Positions 1 through 55,893 of a DNA stretch of 55,893 nucleotides are shown one piece after another. How positions within the stretch are numbered: the stretch's first letter is position 1; every line of letters begins with the position of its first letter. The position numbers and the translations under genes are program-made. Source of the stretch: Opitutaceae bacterium (GTDB taxonomy: Bacteria > Verrucomicrobiota > Verrucomicrobiia > Opitutales > Opitutaceae); assembly GCA_016794625.1 (NCBI GenBank), contig JAEUGY010000076.1, positions 1 through 55,893 on the forward strand, written 5' to 3'. The notes beneath the pieces were generated by a model. That model worked only from the letters and a program-made list of their open reading frames with translations. It was not told the origin of the DNA and made no database searches.

Positions 1-576
1 GCGGTGAATGATTCCCTTCTGGTGGGCGTGCTGCACGGCGTGGCAGACTTGGATGAACAGTTCCAGCCGCGCCTGCATGGTCAACTGTGCGTCGCTGCAG
101 TAGCGGGTGATGGGAACGCCTCGGACAAGTTCCATCACAAAGTAGGGCCTGCCGGTGTCGGTTTCGCCCCCATCCAGAACCTTGGCGATGTTCGGATGAT
201 CCATCAGGGCAAGCGCCTGGCGCTCGCCCTCGAACCGAGCGACCGTGGAGGCGGTGTCCATACCCAGCTTGATCACCTTGAGGGCCACCTGCCGGCGCAC
301 GGGTTCCTCCTGTTCCGCCAGATAAACAACGCCAAAACCTCCCTCGCCGATTCGTTCGATCAACCGGTAGCGGCCGATGTGCGTAGGCGTGGCGGCGGGG
401 GGTGGGTCGGCGAGAAACGTTCCCGCTCGATCGTGAGCGGCCAGCAATGCCTCCACTCGGCGAGCGAGGGATGGATCGACGTTGCCCAGTTTCGCGAGCA
501 AGGCAGTCCGCTCCGGCGCGGACAATTCGACCGCTTCGGCAAAAACGTCCCAGTCGCGGAGGGTGGGCTCGGGCAT
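1..576 (-). CDS. Serine/threonine protein kinase (partial, C-terminus beyond window)
   Basis: The gene reads leftward and leaves the window at base 1, so only the first 192 codons are visible. The start is the ATG whose complement is at 574-576. Residues 1-60 form a helical lead, and the kinase fold begins near residue 68. The glycine loop IGEGGFGVVY is at 76-85, the ATP-anchoring Lys is in VALKVIK (Lys100), and the hinge is near YFVMEL. The visible part ends at IIHR, the first half of the catalytic HRDLK loop, which would continue outside. Kinases of this Hanks type paired with a sigma factor often carry TPR or WD40 repeats after the kinase; that part cannot be seen. It lies 58 bp downstream of the ECF sigma gene on the same strand, so the two are probably co-transcribed. 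Identity as a kinase is firm; substrate and signal are unknown. Confidence 0.92.
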   Translation of the reverse strand, partial: MPEPTLRDWDVFAEAVELSAPERTALLAKLGNVDPSLARRVEALLAAHDRAGTFLADPPPAATPTHIGRYRLIERIGEGGFGVVYLAEQEEPVRRQVALKVIKLGMDTASTVARFEGERQALALMDHPNIAKVLDGGETDTGRPYFVMELVRGVPITRYCSDAQLTMQARLELFIQVCHAVQHAHQKGIIHR

Positions 577-634
577 GGCTTGGCTTGGGACTACAACGAG
601 ATTTTACCGCAAACCGGGCCAGTGGGCGGGAAAC

Positions 635-1192
635 TTAGCCCTGGGCCTGCATCGATTCGAAGAGCCAGGCGCGTGCGTAGGCCCAGAGTCGCTTGGCCGT
701 GCGTTCGGACACCCCAAGGATCTCGGACGCTTCGGCCAGGGAGAAACCGGCGAAGAACCTCAGCTTCACCAATTCGGCGGCCTGGGCGTGGTGTTTCTCG
801 AACTTTTCGAGCGATTCGTTCAACTGGGCGATCTTGTCGTCGGGGGTCTCCGTCGCCACGACGATGTCGTTGAGGTCCACCCGCTGGAGAGCGCCCCCGT
901 GCCGAATCGCCGCTTTGCGCCGGGCCCGATCGACCAAAATGCAGCGCATCGCCTCCGCCGCCGCGGCAAAATAATGGCGTCGGTCATGCCACGTGCGATC
1001 GCCGTCACCCCCCAGGCGCAGGTAGGCCTCGTGCACGAGCGCGGTCGCCTGGAGCGTGTGCCCCGGCGGTTGTTGCGCCATCTTGGCAGCGGCCAGCCGC
1101 CTGAGCTCCTCGTACACCAGAGGCAGCAGACCCTCCGCCTCTTGGAGGTTGCCGGCGTTGGCGGCCCGCAGGAGTTGCGTGATTTCGCTCAC
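635..1192 (-). CDS. ECF-type RNA polymerase sigma factor
   Basis: The protein has about 185 residues if translation starts at the GTG complemented at 1190-1192, giving SEITQLLRAANAGN. That matches the usual beginning of the ECF subfamily that is often encoded beside Ser/Thr kinases (the TIGR02999 type). A longer frame back to 1321 exists, but its extra 43 residues are basic and low in complexity. Region 2 covers LLPLVYEELRRLAAAKM through LVHEAYLRL, and region 4 is the helix-turn-helix around SLAEASEILGVSERTAKRLWAYARAWL. Its kinase neighbour begins 58 bp downstream, which suggests a phosphorylation-linked sigma switch. This is inferred from known ECF-kinase pairs and not shown here. A perfect 12-bp palindrome lies just upstream of the GTG. 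Confidence 0.9.
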   Translation of the reverse strand: MSEITQLLRAANAGNLQEAEGLLPLVYEELRRLAAAKMAQQPPGHTLQATALVHEAYLRLGGDGDRTWHDRRHYFAAAAEAMRCILVDRARRKAAIRHGGALQRVDLNDIVVATETPDDKIAQLNESLEKFEKHHAQAAELVKLRFFAGFSLAEASEILGVSERTAKRLWAYARAWLFESMQAQG

Positions 1193-1202
1193 CGCCGCCA
1201 AA

Positions 1203-1214
1203 CGAACCGGTTCG
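1203..1214. promoter_or_regulatory. Palindrome CGAACCGGTTCG upstream of the sigma factor gene
   Basis: This is a perfect 12-bp inverted repeat located 10 bp before the proposed GTG start of the ECF sigma gene. It could be a protein-binding site or a short hairpin in the leader. In a GC-rich sequence one such palindrome may also be chance. No function is claimed. Confidence 0.3.
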
Positions 1215-1402
1215 GTCGCCCGTGGCAACCTTGCGCTAACGGCTCCCCATTTTCCCTCGGGGGGACGCGGGTGCCGGGCTTGAGCGTTGAGAACTGGGAG
1301 GCGTAAGAGCGCCACCCGCAACGCAGACTCCTGGGTGGCTGGCAGACTTGAATGTGCGTCCTTACTTTGTGGAGCACGAAGCTGGCCCCCCCCCGCCCTG
1401 CC

Positions 1403-1651
1403 TCAGCTCGCACCCTTGGCCTTGAGCAGCGCTGCGAGTTCGACCGGGTCCGCCACTCCTTTGACCGTATTGAGGTGGCTCAAGACCACCATCCGGTCGC
1501 CGGGTCCGCACGTGGAAATCTCGATCATCCAGTCTTCCGTCTTGGGAGCCGACACGATCACTTCATCCGCCCAGGCGATCACCTCCGAAGCCTCCACGAA
1601 ACCTTGGGTGATGCCCTTGATGTAGTACTCCGCCTTCGTCCGGTAATTCAT
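1403..1651 (-). CDS. Small hypothetical protein (82 aa)
   Basis: The 82-residue product begins MNYRTKAEYYIKGITQGF. It has a balanced, globular-looking composition with alternating beta and alpha segments (DWMIEISTCGPGDRMVVLSHLNTVKG) and no signal peptide or membrane segment. I do not recognise the family. Support for a real gene comes from its composition, which is unlike the Arg/Pro-rich translations of non-coding frames here, and from its same-strand position between the sigma gene and the EthD-like gene. It lies 210 bp upstream of the sigma start and 121 bp downstream of the EthD-like stop, so co-transcription is possible but not shown. Confidence 0.62.
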   Translation of the reverse strand: MNYRTKAEYYIKGITQGFVEASEVIAWADEVIVSAPKTEDWMIEISTCGPGDRMVVLSHLNTVKGVADPVELAALLKAKGAS

Positions 1652-1772
1652 CCGGTAGGTAAGCCACAGCCCGCAATCCCTGCCAAGTTCAATCCCCGAT
1701 GCCGGGGGCGCGACGTTCCGCTAGCCGATCGGCGTACCGACGCCCACCTTTCCGGCTCCGCCGCAGCGACGC

Positions 1773-2090
1773 TCACCGACCGCTCACGACCTCGCTGATC
1801 TGGACCACCGGCTGGATCGAGGTGTAGTTCGGGATGTCGGCCATGATTTCGTTCATGTGGGGCGCAAAGGCCGCCTGGAATGCCGGGACGGAATCAAACG
1901 TGAAGTGGATCAGCGCGACAAACGGCGCGGGTGACCCCGGAGCGCCTCCACCCAGTCCCTTTTCGACGGAGGTCGCCTTGAGCGCCGCGCCAAACCGCTG
2001 CACGACCATCGGGACGTGAGATCGAGTGTAGTAAGACCAATCAAAACGCGCACCGTCGACGTGAGGATAGAGAACGCTGACTCGAATCAT
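1773..2090 (-). CDS. EthD family protein
   Basis: The protein has 105 residues from the ATG complemented at 2088-2090, beginning MIRVSVLYPHVDGARFDW. A longer frame reaches 2213 but adds only a Gly/Trp/Arg-rich tail. EthD-type proteins are small dimeric alpha/beta-barrel (ferredoxin-like) proteins. Their hallmarks are seen here: VSVLYP at the first strand, YYTRSHVPMVVQRFG with the characteristic YY...HxP, and a late ALIHFTFDSVPAFQAAFAPH segment. EthD was named from ether-degradation clusters, but most homologues have no assigned reaction, so only the family is called. It is divergent from the ABC permease at 2275. Confidence 0.85.
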   Translation of the reverse strand: MIRVSVLYPHVDGARFDWSYYTRSHVPMVVQRFGAALKATSVEKGLGGGAPGSPAPFVALIHFTFDSVPAFQAAFAPHMNEIMADIPNYTSIQPVVQISEVVSGR

Positions 2091-2274
2091 GGGTGTGGGG
2101 GGTTGTTCCCAAAAGGCGTACCCACGAAAACACCCACGGCGAGCCAGAACTCCCCAGCATCCCCACCCTCCGCCCCTAGCCCGCCAGCCGAAAACCAAAG
2201 TCCCTCGAACCAAGCGTAAACTTCTCCACTTGGTTCTTGTTGCCTCGCCGGCATCTGGGGCAGGCTAAACGGCG

Positions 2275-3969
2275 ATGTCGCAGTCCTTCGCGCGCTTCGT
2301 CTTTGTCCTGACCGCTGCCTTCTTCGCCGCGTTCTTTCTCTGGCCGATCTTTCAGATCCTGAAGGGTGGTTTCATCGATGCCGACGGCCATCTGACATTT
2401 GCCTATTTCACTGCCCTGCTGGCAGATCCGACATACCGCGATGGCCTGAAGAACTCCTTTCTGCTCGCCTGCGCCACCACCACCCTCGCCGTGGGAATCG
2501 CGCTGCCCCTCGCCTTCATTAGCGATCGTTTTGTCTTTCCCGCCAAGGCCGCCCTGGGCTCATTGATCCTGATCCCGATGATCCTGCCGCCCTTCGTGGG
2601 CGCGATCGGGATCAAGCAGATCTTTGGTCAATATGGCGCCTTCAACGCCTTCCTGATCCAGCTGGGTCTGCGGCCGGAAGGCTGGACCTTCGACTGGTTT
2701 GCCTTGCACCAGTTCTGGGGCATCGCGGTGGTCAATGCGCTCTCGCTGTACCCGATCATCTATCTGAACGCCGTCGCCGCGCTGGCCAATATCGATCCAG
2801 CCATGGAGGAAGCGGCCCAGAATCTCGGCTGCACCGGCTTCCGTCGGTTCTTCAAGATCACGCTGCCCCTGATCAAGCCGGGCATGTTCGCGGGCGGCAC
2901 GATTGTCTTCATCTGGGCGTTCACCGAACTGGGCACACCCTTGGTCTTCGACTACCCGCGAGTGACCAGTGTGCAGATTTTTTATGGGCTGAAGGACATC
3001 GGCGGCAACCCGTTCCCCTACGCCTTGGTCGCGGTCATGCTGCTCTCCACCACGGCCCTCTACGCCATCGGCAAGGGTCTCTTCGGCCGCCAGTCCTACG
3101 CCATGATGGCCAAGGCCACCTCCAGCGGCGGACCGCGCGCGCTGCCATTGCTGCCGTCGCTGCTCTGCACGTTCGCGTTCGCAGGAGTGACGTTTCTCGC
3201 GGTGCTGCCGCACATTGGCGTGGTCTTGGTGGCCTTTTCGAGCGACTGGTACGCGACGGTGCTGCCGCGGAGCTTCACGCTCGACAACTTCAACATCGCG
3301 CTGGGTCACGACCTGACGGTGCCGGCCATCGCCAACAGTCTGAAGTTCGCCAGCATTTCCACGATCATCGACATCGTGCTCGGCATCGCGATCGCCTACG
3401 TGGTCGTGCGCTCGAAAATCCGGGGGCGGCAGATCCTCGACTTTCTCGCCATGCTGCCATTGGCCGTGCCGGGATTGGTACTGGCGTTCGGATACCTCGC
3501 CATGTCGCAGGACGGCAAGTTCTTCGCCTTCCTCAATCCGACCAAGGACCCGACCATCCTGCTGATCATCGCCTATTCGGTGCGTCGTCTGCCCTACGTG
3601 GTCCGCTCGGCCGCGGCCGGGTTCCAGCAGACGAGTGAAACCTTGGAGGAGGCCGCGCAGAATCTGGGCTGTCCGCCGCTGCGCTCCATGATCCGGGTGA
3701 CGCTGCCGCTGATCACCGCGAACTTGATCGCCGGGGGTCTGCTCGCCTTCGCGTTCGCCATGCTTGAGGTGAGCGACTCGCTCATCCTCGCCCAAAAACA
3801 GGTCTACTACCCGATCACCAAGGCCATCCTCGAATTGTTCCAGCTGCTGGGCGACGGCAAGTTCATCGCCAGCGCCCTCGGCGTGTGGGCGATGGTCTTT
3901 CTCGGCGTCACCATCGTCGGCCTGAGCCTCATGTTGGGCAAAAAGCTGGGCGCGATTTTCCGGGTCTAG
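2275..3969 (+). CDS. Fused two-domain ABC transporter permease (FbpB/iron(III)-type)
   Basis: The 564-residue inner-membrane protein contains two copies of the binding-protein-dependent permease domain, with about 12 membrane segments. Each half ends in an EAA loop that contacts the ATPase: EEAAQNLGCTGFRRFF around 178-193 and EEAAQNLGCPPLRSMI around 458-473. Fusion of both permease units into one chain is typical of FbpB/AfuB/ThiP/PhnU-type importers for Fe(III), thiamine or aminophosphonates. The substrate cannot be chosen from sequence alone. No ATPase or solute-binding protein gene lies beside it in this window, so the other subunits must be encoded elsewhere. The start ATG at 2275 gives a normal first transmembrane helix. 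Confidence 0.88.
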   Translation: MSQSFARFVFVLTAAFFAAFFLWPIFQILKGGFIDADGHLTFAYFTALLADPTYRDGLKNSFLLACATTTLAVGIALPLAFISDRFVFPAKAALGSLILIPMILPPFVGAIGIKQIFGQYGAFNAFLIQLGLRPEGWTFDWFALHQFWGIAVVNALSLYPIIYLNAVAALANIDPAMEEAAQNLGCTGFRRFFKITLPLIKPGMFAGGTIVFIWAFTELGTPLVFDYPRVTSVQIFYGLKDIGGNPFPYALVAVMLLSTTALYAIGKGLFGRQSYAMMAKATSSGGPRALPLLPSLLCTFAFAGVTFLAVLPHIGVVLVAFSSDWYATVLPRSFTLDNFNIALGHDLTVPAIANSLKFASISTIIDIVLGIAIAYVVVRSKIRGRQILDFLAMLPLAVPGLVLAFGYLAMSQDGKFFAFLNPTKDPTILLIIAYSVRRLPYVVRSAAAGFQQTSETLEEAAQNLGCPPLRSMIRVTLPLITANLIAGGLLAFAFAMLEVSDSLILAQKQVYYPITKAILELFQLLGDGKFIASALGVWAMVFLGVTIVGLSLMLGKKLGAIFRV

Positions 3970-4005
3970 CGGGACGCCGCTCCGCCCACCCCGAACCGAG
4001 ACGTC

Positions 4006-4869
4006 ATGCTCCTGCTGCTGTTCGTCTCTTTCATCTGGGCGTTCTCCTTTGGGTTGATCAAGGGACGTCTCGCCGGACTCGATCCTGTCGCCATCGCTGC
4101 GGTCCGGCTCGCCATCGCCGGACTGGTCTTTGCACCCTGGATCCTGCGTACCCGTTCCGCGGGTACCTTGCGCTGGAAGCTCGCCGCGATCGGCGCCGTG
4201 CAGTTCGGGATCATGTACATCGCCTACCTGGGCGCCTTCGCCCATCTGCAGGCCTACGAAGTCGCCCTGTTCACGATCTTCACCCCGCTTTACCTCACGT
4301 TGATCGACGCGCTGCTGGAGCGACGCTGGCAGGGCCGGCACCTGCTCGCCGCGGCGCTCGCGGTCGTCGGCGCCGGCGTCGTGCTGTGGCGACAGTCGGC
4401 CGGCAGCGCGGTGGTGACCGGGTTCCTGCTTGTGCAGGTCTCGAACCTTTGTTTCGCCGCGGGCCAGCTCGCCTACCGCCGCCTGCGGCCGAGTTTTCCG
4501 GAGGGACTGACGGACCAGAAGGCGTTCGGCTGGCTTTGCCTTGGGGGCTGCCTCACGACCGTTCTGGCCTCGGTGCCGTTCGCCTCGTGGTCCGAGTTTC
4601 ACCCGACGGGGATCCAATGGGTGGTCCTCATTTACTTGGGCGGGGTCTCTTCAGGGCTGGGTTTCTACCTGTGGACCCTCGGCTCCGTTCAGGTCAACGC
4701 CGGCACCCTCGCCGCGTTCAACAACGCCAAGGTGCCGCTCGGCGTCGCCTGCTCGCTCCTCTTCTTTCGAGAATCCGCCCATGTGCCGCGACTTGTGATC
4801 AGTCTGTTGCTGCTCGGGCTCGCCATTTGGATCGCGGAACGACCGGCGCGCGGCGCCCGGCCCGCCTGA
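4006..4869 (+). CDS. EamA/DMT-family transporter
   Basis: The 287-residue hydrophobic protein has about ten transmembrane helices in two repeated EamA halves. The first half runs from MLLLLFVSFIWAFSFGLIKG to about residue 130. The second runs from about residue 140 and includes YLGGVSSGLGFYLWTLGSVQVNAG. The second repeat carries the usual alanine-asparagine-rich stretch ahead of a VPL motif (AAFNNAKVPLGVACSLLFFRE). Family members export amino acids, amines or other metabolites; the substrate is not predictable. It follows the ABC permease by 36 bp on the same strand and precedes the epimerase by 58 bp. Confidence 0.88.
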   Translation: MLLLLFVSFIWAFSFGLIKGRLAGLDPVAIAAVRLAIAGLVFAPWILRTRSAGTLRWKLAAIGAVQFGIMYIAYLGAFAHLQAYEVALFTIFTPLYLTLIDALLERRWQGRHLLAAALAVVGAGVVLWRQSAGSAVVTGFLLVQVSNLCFAAGQLAYRRLRPSFPEGLTDQKAFGWLCLGGCLTTVLASVPFASWSEFHPTGIQWVVLIYLGGVSSGLGFYLWTLGSVQVNAGTLAAFNNAKVPLGVACSLLFFRESAHVPRLVISLLLLGLAIWIAERPARGARPA

Positions 4870-4927
4870 CGCGGGTGTCACGCCGATTATTTCCCTCTCA
4901 CTTCCCTCCCTTCACATCACCCCTTCC

Positions 4928-6136
4928 ATGTCGCTGACACCGGCCCGTCTCACCGCCCTGCAGTCCACGTATCGCCAGGGTTTACTCGAAAGCACGATTC
5001 CCTTCTGGCTGAAACACGGGCCGGACCGCATCCACGGCGGGCTGCTAACCGGTTTGGGCGAGGACGGCACGCTCATCGACACGGACAAGGCGATCTGGCT
5101 GCAGGGCCGCGCCGCGTGGACCCTCGCCACGCTGGTCCTGACGGTGGAGCGAAAGGCGGAATGGCTGGACCTCTCGCGCAGCTGTCTGGACTTCATCCGC
5201 ACCCACGGACGCGGGCCCGAGGGCAAGCTGTACTTCACGGTGACCCGCGAGGGCAAACCCCTGCGCATGCGGCGCTATGTGTACAGCGAGTGTTTCGCCA
5301 CCATCGGCAGCGCCGCGTATGCGCGGGCGACAGGTGACGCCCGCGCGGCCACCGAAGCGGTCGCCTACTTCGAGACCTACCTGCGGCACAGCTTCACTCC
5401 CGGAGTCATGCCACCCAAGACCGATCCGGAAACGCGGCCAATGAAGGGCGTCGCCCCGCTCATGATCGCCATCGTAACCGCCCAGGAAGTCCGCGCTCTG
5501 CTCGGCGACCTCACCGTCGGCGGACGGACGTGCACCGGCTGGATCGACCACGCCATTGCCGAAATCGAGGCCCACTTCTACAAACCGGATCTCGGCGCGC
5601 TGCTCGAAGTGGCGTCACCGGACGGGGGCGTCATCGACCATTTCGACGGCCGCACCCTCAATCCCGGCCATGCCATTGAGTGCGCGTGGTTCATCCTGCA
5701 CGAAGCCAAGCTGCGCGGCCGCGATCCGCGCCTGCTCAAACTCGGTCTCGGCATTCTCGATTGCATGTGGGCGCGCGGTTGGGACCAGGAATTCGGCGGC
5801 CTGCTCTACTTCACCGATCTGCACGGCAAACCCGTGCAGGAATACTGGGCCGAAATGAAGTTCTGGTGGCCGCACAACGAGGCGGAAATCGCGACCCTGC
5901 TGGCGTATCAGTTGACCGGCGACGCCCGCTATGCCGCCTGGCACACGCAGGTGCATGACTGGTCGCACCGCGTGTTTGCCGATCCGGTCCACGGCGAATG
6001 GTTCGGGTACGCGCACCGCGACGGCCGCATCTCCACCCGGCTCAAGGGCAACACCTGGAAGGGTCCGTTCCATCTGCCGCGCATGCAGGCGTATTGCGGA
6101 CGTCTGACCACGGAGTTGCTGGCGCAGCCGGCGTAG
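4928..6136 (+). CDS. AGE-family sugar epimerase/isomerase (N-acylglucosamine 2-epimerase fold)
   Basis: The 402-residue protein has the length of the AGE/RnBP (alpha/alpha)6 barrel family. Catalytic residues of the family are visible: His248 with Glu251 in NPGHAIE, His316 in WWPHNEAE, and His382 in GPFHLPR. The histidine pair 248/382 is the general acid-base pair known from N-acylglucosamine 2-epimerases and mannose or cellobiose epimerases. Substrate choice within the family (N-acetylglucosamine, mannose, glucose, cellobiose) cannot be settled by eye. The start ATG at 4928 is preceded by a pyrimidine-rich leader with no Shine-Dalgarno motif. Cytosolic; likely part of sugar interconversion. 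Confidence 0.9.
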   Translation: MSLTPARLTALQSTYRQGLLESTIPFWLKHGPDRIHGGLLTGLGEDGTLIDTDKAIWLQGRAAWTLATLVLTVERKAEWLDLSRSCLDFIRTHGRGPEGKLYFTVTREGKPLRMRRYVYSECFATIGSAAYARATGDARAATEAVAYFETYLRHSFTPGVMPPKTDPETRPMKGVAPLMIAIVTAQEVRALLGDLTVGGRTCTGWIDHAIAEIEAHFYKPDLGALLEVASPDGGVIDHFDGRTLNPGHAIECAWFILHEAKLRGRDPRLLKLGLGILDCMWARGWDQEFGGLLYFTDLHGKPVQEYWAEMKFWWPHNEAEIATLLAYQLTGDARYAAWHTQVHDWSHRVFADPVHGEWFGYAHRDGRISTRLKGNTWKGPFHLPRMQAYCGRLTTELLAQPA

Positions 6137-6236
6137 CAAGGCGCACCCGTCACCGCAGTCCCCTTCTCCGGCCCCCCCCAGAACTCCGCCTTCAGCCCAA
6201 GCCGTTGTCGCCGATAAGCATGACAATCGCTCGCGC

Positions 6237-7139
6237 ATGCGGAATTCACTTCTCATCGGTCTGGGATTGGGTGGCTACGTCGTCGCCTTCATGGCGGCGG
6301 TGGCCTATGTCGGCGCGCGCCAGCGACGCGGCCAGTCGGCTCCTACACCGTTGCAGTTCAAACTCTTGCGTGGCCCGGGAGAGACCCGGCGACGCCAGGT
6401 GCGAGCCTTCGAGGACCGGCTGATCGTCTATACCCTCGGTGCCGCCTTCGCCCCGCTCCTGGTCGCCGCGCTGCTCCAGGCCGTCTTGGATGCGGTCGGC
6501 TCCGACGCGGGTTTGCGGCCCGGCTGGCATTTCGCGCTCTACCTTGCCGCCGGCATCGGGACGCTCGTCCTTTCGGGCGGCTGGTACTGGCGCCGGCTGC
6601 AAGAAAATGGCAATCGCCACCTGGATTACCTCGCCGAGCGCGCCGTGGCGGAGGAACTGAACAAACTGAGCAGCCAGGGTTTTCGTATTTTTCATGACGT
6701 GCCCGCCGAAACCGGCGAGCGCGCCTTTAATCTCAACCATGTGGCCGTGGGACCCACCGGAGTGTATGCGATCGAGACCAATACCCAGCGCAAGTCGTGG
6801 GCCCGCCCCGGTTTCGAGGAGCACGAGGTGGTGTTCGACGGCAAACGCCTCATCTGGCCCTGGGGTGAAAGCGAGACGGAACTGATTCAGATCAAGGCGC
6901 AGGCCCGCTGGCTCTACGCCTGGATTCAGCAGGCAACCGGCCTGACCATTCCCATCCGTCCCATCCTGGCGATCCCCGGCTGGAGCGTGCTTGAGCGCGA
7001 CGTGAACAGCATCCGCGTCCTCCCGCCCAAACTCCTGCCCCCCGCCGTGCTCGCCCACCCCGACCGGCAACTTTCGGACGACCAGGTCGACCTCATCGCC
7101 CGCCAGCTCGAACACCGCTGCCGCGACATCACCGACTGA
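6237..7139 (+). CDS. NERD-domain membrane protein
   Basis: The 300-residue protein has an N-terminal helix (about 5-27), two more membrane helices (about 63-87 and 97-115) and then a cytoplasmic NERD (nuclease-related) domain from about 130 to 235. The domain core is AERAVAEEL followed by NLNHVAVGPTGVYAIETN. In catalytic NERD proteins these positions are usually an Asp before His/Asn and an E/D-x-K motif. Here the Asp is Asn and the Lys is Asn, so nuclease activity is doubtful. The C-terminal 60 residues are unassigned. The gene overlaps by 11 bp the 3' end of the convergent gene at 7129-7623. Confidence 0.82.
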   Translation: MRNSLLIGLGLGGYVVAFMAAVAYVGARQRRGQSAPTPLQFKLLRGPGETRRRQVRAFEDRLIVYTLGAAFAPLLVAALLQAVLDAVGSDAGLRPGWHFALYLAAGIGTLVLSGGWYWRRLQENGNRHLDYLAERAVAEELNKLSSQGFRIFHDVPAETGERAFNLNHVAVGPTGVYAIETNTQRKSWARPGFEEHEVVFDGKRLIWPWGESETELIQIKAQARWLYAWIQQATGLTIPIRPILAIPGWSVLERDVNSIRVLPPKLLPPAVLAHPDRQLSDDQVDLIARQLEHRCRDITD

Positions 7140-7623
7140 CCCCGCGCAGTCGGGGAAACACGGCCTCCGGCGATTTCAGGCCGAGAATGCCCAGCGGAGT
7201 CGTGGCCGTCCGCCGGCTGGCGACGGCAGGAGTCAGGCCTTCTTCCAGGTGTCCCTGGGCGATTCGCATCAGATCGTTGATCGACGCCTGCACGGATTGA
7301 TCGGGAATCGGCAGGTACTGGATCCCGCTCATTTCCGTCTGTACCCATAATTCAAACACCTTTGCTCCCGGGGTGGGACGCAGCGTCGCCTCGGCCGCCA
7401 TGATGAAGTTGAACAACAGGGCCTCTCCGTCGGTCACGCCCTGCTTCAATGCGATCACCGGATAGAGCGACGGGGTGTTGCAGTACAGCAGGTAGGTCCG
7501 CCGGGCGGCCCGGAATTCCTGCACACACCAATCCGCCGCCCGGTTCGCAATCGCCGGGATCGTCGCGGACAGACTCAAATCCAGTTTTTTGGCCAGAGCA
7601 GCGGTGGGTCGAAACGTGATCAT
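7129..7623 (-). CDS. Hypothetical protein, DUF6933-like
   Basis: The 164-residue soluble protein begins MITFRPTAALAKKLDL. The block RAADWCVQEFRAARRTYLLYCNTPSLYPVIALKQG resembles DUF6933 proteins, in which a tryptophan-containing segment is followed by a reading of the type RRKxLLFxNxxTLF. No signal peptide or membrane segment is seen, and the function of the family is unknown. The start at 7623 follows the pyrimidine-rich leader CCCGCCTCCTTC. The 3' end overlaps the stop region of the NERD gene in convergent orientation. The DUF assignment is from memory of the motif and should be treated as moderate. Confidence 0.68.
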   Translation of the reverse strand: MITFRPTAALAKKLDLSLSATIPAIANRAADWCVQEFRAARRTYLLYCNTPSLYPVIALKQGVTDGEALLFNFIMAAEATLRPTPGAKVFELWVQTEMSGIQYLPIPDQSVQASINDLMRIAQGHLEEGLTPAVASRRTATTPLGILGLKSPEAVFPRLRGVSR

Positions 7624-7804
7624 GAAGGAGGCGGGAGCCCGGCCGGACGCCTTGCTCCTGGTCCTCCACAGTCAGAATTTCTTCCGGTCAGGCAAGCCCA
7701 CGCCAAGTTGGATCCCGGACCACGACCGGCCGGCCCGTTCTGCACGTGCTCGCATGTCTCCTTCCCACAGGCGCCGCCCGCTGACTGCCGTTGGCGCTGA
7801 CCGT

Positions 7805-8068
7805 CTAGGCCCGGATGCGGCGCACACGGATCGTCCGCACCGCCGGCAGCTGCCGGGAGATCGTGATCGCGTTGAGGTGGGCGGTCTCAATGAAGAAATC
7901 GATGCCGGAGCTGGTGTTGCGGATCTTGGTCATCTTGCCATCCGGCGAGGCGTACATCACCCAATACTGTTCGACCTTGCCCTTGCACACGATCGAAACC
8001 AGCTCGCCTTCCGCCGCCGAGGCGAGGCTGACCACAAAAAACAACACGAGGGCTTTGATGGTTTTCAT
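7805..8068 (-). CDS. Small secreted hypothetical protein
   Basis: The 87-residue product starts with a clear Sec signal peptide, MKTIKALVLFFVVSLASA, with cleavage likely after SLASA. The mature part of about 69 residues contains CKGKVEQYWVMYASPDGKMTKIRN and ends in a basic tail, VRTIRVRRIRA. I do not recognise the family. The protein is likely periplasmic. It is transcribed leftward from the long spacer 8069-8572 and lies 181 bp upstream of the DUF6933-like gene on the same strand. Confidence 0.72.
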   Translation of the reverse strand: MKTIKALVLFFVVSLASAAEGELVSIVCKGKVEQYWVMYASPDGKMTKIRNTSSGIDFFIETAHLNAITISRQLPAVRTIRVRRIRA

Positions 8069-8572
8069 GGTCTCTGGATGACTTCGCCGCTTCGTGACCC
8101 TCTCTTGACGGGCGCCATTCTAGCGCTTTTCCCGCCGGCGCGCCATCAGGCAATCGCCTAGGCAAGACTCCCCTCCGAGGGACGCCCTCCCGCCCCCCGA
8201 TCTACACCCCGGCGTCCCTGCTCTTCCCCTGCACCGCTCGCACATCAACAAGTTACACCTCGACCCACCCACCCACCCTCGGGCAGTTTCCCCGAGGACT
8301 CTCCCCCACATCCTTCAAACCCACCGCACCCTCAAAACTCAGCTCTCGTCAACCTTTTTCCAGTCCCCACCTCCGCCCCTCCCGCCCCTCTCCGCCGAGG
8401 CCCCTCTCGACCACGGTCCACCTCTTCCGATTCCAGCCCCTGTCGCCCGCCCCCGCCGCATGACTGGCGCAGTCTTATAAAATCCACTACACGCCCCATT
8501 CCATCGTCCAACTGCCCTCCGACCCATTCGTCATTCGACATTCGTCATTCGTCATTTCCGCCCTCCCTCCCC
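8069..8572. other. C-rich spacer, 504 bp, no gene seen
   Basis: This spacer is strongly cytosine-rich on the plus strand between about 8160 and 8520, with repeated CCC and CCCACC runs. No convincing reading frame, RNA fold or promoter could be picked out. Near its right end lies a heptamer array (8525-8552), and the last 17 bases form a pyrimidine-rich leader for the gene at 8573. Confidence 0.6.
8525..8552 (+). repeat. Heptamer tandem array (CATTCGT type, 4 units)
   Basis: Four exact-length 7-bp units are seen: three are CATTCGT and one is CATTCGA, followed by a partial CATTT. The array stands 20 bp upstream of the start codon at 8573. It belongs to the set of 7-bp-periodic arrays found in spacers throughout the window. 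Confidence 0.85.
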
Positions 8573-9811
8573 ATGTCCTCCGCCGAACTCGCCGCCGCGC
8601 TCCTGCTGGCCGTGCAGGCCCAACACTTTGAACTGACCCCGGATCGGCTGCTGCGCGACGCACCCGTTGAGGCGTTTCCATCCATCGACCTCGCGGTGGT
8701 CGTCTTCCCCGAGCGGGGAGCACCGGTCGGCGCCAACGTCCTTTTCTCCCGGGATCATCCGCGGGGCCGGGTGGCCGAACTGGCCCCCGGCTTCGGCGCG
8801 GTGACCAATGTCCATTTTCTCGCCGATCAACGCGACGCCAAGAACGACTCGATCGCCTGGCTGCCCGGATCGAATTGGGACGCGATGACGTGGAAGACTC
8901 TCTCCGGCCAGCGTCACCTGCCACGCTTCGTCGCACCCTACCCCGCTTCCCTGATCAAGCTCATGGTGCTGGTTGGGGTGGCGCGCGAGATCGACGCCGG
9001 TCGCGCCACCTGGGAGGGGGCGTGGACGCACGCCGGCGAAACACGTCCCGTGGTGGCCTGGGCCGACGCCATGATCGTCGTCAGCAGCAACGAAGCCACG
9101 ACCGCTCTGGTGGCGCTGCTCCATCACCACGGCGCCATCGTGCGCGATGACACCGGGGAGCGACACAATGCCCTCGATGCCACGTTCGCCCGCTACGGAC
9201 TCGGCACCTTGCGTCTGAACAACACTCGCAGCAACGGCGGGTGGATGAACCGCGACGGCGCCGGTGTCGGTGATCTCCAAATGACCGCCTGGGACACTGC
9301 CCGCCTGCTCTGGCTGCTCGACGCCGACGCCCCTCCCGCGCCCTGGGTCGAACGCGGGTTGCCGCCCTTGCTCTCCGCGGCCAGCCGTGCGCAGGTGCGG
9401 CGCCTGCTGGAGTCCCAGGCCCTGCACGAGGTGCTCTCCAGCACCGCCCTGGCCGGCACCCCGGACTGGCAGGCCGGCATCCCTGCGCAAGTCCCCGCGC
9501 GTTGGATCACTCCGGACGGGCGGGTCGATACAGGCGGAAAGGTGTATCCGGGCGACATCCGTCCGACCAACGCCACCGCCCAGGTGCGTTTCGCCCACAA
9601 GACCGGCACCACGGAAAACTTTCTCTCCGACGCCGGCATTGTCGTCGGCCTCCCGCCGGCGCGCCGACACTACGTGATCGCCCTCACAAGCAACCTCGGC
9701 ACCCGCTACGCCCCGGGTCCCCTCAGCGCCACCACGTGGCGCATCCCGCAGCTCGGCGCGGCGGTCGACCGCTACCTCCAACAGCAGCTCGACGCCGGCA
9801 CTGCGCCATGA
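8573..9811 (+). CDS. Class A beta-lactamase-fold serine hydrolase (DD-peptidase-like)
   Basis: The 412-residue protein has the three penicillin-interacting motifs in order: SxxK as Ser126-Leu-Ile-Lys129, SxN as Ser171-Ser-Asn173, and KTG at 343-345 (HKTGTT). This is the beta-lactamase/D-Ala-D-Ala carboxypeptidase fold. Family members either hydrolyse beta-lactams or trim peptidoglycan stem peptides, and sequence reading cannot decide between these. The downstream neighbours, an LD-carboxypeptidase and SpmAB, favour a cell-wall role. The N-terminus has only a weak hydrophobic stretch (residues 5-15), so export is not clear. The start follows the leader CCCTCCCTCCCC, with no Shine-Dalgarno. Confidence 0.85.
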   Translation: MSSAELAAALLLAVQAQHFELTPDRLLRDAPVEAFPSIDLAVVVFPERGAPVGANVLFSRDHPRGRVAELAPGFGAVTNVHFLADQRDAKNDSIAWLPGSNWDAMTWKTLSGQRHLPRFVAPYPASLIKLMVLVGVAREIDAGRATWEGAWTHAGETRPVVAWADAMIVVSSNEATTALVALLHHHGAIVRDDTGERHNALDATFARYGLGTLRLNNTRSNGGWMNRDGAGVGDLQMTAWDTARLLWLLDADAPPAPWVERGLPPLLSAASRAQVRRLLESQALHEVLSSTALAGTPDWQAGIPAQVPARWITPDGRVDTGGKVYPGDIRPTNATAQVRFAHKTGTTENFLSDAGIVVGLPPARRHYVIALTSNLGTRYAPGPLSATTWRIPQLGAAVDRYLQQQLDAGTAP

Positions 9812-9863
9812 CCCTCCCCCCAGCTCCATGGCTGCCCGCACGCCCTCGCGCTCACTCCTGACC

Positions 9864-10802
9864 ATGCCGTCAAACGTCCTTCCCCTGCCGACCCTTCGAC
9901 CCGGAGCGCTGATCGCTGTGGTCGCCCCGGCCGGTCCCGCCCCGGCCGAGGCGGTCGCGCGGGTGCCCGCCGTGATCGAGTCCATGGGCTACCGCGCTCG
10001 CCTGTATCCCGGTTGCCACGAACGCCTGCCCTTCCTCGCCGGGCCGGATGCCCGTCGGCGGCAGGACCTCATGGACGCATTCGCCGATCCGGAAATCGAC
10101 GCCGTCTTCTGCCTGCGCGGCGGCTACGGGAGCGGACGGCTGCTCGACCAGATCGACTGGCAGGCTGTGCTCTCCCGTCCGAAACCCTTCATTGGCTACA
10201 GTGACATCACTGCGCTGCAGGCTCAATTCACCAACGCCGGACTCGTAACCTTCCATGGGCCGATGCTAACGTCCGACCTCGTGCGTTCGACCCTGTCCCC
10301 CGAGGCCCACGGATATGGAATTCTCCGGGACGGCCTGGTCGCCGGTACCGTCTGGCAGCCCGCACTTGAGCCGTCGCTACTCACCGTCCCGGGCCGGGCC
10401 AGCGGCAAACTGGTGGGCGGCAACCTCAACCTCATCGTCTCGCTGCTTGGCACTCCGTATGCCCTCGATCTGCGCGACAGCCTGCTCTTTCTCGAGGAAG
10501 TCGGCGAAGCGCCTTACCGTGTCGACCGGTTCCTGCAGCAACTCCGCCTGTCCGGGGCCCTGGCCCTGCCGCGCGGCTTCGTCCTGGGCCGCTTCAGCGA
10601 CGCTGAAAGTCCGGCCGACGTGCTCGCCGACTACCTCACCCCGCTGGGAAAACCGGTGCTCGGTGGCTGGCCGGCCGGCCATGGTCCCGGCGCCACGGTT
10701 CTGCCACTGGGCGCGGACATGACGATCGACGCCCACGCCGGCACCCTGACCTTCCTCCAGACAGTGCTCGCCCCAGCTCCGGCCGCGGCGCAGGCTTCGT
10801 GA
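9864..10802 (+). CDS. ldcA: LD-carboxypeptidase (peptidase family S66, LdcA type)
   Basis: The product has 312 residues from the ATG at 9864. An in-frame ATG at 9828 would add 12 residues, but family members normally begin a few residues before the LRPGxxIAVVAPAGP strand. The S66 catalytic triad is visible: nucleophile Ser113 in GYSDITAL, Glu211 in LLFLEEVGE, and His273 in AGHGP. Such enzymes remove the terminal D-Ala from the L,D-linked tetrapeptide of muropeptides during cell-wall recycling, in the cytosol. The gene follows the beta-lactamase-fold hydrolase by 52 bp and precedes SpmAB by 33 bp, suggesting one transcription unit. Confidence 0.9.
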   Translation: MPSNVLPLPTLRPGALIAVVAPAGPAPAEAVARVPAVIESMGYRARLYPGCHERLPFLAGPDARRRQDLMDAFADPEIDAVFCLRGGYGSGRLLDQIDWQAVLSRPKPFIGYSDITALQAQFTNAGLVTFHGPMLTSDLVRSTLSPEAHGYGILRDGLVAGTVWQPALEPSLLTVPGRASGKLVGGNLNLIVSLLGTPYALDLRDSLLFLEEVGEAPYRVDRFLQQLRLSGALALPRGFVLGRFSDAESPADVLADYLTPLGKPVLGGWPAGHGPGATVLPLGADMTIDAHAGTLTFLQTVLAPAPAAAQAS

Positions 10803-10835
10803 GCCCGGCCCGCCGGCCGCGTCCCTCCTGGCACC

Positions 10836-12074
10836 ATGGTCCTCAATTACCTCTGGGTCTGTTTCTTCGCCGTCGGTTTTCTCGCCGCACTCGCGCAGTG
10901 GCTCTTCACCGGCAATGCCGACGTCTTCAAGACCGTCGTGGACGGGACGTTCACGTCCTCGAAAATGGCCGTGATGGACATCGCACTGCCGCTGGCGGGC
11001 GTGATGACGCTGTGGCTCGGATTTCTTTCCGTGGCGGAGAAGGCGGGCGCCGTGCAGGCGGTGTCCCGGATCATCGGCCCGTTCTTTTCCCGAATTTTTC
11101 CCGAAGTGCCCAAGGATCATCCCGCCACGGGACACATGATGATGAACTTCTCGGCGAACATGCTCGGACTCGACAATGCCGCGACCCCGATGGGACTGAA
11201 GGCCATGGAAAGCCTGCAATCGATCAACCCGAACAAGGACGAGGCCTCCAATGCCCAGATCATGTTTCTCGTGCTGCAGACGTCGGGCCTCACCCTCATC
11301 CCGATCGCGATCATCGCCCAGCGCGCCATCCTCGGCGCGGCCAATCCGGCGGACGTGTTCATTCCCATTCTGATCGCGACCTACGTGGCCACCCTGACCG
11401 CCTTGATCGCGGTGGCGGTGCGACAAAAGATCAATCTGCTGGATCGCGTCATCTTTGGCTGGGTCGGCGGAGCCACCGCCGCTCTGGCCGGCTTCGTCTG
11501 GTACCTCGACCAGCACCTGACACGGGCCGAGATCGAGACCTTTTCCAAAATCGCGGCGAACGTCACCCTGCTCACCCTCATCGCCGGCCTTCTCGTCGGA
11601 GCGGCGATCCGCAAGGTGAATGTCTATGAGGCGTTCATCGAAGGCGCCAAGGGCGGTATCCAAACTTCGCTCACCATCATTCCCTACCTCGTGGCCATGC
11701 TCGTGGCGATCGGCGTGCTCCGCAACGCCGGGGTCCTCGGCCTGCTCGTTTCCGGCTGCGATTGGGTGCTGCTGCAGCTCGGCTGGCCGACCGATTTCAC
11801 GCCCGCCCTGCCCACCGCCCTGATGAAACCCCTCTCGGGCAGCGGCGCGCGGGCGATGATGGTGGACGCCATGACCACCTACGGGGCTGATTCCTTCGTC
11901 GGCCGACTCGCCTGCATCTTCCAGGGCGCGACGGACACCACGTTCTACATCGTGGCGCTCTACTTCGGATCCGTCGGAGTCAAACGCACCCGCTACGCCA
12001 TCACCTACGGCCTGCTCGCCGACCTCGCGGGTGTCATCGCAGCCATCTTCGTCGCCTACCTGTTTTTCGGTTGA
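10836..12074 (+). CDS. SpmA-SpmB fusion (nucleoside-recognition/Gate-domain membrane protein)
   Basis: The 412-residue integral membrane protein joins homologues of the spore maturation proteins SpmA (about 1-200) and SpmB (about 215-412). Both halves show the Gate-domain signature: MNFSANMLGLDNAATPMGLK in the first, and KPLSGSGARAMMVDAMTTYGAD followed by QGATDTTFYIVALYFGSVG in the second. In Bacillus, spmA and spmB lie in the dacB operon, beside a D-Ala-D-Ala carboxypeptidase, and affect spore core dehydration. Here they follow two peptidase genes in an organism with no sign of sporulation, so a general cell-envelope or transport role is more likely. The exact substrate is unknown. Confidence 0.88.
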   Translation: MVLNYLWVCFFAVGFLAALAQWLFTGNADVFKTVVDGTFTSSKMAVMDIALPLAGVMTLWLGFLSVAEKAGAVQAVSRIIGPFFSRIFPEVPKDHPATGHMMMNFSANMLGLDNAATPMGLKAMESLQSINPNKDEASNAQIMFLVLQTSGLTLIPIAIIAQRAILGAANPADVFIPILIATYVATLTALIAVAVRQKINLLDRVIFGWVGGATAALAGFVWYLDQHLTRAEIETFSKIAANVTLLTLIAGLLVGAAIRKVNVYEAFIEGAKGGIQTSLTIIPYLVAMLVAIGVLRNAGVLGLLVSGCDWVLLQLGWPTDFTPALPTALMKPLSGSGARAMMVDAMTTYGADSFVGRLACIFQGATDTTFYIVALYFGSVGVKRTRYAITYGLLADLAGVIAAIFVAYLFFG

Positions 12075-12182
12075 TTTCAGGATCGAGACCTGACCTTCAG
12101 ACTTTGCGATGACTTCCGTCAGCCGCGTCAGGTTTGCCACGATACGGTTCCCTTTCCCCTCCTCCGCTCTCCCTCCCCATCC

Positions 12183-12578
12183 ATGAAGACTCAGGTTGAA
12201 TTCCGTTCATCGAAATTTCCTCCCTACGACGGCGAAGAGGAGGAAATCAACCCCGGTCTATGGGGAAAGCGACTCACCGAATACCTCGCGGCCAAGCTCG
12301 CCGAGCGGGGCATCGCATCAGACGAGATGGCGGTGGAGGACTGGGGCTGCTACCTGCCCATCCGCAACGAGGGATTCCGGCTGGGCCTCTGCTGCGGACA
12401 CCAGAACGGGGATGACGATCAGTTTGTCTGCTTCACCGAACCCGCCACGCCCAAGATAAAGAAGCTCTTCCGGACCATCGACGCCACGCCCCAGCTCACC
12501 CGCCTGCTCGACGCCCTCCGGCAGATCCTCGAGTCCGATCCAGAAATCCGGGAGATCGTGTGGTCGGGTCCGCCGTAG
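12183..12578 (+). CDS. Hypothetical protein (131 aa)
   Basis: The soluble acidic protein begins MKTQVEFRSSKFPPYDGEEEEINPG. Conserved-looking features are a GLWGKRLTEYLAAKLAERG helix, VEDWGCYLPIRNEGFRLGLCCGHQ with two adjacent cysteines, and a final helix LDALRQILESDPEIREIVW. No signal peptide or membrane segment is present. I do not recognise a named family, although the composition is clearly that of a real protein. It starts after a long pyrimidine-rich leader and is followed by a repeat island, so it probably ends its transcription unit. Confidence 0.72.
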   Translation: MKTQVEFRSSKFPPYDGEEEEINPGLWGKRLTEYLAAKLAERGIASDEMAVEDWGCYLPIRNEGFRLGLCCGHQNGDDDQFVCFTEPATPKIKKLFRTIDATPQLTRLLDALRQILESDPEIREIVWSGPP

Positions 12579-12628
12579 ATGGACTGAAGTGGAACAAGGT
12601 GCAGCGGTGGACGCCACGTGCCTCGTTC

Positions 12629-12655
12629 GGTGGAGGGCGCCGCTCCGTCGGCGCC
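12629..12655 (+). repeat. Palindromic repeat A, copy 1
   Basis: This is a 27-bp element whose core is GGCGCCGCTCCGTCGGCGCC, with GGCGCC at both ends. It is identical over 27 bp to 51873-51899. A second copy in inverted orientation lies 90 bp downstream, so the pair could fold into one long hairpin or mark the ends of a small element of about 142 bp. Confidence 0.85.
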
Positions 12656-12745
12656 GCGGGGCCGCGCACCGTAGGCCCGCGCCGGCTCGTTTGTCCTCGT
12701 CATGAAGAAACACCTTGGACCGGGAGGGAATCGACACGCGCAACC

Positions 12746-12770
12746 GGCGCCGACGGAGCGGCGCCCTCCA
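12746..12770 (-). repeat. Palindromic repeat A, copy 2 (inverted)
   Basis: This is the reverse complement of the copy at 12629-12655 over about 25 bp (GGCGCC...GGCGCCCTCC). The 90-bp interval between the two copies has no homology that I can see elsewhere in the window and no plausible gene. Confidence 0.85.
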
Positions 12771-12792
12771 AGCGATCCAACTTGCCATCAAC

Positions 12793-12818
12793 GTAGGGCT
12801 GGCCCTCGCGGCCACGCC
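12793..12818 (+). repeat. Repeat B (GTAGGGCTGGCCCT type), copy 1
   Basis: This is a 26-bp element beginning GTAGGGCTGGCCCT and ending GCGGCCACGCC. It matches 52031-52056 at all but one base. In both places it is followed by CACCGC-type palindromes and heptamer arrays. Confidence 0.85.
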
Positions 12819-12825
12819 TGGTTTT

Positions 12826-12860
12826 TTTCACGCTTCACCTTTCGACCTTCACTCTTCACC
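12826..12860 (+). repeat. Heptamer array (CTTCACC type, 5 units)
   Basis: Five consecutive 7-bp units resemble CTTCACC (for example TTTCACG and CTTCACT). The array sits between repeat B and a CACCGC/GCGGTG hairpin. Confidence 0.75.
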
Positions 12861-12936
12861 GCTCCGCGGTGCGGGCGTGCCCGCAAGGAGCAGCCCGACA
12901 AGAGGCCGCTTCGCCTTCATCGGCTGGCGGTCCCGT

Positions 12937-12955
12937 GCGGCCTCGGCGAGGCCGC
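12937..12955 (-). repeat. Palindromic repeat C, copy 1
   Basis: This perfect palindrome has 9-bp arms GCGGCCTCG/CGAGGCCGC around a single central base and is followed by CTAC. The same 23 bp, in reverse complement, occur at 18512-18534. Confidence 0.85.
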
Positions 12956-13028
12956 CTACGACAACGGATGAGGGCGCCGGGCGGATACAGGCTCGACGCC
13001 TGGCCGGGCTTCTTGCATGGGTATCAGG

Positions 13029-13406
13029 ATGAACCCCGCGCAAAATCCCGTTGGATGGTTTGAGATCTACGTGCAGGACATGGCCCGGGCCCGGGCCTTT
13101 TACGAAGGTGTGTTTCAGTTGACGCTCCAGGAACTGCCCAGCCCGGCTATCAAGATGCTGGCCTTTCCCATGGGGCCCGAACTGCCCGGCGCGGGTGGAG
13201 CCCTCGTCCACTACCCGGGCAAACCGTCGGGCGATGGCGGTACGCTGATCTATTTCAACTGCGCCGATTGCGCGGTCGAGGCCGCACGCGCCGCTGCGCG
13301 CGGCGGTCGCGTGTTCAAAGAGAAGTTCTCAATTGGTCCCTACGGCTTCATCGCCCTCGTGATCGACACCGAGGAGAACATGATCGGCCTGCACTCCCAG
13401 GCGTGA
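13029..13406 (+). CDS. VOC (glyoxalase/bleomycin-resistance) family protein
   Basis: The product has about 125 residues from the ATG at 13029; an ATG at 13017 would add four. The single VOC domain shows its usual signs: NPVGWFEIYVQDMARARAFYEGVF at the first strand and helix, a GGALVHYPG strand, LIYFNCADCAVEAARAAARGG, and a final strand ending LVIDTEENMIGLHS. Members use a metal-dependent paired beta-alpha-beta fold, but most such stand-alone proteins have no known substrate. The stop codon overlaps the GTG start of the GFA gene, so the two are translationally coupled. Confidence 0.87.
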   Translation: MNPAQNPVGWFEIYVQDMARARAFYEGVFQLTLQELPSPAIKMLAFPMGPELPGAGGALVHYPGKPSGDGGTLIYFNCADCAVEAARAAARGGRVFKEKFSIGPYGFIALVIDTEENMIGLHSQA

Positions 13407-13855
13407 TCGAGCCTCCGTCAGAATCGCGACCCGACACCTCGGCACCGCCGGCGCCGCGGAGACTGGGCGGCGCCTGTCTTTGCCGGGCCCTTCGTTACAC
13501 GGTGGAGGACGCCTTTCGCTACGCCGCCTGCTGCCATTGCTCCGACTGCCGCCGTGCCACCGGCTCGGCCTTCAAGCCGTTCGCCGGCATCGAGCGGAAG
13601 AAACTCCGTCTGACCCAGGGAGAGGAGCAACGGCTGATCTACGGCGACGAACAGGCGAATCACGACGTGCACTGCCGGACCTGCGGATCGCTTCTGTATT
13701 CAGTCGTGAGCGACGGGGCCTTCGTCCACGTGACCCTCGGATCCCTGGAGGACGAGCCGGCCATCCGCCCCTCCGCCCACATCTTTGTCGGGGACAAGGC
13801 GGCCTGGCACACCATCACCGACACGCTGCCGCAGTTCGAGGGCCACGTGACCTGA
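13403..13855 (+). CDS. GFA family zinc protein (glutathione-dependent formaldehyde-activating-like)
   Basis: About 150 residues are produced if translation begins at the GTG at 13403, which overlaps the previous stop codon. A longer frame begins inside the VOC gene, but its extension is Arg-rich and out of keeping. The GFA zinc-binding cysteines are present: Cys25 and Cys27 in CLC, Cys43/44/46/49 in CCHCSDC, and Cys91/Cys94 in CRTCG. GFA proteins were named after a formaldehyde-glutathione adduct enzyme, but that activity is uncertain for most members. The gene converges on hisA with a 23-bp gap. Confidence 0.88.
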   Translation: MIEPPSESRPDTSAPPAPRRLGGACLCRALRYTVEDAFRYAACCHCSDCRRATGSAFKPFAGIERKKLRLTQGEEQRLIYGDEQANHDVHCRTCGSLLYSVVSDGAFVHVTLGSLEDEPAIRPSAHIFVGDKAAWHTITDTLPQFEGHVT

Positions 13856-13878
13856 GGCAGGCGCAACGCCCGAGCGTC

Positions 13879-14607
13879 CTATCCGCGGGCGATGGCGAGG
13901 AGGTCCGGGAGTTCGACGCGTTTCTCGTACAGGGCCTTGCCGACAATCACGCCATCGAGGTTCGCATAACGCCGGGCGAGGGCCGCCAAGGCGATCACAT
14001 CCTCGCGGCGGCTCACACCACCACTGGCGATGACCCGGCAGCGGACCGCCTGCAGCATCGCCTCCTGCGCCGCCAGATTGGGCCCGGTCAGCATGCCATC
14101 CGTGCCAATATCCGTATAAATCAGCGTCCGCACGCCGCACGCGTCCATCCTCCGGGCCAAGGCGAGCGCCCCGGTGCCCGTGGTATCGACCCAGCCTTTG
14201 ACCGCGACCTGGCCATTTTTTGCATCGATGCCCACGGCGATCTTGTCGCCATGCGCCTGCACCAACTCGGCGACAAAGGCTTCGCTTTCTGCCGCCCGGG
14301 TCCCGATGACCACCCGCGACACGCCCAGCGCCAACGCCCGATCCACCGACGCGCGATTCCGCAGGCCGCCACCCAGCTCCACCCGTAAGCCGGCTTTCAT
14401 AATCGCCTCCACACTAACGAGATTCCTCGGCTCGCCTTCGAAAGCCCCATCGAGATCCACCACATGCACCCACGTGCTGCCGGCGGCGGCGAACTCCGCC
14501 GCCATGGCCGCGGGATTTTCTCCGTAAACCGTCTCTTGGTCGGCCCGGCCCTGGGTCAGGCGGACGCAGCGGCCGTTCTTGATGTCGATAGCGGGATAGA
14601 TCGTCAT
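13879..14607 (-). CDS. hisA: 1-(5-phosphoribosyl)-5-[(5-phosphoribosylamino)methylideneamino]imidazole-4-carboxamide isomerase
   Basis: The protein has 242 residues, the usual HisA length, starting at the ATG complemented at 14605-14607 (MTIYPAIDIKNGRCVRL). The reading frame is open further upstream, but that translation is not HisA-like. The (beta/alpha)8 barrel shows the catalytic pair Asp8 (PAIDIKNG) and Asp128 (VGIDAKNG), and the two phosphate-binding segments VELGGGLR and IASGGV. The enzyme opens the ribose ring in the fourth step of histidine synthesis. No other his gene is adjacent, so the pathway genes are scattered here. The 78-bp spacer to the divergent M42 gene contains a heptamer array. 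Confidence 0.96.
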   Translation of the reverse strand: MTIYPAIDIKNGRCVRLTQGRADQETVYGENPAAMAAEFAAAGSTWVHVVDLDGAFEGEPRNLVSVEAIMKAGLRVELGGGLRNRASVDRALALGVSRVVIGTRAAESEAFVAELVQAHGDKIAVGIDAKNGQVAVKGWVDTTGTGALALARRMDACGVRTLIYTDIGTDGMLTGPNLAAQEAMLQAVRCRVIASGGVSRREDVIALAALARRYANLDGVIVGKALYEKRVELPDLLAIARG

Positions 14608-14617
14608 TCGAAAAATT

Positions 14618-14645
14618 GATTTTGGATTTTCGAGTTTCGATTTCA
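14618..14645 (-). repeat. Heptamer array between hisA and the M42 gene (4 units)
   Basis: Four 7-bp units of the GATTTTG/GATTTTC/GAGTTTC type fill the middle of the divergent spacer. It is AT-rich, unlike the surrounding DNA, and must overlap the promoter region of one or both genes. Confidence 0.7.
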
Positions 14646-14685
14646 CCATGAGTCTGACGCAAACCTCGTTTTTGCGAATCTCTCC

Positions 14686-15756
14686 ATGAGCAAACCCTAT
14701 ACGCCTCCACCCTTCTTGATCGACCTGCTCAATGCCCGCTCTCCCTCCGGCTACGAAGCCGAGGCCCAGCGGGTGTTCGACCTGCATGTCAAACCGAGCG
14801 CCGACGCCTATGCCCACGATGCCATGGGCAACCGTCTGGCGACGCTCAACCCCAAGGGCGATCCCACGCTCATGCTTGCGGGGCACATCGATGAACTCGG
14901 TCTCATCATCACCTACATCAACGACAAGGGTTTCCTCTACTTCGACACCATCGGCGGCCAGGACCGGAGTCTGATCCCCGGCCGGCGCGTGATCATTCAG
15001 ACGGCCCAGGGTCCGGTCAAAGGTGTGACCGGCAAACGGGCCCTGCATCTGATGGACGAGGCGGACCGCAAGAAGGTGCCGGAGCTGCATGAACTCTGGA
15101 TGGACATCGGCGCGAAGTCCAAGAAGGAGGCCCTGGAACGCGTCGGCATCGGCGATGTCGCCACCCTCGACCACGGCTTCGAGCTGATCCACGGCACCAT
15201 CGGCGCGGCGCGGGCGTTTGATGACAAGGTCGGCGCCTACATCGTCGGCGAAACCCTCATCCGCCTCGCCAAACAGAAGAAAAAACTGGCAGCCAAGGTC
15301 GTCAGTGTGGCCACCACCCAGGAGGAGATCGGCGTGCGTGGCGCCACCACCGCCGTGTATGGCGTGAATCCCCACATCGCCGTCGCCGTCGACGTGGGAC
15401 ATGCCACCGATCATCCCGATTGCGACAACCGCAAGTTCGGCGAAACCAAACTCGGCGGCGGTCCGATGCTCTGCCGCGGCGCCAATATCAATCCCAAGGT
15501 TTTCGACCGCCTGCTCGCCGCCGCCAAACGACTCGAGATCCCCTACCAGATCGAAGCCGATCCGCGCCCCACCGGCACGGACGCACGCGCGATCCAGGTC
15601 GGCCGGGCCGGTGTCGCCACCGGCTTGGTCAGTGTGCCGCTGCGGTACATGCACACACCCAGCGAGATGGTCGACCTGGTGGACGTGGAGCTCTGCGTCC
15701 AGCTCCTCGTCGAATTTGCTCTCGGGCTGGAAAAGGGCGACTACGCCCACTGGTAA
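14686..15756 (+). CDS. M42 family metallopeptidase (glutamyl aminopeptidase/FrvX-like)
   Basis: The 356-residue cytosolic protein matches the M42 co-catalytic metallo-aminopeptidase family. Metal and catalytic residues are visible: His67 in LAGHIDELG, Asp180 in FDDKVGAY, the Glu pair 213/214 in TTQEEIGVRGA, Asp236 in VDVGHA, and a late His in MHTPSEMVD. Members form large dodecameric shells that trim peptides. A rho-independent terminator lies 115 bp downstream. The start ATG at 14686 follows CTCTCC with no Shine-Dalgarno motif. Confidence 0.93.
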   Translation: MSKPYTPPPFLIDLLNARSPSGYEAEAQRVFDLHVKPSADAYAHDAMGNRLATLNPKGDPTLMLAGHIDELGLIITYINDKGFLYFDTIGGQDRSLIPGRRVIIQTAQGPVKGVTGKRALHLMDEADRKKVPELHELWMDIGAKSKKEALERVGIGDVATLDHGFELIHGTIGAARAFDDKVGAYIVGETLIRLAKQKKKLAAKVVSVATTQEEIGVRGATTAVYGVNPHIAVAVDVGHATDHPDCDNRKFGETKLGGGPMLCRGANINPKVFDRLLAAAKRLEIPYQIEADPRPTGTDARAIQVGRAGVATGLVSVPLRYMHTPSEMVDLVDVELCVQLLVEFALGLEKGDYAHW

Positions 15757-15871
15757 GGGCGGGCGAGCGAGGGGCGGGACCGAAGCGTCCCGTCGCGGTC
15801 TCAGCGAGGCCACCTCCATCGGAGCGTGGCCGCGGGCAGGTCGCGGCTCCGCGCCGCTGGAGAAAGAAAGA

Positions 15872-15898
15872 GGCCGCCGGTTGCCCGGCGGCCTTTTT
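15872..15898 (+). terminator. Rho-independent terminator between converging genes
   Basis: A perfect 9-bp stem GGCCGCCGG/CCGGCGGCC with a four-base loop is followed by five T residues. It ends transcription of the M42 gene. Read from the other strand, the stem is followed by a pyrimidine run (CTCTTTCTTTC), so it may also serve the TonB receptor gene that ends at 15928. Confidence 0.88.
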
Positions 15899-15927
15899 GT
15901 TGGTGGGTAGTCTGTGTAGTCCGAAAA

Positions 15928-18330
15928 TCAGAACTTGAACTTCGCCGTGAATTCCAGGCGCACGGGCAGCTCGGCCACGATGGACTCGTTGCCGTAGACC
16001 GCGTTCGGTGCGCTCCAGTTTTCCTCGTCGGTGGCGTTCAGCACGGCGAGTCTGAACTCATAGCTCTTCGCCGCGTAGAACAACGTCAGGTCGATCGTGT
16101 ATTGATCAGGAATGACGATCGTGCCGGCGACATTGTTGTTGATGTTGCTTGCCCAGACCGCACTGCCCGACACACCAAAGCCGCTGTCGAGCTTGTAGGT
16201 GGCGAGGAGGTTGACCGAGTTGCGCGGCACGCCCTGCCGGCGCAGCCAGGTGTTGGCCGGCTGCAGGAAGTAACGCTCGAGCGGCGAGGTCAGGGAGGTA
16301 TTGCCCACGTCGAACGCGGGAGCGTTCACCGTGGCGTCGATGTAGGAATAACCCGCGATCAGGTAGAAGTTACGATTCGGCTGGTAGTTCGCCTCGACCT
16401 CAATGCCCGTGCCCTTGAGTTTCACCACCGACCGGTCCTGCTGCAGGTCGGCGCGGCTCTGGCTGAAGAGCGAGGTGGAGACGTAGAACTTGCCGTCGGC
16501 CGAGGTCTTTTTCAGACCGACTTCCATCAGCTCGGATTCATTGCGTAGGTTGGCCACCGCAAAGTTCGCCGCGCCCGCGGTCGTGAGCCCGCCACCGTTG
16601 CCGGTCGATCCCACGGGATTCTGACTCCAGTTATAGGTCGCATAGGCGCTGAGCGTGGGCGTGATCTTGTAGTTTACGCTGCCATTGTAGTTGGGCAGTC
16701 CGACCGTGGTCTTGTCGCCCGGCAGGAAACCCGCCGGATCGCTGTAGCTGATGCTCAGGAGGTCGACCCGGGCACCACCGAGGAAGGAAAGTGCGTCATT
16801 GATCTGCCACTCCACCTGGGCAAAGGGCGAGAAGTACATCGCCTTCGAGATACCCGAGTCGCCGTTGTCCGGGGTGTAATAGCGGCCCGGCCAGCCCGGG
16901 ACCGGCACCTGGGTGAAGGGACTCGGAGAATTGACCGAGTTGAAGTAGTTCGCGAAGCGCAGATCCCTCGTCAAGTCCCAGACATTGGCCGGCTCGTTGA
17001 AGAAGTCGTTGTAGGCCTTGACCTGCTGGTAGCGCAGGGAGAGGCCGCTGTTGACGAACAGCTTGTCGAACTTCTGCTGGAACTCGGTGCGGTTCTCGAA
17101 GCTGAAGCTCGGATCGATGATTTCCGAATAGGAGTAGCTCGAAAGTGTATTGCGGCTGACGTAGCGGAAGAACGAGTTGTTGCTGATCGTCAGGTCCGGC
17201 TTGGGGGTGAACGTCTGGATGACTTGGGCGTTGATCGCCACGCCCTCGGAGTCATCGCCCGGTCGCAGCAGGCGCTTCTTGCGGTCGATCGTGACCTTGG
17301 GGCCGAGCACAATGCGATTGACCGCCGGGAAACCGGAGACCACCCAGCGCGAGTTCTGCGCGTCGGAGACCGGGGCGGCCGTGCCACCCACCACATTGAT
17401 GTTGGAGAACGTAATCGGCGCGCCGGTGGCGTCCTTGTACCCGAGAAAGGCACCGCCACTGAAGTCCGGAGCGGGATTGTTGTTGATGCCCGTCTGGTAG
17501 ATGCCGCGGTCGATCAGCTCCTGCGTCGGCCGGTTGATGCCGAAGTTCTCGGTGTAGTCGGCGCCGAAAATCTCCGCATTGGCAAAGACGCGGTACGAGT
17601 CGCTCTTGAGATGCAAGACCGCCGCGTAGAGAGCCTGGGTGTTCTTCTTGCCGTTCTCGTAGTAGCCCTTGGATTGCTCACCCGAGTAGGAAATGCGGTA
17701 GGCGGTCTTTTCGTTGACCGGCACATTGTAGTCCGCCGTCCAGCGGTAGACATCGTAGCTGCCCACGGTGAAAGCGAAGGAGCCTTTGCGTCCGTCAAAG
17801 GTCGGCTGCTTCGAAGCAAGGTCGGCGTAGCCGCCCACATATTGGGAGGCTCCGTACACCGCGGTCGCGGGACCCTTCAGGATGGTGACCGACTCGACCG
17901 AGTTGAAATTGATCGGCAGACCGTTGCCGTTGGACGACAGGCCGATGCGCATGCCGTTGAGGAACATGTCGGCAATCTGGCCGCGCAGGTCGGGCGTGGT
18001 GGGTGCGCCGAAATTCGAGCGCGTGTACGAGCTCGCCGTCAGTTTGGAGAAATCGCGCACATCCTGGATTGAGACGGCGGTCAATTGCTCGCGCGAAATG
18101 ATCGTCGCGGACCGGGGCGTATCGAGCAGCGACCGTTCGCTGCCGTAAATCGAACTGATCGGCCGGGACGTCGGAATGACGTTCTGCTCGATCGGAACAT
18201 CGCTCACCTCAAACTTTTCCATCTTCACCGTTTCCTCGTCCGGTGGTTTAGGGGCGGTTTGGGCCGCCAGGGGTTGCACCGCGGCCAGGGCCGGCAGCGC
18301 GGTAACCGCAATCAAAAAGCGTTTATTCAT
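15928..18330 (-). CDS. TonB-dependent outer-membrane receptor
   Basis: The 800-residue protein starts with a signal peptide, MNKRFLIAVTALPALAAVQPLAAQ. It continues with a short acidic stretch, MEKFEVSD, common at the start of verrucomicrobial receptors. A plug domain from about 55 to 170 contains PRSATIISREQL, VESVTILKGPATAVYG and GGYADLASKQP. The rest is a 22-strand barrel, and the chain ends in aromatic Phe (EFTAKFKF), as outer-membrane proteins do. Size and layout fit siderophore-type receptors such as FhuA relatives, but the ligand is unknown. No TonB, ExbB or periplasmic partner lies next to it. The 3' end abuts the terminator at 15872-15898. Confidence 0.92.
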   Translation of the reverse strand: MNKRFLIAVTALPALAAVQPLAAQTAPKPPDEETVKMEKFEVSDVPIEQNVIPTSRPISSIYGSERSLLDTPRSATIISREQLTAVSIQDVRDFSKLTASSYTRSNFGAPTTPDLRGQIADMFLNGMRIGLSSNGNGLPINFNSVESVTILKGPATAVYGASQYVGGYADLASKQPTFDGRKGSFAFTVGSYDVYRWTADYNVPVNEKTAYRISYSGEQSKGYYENGKKNTQALYAAVLHLKSDSYRVFANAEIFGADYTENFGINRPTQELIDRGIYQTGINNNPAPDFSGGAFLGYKDATGAPITFSNINVVGGTAAPVSDAQNSRWVVSGFPAVNRIVLGPKVTIDRKKRLLRPGDDSEGVAINAQVIQTFTPKPDLTISNNSFFRYVSRNTLSSYSYSEIIDPSFSFENRTEFQQKFDKLFVNSGLSLRYQQVKAYNDFFNEPANVWDLTRDLRFANYFNSVNSPSPFTQVPVPGWPGRYYTPDNGDSGISKAMYFSPFAQVEWQINDALSFLGGARVDLLSISYSDPAGFLPGDKTTVGLPNYNGSVNYKITPTLSAYATYNWSQNPVGSTGNGGGLTTAGAANFAVANLRNESELMEVGLKKTSADGKFYVSTSLFSQSRADLQQDRSVVKLKGTGIEVEANYQPNRNFYLIAGYSYIDATVNAPAFDVGNTSLTSPLERYFLQPANTWLRRQGVPRNSVNLLATYKLDSGFGVSGSAVWASNINNNVAGTIVIPDQYTIDLTLFYAAKSYEFRLAVLNATDEENWSAPNAVYGNESIVAELPVRLEFTAKFKF

Positions 18331-18511
18331 GGTGGGTGTTGGTGTTCACCCCGCAGCAGACGATGTGCCATCGCATGCACGGAGTTAATGAGGATTGGAA
18401 GATCGTGAGAGCTCCCAAAGCCAGCCAAATTCCCGCGACAACGCGCATGCGGCGACGCCAGCACCAAACACCCGAAGGACCCTGCCGCGACCCCCTTAAG
18501 CCCGCCTCGCT

Positions 18512-18534
18512 GTAGGCGGCCTCGCCGAGGCCGC
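18512..18534 (+). repeat. Palindromic repeat C, copy 2
   Basis: Contains GCGGCCTCG-C-CGAGGCCGC at 18516-18534, preceded by GTAG. It is the reverse complement of the sequence at 12937-12959 over 23 bp. Confidence 0.85.
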
Positions 18535-18627
18535 TCCGACACCGCGCGAGCGCCCCCAAGCAAAGCTCGCCCCCTGAATCGAGTAAACCAAATCCAAGAT
18601 CACCAGCCACTTCCGACCCCAACACCC

Positions 18628-18669
18628 CTTCAGCGTCAAAAGTTCAGCATTCGGCGTTCAGCGTTCAGC
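18628..18669 (+). repeat. Heptamer array (GTTCAGC type, 6 units)
   Basis: Six units of 7 bp are seen, three of them exactly GTTCAGC and the others CTTCAGC, ATTCGGC and a divergent GTCAAAA. It belongs to the same consensus as the arrays at 51940, 52176, 54117 and 54222. Confidence 0.85.
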
Positions 18670-18694
18670 CCCCCCCTCCTGCCGCGCCCCTCCC

Positions 18695-20548
18695 TCACCC
18701 GCGGACGAGCATGGGGCTCCGCCATTTGTGCAGCGGAATCAGCGCGAGCGCGATGAGCAGCAGCTGGCTGGCCACAAACCCAATGAGCGCAAAGAACGCC
18801 GAGTCCATGAATCCGTAACTGTGCAAGCCCACGCCCAGCATGTTCGTGCCGAACCAGCTCCAGCTGGTCACAATGTTGCCAAAAATGGCCATCGCCATGA
18901 AGCCGCGCTCGCGCACGAGTCCACCGAGGCGGGCGTGAAGGAGCACCGCGTTCCAGATCACAATGATCAACGCTCCGTTCTCCTTGGGATCCCAGCCCCA
19001 GAAGCGGCCCCAGGATTGATCCGCCCAGATGCCGCCGAGCACGGTGCCGGTAAGACTGAAGAGGGTGGCAAAACAAACGACGCCGTAGACCATGCGCATC
19101 AAGGAGTCGGCCGTGGCGCGATCGAGGGACTTCGACATCACCCCGCGCAATACGTAAATGATGGCCAGGAATCCGGCGAGGTAGGTGGCCGAATAGCCGG
19201 CCGTGATCACCACCACGTGGGTGGCGAGCCAGAAGTTGGAATCGAGCACCGCCCGCATCATCTCGAGGGTGTCGCCCCCGACGGACAAGTGATGCGCGAT
19301 CACGAGGGTCGCCAGGCCGATCATGCCGCCCGCGACCGTGCCAACGGCATTGCGGTGAAAGCGTTCAAGGATGAGGCAGAGCAGGACGGCAGCCCAGCCG
19401 ACGAAGAGCGCGGACGAATACAAATTCGTCACCGGCGGGCGTCCTTCGAGCCACATGCGGGTGGCAATGCCGAGGGTGCTGGCGACGAAGGCGAGCGACA
19501 TCAAACCGACCGCGCTGCGCCGGGCAAAGTCACCGGTCGACAGCCAGGAGGCCACGCCGAAGAGAAACGCCGCCACGTACAGCACCGCGCTGCTGTAGAA
19601 AGGCTGCGCTCCGTTGAAGCGGGCTTCGATGTCGCTCTTGCGCATGGCCACCGGGTAACGCACGCCCAGATCGTCATGCAGGCGCCGGGTGATTTCATTG
19701 AAGCGCCCGGCATCCCGCGTGCGCCAGGCATCACCAATCGAGGCATAGTCGACCGCCCAGCGATGCAACGTGCCGGTCAACAGCGAATCGGACAGCGTGC
19801 CGCCCATGGTCGACCAGTGGGTCGGGTCGGCATCCTTGGCATCCGGCGGCACGGTGCGCAGGTATCCCAGTTGATTCATGTAGGCGAAGCGGTCGGCTTC
19901 GACGCGGGCCGCCTTGAGCAGTTCCACATCGTGGGTTTGCCCGGCCTTCTCGGCGCGAAACGCCGCGACGATGGCCGGGAGCTTTTTCTCGAGGTCGAGC
20001 AATTCGCGGTAAAAATCCTTCGAGTCCGGCGGCTGCAACGTGGCCGTGAGCTGCAGGTAAAGGACCACGCGGGAACGGACGGCCACCACCTGACGCTGAA
20101 ACGGCGTCCGCAGCGGGGCCTCCACCGCTTCCGCCAGCCGGGCCTGCCGATCGAGTTCCGGCGCTTTCGCGCGGATCTGAGAGTAGGAGAAGCGTTTGCC
20201 GTTGTCGCCTTGCTCGGGGGAGAGTCCGAGCAGGTCGAGCACTTCGCGGTTTTCAATCAGGAAGTGCCGGTAGTGGTCCGCCACCGACGGCGAGAAAAGC
20301 ACGTCGGCCAGCCAGGCGGCCGGTGAAAGGGTCTGGCCGTCCGGGGTCTTGACCGTTTGGCGTCCCTGCATCGTCAGGATCGAAGTTCGCGCCACGGTGT
20401 CGAGGGGCTTGATCCGGCCGTTGACGAGAACCGGCACGCGTCCGAACGCCGCGAGGTCAAAGGGCTTCTGGGGGGCGGACTCGCGCAGGGTCGAGCCGAG
20501 GTAGGCCAGAGCCAGCACTACCATGAGGAGGGGAAGGTGGCGTTTCAT
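18695..20548 (-). CDS. ccsA: Cytochrome c biogenesis protein CcsA/ResC
   Basis: The 617-residue membrane protein has one N-terminal helix, a large periplasmic region (about 30-335) and then a C-terminal bundle of about eight helices. The haem-handling WWD motif is visible as WGRFWGWDP at 513-521, with membrane histidines nearby (AHHLSVGG and ATHVV). CcsA works with ResB/Ccs1 in system II cytochrome c maturation, moving haem across the membrane and joining it to CxxCH apocytochromes. The start overlaps the stop of the resB gene by four bases, showing translational coupling. The large extracytoplasmic domain inserted before the core is longer than in minimal CcsA proteins. Confidence 0.93.
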   Translation of the reverse strand: MKRHLPLLMVVLALAYLGSTLRESAPQKPFDLAAFGRVPVLVNGRIKPLDTVARTSILTMQGRQTVKTPDGQTLSPAAWLADVLFSPSVADHYRHFLIENREVLDLLGLSPEQGDNGKRFSYSQIRAKAPELDRQARLAEAVEAPLRTPFQRQVVAVRSRVVLYLQLTATLQPPDSKDFYRELLDLEKKLPAIVAAFRAEKAGQTHDVELLKAARVEADRFAYMNQLGYLRTVPPDAKDADPTHWSTMGGTLSDSLLTGTLHRWAVDYASIGDAWRTRDAGRFNEITRRLHDDLGVRYPVAMRKSDIEARFNGAQPFYSSAVLYVAAFLFGVASWLSTGDFARRSAVGLMSLAFVASTLGIATRMWLEGRPPVTNLYSSALFVGWAAVLLCLILERFHRNAVGTVAGGMIGLATLVIAHHLSVGGDTLEMMRAVLDSNFWLATHVVVITAGYSATYLAGFLAIIYVLRGVMSKSLDRATADSLMRMVYGVVCFATLFSLTGTVLGGIWADQSWGRFWGWDPKENGALIIVIWNAVLLHARLGGLVRERGFMAMAIFGNIVTSWSWFGTNMLGVGLHSYGFMDSAFFALIGFVASQLLLIALALIPLHKWRSPMLVRG

Positions 20549-21744
20549 CGGGCGGGGGCGGAGACGGTTGCGCTCGCCGTGGCGGCGCGCTGACGTTTGC
20601 GGAACATGCCGGCCAGGCTGAACCCGAACTGAATCATCAAGCCCACAAACATGAGCACGCAGGAGATGTAGGGCAGGAGCCAGCTGGGGTTGCGCACGAC
20701 CTGGAGAATCGTGGTGGTGTCGTTATTGTCGAAACCGGCCTGATAGAACGTGAGGCCGCGATAGCGGAGCGGATTGTTCATGAGGATCAGGACCTCGCGA
20801 TCATCCTCCCCGTCCTTGCTCTTCACCTGCACGAGACTGGAGAAATTGCGCGGAATCTCCGTGCCGGGATACTTGTCGTGGCTGAACTTCTTCAGCGTGA
20901 GCGTGAATGGGTGATACGTGCGTTTGGAACGCAGCTGGATCTGCCAGGTGCGACCCTGATAGGAAAAGGTCTGGGGCTCCGCGAGCTGGAGGGAGACCAT
21001 CCAGGTGCCGATCGACCCTTCCGCGCCGGTCAACTCGACCAAGGCGCCCGGCGAGTTGCGCTCGTTGTGTTTGTACGTGATCGGAATGGGGATGAGCGCG
21101 AGCTGGAGCCCGGCCCCGGTGGTCGCCGCTGCCGTCGTCGTGGCGGGCGGATTGTTCGGGTTGCGCATCTGCAGGGTCGCGTTGGGATAGTACGTCTTGA
21201 TCTCCAGGCGGAACGGGAGCGCGGGATGCTGCAGCCCATTCTTCTCCTCCAGCCGTGCCTCGGGGATGGCCACGACGCGGTTGGAGTCCGCCTCGGTCGT
21301 ATCCACCAACACCATCTCCACCGCATGGAAGGACTCGGAGTAGGACTTGGTCTCTCCTTGATCCATGCGGAGATAACTCTCGCGCTGCCAAAGTCCGGTG
21401 AAAAACTCACCCAGGAGGAGGAGAATCAGGCCGCCGTGCGCCAGTTGGATGCCGAGCTTCCTCCAGGTCAGGGCAAAGCGATAGAGATGGGCGCAGACGA
21501 GATTGATCAGGAGGAGTCCCCCAATGACGTACCCACCCGGGAAAATCGGGATGGCGAGACCGGAATCAGGAAAGGTCCAGAACACAATCGCGCTGCGGAA
21601 GTACTTTTCCTGCACCGCCCAAATGCCCAGGTTGACCTGGTCGATCGTCGCCACGAAGACGAGGAGCATCGACAGGATGAGCAGCGCCACCGTGAGGTGG
21701 AGCGAAACGAAGAAGGAACGGAGATTTTCGAGGTAGGCTTTCAC
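20545..21744 (-). CDS. resB: Cytochrome c biogenesis protein ResB/Ccs1
   Basis: The 399-residue protein has three N-terminal membrane helices (about 13-33, 68-88 and 98-117), a large periplasmic beta-rich domain, and a final membrane helix at about 355-377. ResB features include LRSFFVSLHLTVALLILSMLLVFVATIDQ at the start, split here as the first helix region, and NNPLRYRGLTFYQAGF before the last helix. It is the apocytochrome-binding partner of CcsA in system II. The gene starts 3 bp after the stop of the upstream lipoprotein gene and overlaps ccsA by four bases, so all three form an operon. Confidence 0.92.
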   Translation of the reverse strand: MKAYLENLRSFFVSLHLTVALLILSMLLVFVATIDQVNLGIWAVQEKYFRSAIVFWTFPDSGLAIPIFPGGYVIGGLLLINLVCAHLYRFALTWRKLGIQLAHGGLILLLLGEFFTGLWQRESYLRMDQGETKSYSESFHAVEMVLVDTTEADSNRVVAIPEARLEEKNGLQHPALPFRLEIKTYYPNATLQMRNPNNPPATTTAAATTGAGLQLALIPIPITYKHNERNSPGALVELTGAEGSIGTWMVSLQLAEPQTFSYQGRTWQIQLRSKRTYHPFTLTLKKFSHDKYPGTEIPRNFSSLVQVKSKDGEDDREVLILMNNPLRYRGLTFYQAGFDNNDTTTILQVVRNPSWLLPYISCVLMFVGLMIQFGFSLAGMFRKRQRAATASATVSAPAR

Positions 21745-21747
21745 AGG

Positions 21748-22419
21748 TCAGGGCACTTCGATGGTGCGGAGGAATGCGGTGAAGGCGGCCCGTTCGGCGG
21801 CGACCACCGGTTCGGGTCCCACCATTTTGAAAAACCAAGTCTGTCCTTGATGCGGCACGATCGCCCCCAGGAGCCGGACCGGACCGGTCTGGCCTTTGCC
21901 CGTCACATCCACCACATCCATGTGCAGGCCATTGACGTCGAGGTGTTCAAGCGCGGCCTCGATCTGCGCCTGCGTCTGCTCCCCGAGCCCGACCTGCGAG
22001 CGCCAGCGGTTCACATTGGCCACGAGTCCACCCGTGTCTCCCGGAAACGCCGTGATCGCCATGTCAGCTTCGGCTCCACCCGCCCCCACCACTTTGTAAC
22101 TTCCTTTGCGCACGGAACCGGCGGGCTTGATCTGCCACTGGGCCGGGGCCTTCCACCGCAGCGCGAGACCGGTCGCTATTTGCGGCTGGATGTCGCTGCC
22201 CGCCATGGGAGCCGCCGCCGCCGGCGCCGCTCCTCCTGGGATCGGGGGATGTCCGGGCGGCAGACCGCCCGGTGCCGCCGGCTCAGCGGCCGGCGGGGGC
22301 GTGACCACCGCGTCCTTCGGAGCTTGGTAGACCGCGACCTCGCGGTCGCGGCAACCCGTGGTCAACGCGGAATAGGCCAGAAGGAGCGGGACGACAGCCA
22401 AGAGGTGGGGGATTCGCAT
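21748..22419 (-). CDS. Putative lipoprotein in the cytochrome c maturation operon
   Basis: The product has 223 residues from the ATG complemented at 22417-22419. The signal sequence MRIPHLLAVVPLLLAY ends in a lipobox, LTTGC, so Cys23 is the likely lipidated residue. A Pro/Ala/Gly-rich linker (about 30-75) follows. Then comes a folded domain that begins ALRWKAPAQWQIKPAGSVRKGSY and ends in GQTWFFKMVGPEPVVAAERAAFTAFLRTIEV. The domain looks like the small proteins that bind or stabilise partners near the membrane, but I cannot name the family. Its position 3 bp before resB implies a role in cytochrome c assembly or in a respiratory enzyme. Confidence 0.82.
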   Translation of the reverse strand: MRIPHLLAVVPLLLAYSALTTGCRDREVAVYQAPKDAVVTPPPAAEPAAPGGLPPGHPPIPGGAAPAAAAPMAGSDIQPQIATGLALRWKAPAQWQIKPAGSVRKGSYKVVGAGGAEADMAITAFPGDTGGLVANVNRWRSQVGLGEQTQAQIEAALEHLDVNGLHMDVVDVTGKGQTGPVRLLGAIVPHQGQTWFFKMVGPEPVVAAERAAFTAFLRTIEVP

Positions 22420-22525
22420 GGGATACCGCGAAATCCAACCCGCTTCCGTTGGCAATCGAAAGCATAGAAATGTCCCTCCCACGGCCAAACGTGGACAAAT
22501 AATGCGCAGTGACTTAGTTTTACAC

Positions 22526-23089
22526 TCACAATCCGCGCAGCCGCTCGCCGATCTGGCGCTCCAAGTCCCGCCACTGGCGCCAGTGCGCCGCCGGCAGGCC
22601 CGAGGTGTGCAGCATCCGGTTCGCCTGCGTCCGGAGTTCGCTCAACCGGAGGCGGTAGGCGTCGGGCGTTTCGTCGCCCTTTTCAAGGACGCCCGTGGAA
22701 GGGCAGGCCGGCCACCGTGACTCCACCGCCGGCATCGTCAGGGTCGCCGTCGCCGCCCCGGCGGAAGCCAGGCCCGGAGTCGTCTGGCTCTGGCTGGCCC
22801 GGGCCAGCCCACTCCCCAGCGGGGGCGTGCTGGGAACCGGGGTCAAAAGCGCACCGCAAAGCCAGTCGGGACTGACCGCGAGCACTCCGGCGATCGCCCG
22901 CACTTCCGACGTCGTCGCATCCAGATAGCCCAACTCCAACCGGGAGGCATGTCGCTCGGTGAAGTACCTCAAACCCGCCGCCGCCAGATGTTCGGCGAGA
23001 TCGGCTTGGGAAAGGCGGGGTTGCTTCTGGGCACGCGCCTGCTTGAGGGCTTTCGCGATGCGCCACCTTCGGGGTTCCGTTTCAGGCAT
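22526..23089 (-). CDS. XRE-type helix-turn-helix regulator
   Basis: The product has 187 residues from the ATG complemented at 23087-23089 (MPETEPRRWRIAKALKQ). An earlier ATG at 23165-23167 would add 26 residues but overlaps an inverted repeat, so the shorter form is preferred. The Cro/CI HTH spans about residues 10-70: IAKALKQARAQKQPRLSQADLAEHLAAAGL, presented here as helices 1-3, then HASRLELGYLDATTSEVRAIAGVLAVSPDWL. The C-terminal 110 residues are a low-complexity Ala/Pro linker followed by a helical tail. The target genes are unknown. It is transcribed in the same direction as the sugar-activation genes, 169 bp further downstream. Confidence 0.8.
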   Translation of the reverse strand: MPETEPRRWRIAKALKQARAQKQPRLSQADLAEHLAAAGLRYFTERHASRLELGYLDATTSEVRAIAGVLAVSPDWLCGALLTPVPSTPPLGSGLARASQSQTTPGLASAGAATATLTMPAVESRWPACPSTGVLEKGDETPDAYRLRLSELRTQANRMLHTSGLPAAHWRQWRDLERQIGERLRGL

Positions 23090-23147
23090 GGTCGGGAGCA
23101 AAACGTCCCCTCCGCGGGAAAGGAGGTCGGACCGCTGGTTCCTCACC

Positions 23148-23168
23148 GTTGCCACCGGAGATGGCAAC
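23148..23168. promoter_or_regulatory. Inverted repeat upstream of the XRE gene (candidate operator)
   Basis: GTTGCCA at 23148-23154 and TGGCAAC at 23162-23168 form a perfect 7-bp inverted repeat with a 7-bp spacer. It lies about 60-80 bp upstream of the preferred XRE start, the spacing expected of an autoregulatory operator. This is inference only. Confidence 0.4.
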
Positions 23169-23258
23169 CCGATTTGTCACAAAGCGATTCGGCAAATTTC
23201 TTGCTACGCGAGGCATTGTCGGGGCCCCGGCCGGGCCGCGACATTCACTTGCGGCCAA

Positions 23259-23579
23259 TTAGGAACCCTTGGCACTGCGTTCGCCCGGCACGGACCGGGA
23301 AAGCAGCTCGGTCGCGAGCTGAGCCCACTCGGTCGCAAGGGACACCGTACTTGGAGGCATGCGGCGGCCGGCGCGTGCATACCAGTAGCCGGCATTGCTC
23401 AGATCGCCTTCCTTGCGGTGGAGGTAGGCATGCACCCAGTCACCTTCGCGATTGCCCGCCGTCTGACAGCAGGTGTGAGCCTCGTCCCAATCGCCCCGCG
23501 CGTCGTGCCACAGGGCCTGCAGGGCGGGTGCGAGGCCTTGGGGGGATTCCAAGGTCTTGAGCGCATCGGGGGTCATCAT
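23259..23579 (-). CDS. Conserved hypothetical protein (106 aa)
   Basis: The start is taken at the first of two adjacent ATG codons complemented at 23574-23579 (MMTPDALKTLESPQG). The soluble helical protein contains ALWHDARGDWDEAHTCCQ and VHAYLHRKEGDLSNAGYWYARAG. This pattern of paired helices with a conserved His-x-Lys/Arg-x-Glu-Gly-Asp core is found in small uncharacterised bacterial proteins resembling a single TPR/Sel1-like unit. It begins 43 bp after the stop of the kinase-pyrophosphorylase fusion and may be its third operon member. No function is proposed. Confidence 0.75.
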   Translation of the reverse strand: MMTPDALKTLESPQGLAPALQALWHDARGDWDEAHTCCQTAGNREGDWVHAYLHRKEGDLSNAGYWYARAGRRMPPSTVSLATEWAQLATELLSRSVPGERSAKGS

Positions 23580-23622
23580 GGTCGGAATGGAGAAGCGGGC
23601 GGGCAGCGTGGGCCAGGCGGCG

Positions 23623-26600
23623 TCAATCAAAGGCGCAGACGCGCTCGACGTCGGCGGCGGAACCATCGCGCAGCCACCCATCGAGCTGGGCCTGATCCTT
23701 GAGCTGCTGCCCGCGGCGTCGGGGCACGGCGAGATAACGGACGCGGGCATCGGGCAGGCTCGTCATGTCGCCCCAGAGTTTCTCAAACTGGGCCACAGGC
23801 AGGATGTCTTCCTGGCCATTGCCCCACCGGCGTTTGACGTCCTTCAACGTCACATAACTGGGCATGCGCGCCGCCAGCGCCCGGACGCCGGTGGTGACGC
23901 GCGAGGCGTCGTCGAGTCCGGCGCGGTCGAGTCCGAAGAGGGCGAGCAGGGAGTCGATGCGCATCCAGAAGGTCGCCGTATTGTAATAGGTGAGACGGAA
24001 TTCGTCGTCATCGCGCGGCATCGCCAGCCCTTCCACGAGCCGGAGCTGTCCGTTGACGCGCGCCAGGCCGCCCCCGCGGTCCTCGATTCGGCGGCGGATG
24101 ACCTCGACGCTCAGGTCCGCGCCTTCGCGCAGGTGCCGGCCAAAGAGTCCGGGATCGAGCTGTGCGCCCAGCGTGTCGATGTTGTGCAGGAGCAGGTGTT
24201 CCAGGCGGGGCTGCGCGCGCAGCAGGGCCGCCAGCGTGCCGTTGCGCAGGAGGTTCGCCACTTCGTACCAATGGCCCACCGGATGGAGGCATTGCAGGGG
24301 AAGATTGTCGGTGTAGTCCGTCGCCTCCCCGGCCGCGAGCGCCCACTCGACCGCCGCCTTCTGGCCGCTGCGGCGCATCTTCTCCTTCTGCGGGTCGAGC
24401 TGCTGGTGCACCACCTCCTCAAAGGCAAAGCGGAGGTCGCGCGCGGTCGGCACCAGCCGCAGGCCGATCGAGCGGCCCGGGGAGAGGATGACGGGGCCGG
24501 TGTATCCAAACTGCGCTGACTCGCGCAGGAACGCCTCGGTCGGCCCGTGCGTGAGATAGCTGGTGGTGAACAGGTGCGGCACCTCGATCCCGTGGCGGCG
24601 TCCGGTCGCCCGGCTCTTCGCCAGGTGGGTCTCGAGAAAACTGCGGTGGCGGCCCGCCAGGCGGGCAAAGGGATGGAGCGCCTTGACCGTGCCGGCTCCC
24701 TGGGTCCAGCGGCTGCCCGAGCCGGCCGCCAGGGTCACCACGGCGATCCGCCCTTCGCGCAAGGCAAGTTCGCCGCGATCGCGGTCCTCGTCGTCAATGG
24801 CAAGCGTGGAGATCACGTCCCCGGTGCGCACATCCTCGATGGTGGCCGACGAGGGCAGGCGGTTCTGCGCCAGTCCGATGCGCCCGGCCCGAAGATCCTC
24901 GCGGATGCGTTCGTGCTGCACCGGATCAAATCCATTCGCGGCGAGGAGCTGCCCCAGCGTTCCGGCCTGTCCGGCGACCGCCCGGGTCTCGGGCTTGGGA
25001 AAGATCCGTCCAATGAGGGGCTCGACCCAGGTGCGCTCTCCGGTGAAGAGGCGGCTGCCGGCAAAGCGGTCCATCTCGGCCCGCACGGGCGCCGGCAGGG
25101 AGCGGGGGTCCTGGCGCAGCCAGCGGGGCACCATCATGAGGTAGTACTCGGGCGACATCATCGCCGTCTCGCCGGAGCGCAGGGCGGCGAAGGACCCGCG
25201 CTCGTTGAGCGTGAAGTCGTACACCACCGGCTCCATCGCATAGGGGAGCGCGTGCTCCAAAGCCCGTTTGGTGCGCTGAAGAATCTCCAGGATACGCGCG
25301 CGGCAGCGGTCCTTGTGCGCGGGGTCGACCCAGAAGCCCATGCCTCCGCCGGACATGCCGCCCAGCATGACAAACCCCCGGAAGGCATCGCCCAGCTCTG
25401 CGCGGATCTCCGCGATGAGCCGCTCGGTGTACGCGTTCGACGCCCACGGGATGATGGTCTGGAGGGGACCAAAGAAATTGCGGGTGGTCAGCCCCGCCAC
25501 GCGGGCGACATCCCCAGCCTTCAGCGCCGTCACGATGTCGGCCAGGATCTGCTGCGCCTCCTGGCGCGCGGCCCATTCCCGTTCCAGTTTGAGCAGGTAC
25601 TTCTCCGTCACCATCTCCAGGATCGGTCCGACATTCTGCGACATGCCTCCATGCACGAGGATGAGGCTGTCCTCGATCGCCTTGCGGGTCGCGGGCGTCA
25701 CGACGTCCTCGCCGAGGAGGCGGTGACGGGGAAGCAGGCGTCCGCGCGACACGCCGTGTTCGGTGTCTCCGACCGCCGCCGGTTCGCCTTCGATCAGCTT
25801 GATGCCGGGCCAGACACCCCCGCTGTCCTGCCAGCCGCCGCCCGATCCGCCGAGCCATTCGCCGAGGATCGCCCGGCTGGCGATGGTCCGGCGTTCGGTT
25901 TCGTCGAGCGCGCCGGTCAAGGCGCGGGTCTGTCCGGTGGCCCGCATGAGCAGCGAGATCAAACATCCGAGCAGGTTCGTGGATACAGCGAGCCGGGAAC
26001 CCTTGGGGATGTCGCGCACCTGCGAAACGATCTCGAGTCCGCGCCCCGCTCCGACGAGCCGTTGCAGGATGGCGGCCAGGTCGTGCCCGGAACCCTCGAG
26101 GCCGGGCGGAATGAGCCCGGAGGCGATGACCGCCGCCTTGAGCAGGCCGAGGTAGTCCTTGGCGAAATCGAACACCTCGCCCAGGGTCGAGACGTCGGCG
26201 CTCACACCGAGGTCGACACTGACGAGGCGGAGCACGGGTTCGTCAATCACGCGAAGAAAGGCGCAGACCGGCGGCCGCGTCTCCTGGTCGCGACCGTGCA
26301 CGCCCAGATTCACCGAGAGATTGAGCACTTTCGCCCCCTCGGGGTAGTCCATGCCGAGGAAAAAGATGTCGCTCCAGGCCGAGTGGCTGAGATCGAGTCG
26401 GACCGCCGTCTCCTCGACCAGCAGGGGCACGGGCTCGTCCCCACCTCGTCGCGGCACCAGTTCGTTCCGCAGGCGGAGCGGATAATCGAGAGGATGGCCC
26501 GTGCGAAACATCCACTGGTTTCCGCGCACGGAGCGCACGGTCTTCTGGACCTGCTGCGCCAGGGTCTTGAACGCGAGGCCATGATACGCCGCCGCCAACG

Positions 26601-26946
26601 CACTCGACAGCGCGTCCGAGGTGCCGGCGCGCGCCTGATGGGCCCGGTACAATGCCACCGCTTCCTCAAAGCGCCGCCCCAGCGCAAGGCGGTGGCCCTC
26701 GTAGGGAATCGAACCCGTGGTCTCGACCGGATAATGCGGGGGCAGAAAATAGCGGTGAATGGCCGCGAGAAAGAACACGGCGCGCACCCGGTGATAGAAA
26801 TTTCCCGCCGTCCGGCGATAGACCTCGAGCGCCTCGGCCATGGCCTCCAGACCCGCTCGATCGGCCGCCCGACACCGTTGTTCAAACGAGGTGCCGGTGA
26901 CATCCCGGCCTTCCACCAACGCCAGCAATCCGTCGTCCATGGTCAC
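23623..26946 (-). CDS. GHMP sugar kinase fused to UDPGP-type nucleotidyltransferase
   Basis: The 1107-residue cytosolic protein has two enzyme modules. The N-terminal part (about 1-690) is a fucokinase-like GHMP kinase: the phosphate loop region is PKGSRLAVSTN at 314-324, the sugar-site motif GGGWQDSGG is at 369-377, and motif 3 is LGGMSGGGMGF at 528-538. The C-terminal part (about 730-1107) is a UDP-sugar pyrophosphorylase of the eukaryotic UDPGP family: VVTLAAGSGSRW at 736-747 with Lys755, then LHPVGHWYEVANLL and LLLHNIDTLGA. A sugar would be phosphorylated at C1 and then activated to a nucleotide sugar. The known Bacteroides Fkp and plant FKGP have the opposite order and a different pyrophosphorylase. 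The sugar and nucleotide are unknown. It starts 6 bp after the GalU-like gene. Confidence 0.85.
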   Translation of the reverse strand: MTMDDGLLALVEGRDVTGTSFEQRCRAADRAGLEAMAEALEVYRRTAGNFYHRVRAVFFLAAIHRYFLPPHYPVETTGSIPYEGHRLALGRRFEEAVALYRAHQARAGTSDALSSALAAAYHGLAFKTLAQQVQKTVRSVRGNQWMFRTGHPLDYPLRLRNELVPRRGGDEPVPLLVEETAVRLDLSHSAWSDIFFLGMDYPEGAKVLNLSVNLGVHGRDQETRPPVCAFLRVIDEPVLRLVSVDLGVSADVSTLGEVFDFAKDYLGLLKAAVIASGLIPPGLEGSGHDLAAILQRLVGAGRGLEIVSQVRDIPKGSRLAVSTNLLGCLISLLMRATGQTRALTGALDETERRTIASRAILGEWLGGSGGGWQDSGGVWPGIKLIEGEPAAVGDTEHGVSRGRLLPRHRLLGEDVVTPATRKAIEDSLILVHGGMSQNVGPILEMVTEKYLLKLEREWAARQEAQQILADIVTALKAGDVARVAGLTTRNFFGPLQTIIPWASNAYTERLIAEIRAELGDAFRGFVMLGGMSGGGMGFWVDPAHKDRCRARILEILQRTKRALEHALPYAMEPVVYDFTLNERGSFAALRSGETAMMSPEYYLMMVPRWLRQDPRSLPAPVRAEMDRFAGSRLFTGERTWVEPLIGRIFPKPETRAVAGQAGTLGQLLAANGFDPVQHERIREDLRAGRIGLAQNRLPSSATIEDVRTGDVISTLAIDDEDRDRGELALREGRIAVVTLAAGSGSRWTQGAGTVKALHPFARLAGRHRSFLETHLAKSRATGRRHGIEVPHLFTTSYLTHGPTEAFLRESAQFGYTGPVILSPGRSIGLRLVPTARDLRFAFEEVVHQQLDPQKEKMRRSGQKAAVEWALAAGEATDYTDNLPLQCLHPVGHWYEVANLLRNGTLAALLRAQPRLEHLLLHNIDTLGAQLDPGLFGRHLREGADLSVEVIRRRIEDRGGGLARVNGQLRLVEGLAMPRDDDEFRLTYYNTATFWMRIDSLLALFGLDRAGLDDASRVTTGVRALAARMPSYVTLKDVKRRWGNGQEDILPVAQFEKLWGDMTSLPDARVRYLAVPRRRGQQLKDQAQLDGWLRDGSAADVERVCAFD

Positions 26947-26952
26947 CGGGGG

Positions 26953-27810
26953 TTAGCGTCGGCCCGTGGCATCCTGCGCCAGTTCTTCGGTCAACAGGGC
27001 GAGCACCTCATCGCGCGCGGGTCCGTTGAGCCCGAGCGCCAGCTGGGCCCGAAACACCCCGAAGGGTGCCTCGAGGTCCGCTCGCCGCCCCGACAACTCC
27101 GTGGCCACATAGGTCTCTCTCGTTGCCAGCACCGAAAGCGCGGCCGACAAGCCGAGCCTCAGACCGGGGGCCGCCGCCCATTCGTCGGCGAGGAGTGTGA
27201 AGACGGTCGGGGTCAAGACATGCATGCCAAAAAAACACAGGTAGTGGCCGCTGCGCAGGCCCGGAACCACGCAGGTCTGCTCGGCCAGCGTTGGCGTGGG
27301 CTTTTCGATCACATGATCAATCTGATAAACGCCTCGCCGACCGGGCAGCAAGGTGCCGGCCACGGTGCCGTAGTACCGAAGCTGGGTCTCAGGCGTCGAC
27401 TGCACGGCCGACACGGCGCAGGTTTCCGCCTCGGCCACTGCCAGGAGCTGGCGCGTGCAGCTCTCCGCGGCTCCACTAACGTAGAGGTGGTCACTCACCT
27501 GCAGCAGAAACGACGCTCCCTGCGTGAACTCCCGGCCGCAGAGCACGGCATGCCCGTAGCCGGAGGGCTCGTTTTGCTCGATCAGGGTCACCGCACCGCC
27601 AAAGCCCGCCAGCACCGTCTGGTAGGCTTCGCGGTCCCCGGGTCGGATGATCACACCAACGTGGTCGACGCCGGCCGCGAGAATCTCGTCAATCTGGATC
27701 GCAATCGCGGGTTTCCACGATCCGGTCCGGTCGTAGAGGGACTGCAAGGGGAGCCGCCGGGCGTCCGGGCCGGCGGCGGTGATGAGGGCATGGTGAATCT
27801 TCACGGCCAT
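26953..27810 (-). CDS. GalU-like sugar nucleotidyltransferase with degraded G-loop
   Basis: The product has 285 residues from the ATG complemented at 27808-27810 (MAVKIHHALITAAGPDARRLP). The frame is open to 27879, but the extension lacks homology features. It has the Rossmann-like nucleotidyltransferase fold of GalU: IEQNEPSGYGHAVLCG corresponds to the VRQ...GLGHA segment, VSDHLYVS holds the metal Asp, and the C-terminus (ADLEAPFGVFRAQLALG) is GalU-like. The nucleotide loop, normally GxGTR, reads GPDARR, and the usual PKEM lysine motif is replaced by DRTGSWKP. Catalysis is therefore uncertain; it may be a divergent uridylyltransferase or a non-catalytic partner of the adjacent fusion protein. 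Confidence 0.8.
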   Translation of the reverse strand: MAVKIHHALITAAGPDARRLPLQSLYDRTGSWKPAIAIQIDEILAAGVDHVGVIIRPGDREAYQTVLAGFGGAVTLIEQNEPSGYGHAVLCGREFTQGASFLLQVSDHLYVSGAAESCTRQLLAVAEAETCAVSAVQSTPETQLRYYGTVAGTLLPGRRGVYQIDHVIEKPTPTLAEQTCVVPGLRSGHYLCFFGMHVLTPTVFTLLADEWAAAPGLRLGLSAALSVLATRETYVATELSGRRADLEAPFGVFRAQLALGLNGPARDEVLALLTEELAQDATGRR

Positions 27811-27881
27811 GGAGAGGGAACCCGACGGTGCGTTGCGCTGACTTGAAAAACAAGCCCCACGTGTGTCGAGTGGGGGCAAAC

Positions 27882-28844
27882 ATGCCCGCTTCGCCCGAAC
27901 GCCTCCTGCAACGCCTGACCTGGGATGACTTGGATCTCACCCACCTGCGTCGCCTCGTCGAAATGGCACGGGACGAGGATCTTGCCGGATTGGGACTGCG
28001 ACAACGACCGGCGCGTACGGGCGACGCCTCGACCGCCAGCGTGGCCGGTGGCCCGCGTTCCAGTGAAGCCGACCTCGTCGCCCGGCAAGACCTGGTGGTC
28101 TGCTGCCTGCCCGTGGTTCCTTTGGTGCTTTCCGCTTACGGTGGCCGCGCCACCTTCCAGCCACGCGCCAAGGACGGGGCCCGGCTCAAGGCCGGCGCCG
28201 TGCTCGGCACCCTCGCGGGCGACCCCCGGACTCTGTTATCCGCCGAACGCATCGTCCTGAACTTCCTGCAGCGGCTCTCTGGCGTGGCCACCCAAACCGC
28301 GCGTTATGTCGCGGCTCTCGGGTCCGGCCGGACCCGGCTGCTGGACACCCGCAAAACGACCCCGGGCTACCGTATGTTGGAAAAATACGCGGTGGCCTGC
28401 GGGGGCGGCTGGAATCACCGGCTGGGGCTGTTTGATCGAGTCATGTTGAAGGATAACCACCTCGCCCTGCTCGGGGCCGGACAGCCGGTCGGCGGGCACA
28501 GTCTCGCCGGCGCACCCGGACGGCGACTGGCCGATGCCGTGCGCCGGGCCCGGACTTCGGCTCCGGAGCTGCCGGTCGAAGTCGAAGTGGACGCGCTGGA
28601 TCAGATCCCAGCGGTGCTCGCAGCCGGCGCCGACGTCATCCTGCTCGACAATTTTACACCGGCCCAGCTGAAGAAAGCGGTGGCCTTGATCGCCGGACGG
28701 GCATTCACCGAGGCAAGCGGGGGCATCACACTGAAGTCCCTGCCCCGGCTTGCTCCGCTCGGCTTGGATTTTGTCTCCACCGGCGCCCTTGTGCATCAGA
28801 GCATCTGGGTCGATATCGGTCTGGACTGGAAGTCGCGCGCATGA
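27882..28844 (+). CDS. nadC: Nicotinate-nucleotide pyrophosphorylase (carboxylating)
   Basis: The product has 320 residues from the ATG at 27882; an upstream in-frame ATG at 27828 adds an unlikely 18. NadC converts quinolinate and PRPP to nicotinate mononucleotide and CO2 in NAD synthesis. Motifs seen: RIVLNFLQRLSGVATQT, LLDTRKTTPGYRMLEKYAV, GLFDRVMLKDNH, VEVEVDALDQ, VILLDNFTP, and SGGITL near the end. It is divergent from the GalU-like gene with a 71-bp spacer and overlaps birA by four bases (ATGA), so it heads a cofactor operon with birA and coaX. Confidence 0.95.
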   Translation: MPASPERLLQRLTWDDLDLTHLRRLVEMARDEDLAGLGLRQRPARTGDASTASVAGGPRSSEADLVARQDLVVCCLPVVPLVLSAYGGRATFQPRAKDGARLKAGAVLGTLAGDPRTLLSAERIVLNFLQRLSGVATQTARYVAALGSGRTRLLDTRKTTPGYRMLEKYAVACGGGWNHRLGLFDRVMLKDNHLALLGAGQPVGGHSLAGAPGRRLADAVRRARTSAPELPVEVEVDALDQIPAVLAAGADVILLDNFTPAQLKKAVALIAGRAFTEASGGITLKSLPRLAPLGLDFVSTGALVHQSIWVDIGLDWKSRA

Positions 28845-29836
28845 ACTCGCCTGAAACCTTGATCCTTCGCGAGCTGCTCGCCCACGACCAGGCGTTTGTT
28901 TCCGGCACCGCACTCGCCGCCAAGGCCGGCATGAGTCGGGTGGCGATCTGGCAGCACATGGAAAAACTTCGGCTGCAGGGTTTCGAGTTCGAAGCCGTGC
29001 GCTCGCGGGGGTACCGGCTCGCCGCTCGGCCGGAAGGACTCAACGCGACCTTGATCCGCGCCTTTCTGCCACTACGGGATCGCGGGCTGACCATCAGTCT
29101 GCTCGACCATGTCGACTCCACCAACGACGAGGCCGCTCGGGAACTCGCCAACGGTCGATCGGATCCCTTTCTCATCCTCGCCCACCGGCAACTCGGCGGG
29201 CGGGGACGTTTCGGCCGGCGGTGGCTGAGCGACCCCAATGGCAACCTCTACGCCAGCTTCGCCTTCCGCCCCCGGGTCGAGCCGGTCCGCATGCCGACCT
29301 TCACGCTCTGGATGGGCGCCAATCTCTGCGATCTGATCGCGAACTTCTTCCGGGTCACGCCGGGGCTGAAGTGGCCCAACGACCTGCTCTTCGACGGACG
29401 CAAAGCCGGCGGCATGCTGACCGAGGCGCGCATTGATGCGGATCAGATTCGCGATCTGGTTTTTGGCCTGGGTCTGAACTTGCGCACCCCGGCCGGCGGC
29501 TGGCCCGGGGAACTCGCCCAGCGCGCCACGGCTCTGGACGCCCATGTCGGTCTGCCGATCGACATCAATAAGTTCACCGCCGCGCTCGCGGGACGCGTAT
29601 TGCTGACCTACGAACGTTTTCTGCGGGGCGATCATACGCGGACCCTCGGGGCGCTTTGGAATCGGTACGACGTGCTTCGCGGTCAACGCGTCACCGGGCT
29701 GCAGGGGGAACAGCGCCTGACCGGCATCGCTTCCGGCATCGACGACGAGGGATGTCTCCTGCTGCGCACGGAACGGGGCGGCATCGAACGCTTGCGCGCC
29801 GGGGAAGTGACGCTGGAAAAGCAAGCGCCGTCCTGA
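28841..29836 (+). CDS. birA: Bifunctional biotin-[acetyl-CoA-carboxylase] ligase/repressor
   Basis: The 331-residue protein has an N-terminal winged helix (about 1-65: ELLAHDQAFVSGTALAAKAG, then MSRVAIWQHMEKLRLQGF). The biotin ligase domain shows STNDEAA, the biotinyl-AMP loop GRGRFGRRW, and LKWPNDLLFDGRKAGGMLTEA. A C-terminal SH3-like domain includes GIDDEGCLLLRTE. The presence of the HTH suggests that, as in E. coli BirA, it also represses biotin genes, although none are in this window. It overlaps nadC by four bases; coaX follows after 71 bp. Confidence 0.94.
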   Translation: MNSPETLILRELLAHDQAFVSGTALAAKAGMSRVAIWQHMEKLRLQGFEFEAVRSRGYRLAARPEGLNATLIRAFLPLRDRGLTISLLDHVDSTNDEAARELANGRSDPFLILAHRQLGGRGRFGRRWLSDPNGNLYASFAFRPRVEPVRMPTFTLWMGANLCDLIANFFRVTPGLKWPNDLLFDGRKAGGMLTEARIDADQIRDLVFGLGLNLRTPAGGWPGELAQRATALDAHVGLPIDINKFTAALAGRVLLTYERFLRGDHTRTLGALWNRYDVLRGQRVTGLQGEQRLTGIASGIDDEGCLLLRTERGGIERLRAGEVTLEKQAPS

Positions 29837-29907
29837 ACCGGTTTGACCCGGCCGGACCACCGTCAGGCTTGCCTCTCCCGGCCCGGTTTGAACCATACGT
29901 GGGCGAC

Positions 29908-30696
29908 ATGCCTTGTTTTTGCATCGATATCGGGAACACGCACACGCACTTCGGGGTGGTGCCCGCGGCGGGTTCCATGGTGCCTTCCCGGCTTCCTACC
30001 CGGTTGATCGACCACCCGATCGACGGCATTGCGCCCGCGTTCTGGCGCGAGATCAGCACCCACGGTCCGGTCGCCGGTATCTCATTCTGCTCCGTCGTGC
30101 CGGCCGCCTCGCCCCTGCTGCGTCGGGTGCTCGAGCTGCAAGGGATCCAGGTTCCGGTCTTCCAATTGACGCACACGGCGAAACTCGGCGTGCCCATCTC
30201 GTACCCGCGTCCCGCCGAAATCGGACAAGATCGTCTGGCCAACACGGCCGGCGCCCACGCGCTCTTCGGCACGCCCGCGGTGGTCATCGACCTGGGCACC
30301 GCCGTGACCTTCGACGTGATCACGCCCTCCCGCGGCTATGAGGGGGGTGTCATCGCGCCGGGCATCGAGATCATGCGGAGCTACCTGCACGAGAAAACGG
30401 CCCAGTTGCCCTTGCTCGACGACACGACGGACATCACCGGGGCCATCGGCCAGTCGACCTTGGAAGCGATGCGCATCGGAACGGTGATCGGATTTGCGGG
30501 TCTGATCCAAGCGCTGCTCGACGCAATCGTCGCCGAATTGCACCAGCGCGGTGAACCTGCGCCCCGCGTGCTTTGCACCGGCGGCGCCGCAGGTCGGATC
30601 GCGGGTCGGATCCGTCCGGATCCGGTTTCGGTCCCCGACCTGACATTGCAGGGGCTTGCCGCCGCCTTCCGCCTGAACCAACCTGACCGCACATGA
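29908..30696 (+). CDS. coaX: Type III pantothenate kinase
   Basis: The product has 262 residues from the ATG at 29908 (MPCFCIDIGNTHTHFG). A longer frame overlapping birA is rejected as Arg-rich. CoaX belongs to the ASKHA fold: the phosphate-1 motif DIGNTHTHFG is at the start, the pantothenate-site stretch PAEIGQDRLANTAGAH is in the middle, and VVIDLGTAVTFDVI then GGVIAPGIE follow. It phosphorylates pantothenate in the first committed step of CoA synthesis. birA-coaX adjacency is widespread. The stop overlaps the start of the ABC ATPase by four bases, linking cofactor genes to the transporter locus. Confidence 0.95.
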   Translation: MPCFCIDIGNTHTHFGVVPAAGSMVPSRLPTRLIDHPIDGIAPAFWREISTHGPVAGISFCSVVPAASPLLRRVLELQGIQVPVFQLTHTAKLGVPISYPRPAEIGQDRLANTAGAHALFGTPAVVIDLGTAVTFDVITPSRGYEGGVIAPGIEIMRSYLHEKTAQLPLLDDTTDITGAIGQSTLEAMRIGTVIGFAGLIQALLDAIVAELHQRGEPAPRVLCTGGAAGRIAGRIRPDPVSVPDLTLQGLAAAFRLNQPDRT

Positions 30697-31739
30697 CCGC
30701 CCGCGCGCCCGACGCCACGCCTCCAGCCATCGAAGTCGTCAATCTGGTCAAGGCCTACAACGGCGTTCCCGCGGTCAACGACATCAGCTTTACGGTGGAA
30801 CGGGGAGAAATCCTCGGCTTCCTCGGACCGAATGGCGCGGGCAAGTCGACGACCATGCGGATCCTGACGGGCTACCTCCCGGCCACGAAAGGAACGGTGC
30901 GCGTGTTCGGCATCCCGGTGGCCTCCCAGCCGGAGGAGGTGAAACGGATCATCGGCTATATGCCGGAAAACAATCCGCTGCCCGAGGACATGCGGGTGTC
31001 CGAGTACCTCTACTACCGGGGTCGCTTGAAGGAGATCCCCCGCTCCCGACTCGGCTCCCGACTCGATGAAGTGCTGGAGCTGTGCGACCTGACCCGGGTG
31101 CGTCACCGGATCATGGGGCAGTTGTCCAAAGGCAATCGGCAGCGCGTGGGCATCGCCGAGGCCATCCTCGCCGAGCCGCCGGTGATCATCATGGACGAAC
31201 CGACCATCGGTCTCGATCCCCATCAGATTCTCATTGTGCGCGACCTGATCGCCAGCCTGCGCGGTCGGATGACGGTCATCATTTCATCGCATATCCTGCC
31301 GGAGATCGAAATGACCTGCGATCGGGTGCTGATCATCAACCGGGGCCGGGTCGTTGCCCAAGGCACCCCCAACGCCCTGCGTCGCGAGTTTCTCGGTCAG
31401 TCGCGTTACGAGCTCGAGATTGCCGGCGACCTCTCCCTCCTGCCGGACGTGCTCCAGGCAGTCGACCCTTCACTCCGGCTGGAGCCCTCCCACCCGGTCC
31501 ACACTGCGCCCGATGCGATCGCACCGGTGGAGCCGGCGGGCGACTCCCGGTTTCACCGCATCCTGCTCACCACGGAACGCGAGGATGAGCTAGGAGATGC
31601 GCTGCTGCACGCCGTCGCCGCCGACCGTCGATTCCGCCTGCGCTCACTGGTCCGCGCCCATCCGAGTCTGGAGGATGTCTTTCTCGCGGCCACCAAACGG
31701 AGCTGGGATGTGGTCGACGCGCCGGCTCCGCGGAAGTAA
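30693..31739 (+). CDS. ABC transporter ATP-binding protein (GldA-like)
   Basis: The 348-residue ATPase has Walker A GPNGAGKST at 45-53, the ABC signature as LSKGNRQR at 144-151, Walker B VIIMDEP at 164-170, and the switch His200 in SSHILPE. The LSKGxRQR signature and partner genes match the GldA/F/G-type locus known from gliding bacteroidetes and found in many non-gliding bacteria. A C-terminal region of about 120 residues, with a Pro-rich insert, extends beyond the usual ATPase. Its permease and auxiliary subunits follow directly. The transported substrate of these systems is not known. Confidence 0.92.
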   Translation: MTARAPDATPPAIEVVNLVKAYNGVPAVNDISFTVERGEILGFLGPNGAGKSTTMRILTGYLPATKGTVRVFGIPVASQPEEVKRIIGYMPENNPLPEDMRVSEYLYYRGRLKEIPRSRLGSRLDEVLELCDLTRVRHRIMGQLSKGNRQRVGIAEAILAEPPVIIMDEPTIGLDPHQILIVRDLIASLRGRMTVIISSHILPEIEMTCDRVLIINRGRVVAQGTPNALRREFLGQSRYELEIAGDLSLLPDVLQAVDPSLRLEPSHPVHTAPDAIAPVEPAGDSRFHRILLTTEREDELGDALLHAVAADRRFRLRSLVRAHPSLEDVFLAATKRSWDVVDAPAPRK

Positions 31740-31830
31740 CCATTCCCACCCCCGCCGCGCCCGCGTCCCGGTACGTTAGCGCGGCCCCTCCCCTTCCCTC
31801 CACACCTTTCCCGCCCTCCGACCGTCTTTC

Positions 31831-32592
31831 ATGCGCCACTTTCTGACCATCCTCAACCAGGAGATCCGCATGCTGCTGGTCAACCCCAGCACCTACATCG
31901 CCGCGGTCCTCTTCCTAGCCGTGATGGGGTTCGTTTTCACCGGCATTCTCGAAAACTACAGCGCCTCCCCGCAGGAGGCCTCCCCCGCCATCGTCTTCTT
32001 CCAGTACTTCTGGCTGCCGGTCTTCTTTATGGTGCCCCTGCTGACGATGAAGTGCCTGGCCGAGGAACGGCGTCTCGGCACGCTCGAAACCCTGCTGACC
32101 ACCCCGGTCACCACCACCGAGGTGGTGCTGGGCAAGTTCGGCGCCGCCTATTTTCTCTACCTGCTGCTCTGGGCGTCGACCGGGGGGTTCTTCTACATTC
32201 TGTATCGCTTTGCCGGTGACGTGCGCTTTCTCGACCACGGCCCCCTGATCGGGGGCTACGTGTTCGTCGCGGTCTCCGGCATGCTCTTCATCAGCATCGG
32301 CGTCTTTGCCAGCTCGCTTTCGCGCAACCAGGCGGTGGCCGGCATCGGCTCCTTCGCCCTGCTCTTCGGCCTGATCAGCGGGCTGAGTTTTCTGCACGGC
32401 ATGGCCGTGCTCGACCTCGAGATGTTGCAGCCGGTCAAGGCTGCGGTCGACTACGCCCAGATCTTCCAGCACCTCGACGACTTCACGCGCGGCGTGGTCG
32501 ACACCCGCCAACTGCTCTTCTACGTCAGTGGCACGGTCCTCGCCCTCATTTTCAGCATCCTCGGAGTCGAGGCCAAGCTGCTCCAGGGTTGA
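31831..32592 (+). CDS. ABC-2 type permease (GldF-like)
   Basis: The 253-residue integral membrane protein has six predicted helices, beginning MRHFLTILNQEIRMLLVNPSTYIAAVLFLAVMG across the first membrane span, read here in part only. The cytoplasmic loop MKCLAEERRLGTLETLLTTPVTTTEVVLGKFGAAY is the typical ABC-2/GldF coupling motif (E-x-R-x-GT-x-E-x-LL). It pairs with the ATPase 91 bp upstream and the GldG-like protein 11 bp downstream. The start follows a 50-base pyrimidine-rich leader. Confidence 0.9.
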   Translation: MRHFLTILNQEIRMLLVNPSTYIAAVLFLAVMGFVFTGILENYSASPQEASPAIVFFQYFWLPVFFMVPLLTMKCLAEERRLGTLETLLTTPVTTTEVVLGKFGAAYFLYLLLWASTGGFFYILYRFAGDVRFLDHGPLIGGYVFVAVSGMLFISIGVFASSLSRNQAVAGIGSFALLFGLISGLSFLHGMAVLDLEMLQPVKAAVDYAQIFQHLDDFTRGVVDTRQLLFYVSGTVLALIFSILGVEAKLLQG

Positions 32593-32603
32593 TCCCCCGC
32601 ACG

Positions 32604-34109
32604 ATGAGCCTCGCCGACAGTTTTCGCGCCGCCCGCTGGATCCGCACCGTCAACCTGGTGCTCCAGGCCGTGCTCTTCACCGCCTTGTTCAGCGGCCTGA
32701 ACTACCTCGCCCTGCACTACGCCTGGCGCTACGACCTGACGCAACACCGGCGGCATTCCCTCTCGCCCGAGACCCTGTCCTATCTGAAGGGTTTGCGCTC
32801 CCCGGTCCAGATTGTGGTCACTGTGACCGACGATTCTGAAAACGACGACGTGGCCCAAATCTATCGCGACATCAGCGGGCTGCTGCGCGAGTACGTTTAC
32901 GCCTCCGCCGGCAACCGGCCCTCCGACGACGGCGGCAGTTACGACGGGCGTGTCACCGTCCGCTACCTCGACGTCTTCCGCCAGCGGCGCGAAGCCGAGA
33001 CCCTCGGCATCGAGCAGACGAACGTCATCCTCGTGATGAGCGGAAACAACCGGCGCACGGTCGGGATCGAGGAACTCTACCGGTTTGAAAAACAGCAGAA
33101 GAAGGAGTTTCGCGGCGAACAGGCCCTGACGGCCGCCATCCTCGATGTCGACAACTCGGAACCGACGAAGATCTACTTTCTGCTCGGTCACGGCGAAATG
33201 CGGCCGGACGATGCCGACGCCCTGCGTGGCCTCTCCGACCTGCGCGACGCGCTCCGGGCCCGCAACTTTGATCTCCTGGGCGTCGACCTGTCGCAACGCA
33301 AGAGCATCCCCGAGGATGCCGCCCTGCTCATCATCGCCGCCCCGCAGGGACCCTACGACCCGTTCGAGGTGGAACTGATCCGCGCGTGGATGACGCGCAG
33401 CCCGCCGGGCCGGCTCATCATTCTGCTCGCTCCGGGATACCGTCACGGGCTGGAAAACCTGCTCTCCGACTGGGGTCTGGTTTCGGACGACGTCCGCGTG
33501 CACGACGAAGGTCCCTCGGGTCAGGATGAGGCGGGCAATCTCATCCTGCGCAGCTTGAGCAAGGAGAGCCCGATCACCGCCGTTTTTCTCGCCAACGAGA
33601 TACCGCTGCGTTTCGGGTCGGCGCGGGCCGCGCGACCGGATCCAGGTCGCGCGCGCGACGGCGGCTTCGATGTCAAACCCCTCATCGCCACCACGGAGAC
33701 CGCCTGGGGCGAACGCGGTTACCGCTCCAGCCAGGCGCCGCGCTACGATGTCGGCGTCGATCTGCCTGGTCCGGTGGTTGTCGCCGCCTCTTCGGAACGT
33801 GTGACCCCGCCCAACGACGATGTCCTGCCGTTCAGCGTGCGCGGCGGCCGGGTCGTGCTTTTCGGCGGCGCCGATTTCGTTGCCAACGGTCGGCTGTCCA
33901 ACACGGGCAATCTCGGCGTTTTCCTCAATGCCGTAAACTGGACCTCCGACCGCGACACCCAGCTCAACATCCCGCCCCGTCCAATCGAGCGGTTTCAACT
34001 TTCCCTCAGCCAGGATGAGCTGGTCCGCCTGCGCTACAGCCTGCTCCTCGGCGTGCCGGGCGCCGCCGCCCTCTTCGGCCTCATCGTGTACTGGACCCGC
34101 CGTCGCTGA
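32604..34109 (+). CDS. GldG-like auxiliary ABC transporter protein
   Basis: The product has 501 residues from the ATG at 32604; a TTG 15 bp earlier is less likely. One helix near the N-terminus (about 18-40) is followed by YDLTQHRRHSLSPETLSYLK, the hallmark of the GldG/ABC_transp_aux family. A large extracytoplasmic domain then begins around IVVTVTDDSEN, includes KIYFLLGHGEMRPDD, and ends in a C-terminal membrane anchor (about 478-496). The protein is anchored at both ends. It works with the ATPase and permease in a complex of unknown cargo. Confidence 0.88.
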   Translation: MSLADSFRAARWIRTVNLVLQAVLFTALFSGLNYLALHYAWRYDLTQHRRHSLSPETLSYLKGLRSPVQIVVTVTDDSENDDVAQIYRDISGLLREYVYASAGNRPSDDGGSYDGRVTVRYLDVFRQRREAETLGIEQTNVILVMSGNNRRTVGIEELYRFEKQQKKEFRGEQALTAAILDVDNSEPTKIYFLLGHGEMRPDDADALRGLSDLRDALRARNFDLLGVDLSQRKSIPEDAALLIIAAPQGPYDPFEVELIRAWMTRSPPGRLIILLAPGYRHGLENLLSDWGLVSDDVRVHDEGPSGQDEAGNLILRSLSKESPITAVFLANEIPLRFGSARAARPDPGRARDGGFDVKPLIATTETAWGERGYRSSQAPRYDVGVDLPGPVVVAASSERVTPPNDDVLPFSVRGGRVVLFGGADFVANGRLSNTGNLGVFLNAVNWTSDRDTQLNIPPRPIERFQLSLSQDELVRLRYSLLLGVPGAAALFGLIVYWTRRR

Positions 34110-34144
34110 TCCGCGGCCCTCCACCGGAACCCTCGCCCCCCGCC

Positions 34145-36148
34145 ATGCGCACCAAAGTCACGCTCGTTCTCATCTTCCTGAACGTCGCGCTCTTCTTCTT
34201 CATTTTCCACTTCGAGTGGAAGTGGCGGCAGGAGGGCCGGATCAAGGACACCCGTCTCCGCGTGCTCGACGCCAGTGCGGCCAACATCCAGAAACTGGAG
34301 ATCGCCGGGCTCGCCGACCCGATCAAGCTGGAACGCCAGGGCGATGACTGGATGCTGCTCTCCCCGTTCGAATGGCCGGCCAATCCGCACGTGGTCAAAC
34401 GGATCCTCAACGAGCTGCTCTTTCTGGAACGCGAGGCGTTCTTCACCCTGGCCGAGCTGGAGAAGGCCGGCGTGACCCTCGCCGACTACGGCCTCGACAA
34501 ACCTGCGCTCACGCTGACGTTCACGCCCGGCAATGCCACCGGCGGCGCAGGCCCGGGTCTGCCGCCGGTTGTACTGCGCATCGGGGCGGAAAAGGCCGCC
34601 GGCAACCGGCTGTATCTGCTTTCTCCGGACGGCGAGCGGGTCCTCATCGTCAAGCGCAGCCTGGTCGACAGCCTGCGGCTGACGCTCGACGAGCTGCGCG
34701 ATCCCGCGCTCTTCAAGATCCAGCCTTTCGAGGCGCGCTCGATCAGCGTGCAGTCAGCCGCCGCGAACAACCTGCGCGTGCGCCTGCGGCACGAGGGCAG
34801 CCGGTGGTCGCTCGAGACTCCCATTCTCGCCCGGGCCAGCCGCAGCGGGACGGATCTCGCTCTCAACAACCTCACAACTCTCTCCGCCTTGCAGTTTCCC
34901 GCCCCGGGCACGCTCGACCCCGCGCGCACGGGCTTGGGCAACCCGGCTCTGCGCATCATGCTGGAAGGCAACAAGCGGACTGAAACCCTGCTCGTCGGTG
35001 CGCGGACGGGGGACAAAGCCGCGGACGCCGACGAATCGGTTTACTACGCAAAACTGGAGGACCGGGACGCCGTCTTCACCACCGCCATTCCCGACTCCCT
35101 GGTCGACACCCTGCGCAACGCCCAGGAGAAGCTGCGCGATCCACTGGTGCTCGACCTCGAGGGCCGGGATGTCTCCGGCATCACCCTGCGTTCCGCCGAC
35201 CGGCGGGAGCTGACGCTGCAGCGCCTGGAAACCGGCGCCGCCCCGGGCGAGGTCGGCACGTGGCAGATCGTGCGTCGCGACAGCAGCGCTTCCGGCTCGC
35301 CCACGCTGCCGGCCGATCCCACGGCGGTCGCGCGCCTGCTGCAGCACCTGGCGTTGCTCTCCGCCGAGGAGTTCCGGAGCGACGCGCCGAGCGCCGCCGA
35401 TCTCGAGAACTGGGGCTTCAATCTGCCGGAGCGCCGCATCGCCCTGACCGTGTCCCCGCTCACTCCGGGTGCCCGGGGAGCCGCGACCACGACGCAGATG
35501 GTGCTCGACCTCGGTCTGTCGACGGAAGGCGGCGGCGCCGTCTACGCGAAATTGGAGAATCAGGATTTTGTCTACAAGGTGCGTCCCTCCATCCTGGCGG
35601 AGATTCCGGTGGTGGACCGGGTGTTTCGCGACAAACGGCTGCGCGAACTGCCCGCCGGCGCCCAGATCAAGGGCCTGTCATTGGTGCGCATCGCCAACGG
35701 CAATGTGATCTACGCTCGAACCCTCGCCGAAAATGAGACCTGGAAGTCAGCCCTGACCGGTGAACCCGCGGTGCGGCAGGTGGCGATTGAGGGCCTGCTC
35801 CAGCATCTGCGCACGCTGCGGGCCAAGAGCATCGAAGCCACGTCATTCCCGCCAATGATCTCGCTCGACGGGGTCGAACAGCCCTGGACCTACCGACTGG
35901 AAGTGTCCGTCGCCCTGGTGGCGGGGGCCGGCGCCCAGACGACCACCTCGACGCTCTTCCTGAGCGAACGCACCGGCGGTGGCACGCAGATCATCGGCTC
36001 GCCCGACCTCGACGTGGTCTTTCAGGCCGAACAGGCCCTGCTCGACGTCTTCTGGGCGCTGATTTACGGACCGCGCGATGAAGGGGCGCCCGCCCCGGCG
36101 GTCGAGACTCCCCCGGCCGCTCCCGTCCCGGCCACGCCCGCCCCATGA
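34145..36148 (+). CDS. DUF4340 domain-containing membrane-anchored protein
   Basis: The 667-residue protein has an N-terminal anchor (TLVLIFLNVALFFFIFHFEW region, about 5-24) and a long extracytoplasmic part made of repeated DUF4340-like units. One unit contains IQKLEIAGLADPIKLERQGDDW and another DVSGITLRSADRRELTLQRL. The DUF4340 protein is the usual fourth member of GldA/F/G-type loci, where it is thought to sit on the outer face of the complex; its role is not established. The C-terminus is Pro/Ala-rich. It follows the GldG-like gene by 35 bp. Confidence 0.86.
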   Translation: MRTKVTLVLIFLNVALFFFIFHFEWKWRQEGRIKDTRLRVLDASAANIQKLEIAGLADPIKLERQGDDWMLLSPFEWPANPHVVKRILNELLFLEREAFFTLAELEKAGVTLADYGLDKPALTLTFTPGNATGGAGPGLPPVVLRIGAEKAAGNRLYLLSPDGERVLIVKRSLVDSLRLTLDELRDPALFKIQPFEARSISVQSAAANNLRVRLRHEGSRWSLETPILARASRSGTDLALNNLTTLSALQFPAPGTLDPARTGLGNPALRIMLEGNKRTETLLVGARTGDKAADADESVYYAKLEDRDAVFTTAIPDSLVDTLRNAQEKLRDPLVLDLEGRDVSGITLRSADRRELTLQRLETGAAPGEVGTWQIVRRDSSASGSPTLPADPTAVARLLQHLALLSAEEFRSDAPSAADLENWGFNLPERRIALTVSPLTPGARGAATTTQMVLDLGLSTEGGGAVYAKLENQDFVYKVRPSILAEIPVVDRVFRDKRLRELPAGAQIKGLSLVRIANGNVIYARTLAENETWKSALTGEPAVRQVAIEGLLQHLRTLRAKSIEATSFPPMISLDGVEQPWTYRLEVSVALVAGAGAQTTTSTLFLSERTGGGTQIIGSPDLDVVFQAEQALLDVFWALIYGPRDEGAPAPAVETPPAAPVPATPAP

Positions 36149-36209
36149 TCGGCCGTCGCCGCGTCACACCGGCACCGGTCCCAGGTGCGCCCAGGCTTCG
36201 CCGTCGGCC

Positions 36210-38987
36210 ATGAAGCCCGTGCTCGACGCGTGCTGGACCGGGTTGTGCGGCTGCCTGCGGGCGGGCTGGGCGGTCATCCTTTGGTCGGTCTGGCTGCTGC
36301 TCACGATCCTGCTCATCGCCCAGATCACCTTGCTGGTGCGCCGGGAGTTGAGTGTGCCGGCGTGGATACGACGCGACCTCGAGGCCCGGCTGGAACCCCT
36401 CGGCCTCCGCGCCGATTGTCGGAAAATCACCTTTGATCCCGCGGGCAGAATCCTGCTCGAGGACGTGTCGCTGAGCACTCCCGCCCTGCGGGAACCGCTC
36501 GCCACCGCACGCGCCCTCTACCTGCGGGTGGACCCGTGGTTGCTGCTCGCCGGGCACCTGGAGGTGCGGGAGCTGGATCTGTCCGGCGGCAGCCTGCGGT
36601 CGCCCACGCTGCTTTCTCCCTCCGGCCGGAACGAGGCGGTGGTCCGCGACCTCGCTGCGACCGCCCGCTTTGATCGCGACCATTGGACGGTGGACTCGCT
36701 CACGGCGCGCCTGGGCCGGGTCGAACTCTCCCTGCGCGGCGACGTCCTGCCTCCGCCGCGGGGCGCCGGTGCCACCCCTCCCGCCACCCGGATCAAGGAG
36801 ACGGTGCAGGCGTTCCTGAGGGCGGGTCAGGCAACGCTGGCCCGGTTCCCGGACCTGGAGCGGCTGGAGGCGCCTCGCATCGAAATTGAACTCCACCAAA
36901 CCCAGGCGGGGCGCTTCCGCGTGGACGCGCAGGTGCTCGTGGAACGCGTTTCGGCTCCACCGGCCTGGCTGCCGGGAGCCTCGAGTGACACCGAACTCGC
37001 CGGGCTGCGGCTTTCGACCGGCCTGGAACTCGCCGCCGGCGCATCCGTCCCGGTTGAACTCGGCATCGCGGTCGAGCGCATCACCGGTGAGCAGGGCCTG
37101 CTCGTGCGCGATCTTCGGGCGCGGCTGAGCGGGCGGCTCGCCCCGGACGGGCGCGCCTTCACCCCCGTGGCGATCGACGTGAGTGCGGCGGAAGCCCGGC
37201 GGGGCCCGCTCGCCCTGCGGCATCTCACGACCCGCTCCCCGCTGCCCGCTCTGGCGCCCGACATCTCAGCTCTCTGGGGCGGACAGCCGTGGTCCCTCCG
37301 ACTGCACGATCTGGATCGCGCCACGGGTGGCGTGAGGTTCGAGGCCGCCGGCGGAGTGACCCCTGATCACCTCACCTTTGTCGACCGGGTCGTGGGCCGG
37401 ACGCTCTCGGACCAGGTGCAGCTCGCCTCCACGCCGTCGCTGGCCGTCTCCGGCCGGCTCGGTCCAGGTTGGAAACCGGCCGTCATCGAAGGGCGGCTCG
37501 AGGCGGGTGCCGTCACCGCCCGCACGGTTCCGCTCGACGGCGCGAGCGCCACGTTCTTGCTCCGCGGCTCCACCCTGCGATTCGACGACATCGTCCTGCG
37601 GACCCGGGCCAGCCTGGCCCGGGGCAGCTACGAGATGGATACATCGAATAGGGAGTTTCGTTTTCTACTGGAGGGTAAACTGCAGCCCGCCGACATCGCC
37701 GGCTGGTTCCGGGACTGGTGGCCCCGGCTCTGGAGCACCTTCGACTTCACGGAGTCGCTGCCGAGCGCAGATGTGGACGTCCGCGGCCGCTGGGGTTCAC
37801 CGGAACAGACCACGGTGTTCGTCGCCGCCTCCAATGGGCGCACCGGGCTGCGGGGCACGACCTTCGACACCGCCCGCACCCGCGTTTTCGTCCGTCCCCA
37901 ATTCTACGACGTGCTGCATTTTCACGTGACCCAGAAGGAGCGGTTTGCGCGCGGCACGTTCGCGCGACGGGTGGACCTCGACAAAAAGGACTGGCGCTCC
38001 ATGGAGTTTGATGCGTTCTCCGACCTCGATCTGCTGGAGGGGGCACGCATCATCGGACCCGACATCATCGACGTCGTCGCGCCCTTCAAGTTCACCCAGC
38101 CCGCCCAGCTCCGGGTGAGCGGACGATTCGACGGACCCGCCGCGCCCGGCGGACCGCGGCGGTCGCTCGATCTGGCGGTCTATTCGAAAGGACCGTTTAC
38201 GTATTTCGAGTTCCCCTTGAGCGACCTCAATGCCGCCGGACAGGTGCGCGACGACGACATTGTGCTCGACCCGATTTCAGTCGGTTTTGCCGGCGGCGTG
38301 GCCAACGGACGCATCCACTTGTCCGGCACGGGCGCCAACCGCCGGCTGGGTTTCGATTACCGCTTGAGCCGGGCGCGGCTCGGCGAGTCCATTCGATCAC
38401 TTGAAGAGTTCGGCGCCCGCCGCCGCGGCGAGCCTCCGCCCAAGCAAAACCGCTTTCAGGAAAAGATCGCCTCCGGCCTGCTCGCGGTGGACGTATCGGC
38501 CGACGGCCGGTTTGACGACCTGTTCAGCTATCGCGGGCAGGGCAACGCCGTGTTGACCGGAGCCGATCTCGGTGAGGTGCGCCTGCTCTGGGTGCTCTCC
38601 CAACTCCTCGACCGCACCTTCCTCGATTTCAGCACCCTCAAGCTCGACACGGTGCAGGCCAACTTTGCCGTCGCCGGCTCCAAGCTGGCCTTTTCCGAGG
38701 TCCGGATCACCGGTCCTCGCGCGGCCATTGAAGCCCAGGGCGACTACCACCTCGACCGGAAAACCCTCGACATGAAGGCCAAACTTTTTCCGTTCGAGGA
38801 GAGCCGAAGCTTGTTCGGCGCCGCCGCCGGGCTGGTGCTCTCGCCGTTTTCGCAAGCCTTTGAATTCAAGCTGACTGGAGCATTGGACAAGCCGTCATGG
38901 ACGTTCGTCTACGGTCCGACCAACTTTTTACGAACTATTACCGGCTCAAACGACAAAGCCGCGGAAACGCCACCTCCCCCACGGTAA
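36210..38987 (+). CDS. AsmA/TamB-like membrane-anchored protein
   Basis: The product has about 925 residues from the ATG at 36210. The open frame extends upstream to 36078, but that part is an Arg/Pro-rich overlap with DUF4340. There is one membrane helix at about 20-42 (ILWSVWLLLTILLIAQITLL), and everything after it is extracytoplasmic beta-repeat. The C-terminal region (SGLLAVDVSADGRFDD, GQGNAVLTGADLGEVRLL, then LDMKAKLFPF) resembles the AsmA-like C-terminal domain, whose members span the envelope as lipid-transfer bridges. It ends the run of genes that begins at nadC. Function in lipid or envelope traffic is inferred from the family. Confidence 0.75.
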   Translation: MKPVLDACWTGLCGCLRAGWAVILWSVWLLLTILLIAQITLLVRRELSVPAWIRRDLEARLEPLGLRADCRKITFDPAGRILLEDVSLSTPALREPLATARALYLRVDPWLLLAGHLEVRELDLSGGSLRSPTLLSPSGRNEAVVRDLAATARFDRDHWTVDSLTARLGRVELSLRGDVLPPPRGAGATPPATRIKETVQAFLRAGQATLARFPDLERLEAPRIEIELHQTQAGRFRVDAQVLVERVSAPPAWLPGASSDTELAGLRLSTGLELAAGASVPVELGIAVERITGEQGLLVRDLRARLSGRLAPDGRAFTPVAIDVSAAEARRGPLALRHLTTRSPLPALAPDISALWGGQPWSLRLHDLDRATGGVRFEAAGGVTPDHLTFVDRVVGRTLSDQVQLASTPSLAVSGRLGPGWKPAVIEGRLEAGAVTARTVPLDGASATFLLRGSTLRFDDIVLRTRASLARGSYEMDTSNREFRFLLEGKLQPADIAGWFRDWWPRLWSTFDFTESLPSADVDVRGRWGSPEQTTVFVAASNGRTGLRGTTFDTARTRVFVRPQFYDVLHFHVTQKERFARGTFARRVDLDKKDWRSMEFDAFSDLDLLEGARIIGPDIIDVVAPFKFTQPAQLRVSGRFDGPAAPGGPRRSLDLAVYSKGPFTYFEFPLSDLNAAGQVRDDDIVLDPISVGFAGGVANGRIHLSGTGANRRLGFDYRLSRARLGESIRSLEEFGARRRGEPPPKQNRFQEKIASGLLAVDVSADGRFDDLFSYRGQGNAVLTGADLGEVRLLWVLSQLLDRTFLDFSTLKLDTVQANFAVAGSKLAFSEVRITGPRAAIEAQGDYHLDRKTLDMKAKLFPFEESRSLFGAAAGLVLSPFSQAFEFKLTGALDKPSWTFVYGPTNFLRTITGSNDKAAETPPPPR

Positions 38988-39226
38988 ATCAAGGGTTTAC
39001 AGCGAAGACAAAACCCATTGAGCGCTCATTTCGTTATAGTTAGGGCGAGATTCGTTCCGTATATAGACATCATGTCCCGACCCGCACCAAGGAAACACCC
39101 CAGCCTGAAGCTCCGCCGTCCGATCGGCCTGCGACACAGGCAAGGGTGCGACGCATAACCCCTGCGCGCCCCAGGCGAACCTCCGTTTCCACCCCTTTCT
39201 CATCCCACCGACGTTCTACCGCCTCG
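38988..39226. other. AT-richer spacer before the hybrid kinase
   Basis: Bases 38988-39070 are markedly richer in A and T than the genes on either side (for example TTCGTTATAGTTAGG), as expected for a promoter. No -35/-10 pair with acceptable spacing could be fixed. The rest is the untranslated leader of the histidine kinase gene. Confidence 0.5.
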
Positions 39227-42200
39227 ATGGCCCAACTGTCCACGCTGCCCGCTGTGCCTTGGTTCAAGCGACTTGCCGTCGTCTTGTCCGGACTGCTGGT
39301 CGTGCTCGGACTGGCGGTGTTTGCGGGATTGCTGCTCGAGTCGAGCCCTACGAGCGGACTGCGTGACCCCTGGGCCGGTCTGCGCGCCAACGCCGGCGCG
39401 TGCCTGATCGCCTACGGGCTGATCCTGCTGCTGATGGAATTCGACCTGCGGCGCGCCGCCTGGGCCGCCGCCGTGCCTCTCGTCTTGAGTGCGCTGGTCC
39501 TGATCGAGCATGCCAGCGGCCGTTCGCTCGGCATCGACGGGCTTCTCATCCAGGATCCGCTCGCCGGCATGGGCGTGTCCGCGGGGCGCATGCCTCCGCT
39601 GCTCGCTTCCGGTTTCTTTCTGTCGGGCATCGGGCTCATCTCGATGGTCGCGGGTATCCCGTCCCGGTTGCGCAATCCGGCCCTCGCACTGATCGGATCG
39701 ACGCTTTTCGCCGTGGGTTCCGCCACGGTTTTGGGTTACGCGCTCAAACTGCCGACGGTCTACACGTGGGGTACTCCACCCGTCACCGCGCGTCTGACCG
39801 GAGTCGCACTGGTGGCCCTGGGAGCCGCCTTCATGGGTCTGGCCTGGCGCGAAGCCAACCGCCGTCGTGCGGGCGCGCCGGCCTGGCTGCCCTTGCCGGT
39901 CATGATGGCGTCCGCCACGCTGACGCTTGTCTTCGCCCTCGGTCTGCGGGGGCGGGAAGTGGAATTCACCGGCACCACCACCGAAATCCAAATCAACGGA
40001 CTCGCCAGTGCGATCAACCTCGAGCTGGAACGGCAGATCAATGCCTTTGACCGGCTGGGACGGCGATGGAGTGAATCTCCCGACATCACCGAAACGGTGC
40101 GCGACGTCGATGGGGGTGCACAGCTTCAGGAATGTCCGGCCAGCCACTCCCTGGCCCTGGTCAATCTGGAGCGGCAAACGGTGTGGCACTACCCCAAGCG
40201 CAATCCCAACGGCACGCCGCGCCTGCGCGTCGCCCACCCGCTGGAACCGGCCCGGCTGGAGGCCATGGACTCGGTTCGGCGCAATCTGGGCGCCGTGCTC
40301 TCCGCCACCGTGCTGCAGTCCGGCCTTGGGCCGGGCTTCGCCATTTACGCCCCGGTCATGCGCAATGGGCAGCTCAACGGCTATGTTGCCGGCGAGTTCA
40401 CCTACCGCCGCTTCTTCGCCGGGCTGGAACAGCGGCTGAAGTTGGCCAGCCACTACCTTTGCTCCATCGAGGTGGGCGGAGTCCGCGTCTTCGAGGCGGG
40501 CGGCGATGCCTCTTCGGAAGGCGACGCGATCGAAAAGGTCTTCACCCTGCACGGCCGGCGAATCCGGATCGCCCTCGCGCCGAACGCGGAGCACACGCGG
40601 CTCAATCGTCGCTTCCTGCCCGAACTCGCCCTCGCCGCGGGTTTCGGCATCACCGTGCTGCTCGGTCTCTCCGTCCATCTTGCCCGTACGTCCAGCACCG
40701 GACTGCGCGCCGCGGAAACCTACAACAAGCGGCTGATCGCCGAAAACGAGGAACGACGCCGGGTCGAGGCCATGCTCAAGGTGTCCGACGAGCGGCTGCG
40801 GCTCGCCATCGAATCGACCGATATCGGCATCTTCGAGTGGCAGCAGACCGGCGATCGCGTGTTCTACAGCCCGGGCGTCTGGTCCATTCTGGGCTACGAT
40901 CCCGCCACTCATCCGCTGACGCTCGACGTCTGGTCGGGCCTGGTCCATCCGGACGACCACGAGCGCTACCAGACCGCCTGGGATCGGCAGCTGCGGGGCG
41001 ACGTGCTTTTCATCGATCCCGAATATCGCATCCGCACCGCCGACGGCGCGTGGCGCTGGATCTACGTGCGCTCGCGCGGGTTCAGCGGTCCGGGGCCGAC
41101 GCGTGCTCCGACCCGCATCGTCGGCACCATCCAGGACATTTCCGAACGCAAGCTGGCGGAACAGGCCCTGCGCGAAAGTCAGTCCACGACGCGGAAACTG
41201 TCCCTCGTCGCCTCGCGCACCGACAACCTGGTCATCATCGCCCGACCCGACGGCACGATCGAGTGGGTCAATGAGTCCTTTGCCCGGGTGATGGAGTACT
41301 CCCTGGCGGAGATCACCGGCAAACACCCGGAGGTCTTCCTCAGCGGTCCGGACGCCGACGGGCGCATCCTACGGCGCGTCAAGTCCGCCCTGGACCGGGG
41401 CGAGGGCATCTCAACCGACCTCGTCAACTACTCGAAGTCGGGGCGCAAATACTACGTCCATCTCGAAATCCAGCCGGTGCGCAACGACAAGGGCGAACTG
41501 GAGAATTTCATCGCGATCGAGACCGACATCACCGCCCGCGTCGAAACCGAAACGGCCCTGCGTCGCGCGAAGCTGGAGGCGGACGCCGCCTCGCGCGCAA
41601 AGAGCGAGTTCCTCGCCTCCATGTCGCACGAGATCCGCACGCCGATGAACGGGGTCATCGGCATGACCAGTCTGCTCTTGGAAACGCCGCTGAATCCGGA
41701 ACAGCGCGACTACCTCGCCACCATCCGCACCTCGGGCGAGGCGCTGCTCACGATCATCAACGACATCCTCGACTTCTCCAAAATCGAGTCGGGCAAGATG
41801 GAGATCGAGAATCACCCGGTCGACCTTCCGACCTGCATCGAGGAGGCCCTCGATCTCTTCTCGCTTTCCGCCGCTTCGAAGAAACTCGAACTGGCCTACT
41901 GCATCAATGAGGGCGTGCCGGACTGGATCGTCAGCGACATCACGCGGCTGCGGCAGATCCTCGCCAATCTCATCAACAACGCCGTCAAGTTCACCTCCGC
42001 CGGCAGCGTTTCCATCGAGGTGCAGTCGATCCGTCCGGGACCCGAGGCGGGCGCCGAACCAGGTGCGCTGCGGCTGCAATTTACGGTGCGCGACACGGGC
42101 ATCGGCATCCCCGCCGACCGCGTGGACCGGCTGTTCAAGCCCTTCAGCCAGGTCGATTCGTCCACCACGCGCAAATACGGTGGCACGGGCCTCGGCCTCG

Positions 42201-43159
42201 CTATCTGTCAGCGCCTGAGCGCACTCATGGGTGGCGATATCCGGGTCGAGAGCGAAGCAGGTCGTGGTTCGGCCTTCATCTTCACCATCCAGACCTCGCC
42301 CGCTCCCGTTCCACCCGAGAGTGTGCTGCCGACGCTGCCGGAGTCGTTCCGCGGACGTCCGGTATTGTGCATCGAGGACCACGTGGTCACGCAACGCCGT
42401 CTGGTGCGGCTGATCCGGGACTTGGGTTCGAGACCGGTGCCGGTCTCCTCGGTCAACGAAGCGGTCCAACTGCTCGTCCGCAGCGAAGCCCCCGCGGCCG
42501 TCGTGCTCGATCTGCCCATGATCGAGGCGTCGGAGGGCCGCGTCCTGCGCGATCACATCACTTCGCTGCAAATCCCGACCGTACTGCTCCTGCCTTTGGG
42601 ACAAACCTCGGTCAGCGCCTTCGGTGAGCGGCGTCTTTTCTCCACCGCCGCCAAGCCGCTAAAGACGCAATCCTTGATCCGCGCGCTCCGCGCCCTGGGT
42701 CAGTCGCTGCCGCGCAAGGACCTGCCTCCCGCCTCGGTCATCCCGGAGAACCGTCTGCTGGCCCAGGATTATCCGCTCGACGTGCTCGTCGTGGAGGACA
42801 ATCCGGTCAACCAAAAGGTGGCCATCCGTTTCCTCGAACGGCTGGGCTACCGGTCCACCACGGCCGACAATGGCGTGCAAGCGATCATCGCCTTGGAGTC
42901 GCGGGAATTCGATCTGGTGTTCATGGACTTGCAGATGCCGGAGATGGACGGCTTCGAGGCCAGCCGGCAGATCCGTCAGCGCTTTGCCCTGACCCGTCAG
43001 CCCAAGATCGTCGCCCTCACGGCGAATGCCCTGCAGGGGGATCGGGAATTGTGTCTCGCCGCGGGGATGGATGACTACATCACCAAACCGGTGAAAATGA
43101 CGGATATCGCCGCGGTGATCCAAAAGCAGTTCGCCAAGGCGGCACCGCAGGAAACGTAA
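39227..43159 (+). CDS. Hybrid sensor histidine kinase with two receiver domains
   Basis: The product has about 1310 residues from the ATG at 39227; an earlier in-frame ATG at 39146 gives an Arg-rich lead. Domains in order: a multi-helix membrane sensor (1-245), a CHASE-like extracytoplasmic domain (about 245-465), a membrane helix (466-486), PAS (about 518-645), PAS (about 648-778), HisKA with phospho-acceptor His801 in MSHEIRTPMNG, HATPase with DTGIGIP and GGTGLGLAI, receiver 1 (about 1045-1160) and receiver 2 (1184-1305). Receiver 2 has Asp1234 in FMDLQMPEMDG and the TKP lysine. Receiver 1 keeps an Asp in VVLDLPM and a Lys in AAKPLK, so both may be phosphorylated. No separate output regulator is adjacent. 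Confidence 0.93.
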   Translation: MAQLSTLPAVPWFKRLAVVLSGLLVVLGLAVFAGLLLESSPTSGLRDPWAGLRANAGACLIAYGLILLLMEFDLRRAAWAAAVPLVLSALVLIEHASGRSLGIDGLLIQDPLAGMGVSAGRMPPLLASGFFLSGIGLISMVAGIPSRLRNPALALIGSTLFAVGSATVLGYALKLPTVYTWGTPPVTARLTGVALVALGAAFMGLAWREANRRRAGAPAWLPLPVMMASATLTLVFALGLRGREVEFTGTTTEIQINGLASAINLELERQINAFDRLGRRWSESPDITETVRDVDGGAQLQECPASHSLALVNLERQTVWHYPKRNPNGTPRLRVAHPLEPARLEAMDSVRRNLGAVLSATVLQSGLGPGFAIYAPVMRNGQLNGYVAGEFTYRRFFAGLEQRLKLASHYLCSIEVGGVRVFEAGGDASSEGDAIEKVFTLHGRRIRIALAPNAEHTRLNRRFLPELALAAGFGITVLLGLSVHLARTSSTGLRAAETYNKRLIAENEERRRVEAMLKVSDERLRLAIESTDIGIFEWQQTGDRVFYSPGVWSILGYDPATHPLTLDVWSGLVHPDDHERYQTAWDRQLRGDVLFIDPEYRIRTADGAWRWIYVRSRGFSGPGPTRAPTRIVGTIQDISERKLAEQALRESQSTTRKLSLVASRTDNLVIIARPDGTIEWVNESFARVMEYSLAEITGKHPEVFLSGPDADGRILRRVKSALDRGEGISTDLVNYSKSGRKYYVHLEIQPVRNDKGELENFIAIETDITARVETETALRRAKLEADAASRAKSEFLASMSHEIRTPMNGVIGMTSLLLETPLNPEQRDYLATIRTSGEALLTIINDILDFSKIESGKMEIENHPVDLPTCIEEALDLFSLSAASKKLELAYCINEGVPDWIVSDITRLRQILANLINNAVKFTSAGSVSIEVQSIRPGPEAGAEPGALRLQFTVRDTGIGIPADRVDRLFKPFSQVDSSTTRKYGGTGLGLAICQRLSALMGGDIRVESEAGRGSAFIFTIQTSPAPVPPESVLPTLPESFRGRPVLCIEDHVVTQRRLVRLIRDLGSRPVPVSSVNEAVQLLVRSEAPAAVVLDLPMIEASEGRVLRDHITSLQIPTVLLLPLGQTSVSAFGERRLFSTAAKPLKTQSLIRALRALGQSLPRKDLPPASVIPENRLLAQDYPLDVLVVEDNPVNQKVAIRFLERLGYRSTTADNGVQAIIALESREFDLVFMDLQMPEMDGFEASRQIRQRFALTRQPKIVALTANALQGDRELCLAAGMDDYITKPVKMTDIAAVIQKQFAKAAPQET

Positions 43160-43253
43160 CCCTCCCCAACTTCCGGTCGCATGGGGAGCATCGGGGTCGC
43201 GACCGTTGACGAGGCAGTTTCGCAGAATGGCTCTCGACGTCAGGCGGGCCAAT

Positions 43254-43271
43254 CTGCTTAACGTTCTGCTG
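43254..43271. promoter_or_regulatory. LacI-type operator candidate ahead of the LacI-family gene
   Basis: CTGCTTAACGTTCTGCTG is an imperfect palindrome centred on CG, with 12 of 18 bases symmetric. It ends 7 bp before the start of the LacI-family gene. A central CpG is usual in operators of this family, so autoregulation is plausible. Inference only. Confidence 0.42.
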
Positions 43272-43278
43272 CCGCCTC

Positions 43279-44406
43279 ATGCGCCGACACTCTTCCGGTC
43301 CTTCCCTGCGTGCCATCGCCACCCGTGCCGGTGTCTCGGTCGCCGCTGTGTCCATGGCCCTGCGCAATCACCCGCGCATTCCCGCGGCCACCCGGATCCG
43401 GATCCAGCGGCTGGCCATCGAACTGGGATGGAAACCGAATCCGCTTCTGGCCGAGGCCATGAGCGCCATTCGCGCAGGCCAGCCGGTGGCCGACCGGGTG
43501 ACGCTGGCCTGGGTCACCGCGCACTCGCGCCGCGACAACTGGAAACGGGTGCCGTTCTTCCGGAGGAGTTACGAAGGAGCCGCCGCCCGCGCCGCCGCCG
43601 CCGGCTATCGTCTGGATCACTTCTGGCTGGGCGACGCGGATGGCCATGCTTCGCGCCTGAGCGACATCCTTATCGCCCGTGGCATCGTCGGAGTGCTGGT
43701 GGCACCGCTGCCCAAACCGACGTCGCTCGCGCTCGATTGGACCCAGTTTTCCGCCGTGGCCATTGCCTATTCGCTGACCGCGCCGCGGCTGCACCGGGCA
43801 AGCGACAATCATGTCTCCTCCGCCCGGCTGGCCGTCAGCTCCCTCGCCGCCGCCGGCCGGCGGCGCATCGGCCTGGCATTGAACCAGACCTACGATCGCC
43901 GGGTGAACGGACTGTGGACCGCCGGCTACCTGCTCCAGACCCATGATGACGGTCGCGCCGATCCCGCGCTCATGCACCGGCCGGTGGAGCTGGATGAAGG
44001 GGCTTTCATCGATTGGGTGCGTCGCTCGCGGGCGGACGCCGTCATTGGCACCGATTCACGCGTCCTCGGTTGGTTGAAACGGGCCGGTTTACGTGTGCCC
44101 GACGATGTCGCCTACGCCGACCTCGATGTGTCGTCGGCCGACGGCACCATGGCGGGCATCTACCAGGATGCCGAAGGTATCGGCGCAGCCGCTCTCGATC
44201 TGGTGGCGGGGCAATTGCTGCGCCATGAACGCGGCCTGCCGGACAAACCCAAGGCGGTCCTGATCGAAAGTCGCTGGGTCGGCGGCGCCACGGTGTCGGA
44301 CGCCACACCGGCGCGTTCGGTCGTCGTGCCTCCGCCCGAGCGTCCGCACTCCGAATGGCCCACCGAGCCGGTCGCCGCCATCGCCCGCCCGGTCTCGTTC
44401 GATTGA
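43279..44406 (+). CDS. LacI-family transcriptional regulator
   Basis: The 375-residue protein has an N-terminal LacI HTH and hinge (about 8-62: SLRAIATRAGVSVAAVSMAL, RNHPRIPAATRIRIQRLAIE, then LGWKPNPLLAEAMS). A periplasmic-binding-protein-like effector domain follows (about 68-340), with IVGVLVAPLP, RRRIGLALN and DAVIGTDSRVLGWLKRAG. The C-terminal 35 residues are a Pro/Arg-rich tail. The effector is likely a sugar or related metabolite. It precedes the PIG-L/symporter/bacillithiol operon by 204 bp, so that operon is a possible target, though no matching operator was seen there. Confidence 0.9.
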   Translation: MRRHSSGPSLRAIATRAGVSVAAVSMALRNHPRIPAATRIRIQRLAIELGWKPNPLLAEAMSAIRAGQPVADRVTLAWVTAHSRRDNWKRVPFFRRSYEGAAARAAAAGYRLDHFWLGDADGHASRLSDILIARGIVGVLVAPLPKPTSLALDWTQFSAVAIAYSLTAPRLHRASDNHVSSARLAVSSLAAAGRRRIGLALNQTYDRRVNGLWTAGYLLQTHDDGRADPALMHRPVELDEGAFIDWVRRSRADAVIGTDSRVLGWLKRAGLRVPDDVAYADLDVSSADGTMAGIYQDAEGIGAAALDLVAGQLLRHERGLPDKPKAVLIESRWVGGATVSDATPARSVVVPPPERPHSEWPTEPVAAIARPVSFD

Positions 44407-44610
44407 ACACGCGACGACCGGACCGGGGCGGAAAGTACGGCCCAATAGCCGCGTCCGCCTTGTCCTTTGTTCCGATTTGATTATCCGACTTACCGGCCAC
44501 GCGGCCCTTCCTCGACGTATGACCTTACCCGCAATGCCCTCCTCCGGCCTCGGTCACGTGGCCGCTTCCTTGTTTGCTGACTCCCGGGCCGCCGCCGTGC
44601 TCTTTTCGTA

Positions 44611-47166
44611 ATGGATGCCTCGACTTTTCTCCGGTCAGCCTGCCGGTGGGTGCTGGCGCTTGGTCTGACCGGGTTGCCGCTGTCCCTGCGGGCGCTCGAA
44701 GCCACCGCCCCGGTCGTGGCCACCGCGCTGCCTCCCGGGGAAATCCTGCAGGAACTGCACGCCTTGCAACAGCGAGGCCGGGTGCTGTACGTCGCAGCTC
44801 ACCCGGACGACGAAAACACCCGCCTGCTCGCCACGTTTGCCAAGGGCCGGGGCTACCTGACGGGATACCTGTCGCTGACGCGCGGGGATGGCGGCCAAAA
44901 CCTGATCGGACCGGAGCTGCGCGATCAGCTGGGCGTGATCCGCACGCAGGAACTGCTCGCGGCGCGGCGAATCGACGGCGCCATCCAGTTCTTCACGCGA
45001 GCCAATGACTTCGGTTTCTCCAAGCACCCCAACGAGACCTTCCGGATTTGGGACCGGACGCAGATTCTGTCCGACGTGGTCCGCGTGATCCGGACGTTCC
45101 GTCCTCAGGTGTTGATCACGCGCTTTTCGCCCGAGCCGGGCACCACGCATGGGCATCACACGGCCTCGGCCCAGCTTGCACTGGAGGCCTTCCAAAAGGC
45201 CGGGGATCCCTCGGCCTTCCCGGAGCAACTGGCCGACGGTCGGCTGCTTCCGTGGTCTCCCACCCGCGTCCTTTGGAACTCGTTCCCGGCTGCGTTTCGC
45301 GGCGGTAATCGTAAAGCCGGTGACACCGCCCCCGCCACGCTCCAGATGGATTCCGGGGTCTACAACCCGCTCCTGGGTGAGTCATTCGGCGAAATTGCGG
45401 CCCGCAGCCGGACCCAGCACAAGAGCCAGGGATTCGGTACGCTGGCAACCCGCGGCACCAACGCCGAATACTTCCAGGTGCTGGCCGGAGCCCCCGCCTC
45501 CCGGGATCCCTTCGATGGTGTGGACCTTTCCTGGACGAGCCTGCCGGAGGGACCCGCCTTGTTGACGGAGATCGAAACGATCTTCCGCGCCTTCGATCCC
45601 CGTCAACCCGCCGCGAGCGTGCCCGCCCTGCTGGCACTGCGCCGCCGGCTGCCGGCCACTCCCGATGGACCGGGCAACCGGGAACTGTGGGAAAAGCGAA
45701 ACCAGGTGGATCGCGTGGTGGCGGCCTGTCTGGGTCTGCATCTCGGCACGAGCGCGCCCCGGGCCGAGGTCGTCCCGGGCGAATCGCTCGCGCTGAAGGC
45801 GACGGCCGTGGTCCGCGCCGCCCCTTCCGATCTCGCGATCCGGTGGGTCGAAAGTCGTTTCCCCGTCACCGGCACCACCCTCGCCGGTCCCGGCTTGCTG
45901 ACCGTGAACCGCGTGTCCGAAGCCAGTGGCACCGCCCTGCTCCCTGCCGGCACGCCGCCTTCGACGCCCTATTGGCTGCGCGAGCCGGGCACGGAAGGCG
46001 TCTTCCGCGTCGACGACTCCGCCCTGATCGGTCGGCCGGAAAATCCTCCCGTTTTCCCGGTCGAACACCACCTGGAGATCGGCGGGCAATCCTTCACGTT
46101 TCTGGACCGCGCGGTGGAGATCATCGACGATCCGGTCCGGGGTGAGATTCGCCGGCCGTTGCAGGTCATTTCTCCGGTTTCGCTGCAGTTTCCGCAGGAC
46201 TTGGAGCTCTTCGCCCCAGGATCGCAGCGCACGGTGGCGGTCGAGGTGACCGCGGCGCGGGGGGATCTCGAGGGCGCACTCCTCCTCGCCACCCCGGACG
46301 GATGGACTGCCTTGCCGGCATCGCAAAACTTCAAGCTCGCACAGGCCGGCGCCCGGACGCGCCTGCTCTTCACCGTCACCGCTCCGGCCTCCACGGGCTC
46401 GGCCCAGCTCGGCGCCGTCGCCCGGGTGGCGGGCCAGACCTTTTTGACGGGACGGGTCGATCTGCGCTACGAGCACATTCCCAGCCAGCTGCTGCAGCCA
46501 CGGGCCCAGGCCCGCGTCGTCAGTCTCGATCTCGCCGTGCGCGCCCGGTCCGTGGGCTATCTGCCCGGGGCGGGGGATCTTGTCGCTGAAGGGCTGGTGC
46601 GCATGGGCTGCCAGGTCACCACACTCGGGGCTGGCGACCTGACGGCGGAACGGCTGGCCGGCTTCGACGCCATCGTGCTCGGTGTCCGCGCTCTCAATAC
46701 ACGCCCGGAGCTGGTGCCGCTCCTGCCCGCCCTCTTTGCCTATGCGGAGCGGGGCGGCACGGTGGTCATGCAATACAACACGACGGCGGATCTGCTCACG
46801 GACCGGCTCGCCCCGTATCCGCTCAAGATCTCCCGCGACCGCGTGACCGATGAGTCCGCCCCCGTCACCCTGCTGGCTCCAAACCATCCCGCGCTGACCA
46901 CCCCCAACCGGATCACCTCGGCCGATTTCGACGGATGGGTCCAGGAGCGGGGTCTGTATTTCCCGAACGAGTGGGACCCCCGCTTCACTCCGCTGCTGGC
47001 CAGCGCCGACGCCGGCGAGCCTCCGCGGCAGGGTTCGCTGCTGGTCGCCCGGCATGGACAGGGGCACTTTGTCTACACGGGCCTGTCGTTCTTCCGCGAA
47101 CTGCCAGCCGGAGTGCCCGGAGCCTACCGTCTCTTCGCCAACCTCGTCTCGCTCAGCCGTCCATGA
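44611..47166 (+). CDS. Large PIG-L/LmbE-family deacetylase with C-terminal amidotransferase-like domain
   Basis: The 851-residue protein has an N-terminal hydrophobic signal (about 10-28), so it is probably exported. The LmbE domain (about 55-290) has zinc motif AAHPDDE with His64, Asp66 and Asp67, and the second zinc ligand in HGHHTAS (His180-His183). The middle is a beta-rich region (about 390-630). The C-terminal 200 residues (FDAIVLGVRALNT, ERGGTVVMQYNTT, then GQGHFVYTGLSFFREL) look like a class I amidotransferase/ThuA-like fold. PIG-L enzymes remove acetyl groups from amino sugars. The stop codon overlaps the start of the next small gene. The substrate is unknown. Confidence 0.88.
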   Translation: MDASTFLRSACRWVLALGLTGLPLSLRALEATAPVVATALPPGEILQELHALQQRGRVLYVAAHPDDENTRLLATFAKGRGYLTGYLSLTRGDGGQNLIGPELRDQLGVIRTQELLAARRIDGAIQFFTRANDFGFSKHPNETFRIWDRTQILSDVVRVIRTFRPQVLITRFSPEPGTTHGHHTASAQLALEAFQKAGDPSAFPEQLADGRLLPWSPTRVLWNSFPAAFRGGNRKAGDTAPATLQMDSGVYNPLLGESFGEIAARSRTQHKSQGFGTLATRGTNAEYFQVLAGAPASRDPFDGVDLSWTSLPEGPALLTEIETIFRAFDPRQPAASVPALLALRRRLPATPDGPGNRELWEKRNQVDRVVAACLGLHLGTSAPRAEVVPGESLALKATAVVRAAPSDLAIRWVESRFPVTGTTLAGPGLLTVNRVSEASGTALLPAGTPPSTPYWLREPGTEGVFRVDDSALIGRPENPPVFPVEHHLEIGGQSFTFLDRAVEIIDDPVRGEIRRPLQVISPVSLQFPQDLELFAPGSQRTVAVEVTAARGDLEGALLLATPDGWTALPASQNFKLAQAGARTRLLFTVTAPASTGSAQLGAVARVAGQTFLTGRVDLRYEHIPSQLLQPRAQARVVSLDLAVRARSVGYLPGAGDLVAEGLVRMGCQVTTLGAGDLTAERLAGFDAIVLGVRALNTRPELVPLLPALFAYAERGGTVVMQYNTTADLLTDRLAPYPLKISRDRVTDESAPVTLLAPNHPALTTPNRITSADFDGWVQERGLYFPNEWDPRFTPLLASADAGEPPRQGSLLVARHGQGHFVYTGLSFFRELPAGVPGAYRLFANLVSLSRP

Positions 47167-47315
47167 AGGCTCCCACCCAGACCCCGCCACCGCCTCCGGA
47201 CGAAGCCCCCGATGTTCCCGGCCTGCGTTCCTGGGGCGGGGTTTATCGGGCCGTGATCATCCTCTTCGTGCTCATGGTGGGGCTGCTGGCCCTGCTGCCG
47301 GTCGTCTTCTCATGA
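47163..47315 (+). CDS. Small single-span membrane protein (50 aa) ahead of the symporter
   Basis: The 50-residue product begins MKAPTQTPPPPPDEAPDVPG and has one membrane helix near its C-terminus (VYRAVIILFVLMVGLLALLPV). Its ATG overlaps the stop of the PIG-L gene by four bases, and its own TGA overlaps the ATG of the symporter gene by the same pattern. This exact coupling on both sides supports a real gene. It is likely a small accessory subunit of the symporter, by analogy with small proteins that precede SSS transporters. The family is not named. Confidence 0.75.
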   Translation: MKAPTQTPPPPPDEAPDVPGLRSWGGVYRAVIILFVLMVGLLALLPVVFS

Positions 47316-49033
47316 GCCCTCTCGACTACGGTGTACTGGTCGCCACGATGCTGGGCATCGCGTTCTACGGGATGTGGAAAACCCGGGGCCAGCGGACATT
47401 TCAAGATTACGTCAAAGGTGAGTCCCGGGTCAGTTGGGGCACCATCGGGCTCGGTGTCATGGCCACGCAGGCCAGCGCCATCACCTTCCTTTCCACGCCG
47501 GGCCAGGGTTTTGAAAGTGGTCTGGGGTTCGTTCAGAATTACTTCGGGATGCCGTTCGCCCTCATCGTCGTCGCCGCGTTGTTCCTGCCGTTCTATCAGC
47601 GGCTCAAGGTCCTGACCGCCTACGAATACCTGGGGCGGCGGTTCGATGGCAAAACCCGGCTGCTCGGCGCCTGTCTCTTCCTGCTGCAGCGCGGACTCGC
47701 CTCGGGCATCACCATCTACGCCCCGGCCATCGTACTCTCGACGGTGTTCGGGTGGAACCTCGATCTGACCATCCTCGCCACCGGCGCGCTGGCCATTGTT
47801 TACACCGTCTCCGGCGGCAACACCGCGGTCAGCATCACGCAGAAGTACCAGATGCTCGTGATCTTCGCCGGCATGGCGACGGCCTTCATCATTATGCTGC
47901 TGCGCCTGCCGGCCGGGGTGTCGACGGTCGACGCACTGCACATCGCGGGAGGGTTCGAGAAACTCAACGCGGTCAATTTCTCCTTCGACCTCAACGAGCG
48001 CTACACGCTCTGGTCGGGGATCTTCGGGGGCTTTTTTCTCTCGCTCTCGTACTTCGGCACGGACCAGTCCCAGGTCGGTCGCTACCTGTCGGGCACGTCC
48101 CTGCGCGAGAGCCGGCTGGGGTTGATGTTCAACGCCGTATTCAAGATTCCCATGCAGGCGTTCATCCTGCTGCTGGGGGTGCTGCTGTTTGTCTTCTACC
48201 AGTTCGCCCCGGCCCCCGTCTTTTTCGACCGCGCCACGTGGCGGCAGCACGTCGCGGCTCCGGGCGGGGAGGCCCTGCAGGCGATAGAAGCTCGCTACAC
48301 GGTGCTGGTCGGGGAGAAGCGGGCTGCGCTCGAAGCCTGGATGAAGGCCCGCGCCGATGGCGCTTCGGCGGCGGAAATCGCCGCCGCCCGGGACGTCGTG
48401 CGTGCGGCTCACACTCGCAGCGAGGCGGTGCGCAAGGAGGCCAAGGAGGCCCTGCGGGCCGCTGATCCGGGGGTCAAGGTGAAGGACTCGGACTACGTCT
48501 TCATCACCTTCATTCTCGAGCAACTGCCGGTCGGTGTCGTCGGTCTGCTCATCGCCGTGATCTTTGCCGCCGCCCTCAGCTCGGTCGCCGCGGAGTTGAG
48601 CGCCCTGGGCTCGACCACGGTGGTCGATCTTTACCGGCATGTGTTCCGGCCCACCTCCGGGGATGGTCATGGGGTGGTGATGTCGAAGGTGTTCACCGCG
48701 TTCTGGGGGCTGGTCGCGATCAGCTTCGCCCTCTTTGCCCGTCTGGCCGAGAATTTGATCGAGGCCGTCAACATCCTCGGTTCGCTCTTTTACGGGGTCG
48801 TGCTGGGGCTTTTCCTCGTCGCCTTCCTGCTGCGCCGGGTGGGCGGCACCGCGGTGTTCACGGGCGCCCTGCTTTCCCAGGCCACGGTCCTGGTCTGCTA
48901 CTTCACCTTGGACCGCGTGGGCTACCTCTGGTACAACCTCATCGGCTGCGCGCTTTGCGTGCTCACGAGCGCCCTGCTCCAGCCGCTCATCGGTGGTCGT
49001 TCGCCTGGCCGGCCGGCCTCGCCTGTCGCATGA
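47312..49033 (+). CDS. Sodium:solute symporter (SSS family)
   Basis: The product has 573 residues from the ATG at 47312, with about 13 membrane helices. SSS features include GESRVSWGTIGLGVMATQASAITFLSTPGQGF, shown as the first helices with the sodium-site Ser/Thr cluster, YEYLGRRFD, and LSYFGTDQSQVGRYLSG, the family signature. An unusual hydrophilic insert of about 85 residues (about 306-390), rich in Ala, Glu and Arg and predicted helical, lies before TM9. SSS transporters import sugars, sialic acid, amino acids or vitamins with sodium; the substrate here is unknown. Its stop overlaps the start of the BshC-like gene. Confidence 0.92.
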   Translation: MSPLDYGVLVATMLGIAFYGMWKTRGQRTFQDYVKGESRVSWGTIGLGVMATQASAITFLSTPGQGFESGLGFVQNYFGMPFALIVVAALFLPFYQRLKVLTAYEYLGRRFDGKTRLLGACLFLLQRGLASGITIYAPAIVLSTVFGWNLDLTILATGALAIVYTVSGGNTAVSITQKYQMLVIFAGMATAFIIMLLRLPAGVSTVDALHIAGGFEKLNAVNFSFDLNERYTLWSGIFGGFFLSLSYFGTDQSQVGRYLSGTSLRESRLGLMFNAVFKIPMQAFILLLGVLLFVFYQFAPAPVFFDRATWRQHVAAPGGEALQAIEARYTVLVGEKRAALEAWMKARADGASAAEIAAARDVVRAAHTRSEAVRKEAKEALRAADPGVKVKDSDYVFITFILEQLPVGVVGLLIAVIFAAALSSVAAELSALGSTTVVDLYRHVFRPTSGDGHGVVMSKVFTAFWGLVAISFALFARLAENLIEAVNILGSLFYGVVLGLFLVAFLLRRVGGTAVFTGALLSQATVLVCYFTLDRVGYLWYNLIGCALCVLTSALLQPLIGGRSPGRPASPVA

Positions 49034-49806
49034 GCTCCTCCCCGATCATCGCCTTCGGACAACAGCCGTGCGGCATTTTTCCGCGACGCTTCCTTTACGC
49101 CAAGATTGCCACCGCCCGTCGGCTGCGTGCGGAGATGGGCGGCGAAATCGTCTTCTTTTACCACGACAGCGACCACGATCCGCGGGAAACCCAGACGGGG
49201 CTGCGCCACCGGACGACCGACGCGGTGCAATGGTTCAACTTTACCTTCGAGAACAAGGTCCAGCGGAAGTATTCACCGCTCCACCTCAAACGGATCCCGG
49301 CCGGCTGGCGGGAACAAACCGTACGGCAGCTGCCGGCGTTCGTCAGTCCCGCCGCCGTGCAGGCGGTGCGGGCCTGCTCCGCCGGTTTTGTCGCCGACTT
49401 CTGCCTCGACGTCATGCGGAGCCAGGGGTTGCTCGAAGGCGTGCGGGTGGTGCGGTCGAGCGACCCGGCCGTGCGCACCGCCGCCTGCGATCTGGCCGAC
49501 TTTTTTGTCGATGTGCCGCACGAGGGGGAAATCGTGCGGGCGCGGTGTCATGAGGGAAAACTGAGCCTGCATGAGGGCGGCAGTTCATGGCTCGCCCTGC
49601 CCGACACGACATGGACCAAGGCCCAGGTCAGTCCGTCCCGCGACAGCCGGCTGCGGTGGATGCAATCGGTGCTGCACTGCACCCACTACATTGCCGGCGC
49701 GGGGGAACAGGCCTACCTGAACCGGGACGACGCCCCGGAGATCACATTCGTCAATCGTGACACCATCGACCGTTCCGACGAAGCCTATGCCGACTTCCCC
49801 GTCTGA
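49030..49806 (+). CDS. Compact BshC-like protein (candidate bacillithiol cysteine-adding enzyme)
   Basis: The product has 258 residues from the ATG at 49030, whose TGA overlap couples it to the symporter gene. Three BshC signatures are present in order. The first is GQQ at 10-12, followed by a Tyr23/Lys25 pair as in the LYT-x-x-K segment. The second is DHD at 48-50 (HDSDHDPRE). The third is IAGAGE at 221-226, preceded by an Arg...Met-Gln segment (RLRWMQSVL), where BshC has R-x-L-M-Q ahead of IAGPGE. Normal BshC proteins have about 520-540 residues; the region between the motifs is shortened and the N-terminal and C-terminal coiled-coil parts are missing. BshC adds cysteine to GlcN-malate. The location directly before bshB1 and bshA supports this role. 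Activity is inferred. Confidence 0.74.
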   Translation: MSSSPIIAFGQQPCGIFPRRFLYAKIATARRLRAEMGGEIVFFYHDSDHDPRETQTGLRHRTTDAVQWFNFTFENKVQRKYSPLHLKRIPAGWREQTVRQLPAFVSPAAVQAVRACSAGFVADFCLDVMRSQGLLEGVRVVRSSDPAVRTAACDLADFFVDVPHEGEIVRARCHEGKLSLHEGGSSWLALPDTTWTKAQVSPSRDSRLRWMQSVLHCTHYIAGAGEQAYLNRDDAPEITFVNRDTIDRSDEAYADFPV

Positions 49807-50515
49807 GCCTCCGCGCCTGCTGGCCATTGGCGCCCATCCCGACGACATCGAGTTCGGTGTCGGGGGCATCATCGCCCACCACACGCAATCCGGCGGCAGC
49901 GCTCATTTCGTCCTTTGTTCCCGAGGCGAATCGGCCACCCACGGCACACCCGCGGAACGGGAGTCTGAAGCCATCGAGGCCGCCCGGTTGCTCGGCGCCT
50001 CGCTTGAGTTTGTCGATCTGGGTGGAGACGCCCACCTCGCCCCCGGCGTGCCGCACGTGCTCACCCTCGCCGCCCTCCTTCGGCGGCATCGTCCCCGCTG
50101 GGTCCTGGCGCCGACCACCCAGACGGGCCAGCATCCCGACCACACCGTGGTCGGCGGACTGGTCCGCGACGCCGCCCGTCTGGCCCGTTACGGGGGCGTG
50201 CACGAGCTGCGCGAACTCCCTCCCCACACGATTGACCAGCTGTTGCATTATGCGGTCGGGCCGGAAGGCGAACCCGATGGAGACGCGCCGGTCTGGTTCG
50301 ACGTGTCCGAACCGGCCGTGCTCGCCGCCTGGACCGCCGCCATGAAAACCCACGCCACCCAGGCGCGTTCCCGTGACTACGTCGAGTTACAACTCACTCG
50401 CGCCCGGCTGCTTGGCCTGCGTGCCGGCACGTCTCACGCCCAGGCCCTCTACCCCGCGGAGCCGATGGTGATGACGTCCATGGAACAACTGGGACGCGGA
50501 GCGCGTCGTTTCTGA
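49787..50515 (+). CDS. bshB1: Bacillithiol biosynthesis deacetylase BshB1
   Basis: The product has 242 residues from the ATG at 49787, which overlaps the BshC-like gene by 20 bp; an ATG at 49757 is also in frame. This PIG-L enzyme removes acetate from GlcNAc-malate, the second step of bacillithiol synthesis. The zinc motif is AIGAHPDDIEFGVGG near the start, the second zinc His lies in GQHPDHTVVGG, and the BshB1-type stretch GTPAERESEAIEAARLLG is present. It is distinct from the large PIG-L protein at the operon start. bshA follows after 41 bp. Confidence 0.94.
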   Translation: MPTSPSEPPRLLAIGAHPDDIEFGVGGIIAHHTQSGGSAHFVLCSRGESATHGTPAERESEAIEAARLLGASLEFVDLGGDAHLAPGVPHVLTLAALLRRHRPRWVLAPTTQTGQHPDHTVVGGLVRDAARLARYGGVHELRELPPHTIDQLLHYAVGPEGEPDGDAPVWFDVSEPAVLAAWTAAMKTHATQARSRDYVELQLTRARLLGLRAGTSHAQALYPAEPMVMTSMEQLGRGARRF

Positions 50516-50556
50516 TTCCTGTGCAGCGCCTTTCCCTTTCCCGTACCTGACCTGGC

Positions 50557-51732
50557 ATGACTGAACCCTCCCTCCGCATCGGCATCGCCTGTTACCCGTC
50601 GGTGGGAGGCAGCGGCATTCTCGCCACCGCCCTTGGGGTCGACCTGGCTCGACGCGGACACGAGGTGCACTTCATCTCCTACGAGCGACCGTTCCGGCTG
50701 CCCCCCGACGAGCCGCGCGTCACCTTTCACCCGGTGCACATTCAGGGCTACGGGCTGTTCAAGCACCCCGACTACACCCTGCCCCTCGCCGTGAAAATGA
50801 CCGAGGTGGTGCGGGAACGCCGGCTGCACATCCTGCATGCCCACTACGCCGTGCCCCACGCCACCGCGGCCGTGCTCGCGCGCGACTGGCTGCCGGAGGA
50901 GCTCCGTCCCGGGGTGGTGGCCACGCTGCATGGTACGGACACGACGCTGCTCGGGCGCGATCCCGGCTACGCCCCCGCCATCCGCCACGCGCTGGGCAAG
51001 GTCGACGCCATCACCACGGTATCGGAATTTCTGCGTCGCGACACCGCCCGGCTGGTCGACATCGACCACCCCATCCAGGTCATCCCAAACTTCTTCACGC
51101 CGCGCCGCCCGCACCGCAGCCGCCGCGCCGTGCGCGCCGAGCTGGGACTGTGCGACCGCGAGGCCATGATCCTGCACATGTCGAATCTGCGGCCGGTCAA
51201 ACGCATCGACCTACTGCTCGAGGCCACGGCCCGCATCCGACCGCGCGAATCGTTCCGGCTCGTGGTCATCGCCGGCGGCGACTTCGCCCCCTTCCGCGAA
51301 CAGGTGCGGCGCCTCGGCCTCGAGGACCGCGTCGTCGTGCGGGAGAACGTGAGCCTGATCGAGGACTACGTCGCCGCCGCCGACCTCAGCCTCATCACCT
51401 CGGAGTCGGAGAGCTTCTGCCTCAGTATCCTTGAGGCCATGACGTTTGGCTGTCCCACCGTCGCCACCGCCGTCGGCGGCATCCCCGAGGTGATCGAACA
51501 CGGAAAGTCCGGGCTGCTCGTGCCTTTCGGCGATGCAGAGGGACTGGCCCGCGAGGTCGAGACGCTCATCGCCAGCCCCCGCCTGCGCACCACCCTCGGT
51601 CGCGCCGCGCAGACCCGCGCCCGCGACCTCTTCACCGCCGACCGGGTCGTGCCCGCCTACGTCGACCTCTACCACCGCGTCCGCGCCCACCGCGACGCCA
51701 TCGCCGCCCACCCCACCCTCCCCCAGATCTAG
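50557..51732 (+). CDS. bshA: N-acetyl-alpha-D-glucosaminyl L-malate synthase BshA
   Basis: The 391-residue GT-B glycosyltransferase (GT4) begins with the BshA-type IGIACYPSVGGSGILATALG. It continues with GHEVHFISYERPFRL, LHAHYAVPHATAAVLA, TLHGTDTTLLG and the C-terminal donor site ESFCLSILEAMTFGCPTVAT, including the E-x7-E motif. It joins GlcNAc from UDP-GlcNAc to L-malate, the first step of bacillithiol synthesis. As the last gene of the operon it is followed by a hairpin without a T-run and a repeat island. The order here is bshC-like, bshB1, bshA. Confidence 0.95.
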   Translation: MTEPSLRIGIACYPSVGGSGILATALGVDLARRGHEVHFISYERPFRLPPDEPRVTFHPVHIQGYGLFKHPDYTLPLAVKMTEVVRERRLHILHAHYAVPHATAAVLARDWLPEELRPGVVATLHGTDTTLLGRDPGYAPAIRHALGKVDAITTVSEFLRRDTARLVDIDHPIQVIPNFFTPRRPHRSRRAVRAELGLCDREAMILHMSNLRPVKRIDLLLEATARIRPRESFRLVVIAGGDFAPFREQVRRLGLEDRVVVRENVSLIEDYVAAADLSLITSESESFCLSILEAMTFGCPTVATAVGGIPEVIEHGKSGLLVPFGDAEGLAREVETLIASPRLRTTLGRAAQTRARDLFTADRVVPAYVDLYHRVRAHRDAIAAHPTLPQI

Positions 51733-51761
51733 GGCCAACGCGCGCCAGCCCCGGGGGGCTG

Positions 51762-51803
51762 GAAGTGCGAAGTGCGAAGGGCGAAGTTCGAAGAGTGAAA
51801 TTG
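51762..51803 (+). repeat. Heptamer array (GAAGTGC type, 6 units)
   Basis: Six units of 7 bp, including two exact GAAGTGC copies and variants GAAGGGC and GAAGTTC, begin 29 bp after the bshA stop. Confidence 0.8.
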
Positions 51804-51872
51804 AAGAAAGTGGCTGCGGCTTTAGCCGCATGATCTTAAGCGACCGCAGACAAAACGTATGGATTGGCCTCC

Positions 51873-51899
51873 GGTGGAGGGCGCCGCTCCGTCGGCGCC
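51873..51899 (+). repeat. Palindromic repeat A, copy 3
   Basis: Identical over 27 bp to 12629-12655, 39 kb away. Here it stands alone, without the inverted partner. Confidence 0.88.
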
Positions 51900-51939
51900 A
51901 TTCGCGGTTTGCCCCCGAGTTCCGAGAGACCCATCCGCA

Positions 51940-52000
51940 CTTCAGCATTAAAAGTTAAGCGTTCGGCGTTCAGCGTTCCCCTCTTCGTTCAGCGTTCCCC
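51940..52000 (+). repeat. Heptamer array (GTTCAGC type)
   Basis: Six phased 7-bp units of the CTTCAGC/GTTCGGC/GTTCAGC kind run to 51981. After a 5-bp interruption (TCTTC) two more units follow. The interruption breaks the phase once. Confidence 0.8.
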
Positions 52001-52030
52001 TCGTACACCCTTCCTTCCTTCCTTCTCATT

Positions 52031-52056
52031 GTAGGGCTGGCCCTAGCGGCCACGCC
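52031..52056 (+). repeat. Repeat B, copy 2
   Basis: Matches 12793-12818 except for one base (GGCCCTA here, GGCCCTC there). It is followed directly by the TTCACCGC hairpin. Confidence 0.87.
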
Positions 52057-52076
52057 TTCACCGCGTGAGCGGTGAA
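52057..52076. repeat. Perfect hairpin TTCACCGC-GTGA-GCGGTGAA
   Basis: Eight-base arms with a four-base loop. A shorter relative, CACCGC-TCC-GCGGTG, lies in the island at about 12857-12871, in the same order after repeat B. There is no T-run, so it is not a typical terminator. Confidence 0.75.
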
Positions 52077-52080
52077 ATTT

Positions 52081-52129
52081 GAAGGGCGAAGAGTGAACGA
52101 CGAGAAGTCCGCAGTCAGAAATCAGCCGT
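52081..52129 (+). repeat. Heptamer array (GAAGGGC grading into CAGCCGT)
   Basis: Seven phased units begin as GAAGGGC and GAAGAGT and drift into CAGAAAT and CAGCCGT while keeping the 7-bp period. The drift suggests an old array. Confidence 0.6.
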
Positions 52130-52175
52130 CAGTGTCCGAGAACCGGATAGTATATCTTGGTAGCACCCTTCCGCA

Positions 52176-52231
52176 CTTCAGCGTTCCGCGTTAAGAGTTC
52201 AGCGTTCAGCGTTCCGCGTTCCGCGGTCCCC
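52176..52231 (+). repeat. Heptamer array (GTTCAGC/GTTCCGC type, 8 units)
   Basis: Eight consecutive 7-bp units, including two GTTCAGC and three GTTCCGC. It ends 8 bp before the stop of the aldo/keto reductase gene. Confidence 0.85.
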
Positions 52232-52239
52232 CGCCCCGC

Positions 52240-53238
52240 TCACGCCCCGGCCAATATCTCCTCAATGCGGCCTTCCTCGTCCGAACCGAGCGGCGATTGC
52301 GACAGTCCGGCGTGGAGGTCTTCGATTTGCGACACCTTGCTCGCCCCGATCAGCACGGTCGTGATCTCGGAGCGGCGCAGCAGCCAGAGCATCGCGAGTT
52401 GTGCGAGGGTCGAGCCCCGTGCCTCCGCGACCTCGTTGAGAGCCCGGATTTTCTTCAGAAGCTCCGGAGTAATACGGTCACTCTTGAGAAAACCGGTCGG
52501 CTTGCCGGCGCGCGAGTCGGTCGGGATGCCGGCCAGGTACCGGTTGGTCAGCAATCCCTGCGCAAGGGGCGAGAACGGAATGCAGCCCACCCCGAGTTCT
52601 GCCAGCGAGGGCAGGAGCTCAGGCTCCACCCAGCGATTGAGCATATTGTAGACCGGCTGGTGAATAAGCAGTGGCACCCCGGCCTCGCGCAGGAGCATCG
52701 CCGCACGGCGGGTCATGTCGGCGGGATAGTTCGAAACCCCGGCATAGAGCGCTTTGCCGCTCCGCACCGCCTGCACCAAAGCACCCATCGTCTCTTCGAG
52801 CGGGGTCTCGGTGTCGGGACGATGGGAATAAAAGATGTCCACATACTCCAGGCCCATGCGCTTCAGGCTCTGGTCGAGTGAGGCGAGCAGGTACTTGCGC
52901 GACCCCATTTCGCCATAGGGCCCCGGCCACATGCGGTACCCGGCCTTGGTCGAAATGATCAGCTCATCGCGCAGGCCGCCAAAGTCCTCCTGCAGCAGGC
53001 GGCCAAAGTTCTCCTCCGCCGATCCCGGGGGCGGTCCGTAGTTGTTGGCCAAATCAAAGTGGGTGATGCCCAGGTCGAAGGCCCGGCGCAGCAGGAGTCG
53101 CTGGTTCTCCAGGGTGTCGACGCCTCCAAAGTTATGCCAGAGCCCGAGCGAGAGCCGGGGGAGCAGCAGTCCCGAGCGTCCGCAGCGCGCATAGGGGGTG
53201 GTCGAGTAGCGATCCGGGTGAGGTGAATAGAAGGCCAT
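52240..53238 (-). CDS. Aldo/keto reductase (YghZ/L-glyceraldehyde-3-phosphate reductase type)
   Basis: The product has 332 residues from the ATG complemented at 53236-53238 (MAFYSPHPDRYSTTPYARCG). The frame stays open to 53568, but the extension lacks any AKR feature and overlaps the divergent hydrolase gene. The catalytic tetrad is Asp62 and Tyr67 (FDLANNYGPP), Lys98 (ISTKAGYR) and His139 (YSHRPDTETP). The YghZ-type stretch RMWPGPYGEMGSRKYLLAS is present. Members reduce aldehydes such as methylglyoxal or L-glyceraldehyde-3-phosphate with NADPH. It is divergent from the dienelactone hydrolase gene across 72 bp. Confidence 0.93.
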   Translation of the reverse strand: MAFYSPHPDRYSTTPYARCGRSGLLLPRLSLGLWHNFGGVDTLENQRLLLRRAFDLGITHFDLANNYGPPPGSAEENFGRLLQEDFGGLRDELIISTKAGYRMWPGPYGEMGSRKYLLASLDQSLKRMGLEYVDIFYSHRPDTETPLEETMGALVQAVRSGKALYAGVSNYPADMTRRAAMLLREAGVPLLIHQPVYNMLNRWVEPELLPSLAELGVGCIPFSPLAQGLLTNRYLAGIPTDSRAGKPTGFLKSDRITPELLKKIRALNEVAEARGSTLAQLAMLWLLRRSEITTVLIGASKVSQIEDLHAGLSQSPLGSDEEGRIEEILAGA

Positions 53239-53310
53239 GGGACGAATCGTTTTGTCATGCCCGAGTGGCACCGGCATGACTAGCGCGTTTTTCAACCTTC
53301 GCCACCTGTC

Positions 53311-54102
53311 ATGACCCTCGCCGAAGCCCAACCGGTCGATCTGCCCACCCCCAAAGGTCCCATGCGGACCTACGTCTACGCCCCGACGGCCCCCGGAAAC
53401 TACCCGGGAATCCTCCTCTTCTCGGAGATTTTTCAGGTCACTGCACCGATCCGGCGCACCGCCGCCTTTCTTGCCGGCCACGGTTTCATCGTCGCGGTGC
53501 CGGAAATCTACCACGAATTTCTCCCGCCCGGGTCGGTTCTCGCCTACGATCAGGCCGGCGCCGACCAAGGCAACGCCCTCAAAACCACCAAAGAACTAGC
53601 CAGCTACGACGACGATGCCCGAGCGGTCATCGCCTACCTCCGCCAACATCCCCAAGGCACCGGCCACGTCGGCGTGCTCGGCATCTGCATCGGTGGGCAC
53701 CTCGCCTTCCGCGCCGCGATGAACCCGGAGGTCTCCGCGTCGGTCTGCTTCTACGCCACCGACATCCACAAGCGCGGCCTGGGGAAAGGGATGCAGGACA
53801 ACTCGCTCGATCGGGTGGGCGAGATCCGCGGTGAACTCATGATGATCTACGGCCGCCAGGATCCCCATGTTCCGGGCGAGGGGCGCGCCAAGGTCTACGC
53901 CGCTCTGGCCTCCGCCGGCACCCACTTCACCTGGCATGAATTCAACGGTGCCCACGCCTTCCTGCGCGACGAAGGCTACCGCTACGACCCCGAACTCGCC
54001 CACCTGACGATGGGCATGGCCGTCGCCCTCTTCCGCCGCAAACTCGGGCCGGGCGACACCCGAGCCCCCGCCCCCACCACCCCCTCCGAGTCCCGCCACT
54101 AG
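53311..54102 (+). CDS. Dienelactone hydrolase family protein
   Basis: The 263-residue cytosolic alpha/beta hydrolase has the dienelactone hydrolase triad: Cys126 in GICIGGH as nucleophile, Asp184 in YGRQDPHVP and His215 in NGAHAFLRDEG. The early strand GILLFSEIFQVTAPIRR carries the Glu that holds the cysteine in the resting state of DLH. Carboxymethylenebutenolidase is the named activity, but many members act on other esters. The C-terminal 20 residues are a Pro/Ser/Thr tail. The stop is followed by two heptamer arrays. Confidence 0.92.
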   Translation: MTLAEAQPVDLPTPKGPMRTYVYAPTAPGNYPGILLFSEIFQVTAPIRRTAAFLAGHGFIVAVPEIYHEFLPPGSVLAYDQAGADQGNALKTTKELASYDDDARAVIAYLRQHPQGTGHVGVLGICIGGHLAFRAAMNPEVSASVCFYATDIHKRGLGKGMQDNSLDRVGEIRGELMMIYGRQDPHVPGEGRAKVYAALASAGTHFTWHEFNGAHAFLRDEGYRYDPELAHLTMGMAVALFRRKLGPGDTRAPAPTTPSESRH

Positions 54103-54116
54103 GCGGGCGATCCGCA

Positions 54117-54158
54117 CTTCAGCGTTAAAAGTGGAGCGTTCCGCGTTCAGCGTTCCCT
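54117..54158 (+). repeat. Heptamer array (GTTCAGC type, 6 units), first of a pair
   Basis: Six units of 7 bp. Nearly identical to the array at 54222-54263; the two start exactly 105 bp apart, which is fifteen 7-bp steps. Confidence 0.85.
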
Positions 54159-54221
54159 CCTCTCTCTTCCCGTCGGTGCCTTCGGGCTCCCCCCGAGTCT
54201 CCATCCGGTCGGTCCGAACCC

Positions 54222-54263
54222 CTTCAGCGTTAGAAGTTGAGCGTTCCGCGTTCAGCGTTCCTC
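54222..54263 (+). repeat. Heptamer array (GTTCAGC type, 6 units), second of a pair
   Basis: Differs from the array at 54117-54158 at only a few bases in the same unit order, so the two look like one duplicated block. The spacer 54103-54342 holds no gene and little else besides this pair. Confidence 0.85.
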
Positions 54264-54342
54264 CCTCCCCCGCTCCGCTTCGTCTCCCAATCGTAACATC
54301 GCTCCGCTCGCCCCCGGCGACCCGGTCTGACATGCCCCATGC

Positions 54343-55632
54343 ATGCGTGTCATCCTCACGTCACACGGTTCAACGGGCGACATCTACCCGCTGATCGGCC
54401 TCGCAGTCGCGCTGCAGCGCGCCGGACACTCCGTGCGCTTCGCGACCATCCCGCACTACCGGGACGAGGTGCAGGCGGCAGGAGTTGAGTTCTATCCGCT
54501 CTGTCCCAACTGGGAACAGGCGGACCTGAGCTACTGGATGGGTCGTCTCCAAAAAATCCGCACGCCGATCTACCAGCTCCGCGAGCTCTATGTGGGCGCA
54601 CGCGCGCACATTCCGGAGATGCTCATCCGCATGGACGCCGCCCTCGCCGACGCCGATGTCCTCGTTTCCAGCTACCTCTTCCCCATGAACAAGGGGCTGG
54701 CGGACCGCCGCGGCGTTCCCTTCGCGACCTTTGCGTTCGCTCCCCACGTCATTCCCTCACCGGATTATCCACCGGAGAACCTGCCTTCGCCCGCCTGGCT
54801 GGGTCGGACCGTGCGACGCGCGTGGAACCGATGGTTGTGGAAATCCGCCAATGCCGTGGTTGACCGCGTGATCAACTCGGCCGTCGCCGAGCCGCTGCGA
54901 CAGGCGCGCCTGCCCAAAGTCCGCAACTTTTTCTCCAAACCCGCCGACTGCGTGCTGGTAGGGGTGTCCGATCTGCTCAAGCCTGTACACGCGGAGATCG
55001 ACCCGCGCTTTCATTTCACCGGGTATTGTCGCTGGCAGGCGCCCGAGAGTGCCTCCCTCGAAACCGAACTTCGAGCCTTCACGCGCGGTGAACAGGTTCC
55101 CGTGCTCACCTTTGGCAGCATGGTCTATGACAATCCCGGCGAAACCATGGAGCGCTTCGTGCGCGCCTGGCCCCGCGATCGCAAGATCATCGTCCAGCGC
55201 GGCTGGGCCCAGTTTCCAGCGCTCGGTGACGGCAGTCAAATTCGCGTCATCGGCAAGGTATCGCACGACCAGCTGTTTCGTCACGCCTCGGCCGTGATAC
55301 ATCATGGCGGCGCCGGCACCACCGCCAGCGCCCTGCATGCGGGAGTACCCCAGATCGTGGTTCCCCACATCGGCGACCAGACCTTTTTCGGCGGCGAGGT
55401 CGAACGTCTCGGCTGCGGATTCCGCCTCTCCAAACGCCGCTGGCCCGAACACCTCGCTGCCGCGCTCGATCGCCTCCTCGCCGCGCCCCAGCACGCCACC
55501 AGTGCCCTCCGCGTCCGCCAGCACCTCGCCAGCGAAAACGGACCCGCCCAAGCCATCGCCGTGCTCGAGCGCTTTGTGGACCTGGCCGGTTCCGATCACC
55601 CGAGGGGAGCCACCCTGAGCCCCGCGCGCTGA
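54343..55632 (+). CDS. UGT-type glycosyltransferase (GT1)
   Basis: The 429-residue GT-B protein starts MRVILTSHGSTGDIYPLIGLA, the acceptor-domain signature of sterol/macrolide glucosyltransferases. The donor-binding motif is ASAVIHHGGAGTTASAL followed by GVPQIVVPHIGDQTFFG near residues 315-350. Family members transfer a sugar from a nucleotide donor to lipids, sterols, hopanoids or antibiotics. No acceptor-synthesis gene is adjacent, so the acceptor is open. No signal peptide; the last 20 residues are a disordered tail. It is followed by 185 bp without a gene and then tRNA-Asp. Confidence 0.9.
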   Translation: MRVILTSHGSTGDIYPLIGLAVALQRAGHSVRFATIPHYRDEVQAAGVEFYPLCPNWEQADLSYWMGRLQKIRTPIYQLRELYVGARAHIPEMLIRMDAALADADVLVSSYLFPMNKGLADRRGVPFATFAFAPHVIPSPDYPPENLPSPAWLGRTVRRAWNRWLWKSANAVVDRVINSAVAEPLRQARLPKVRNFFSKPADCVLVGVSDLLKPVHAEIDPRFHFTGYCRWQAPESASLETELRAFTRGEQVPVLTFGSMVYDNPGETMERFVRAWPRDRKIIVQRGWAQFPALGDGSQIRVIGKVSHDQLFRHASAVIHHGGAGTTASALHAGVPQIVVPHIGDQTFFGGEVERLGCGFRLSKRRWPEHLAAALDRLLAAPQHATSALRVRQHLASENGPAQAIAVLERFVDLAGSDHPRGATLSPAR

Positions 55633-55769
55633 TTCCAAGGGATCACCGCTGCCCGGCCGGTGCGACCCCGAGCCGGCCCGGATTCGCACCGGATTTAACG
55701 CTAGTACCTTACTTCAATGGAGTTATCTCCAATCAGAGCGAATGCGCCCCGATCTTTCCAAAACAGCTC

Positions 55770-55797
55770 TTGACTCAGGTACCCACGAACCTAACGT
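55770..55797 (+). promoter_or_regulatory. Candidate promoter of tRNA-Asp
   Basis: TTGACT at 55770-55775 and TAACGT at 55792-55797 with a 16-bp spacer form a sigma70-like pair, 20 bp before the tRNA. The -10 box is a weak match, so this is tentative. Confidence 0.5.
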
Positions 55798-55817
55798 CCG
55801 CGCTCTTTCCCAATTTC

Positions 55818-55891
55818 GGGGTGGTAGCTCAGCTGGTTAGAGCGTCTGCCTGTCACGCAGAAGGTCGCGGGTTCGAGTCCCGTCCATCCCG
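55818..55891 (+). tRNA. tRNA-Asp (GTC anticodon)
   Basis: The cloverleaf closes fully. The acceptor stem is GGGGTGG with CCATCCC (one G-U pair), and the D arm is GCTC/GAGC. The anticodon stem TCTGC/GCAGA encloses the loop CTGTCAC with anticodon GTC. The T arm is GCGGG/CCCGT around TTCGAGT, and the discriminator is G. The window ends after two further C residues, so an encoded CCA tail is likely but its A is out of view. Confidence 0.95.
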
Positions 55892-55893
55892 CC

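Follow-up and report, generated by a model that had tools for sequence, protein, structure and literature searches.

A bacterial lineage, the Opitutales, appears to make a glutathione-like protective thiol with a half-length version of the last enzyme. In the stretch of DNA analysed here (the window, 55,893 nucleotides of contig JAEUGY010000076.1 from an Opitutaceae bacterium), the gene at 49030..49806 on the forward strand very probably encodes a minimal, divergent BshC, which consists of the Rossmann core only and adds cysteine to glucosaminyl-malate. The initial annotation had proposed a minimal cysteine-adding enzyme or a distinct class, and this reading is supported by the predicted fold, by co-occurrence with BshA and by the exclusion of a full-length BshC, from which we infer the enzymatic role. 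Two observations had been named in advance as speaking against it, a full-length bshC elsewhere in the genome and a fold not matching that of BshC; both were looked for and neither was found.

The open reading frame (P0001), assigned from an AlphaFold2 model searched with Foldseek and from its motifs, runs from ATG to TGA and has the 258 residues originally reported. GQQ at residue 10, DHD at 48 and IAGAGE at 221 were likewise located where they had been placed, and the Arg...MetGln segment said to precede the last of them could be read from the sequence as Arg207 and Met211-Gln212. Codons 10-25 (GQQPCGIFPRRFLYAK, 49057..49104, + strand) form the BshC motif GQQ-x12-K, the spacing of which is identical in 7/7 BshC compared, and contain the family-specific Cys14; codons 48-53 (DHDPRE, 49171..49188, +) correspond to the BshC motif DHDxxE; and codons 207-229 (R...Y-IAGAGE-xx-Y, 49648..49716, +) correspond to the C-terminal core motif of BshC, inside which lie Cys217 and His219, both also specific to the family. 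The protein ends 32 residues past the GxxE motif. When the window protein was shuffled 200,000 times, no shuffle contained GQQ...DHD...[IV]AGAGE in this order.

The half-size gene is intact and no cut-down pseudogene, because it is overlapped at both ends, has 91 members of like length and shows low dN/dS. Its start codon and the stop codon of the preceding symporter gene overlap in the sequence ATGA (49030-49033), and the 3' end of the half-size gene contains the start of bshB, with an overlap of 20 bases. The 91 distinct members including that of the window, extracted as rows cut at the match ends, are 249-259 amino acids long, and among 13 genes read to the stop codon 12 encode 256-259 residues and one (L003) 267. 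Values of dN/dS between the window gene and five relatives were 0.06-0.18 (dS >1 in four of the five comparisons). The short length, an in-frame stop within the match range of one of 80 loci (L049) and an irregular, overlong match (843 bases) at another (L092) would fit a bshC that is truncated and decaying, or an artefact of sequencing or assembly; this explanation is contradicted by the overlaps, the 91 members and the dN/dS values, as well as by the lack of any coiled-coil domain over the cut-off in the order, and we consider it practically negligible.

The neighbouring genes are all encoded on the forward strand. Directly downstream lies a gene for a bshB-like PIG-L deacetylase (49787..50515, ATG at 49787, 242 amino acids; PF02585 1e-21, from family scans covering 49790-50512 without the Met), followed by bshA (50557..51732; TIGR03999 388.9 bits vs a cut-off of 273.7). 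The downstream order bshB1-bshA given in the initial annotation therefore stood for bshA, and for bshB as a BshB-type deacetylase, but not at the level of the BshB1 equivalog: the TIGR04001 score of 113.3 bits was under its cut-off of 182.5, so that the name bshB1 is likely rather than certified. Upstream are a sodium:solute symporter (SSF) gene (47312..49033, start at 47312 probable; PF00474 6e-31 and TIGR00813 197 bits, scans covering 47336-49030), a possible 50-residue single-span membrane protein judged by eye (47163..47315), which has ATGA overlaps on both sides, and a gene for an 851-residue protein of the PIG-L family, which seems, also by eye, to carry a signal peptide (44611..47166; PF02585 4.5e-16). 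Four of these neighbours are conserved among the genome_contigs loci: bshB was directly downstream of the half-size gene in 79 of 80 (the miss, L030, has just 417 bases to its end), and, among loci with room for the respective gene, bshA was present in 78 of 78, the symporter in 71 of 76 and the upstream PIG-L-family gene in 62 of 69. At two loci, L110 and L120, the half-size gene had no adjoining bshB.

The predicted fold of the window protein was closest to that of BshC by a wide margin. In the AlphaFold2 model (pLDDT 95.0, pTM 0.91) a Rossmann-like BshC core fold was present, and the sole Foldseek match in the PDB at E <= 0.001 was 4WBD, Bacillus subtilis BshC (E 5.6e-10, probability 1.00). 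The TM-score of 0.64 by query length and the rmsd of 6.0, at 14% identity, indicate that the core matches and the remainder differs. The next matches were GluRS, GlnRS and TyrRS with E >= 4e-3; MshC and CysRS were not among the best 50 matches listed.

Sequence similarity to BshC, taken alone, would be placed in the twilight zone as borderline. The window protein gave no Pfam or NCBIfam match at E <= 10, PF10079 included, and no match in PHROGs. PF10079 matched 6 of 13 half-size members (best 7.4e-4), behind a match of the unrelated family Imm7 to one of the 13 at 4.4e-4, and in the genome scan the best half-size score, 20.1 bits, did not reach the PF10079 cut-off of 27 bits. Searches of PDB sequences with the window protein (phmmer) and with a 13-sequence half-size profile returned unrelated proteins only and no BshC. 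By hmmsearch, a profile from seven BshC found half-size proteins with E of 0.049 at best, the others being interspersed with chance frames, and the half-size profile found the seven BshC at E >= 4.7; because these small profiles gave no significant link, the claim of homology rests on fold, motif register, PF10079 and hhalign together. The hhalign alignment of half-size residues 6-230 with BshC kept the motifs in register (E 3.2e-4, probability 39%), and with 91 sequences the score was 33.0 (probability 17%), the highest-scoring of 100 column shuffles reaching 22.5. The pattern GQQ-x12-K...DHDxxE...R-x12-[YAF]xxGxxExxY, picked after viewing both alignments, was found in 7/7 BshC and 91/91 half-size proteins, and in 0/200,000 shuffles of the window protein. 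In addition, C14, C217 and H219 were invariant in all 91 members, the corresponding residues in the seven BshC being Gly, a non-Cys residue and Ala. No half-size relatives were found on plasmids or viral contigs, and a full-length BshC query did not match viral contigs.

The distribution across genomes points to the same role. The search for a full-length bshC in the window genome that had been recommended gave no PF10079 match at E <= 10 (6.4-Mb assembly, 95% complete), so that a full-length bshC elsewhere in this genome was rejected. Among 87 genomes of the order, a full-length half-size gene was present in 13 of the 13 BshA genomes and in none of the 74 others, with a contig-end fragment in the half-complete genome G017, and PF10079 BshC was found in 0/87. 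Among 387 genomes of the phylum, 28 exceeded the BshA cut-off, 25 with the half-size gene and three with full-length BshC, none having both or neither; scoring in the genome scans was confined to the top candidates of a first look (in the phylum, four per genome for BshA and six for the half-size profile), so that a gene may have been missed. Left out of these counts were four BshA matches under the curated cut-off (G236, G284, G338 and G341) and two weak half-size matches (G024 and G056). Each bsh-positive genome had one half-size match, except for an extra contig-end fragment in G062. Sub-cut-off PF10079 matches in G289, G354 and G373 fell inside half-size genes, and those in G275, G292 and G419 look like chance. 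A role of the half-size protein as an accessory or regulatory paralogue, with a separate, unrelated cysteine ligase completing the pathway, would agree with its activity being putative, and with BshC activity itself being described as unproven in vitro in a 2015 review (PMC4360819). Such a paralogue should coexist somewhere with full-length BshC, which it does in none of the 387 genomes, and the gene is present in every sampled BshA genome that lacks full-length BshC; we thus regard this explanation as very improbable.

Two further candidates were rejected. A split BshC with its coiled coil encoded elsewhere was contradicted by PF24850, which exceeded its cut-off in 0/87 genomes of the order (one sub-threshold match, in the bsh-negative G012). 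Glutathione in place of bacillithiol was contradicted by the window genome, in which PF02955 of the glutathione route had no match at E <= 1e-10. This family matched 14 of the 87 genomes, three of which (G033, G049 and G070; 57.6-63.3 bits) have the bsh operon; the only high score was that of G008 (177 bits), and the thirteen lower matches may be other ATP-grasp enzymes.

We conclude that the BshC step is most likely done by the Rossmann core alone, where catalysis, substrate identity and chemical mechanism are those we infer. BshA would join UDP-GlcNAc and malate, BshB would deacetylate the product, and the half-size protein would attach Cys, the end product being bacillithiol or a closely related compound. 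ATP-dependent aminoacyl activation is carried out by MshC and class I tRNA synthetases, and by analogy the half-size protein may activate cysteine with ATP and then transfer it to the amine. Neither BrxA/B (PF06491, E <= 1e-5) nor YpdA (TIGR04018, E <= 1e-60) was found in the 87 genomes of the order. BrxA/B and YpdA are not essential for bacillithiol use, and other reductases could serve. A BshC-related ligase for another amino acid or acceptor, the operon yielding some other GlcN-malate derivative, would be in line with these two absences, with the invariant C14, C217 and H219, with the BshB score under the BshB1 cut-off and with the two loci lacking an adjoining bshB; we nevertheless judge it improbable, since BshA is over its equivalog cut-off, the BshC core motifs are retained in 91/91 members and full-length BshC replaces the half-size gene in the three other BshA genomes. 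CysRS and MshC have a zinc site at which the thiolate is metal-bound. It is conceivable, if rather unlikely, that the half-size proteins form a distinct class of cysteine ligase, with a cysteine pocket rebuilt round Cys14, Cys217 and His219 (perhaps as a metal-bound thiolate site). Such a ligase would therefore do without the coiled coil of BshC and its second nucleotide pocket, and might function in a pathway to a bacillithiol variant that other reductases recycle.

With the core-only BshC as the preferred reading, the presence of all three genes in one operon predicts that the Opitutales carrying it make a bacillithiol-type thiol. According to a 2018 paper, Verrucomicrobia are without a documented or predicted low-molecular-weight thiol (PMC6282198). 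The survey in that paper, like one of 2025 (PMC12719100), accepted as BshC homologues only proteins of similar length at E 1e-20, so that the half-size form would fail both. No mention of a half-size BshC was found in the open-access PMC literature, as covered by abstract openings and passages, nor any paper there combining bacillithiol with Opitut-. The ligation chemistry of BshC was unproven in vitro as of 2015, according to the review cited above (PMC4360819). If active, the natural core-only form would reveal which half of BshC the reaction can do without, and would give assays and crystallography a smaller protein to work with.

Compared with known enzymes, the half-size protein has in common with BshC (YllA; PF10079 and PF24850; PDB 4WBD) the predicted core fold, the motifs GQQ-x12-K, DHDxxE and R...GxxExxY in the same order, the partner genes BshA and BshB, and the last missing step of the pathway. 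It differs in its length (258 vs 520-554 residues in six complete BshC proteins), having no N-terminal extension of ~80 residues, a shorter middle and no C-terminal half with the coiled-coil domain (PF24850); in Cys14, Cys217 and His219, absent from the seven BshC compared; and in lying in a single operon with bshB and bshA, unlike BshC. The 2015 review links the coiled-coil domain to dimerisation in 4WBD (PMC4360819); without this half, the half-size protein must act as a monomer or dimerise differently. The structural match to GluRS, GlnRS and TyrRS is far weaker than that to BshC (E >= 4e-3 vs 5.6e-10), and with MshC and the class I tRNA synthetases the half-size protein has in common the class I Rossmann-type catalytic fold.

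Both the 258-residue ORF at 49030-49806 (+) and its three BshC motifs were found as the initial annotation had described them, in a window whose source assembly is 6.4 Mb and 95% complete. Behind this half-size gene, the assignment of bshA (50557-51732) was upheld at 388.9 bits against the NCBIfam equivalog cut-off of 273.7, whereas the claimed BshB1 identity of the preceding deacetylase (49787-50515, overlapping the half-size gene by 20 bases) stayed below cut-off; this BshB-like protein is a PIG-L enzyme whose top NCBIfam model is BshB1. Tightly packed upstream lie a PIG-L gene (44611-47166), a candidate gene for a 50-aa membrane protein (47163-47315) and a sodium:solute symporter gene that probably starts at 47312 and ends at 49033; ATGA stop-start overlaps join each of them to the next, and the last to the half-size gene. 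The 851-aa PIG-L-family protein of this 44611-49033 region has an apparent signal peptide and is weakly similar to the mycothiol-conjugate amidase Mca (58 bits, far under cut-off). Elsewhere in the window, a clustered short intergenic word, AACGCTGAACGC, and its variants occur at 51959-52220, 54136-54259 and 18654 (12 matches with at most 1 mismatch versus 0.38 expected), and the glycosyltransferase at 54343-55632 resembles antibiotic-modifying MGT enzymes at scores well under the thresholds set for them (for Rgt, 113 bits against 800).

Full-length homologues of the half-size protein were found in 13 of the 87 order genomes (identity 52-100%, window included), and contig-end fragments of the gene in G017 (50% complete) and G062; two weak matches, in G024 (E 0.009) and G056 (E 0.004), were left out of the counts. 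A genome-contig scan yielded 322 relatives, the best 80 of which were used as the genome-contig set, and the closest named relative among these 80 was 91% identical and derived from an Opitutaceae MAG. Conservation was high in the 13-sequence alignment; across 91 distinct half-size proteins 65 positions were conserved at 98% or more, C14, C125, C217 and H219 being invariant in 91/91, and dN/dS against five relatives was 0.06-0.18 (dS above 1 in four). The operon was likewise retained, in counts where some loci represent one genome sampled twice: bshB came next in 79/80 genome-contig loci (the exception, L030, had 417 bases left), 13/13 order loci and 22/24 phylum loci, and bshA was present in 78/78 genome-contig loci with room, 13/13 order loci and 24/24 phylum loci. 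At two loci, L110 and L120, bshA is the immediate next gene after the half-size gene and an adjacent bshB is absent; the deacetylase may be encoded elsewhere or replaced. Where there was room, the symporter lay upstream in 71/76 genome-contig, 8/10 order and 23/24 phylum loci, and the PIG-L gene in 62/69 genome-contig loci. The PIG-L protein, the 50-aa membrane protein and the symporter could form a set for thiol-conjugate breakdown and uptake, tied to the same thiol as the bsh genes.

BshA exceeded its cut-off in exactly the 13 order genomes that carry the full-length half-size gene, and the proposed search for a full-length bshC elsewhere gave PF10079, the BshC profile, in 0/87 order genomes at E ≤ 0.01; the BshC coiled-coil domain, PF24850, was over cut-off in 0/87. 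Since families f1, f4, f5, f8, f11 and f21 each contained positive and negative genomes, the bsh genes seem to be gained and lost together, with the half-size gene and BshA coming and going jointly. In the phylum sample (387 genomes, completeness at least 80%), the half-size gene occurred in 25 genomes and BshA was over cut-off in 28, namely these 25 plus G127, G201 and G383, which were exactly the genomes with PF10079 over cut-off (frames of 524-527 aa). Across the 387, no genome had both BshC forms, and every genome that exceeded the BshA cut-off had one of the two. These counts are limited in that the order and phylum samples overlap, their genomes share ancestry, and scoring was confined to the top first-look candidates of each genome (up to 19 in the order BshA scan, 4 in the phylum BshA scan and 6 in the phylum half-size scan). 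In two f52 genomes, an ORF resembling a SAM methyltransferase by eye (L123:738-1496, L124:699-1496) lies directly before full-length bshC; judging from position alone, an NmbA-type bacillithiol N-methyltransferase is a possible identity for it.

On sequence alone, BshC likeness of the half-size protein is borderline. In the suggested profile search, the window protein had no match at E ≤ 10 in Pfam and NCBIfam, although 6 of 13 family members matched PF10079 (best 7.4e-4); because the unrelated Imm7 scored one member 4.4e-4 in the same 13-member Pfam scan, single E-values of about that magnitude do not amount to proof. When whole genomes were scanned, PF10079 fell within three half-size genes (G354, 6e-4; G289 and G373, 0.009). 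Against seven BshC proteins (four of the same phylum plus Bacillus, Paenibacillus and Deinococcus), hhalign placed residues 6-230 onto the BshC core at E 3.2e-4 and a probability of 39%, the motifs staying in register. With 91 half-size sequences the values were E 0.0014 and 17%; the score of 33.0 compares with at most 22.5 when columns were shuffled (100 controls) and with 13.7 when the alignment was reversed. Small home-made profiles gave no significant link between the two families. The pattern GQQ-x12-K, DHDxxE, R-x12-[YAF]xxGxxExxY, written with both alignments in view, matched 7/7 BshC and 91/91 half-size proteins, and 0/200,000 shuffles of the window protein. As to the Arg...MetGln segment said to precede the last motif as in BshC, the Arg spacing is common to 7/7 BshC, but the Gln is shifted by one residue between the two families.

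The comparison of predicted structure is the strongest single test of BshC likeness. The AF2 model (pLDDT 95.0, pTM 0.91) gave 885 Foldseek matches at E ≤ 10, and the single one at E ≤ 0.001 was 4WBD, a B. subtilis BshC structure containing citrate and ADP. It aligned at E 5.6e-10 and probability 1.00, with a TM of 0.64 based on query length, an rmsd of 6.0 and 14% identity; class I tRNA synthetases came next, at E 4e-3 and weaker.

In the pathway these genes suggest, BshA would form GlcNAc-malate, BshB would convert it to GlcN-malate, and the half-size protein would probably add Cys. From the predicted fold, we infer that it may bind Cys and ATP in the class I synthetase manner. The family-specific C14, C217 and H219 could form a metal-bound cysteine site. 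BrxA/B (E ≤ 1e-5) and YpdA (E ≤ 1e-60) were found in 0/87 order genomes, which counts against a standard bacillithiol system, and glutathione synthase PF02955 had no match in the window genome at E ≤ 1e-10; the thiol may thus be bacillithiol served by different reductases, or a related compound. A 2018 paper described Verrucomicrobia as lacking any documented or predicted low-molecular-weight thiol, searching at 30% identity, E 1e-20 and similar length (PMC6282198), and a 2025 survey required 25% identity, E 1e-20, 80% coverage and similar length (PMC12719100); under these rules, the half-size protein would fall outside both searches. In the open-access literature searched, no description of a half-size BshC appeared.

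The protein departs from BshC in curated score, length and coiled-coil domain, and agrees with it in predicted core fold, motifs and genetic context; we treat it as a putative new half-size class that would work in the manner of BshC, outside the standard members. Its C14 and H219 positions are Gly and Ala in the seven BshC, and the C217 position is Cys in none of them. GQQ lies at position 10, compared with 84-96 in six complete BshC, and the DHD-to-Arg distance is 159 residues, compared with 184-210 in all seven. Whereas the half-size protein ends 32 residues after the GxxE Glu, BshC extends for 178-186 more, including the coiled-coil domain.
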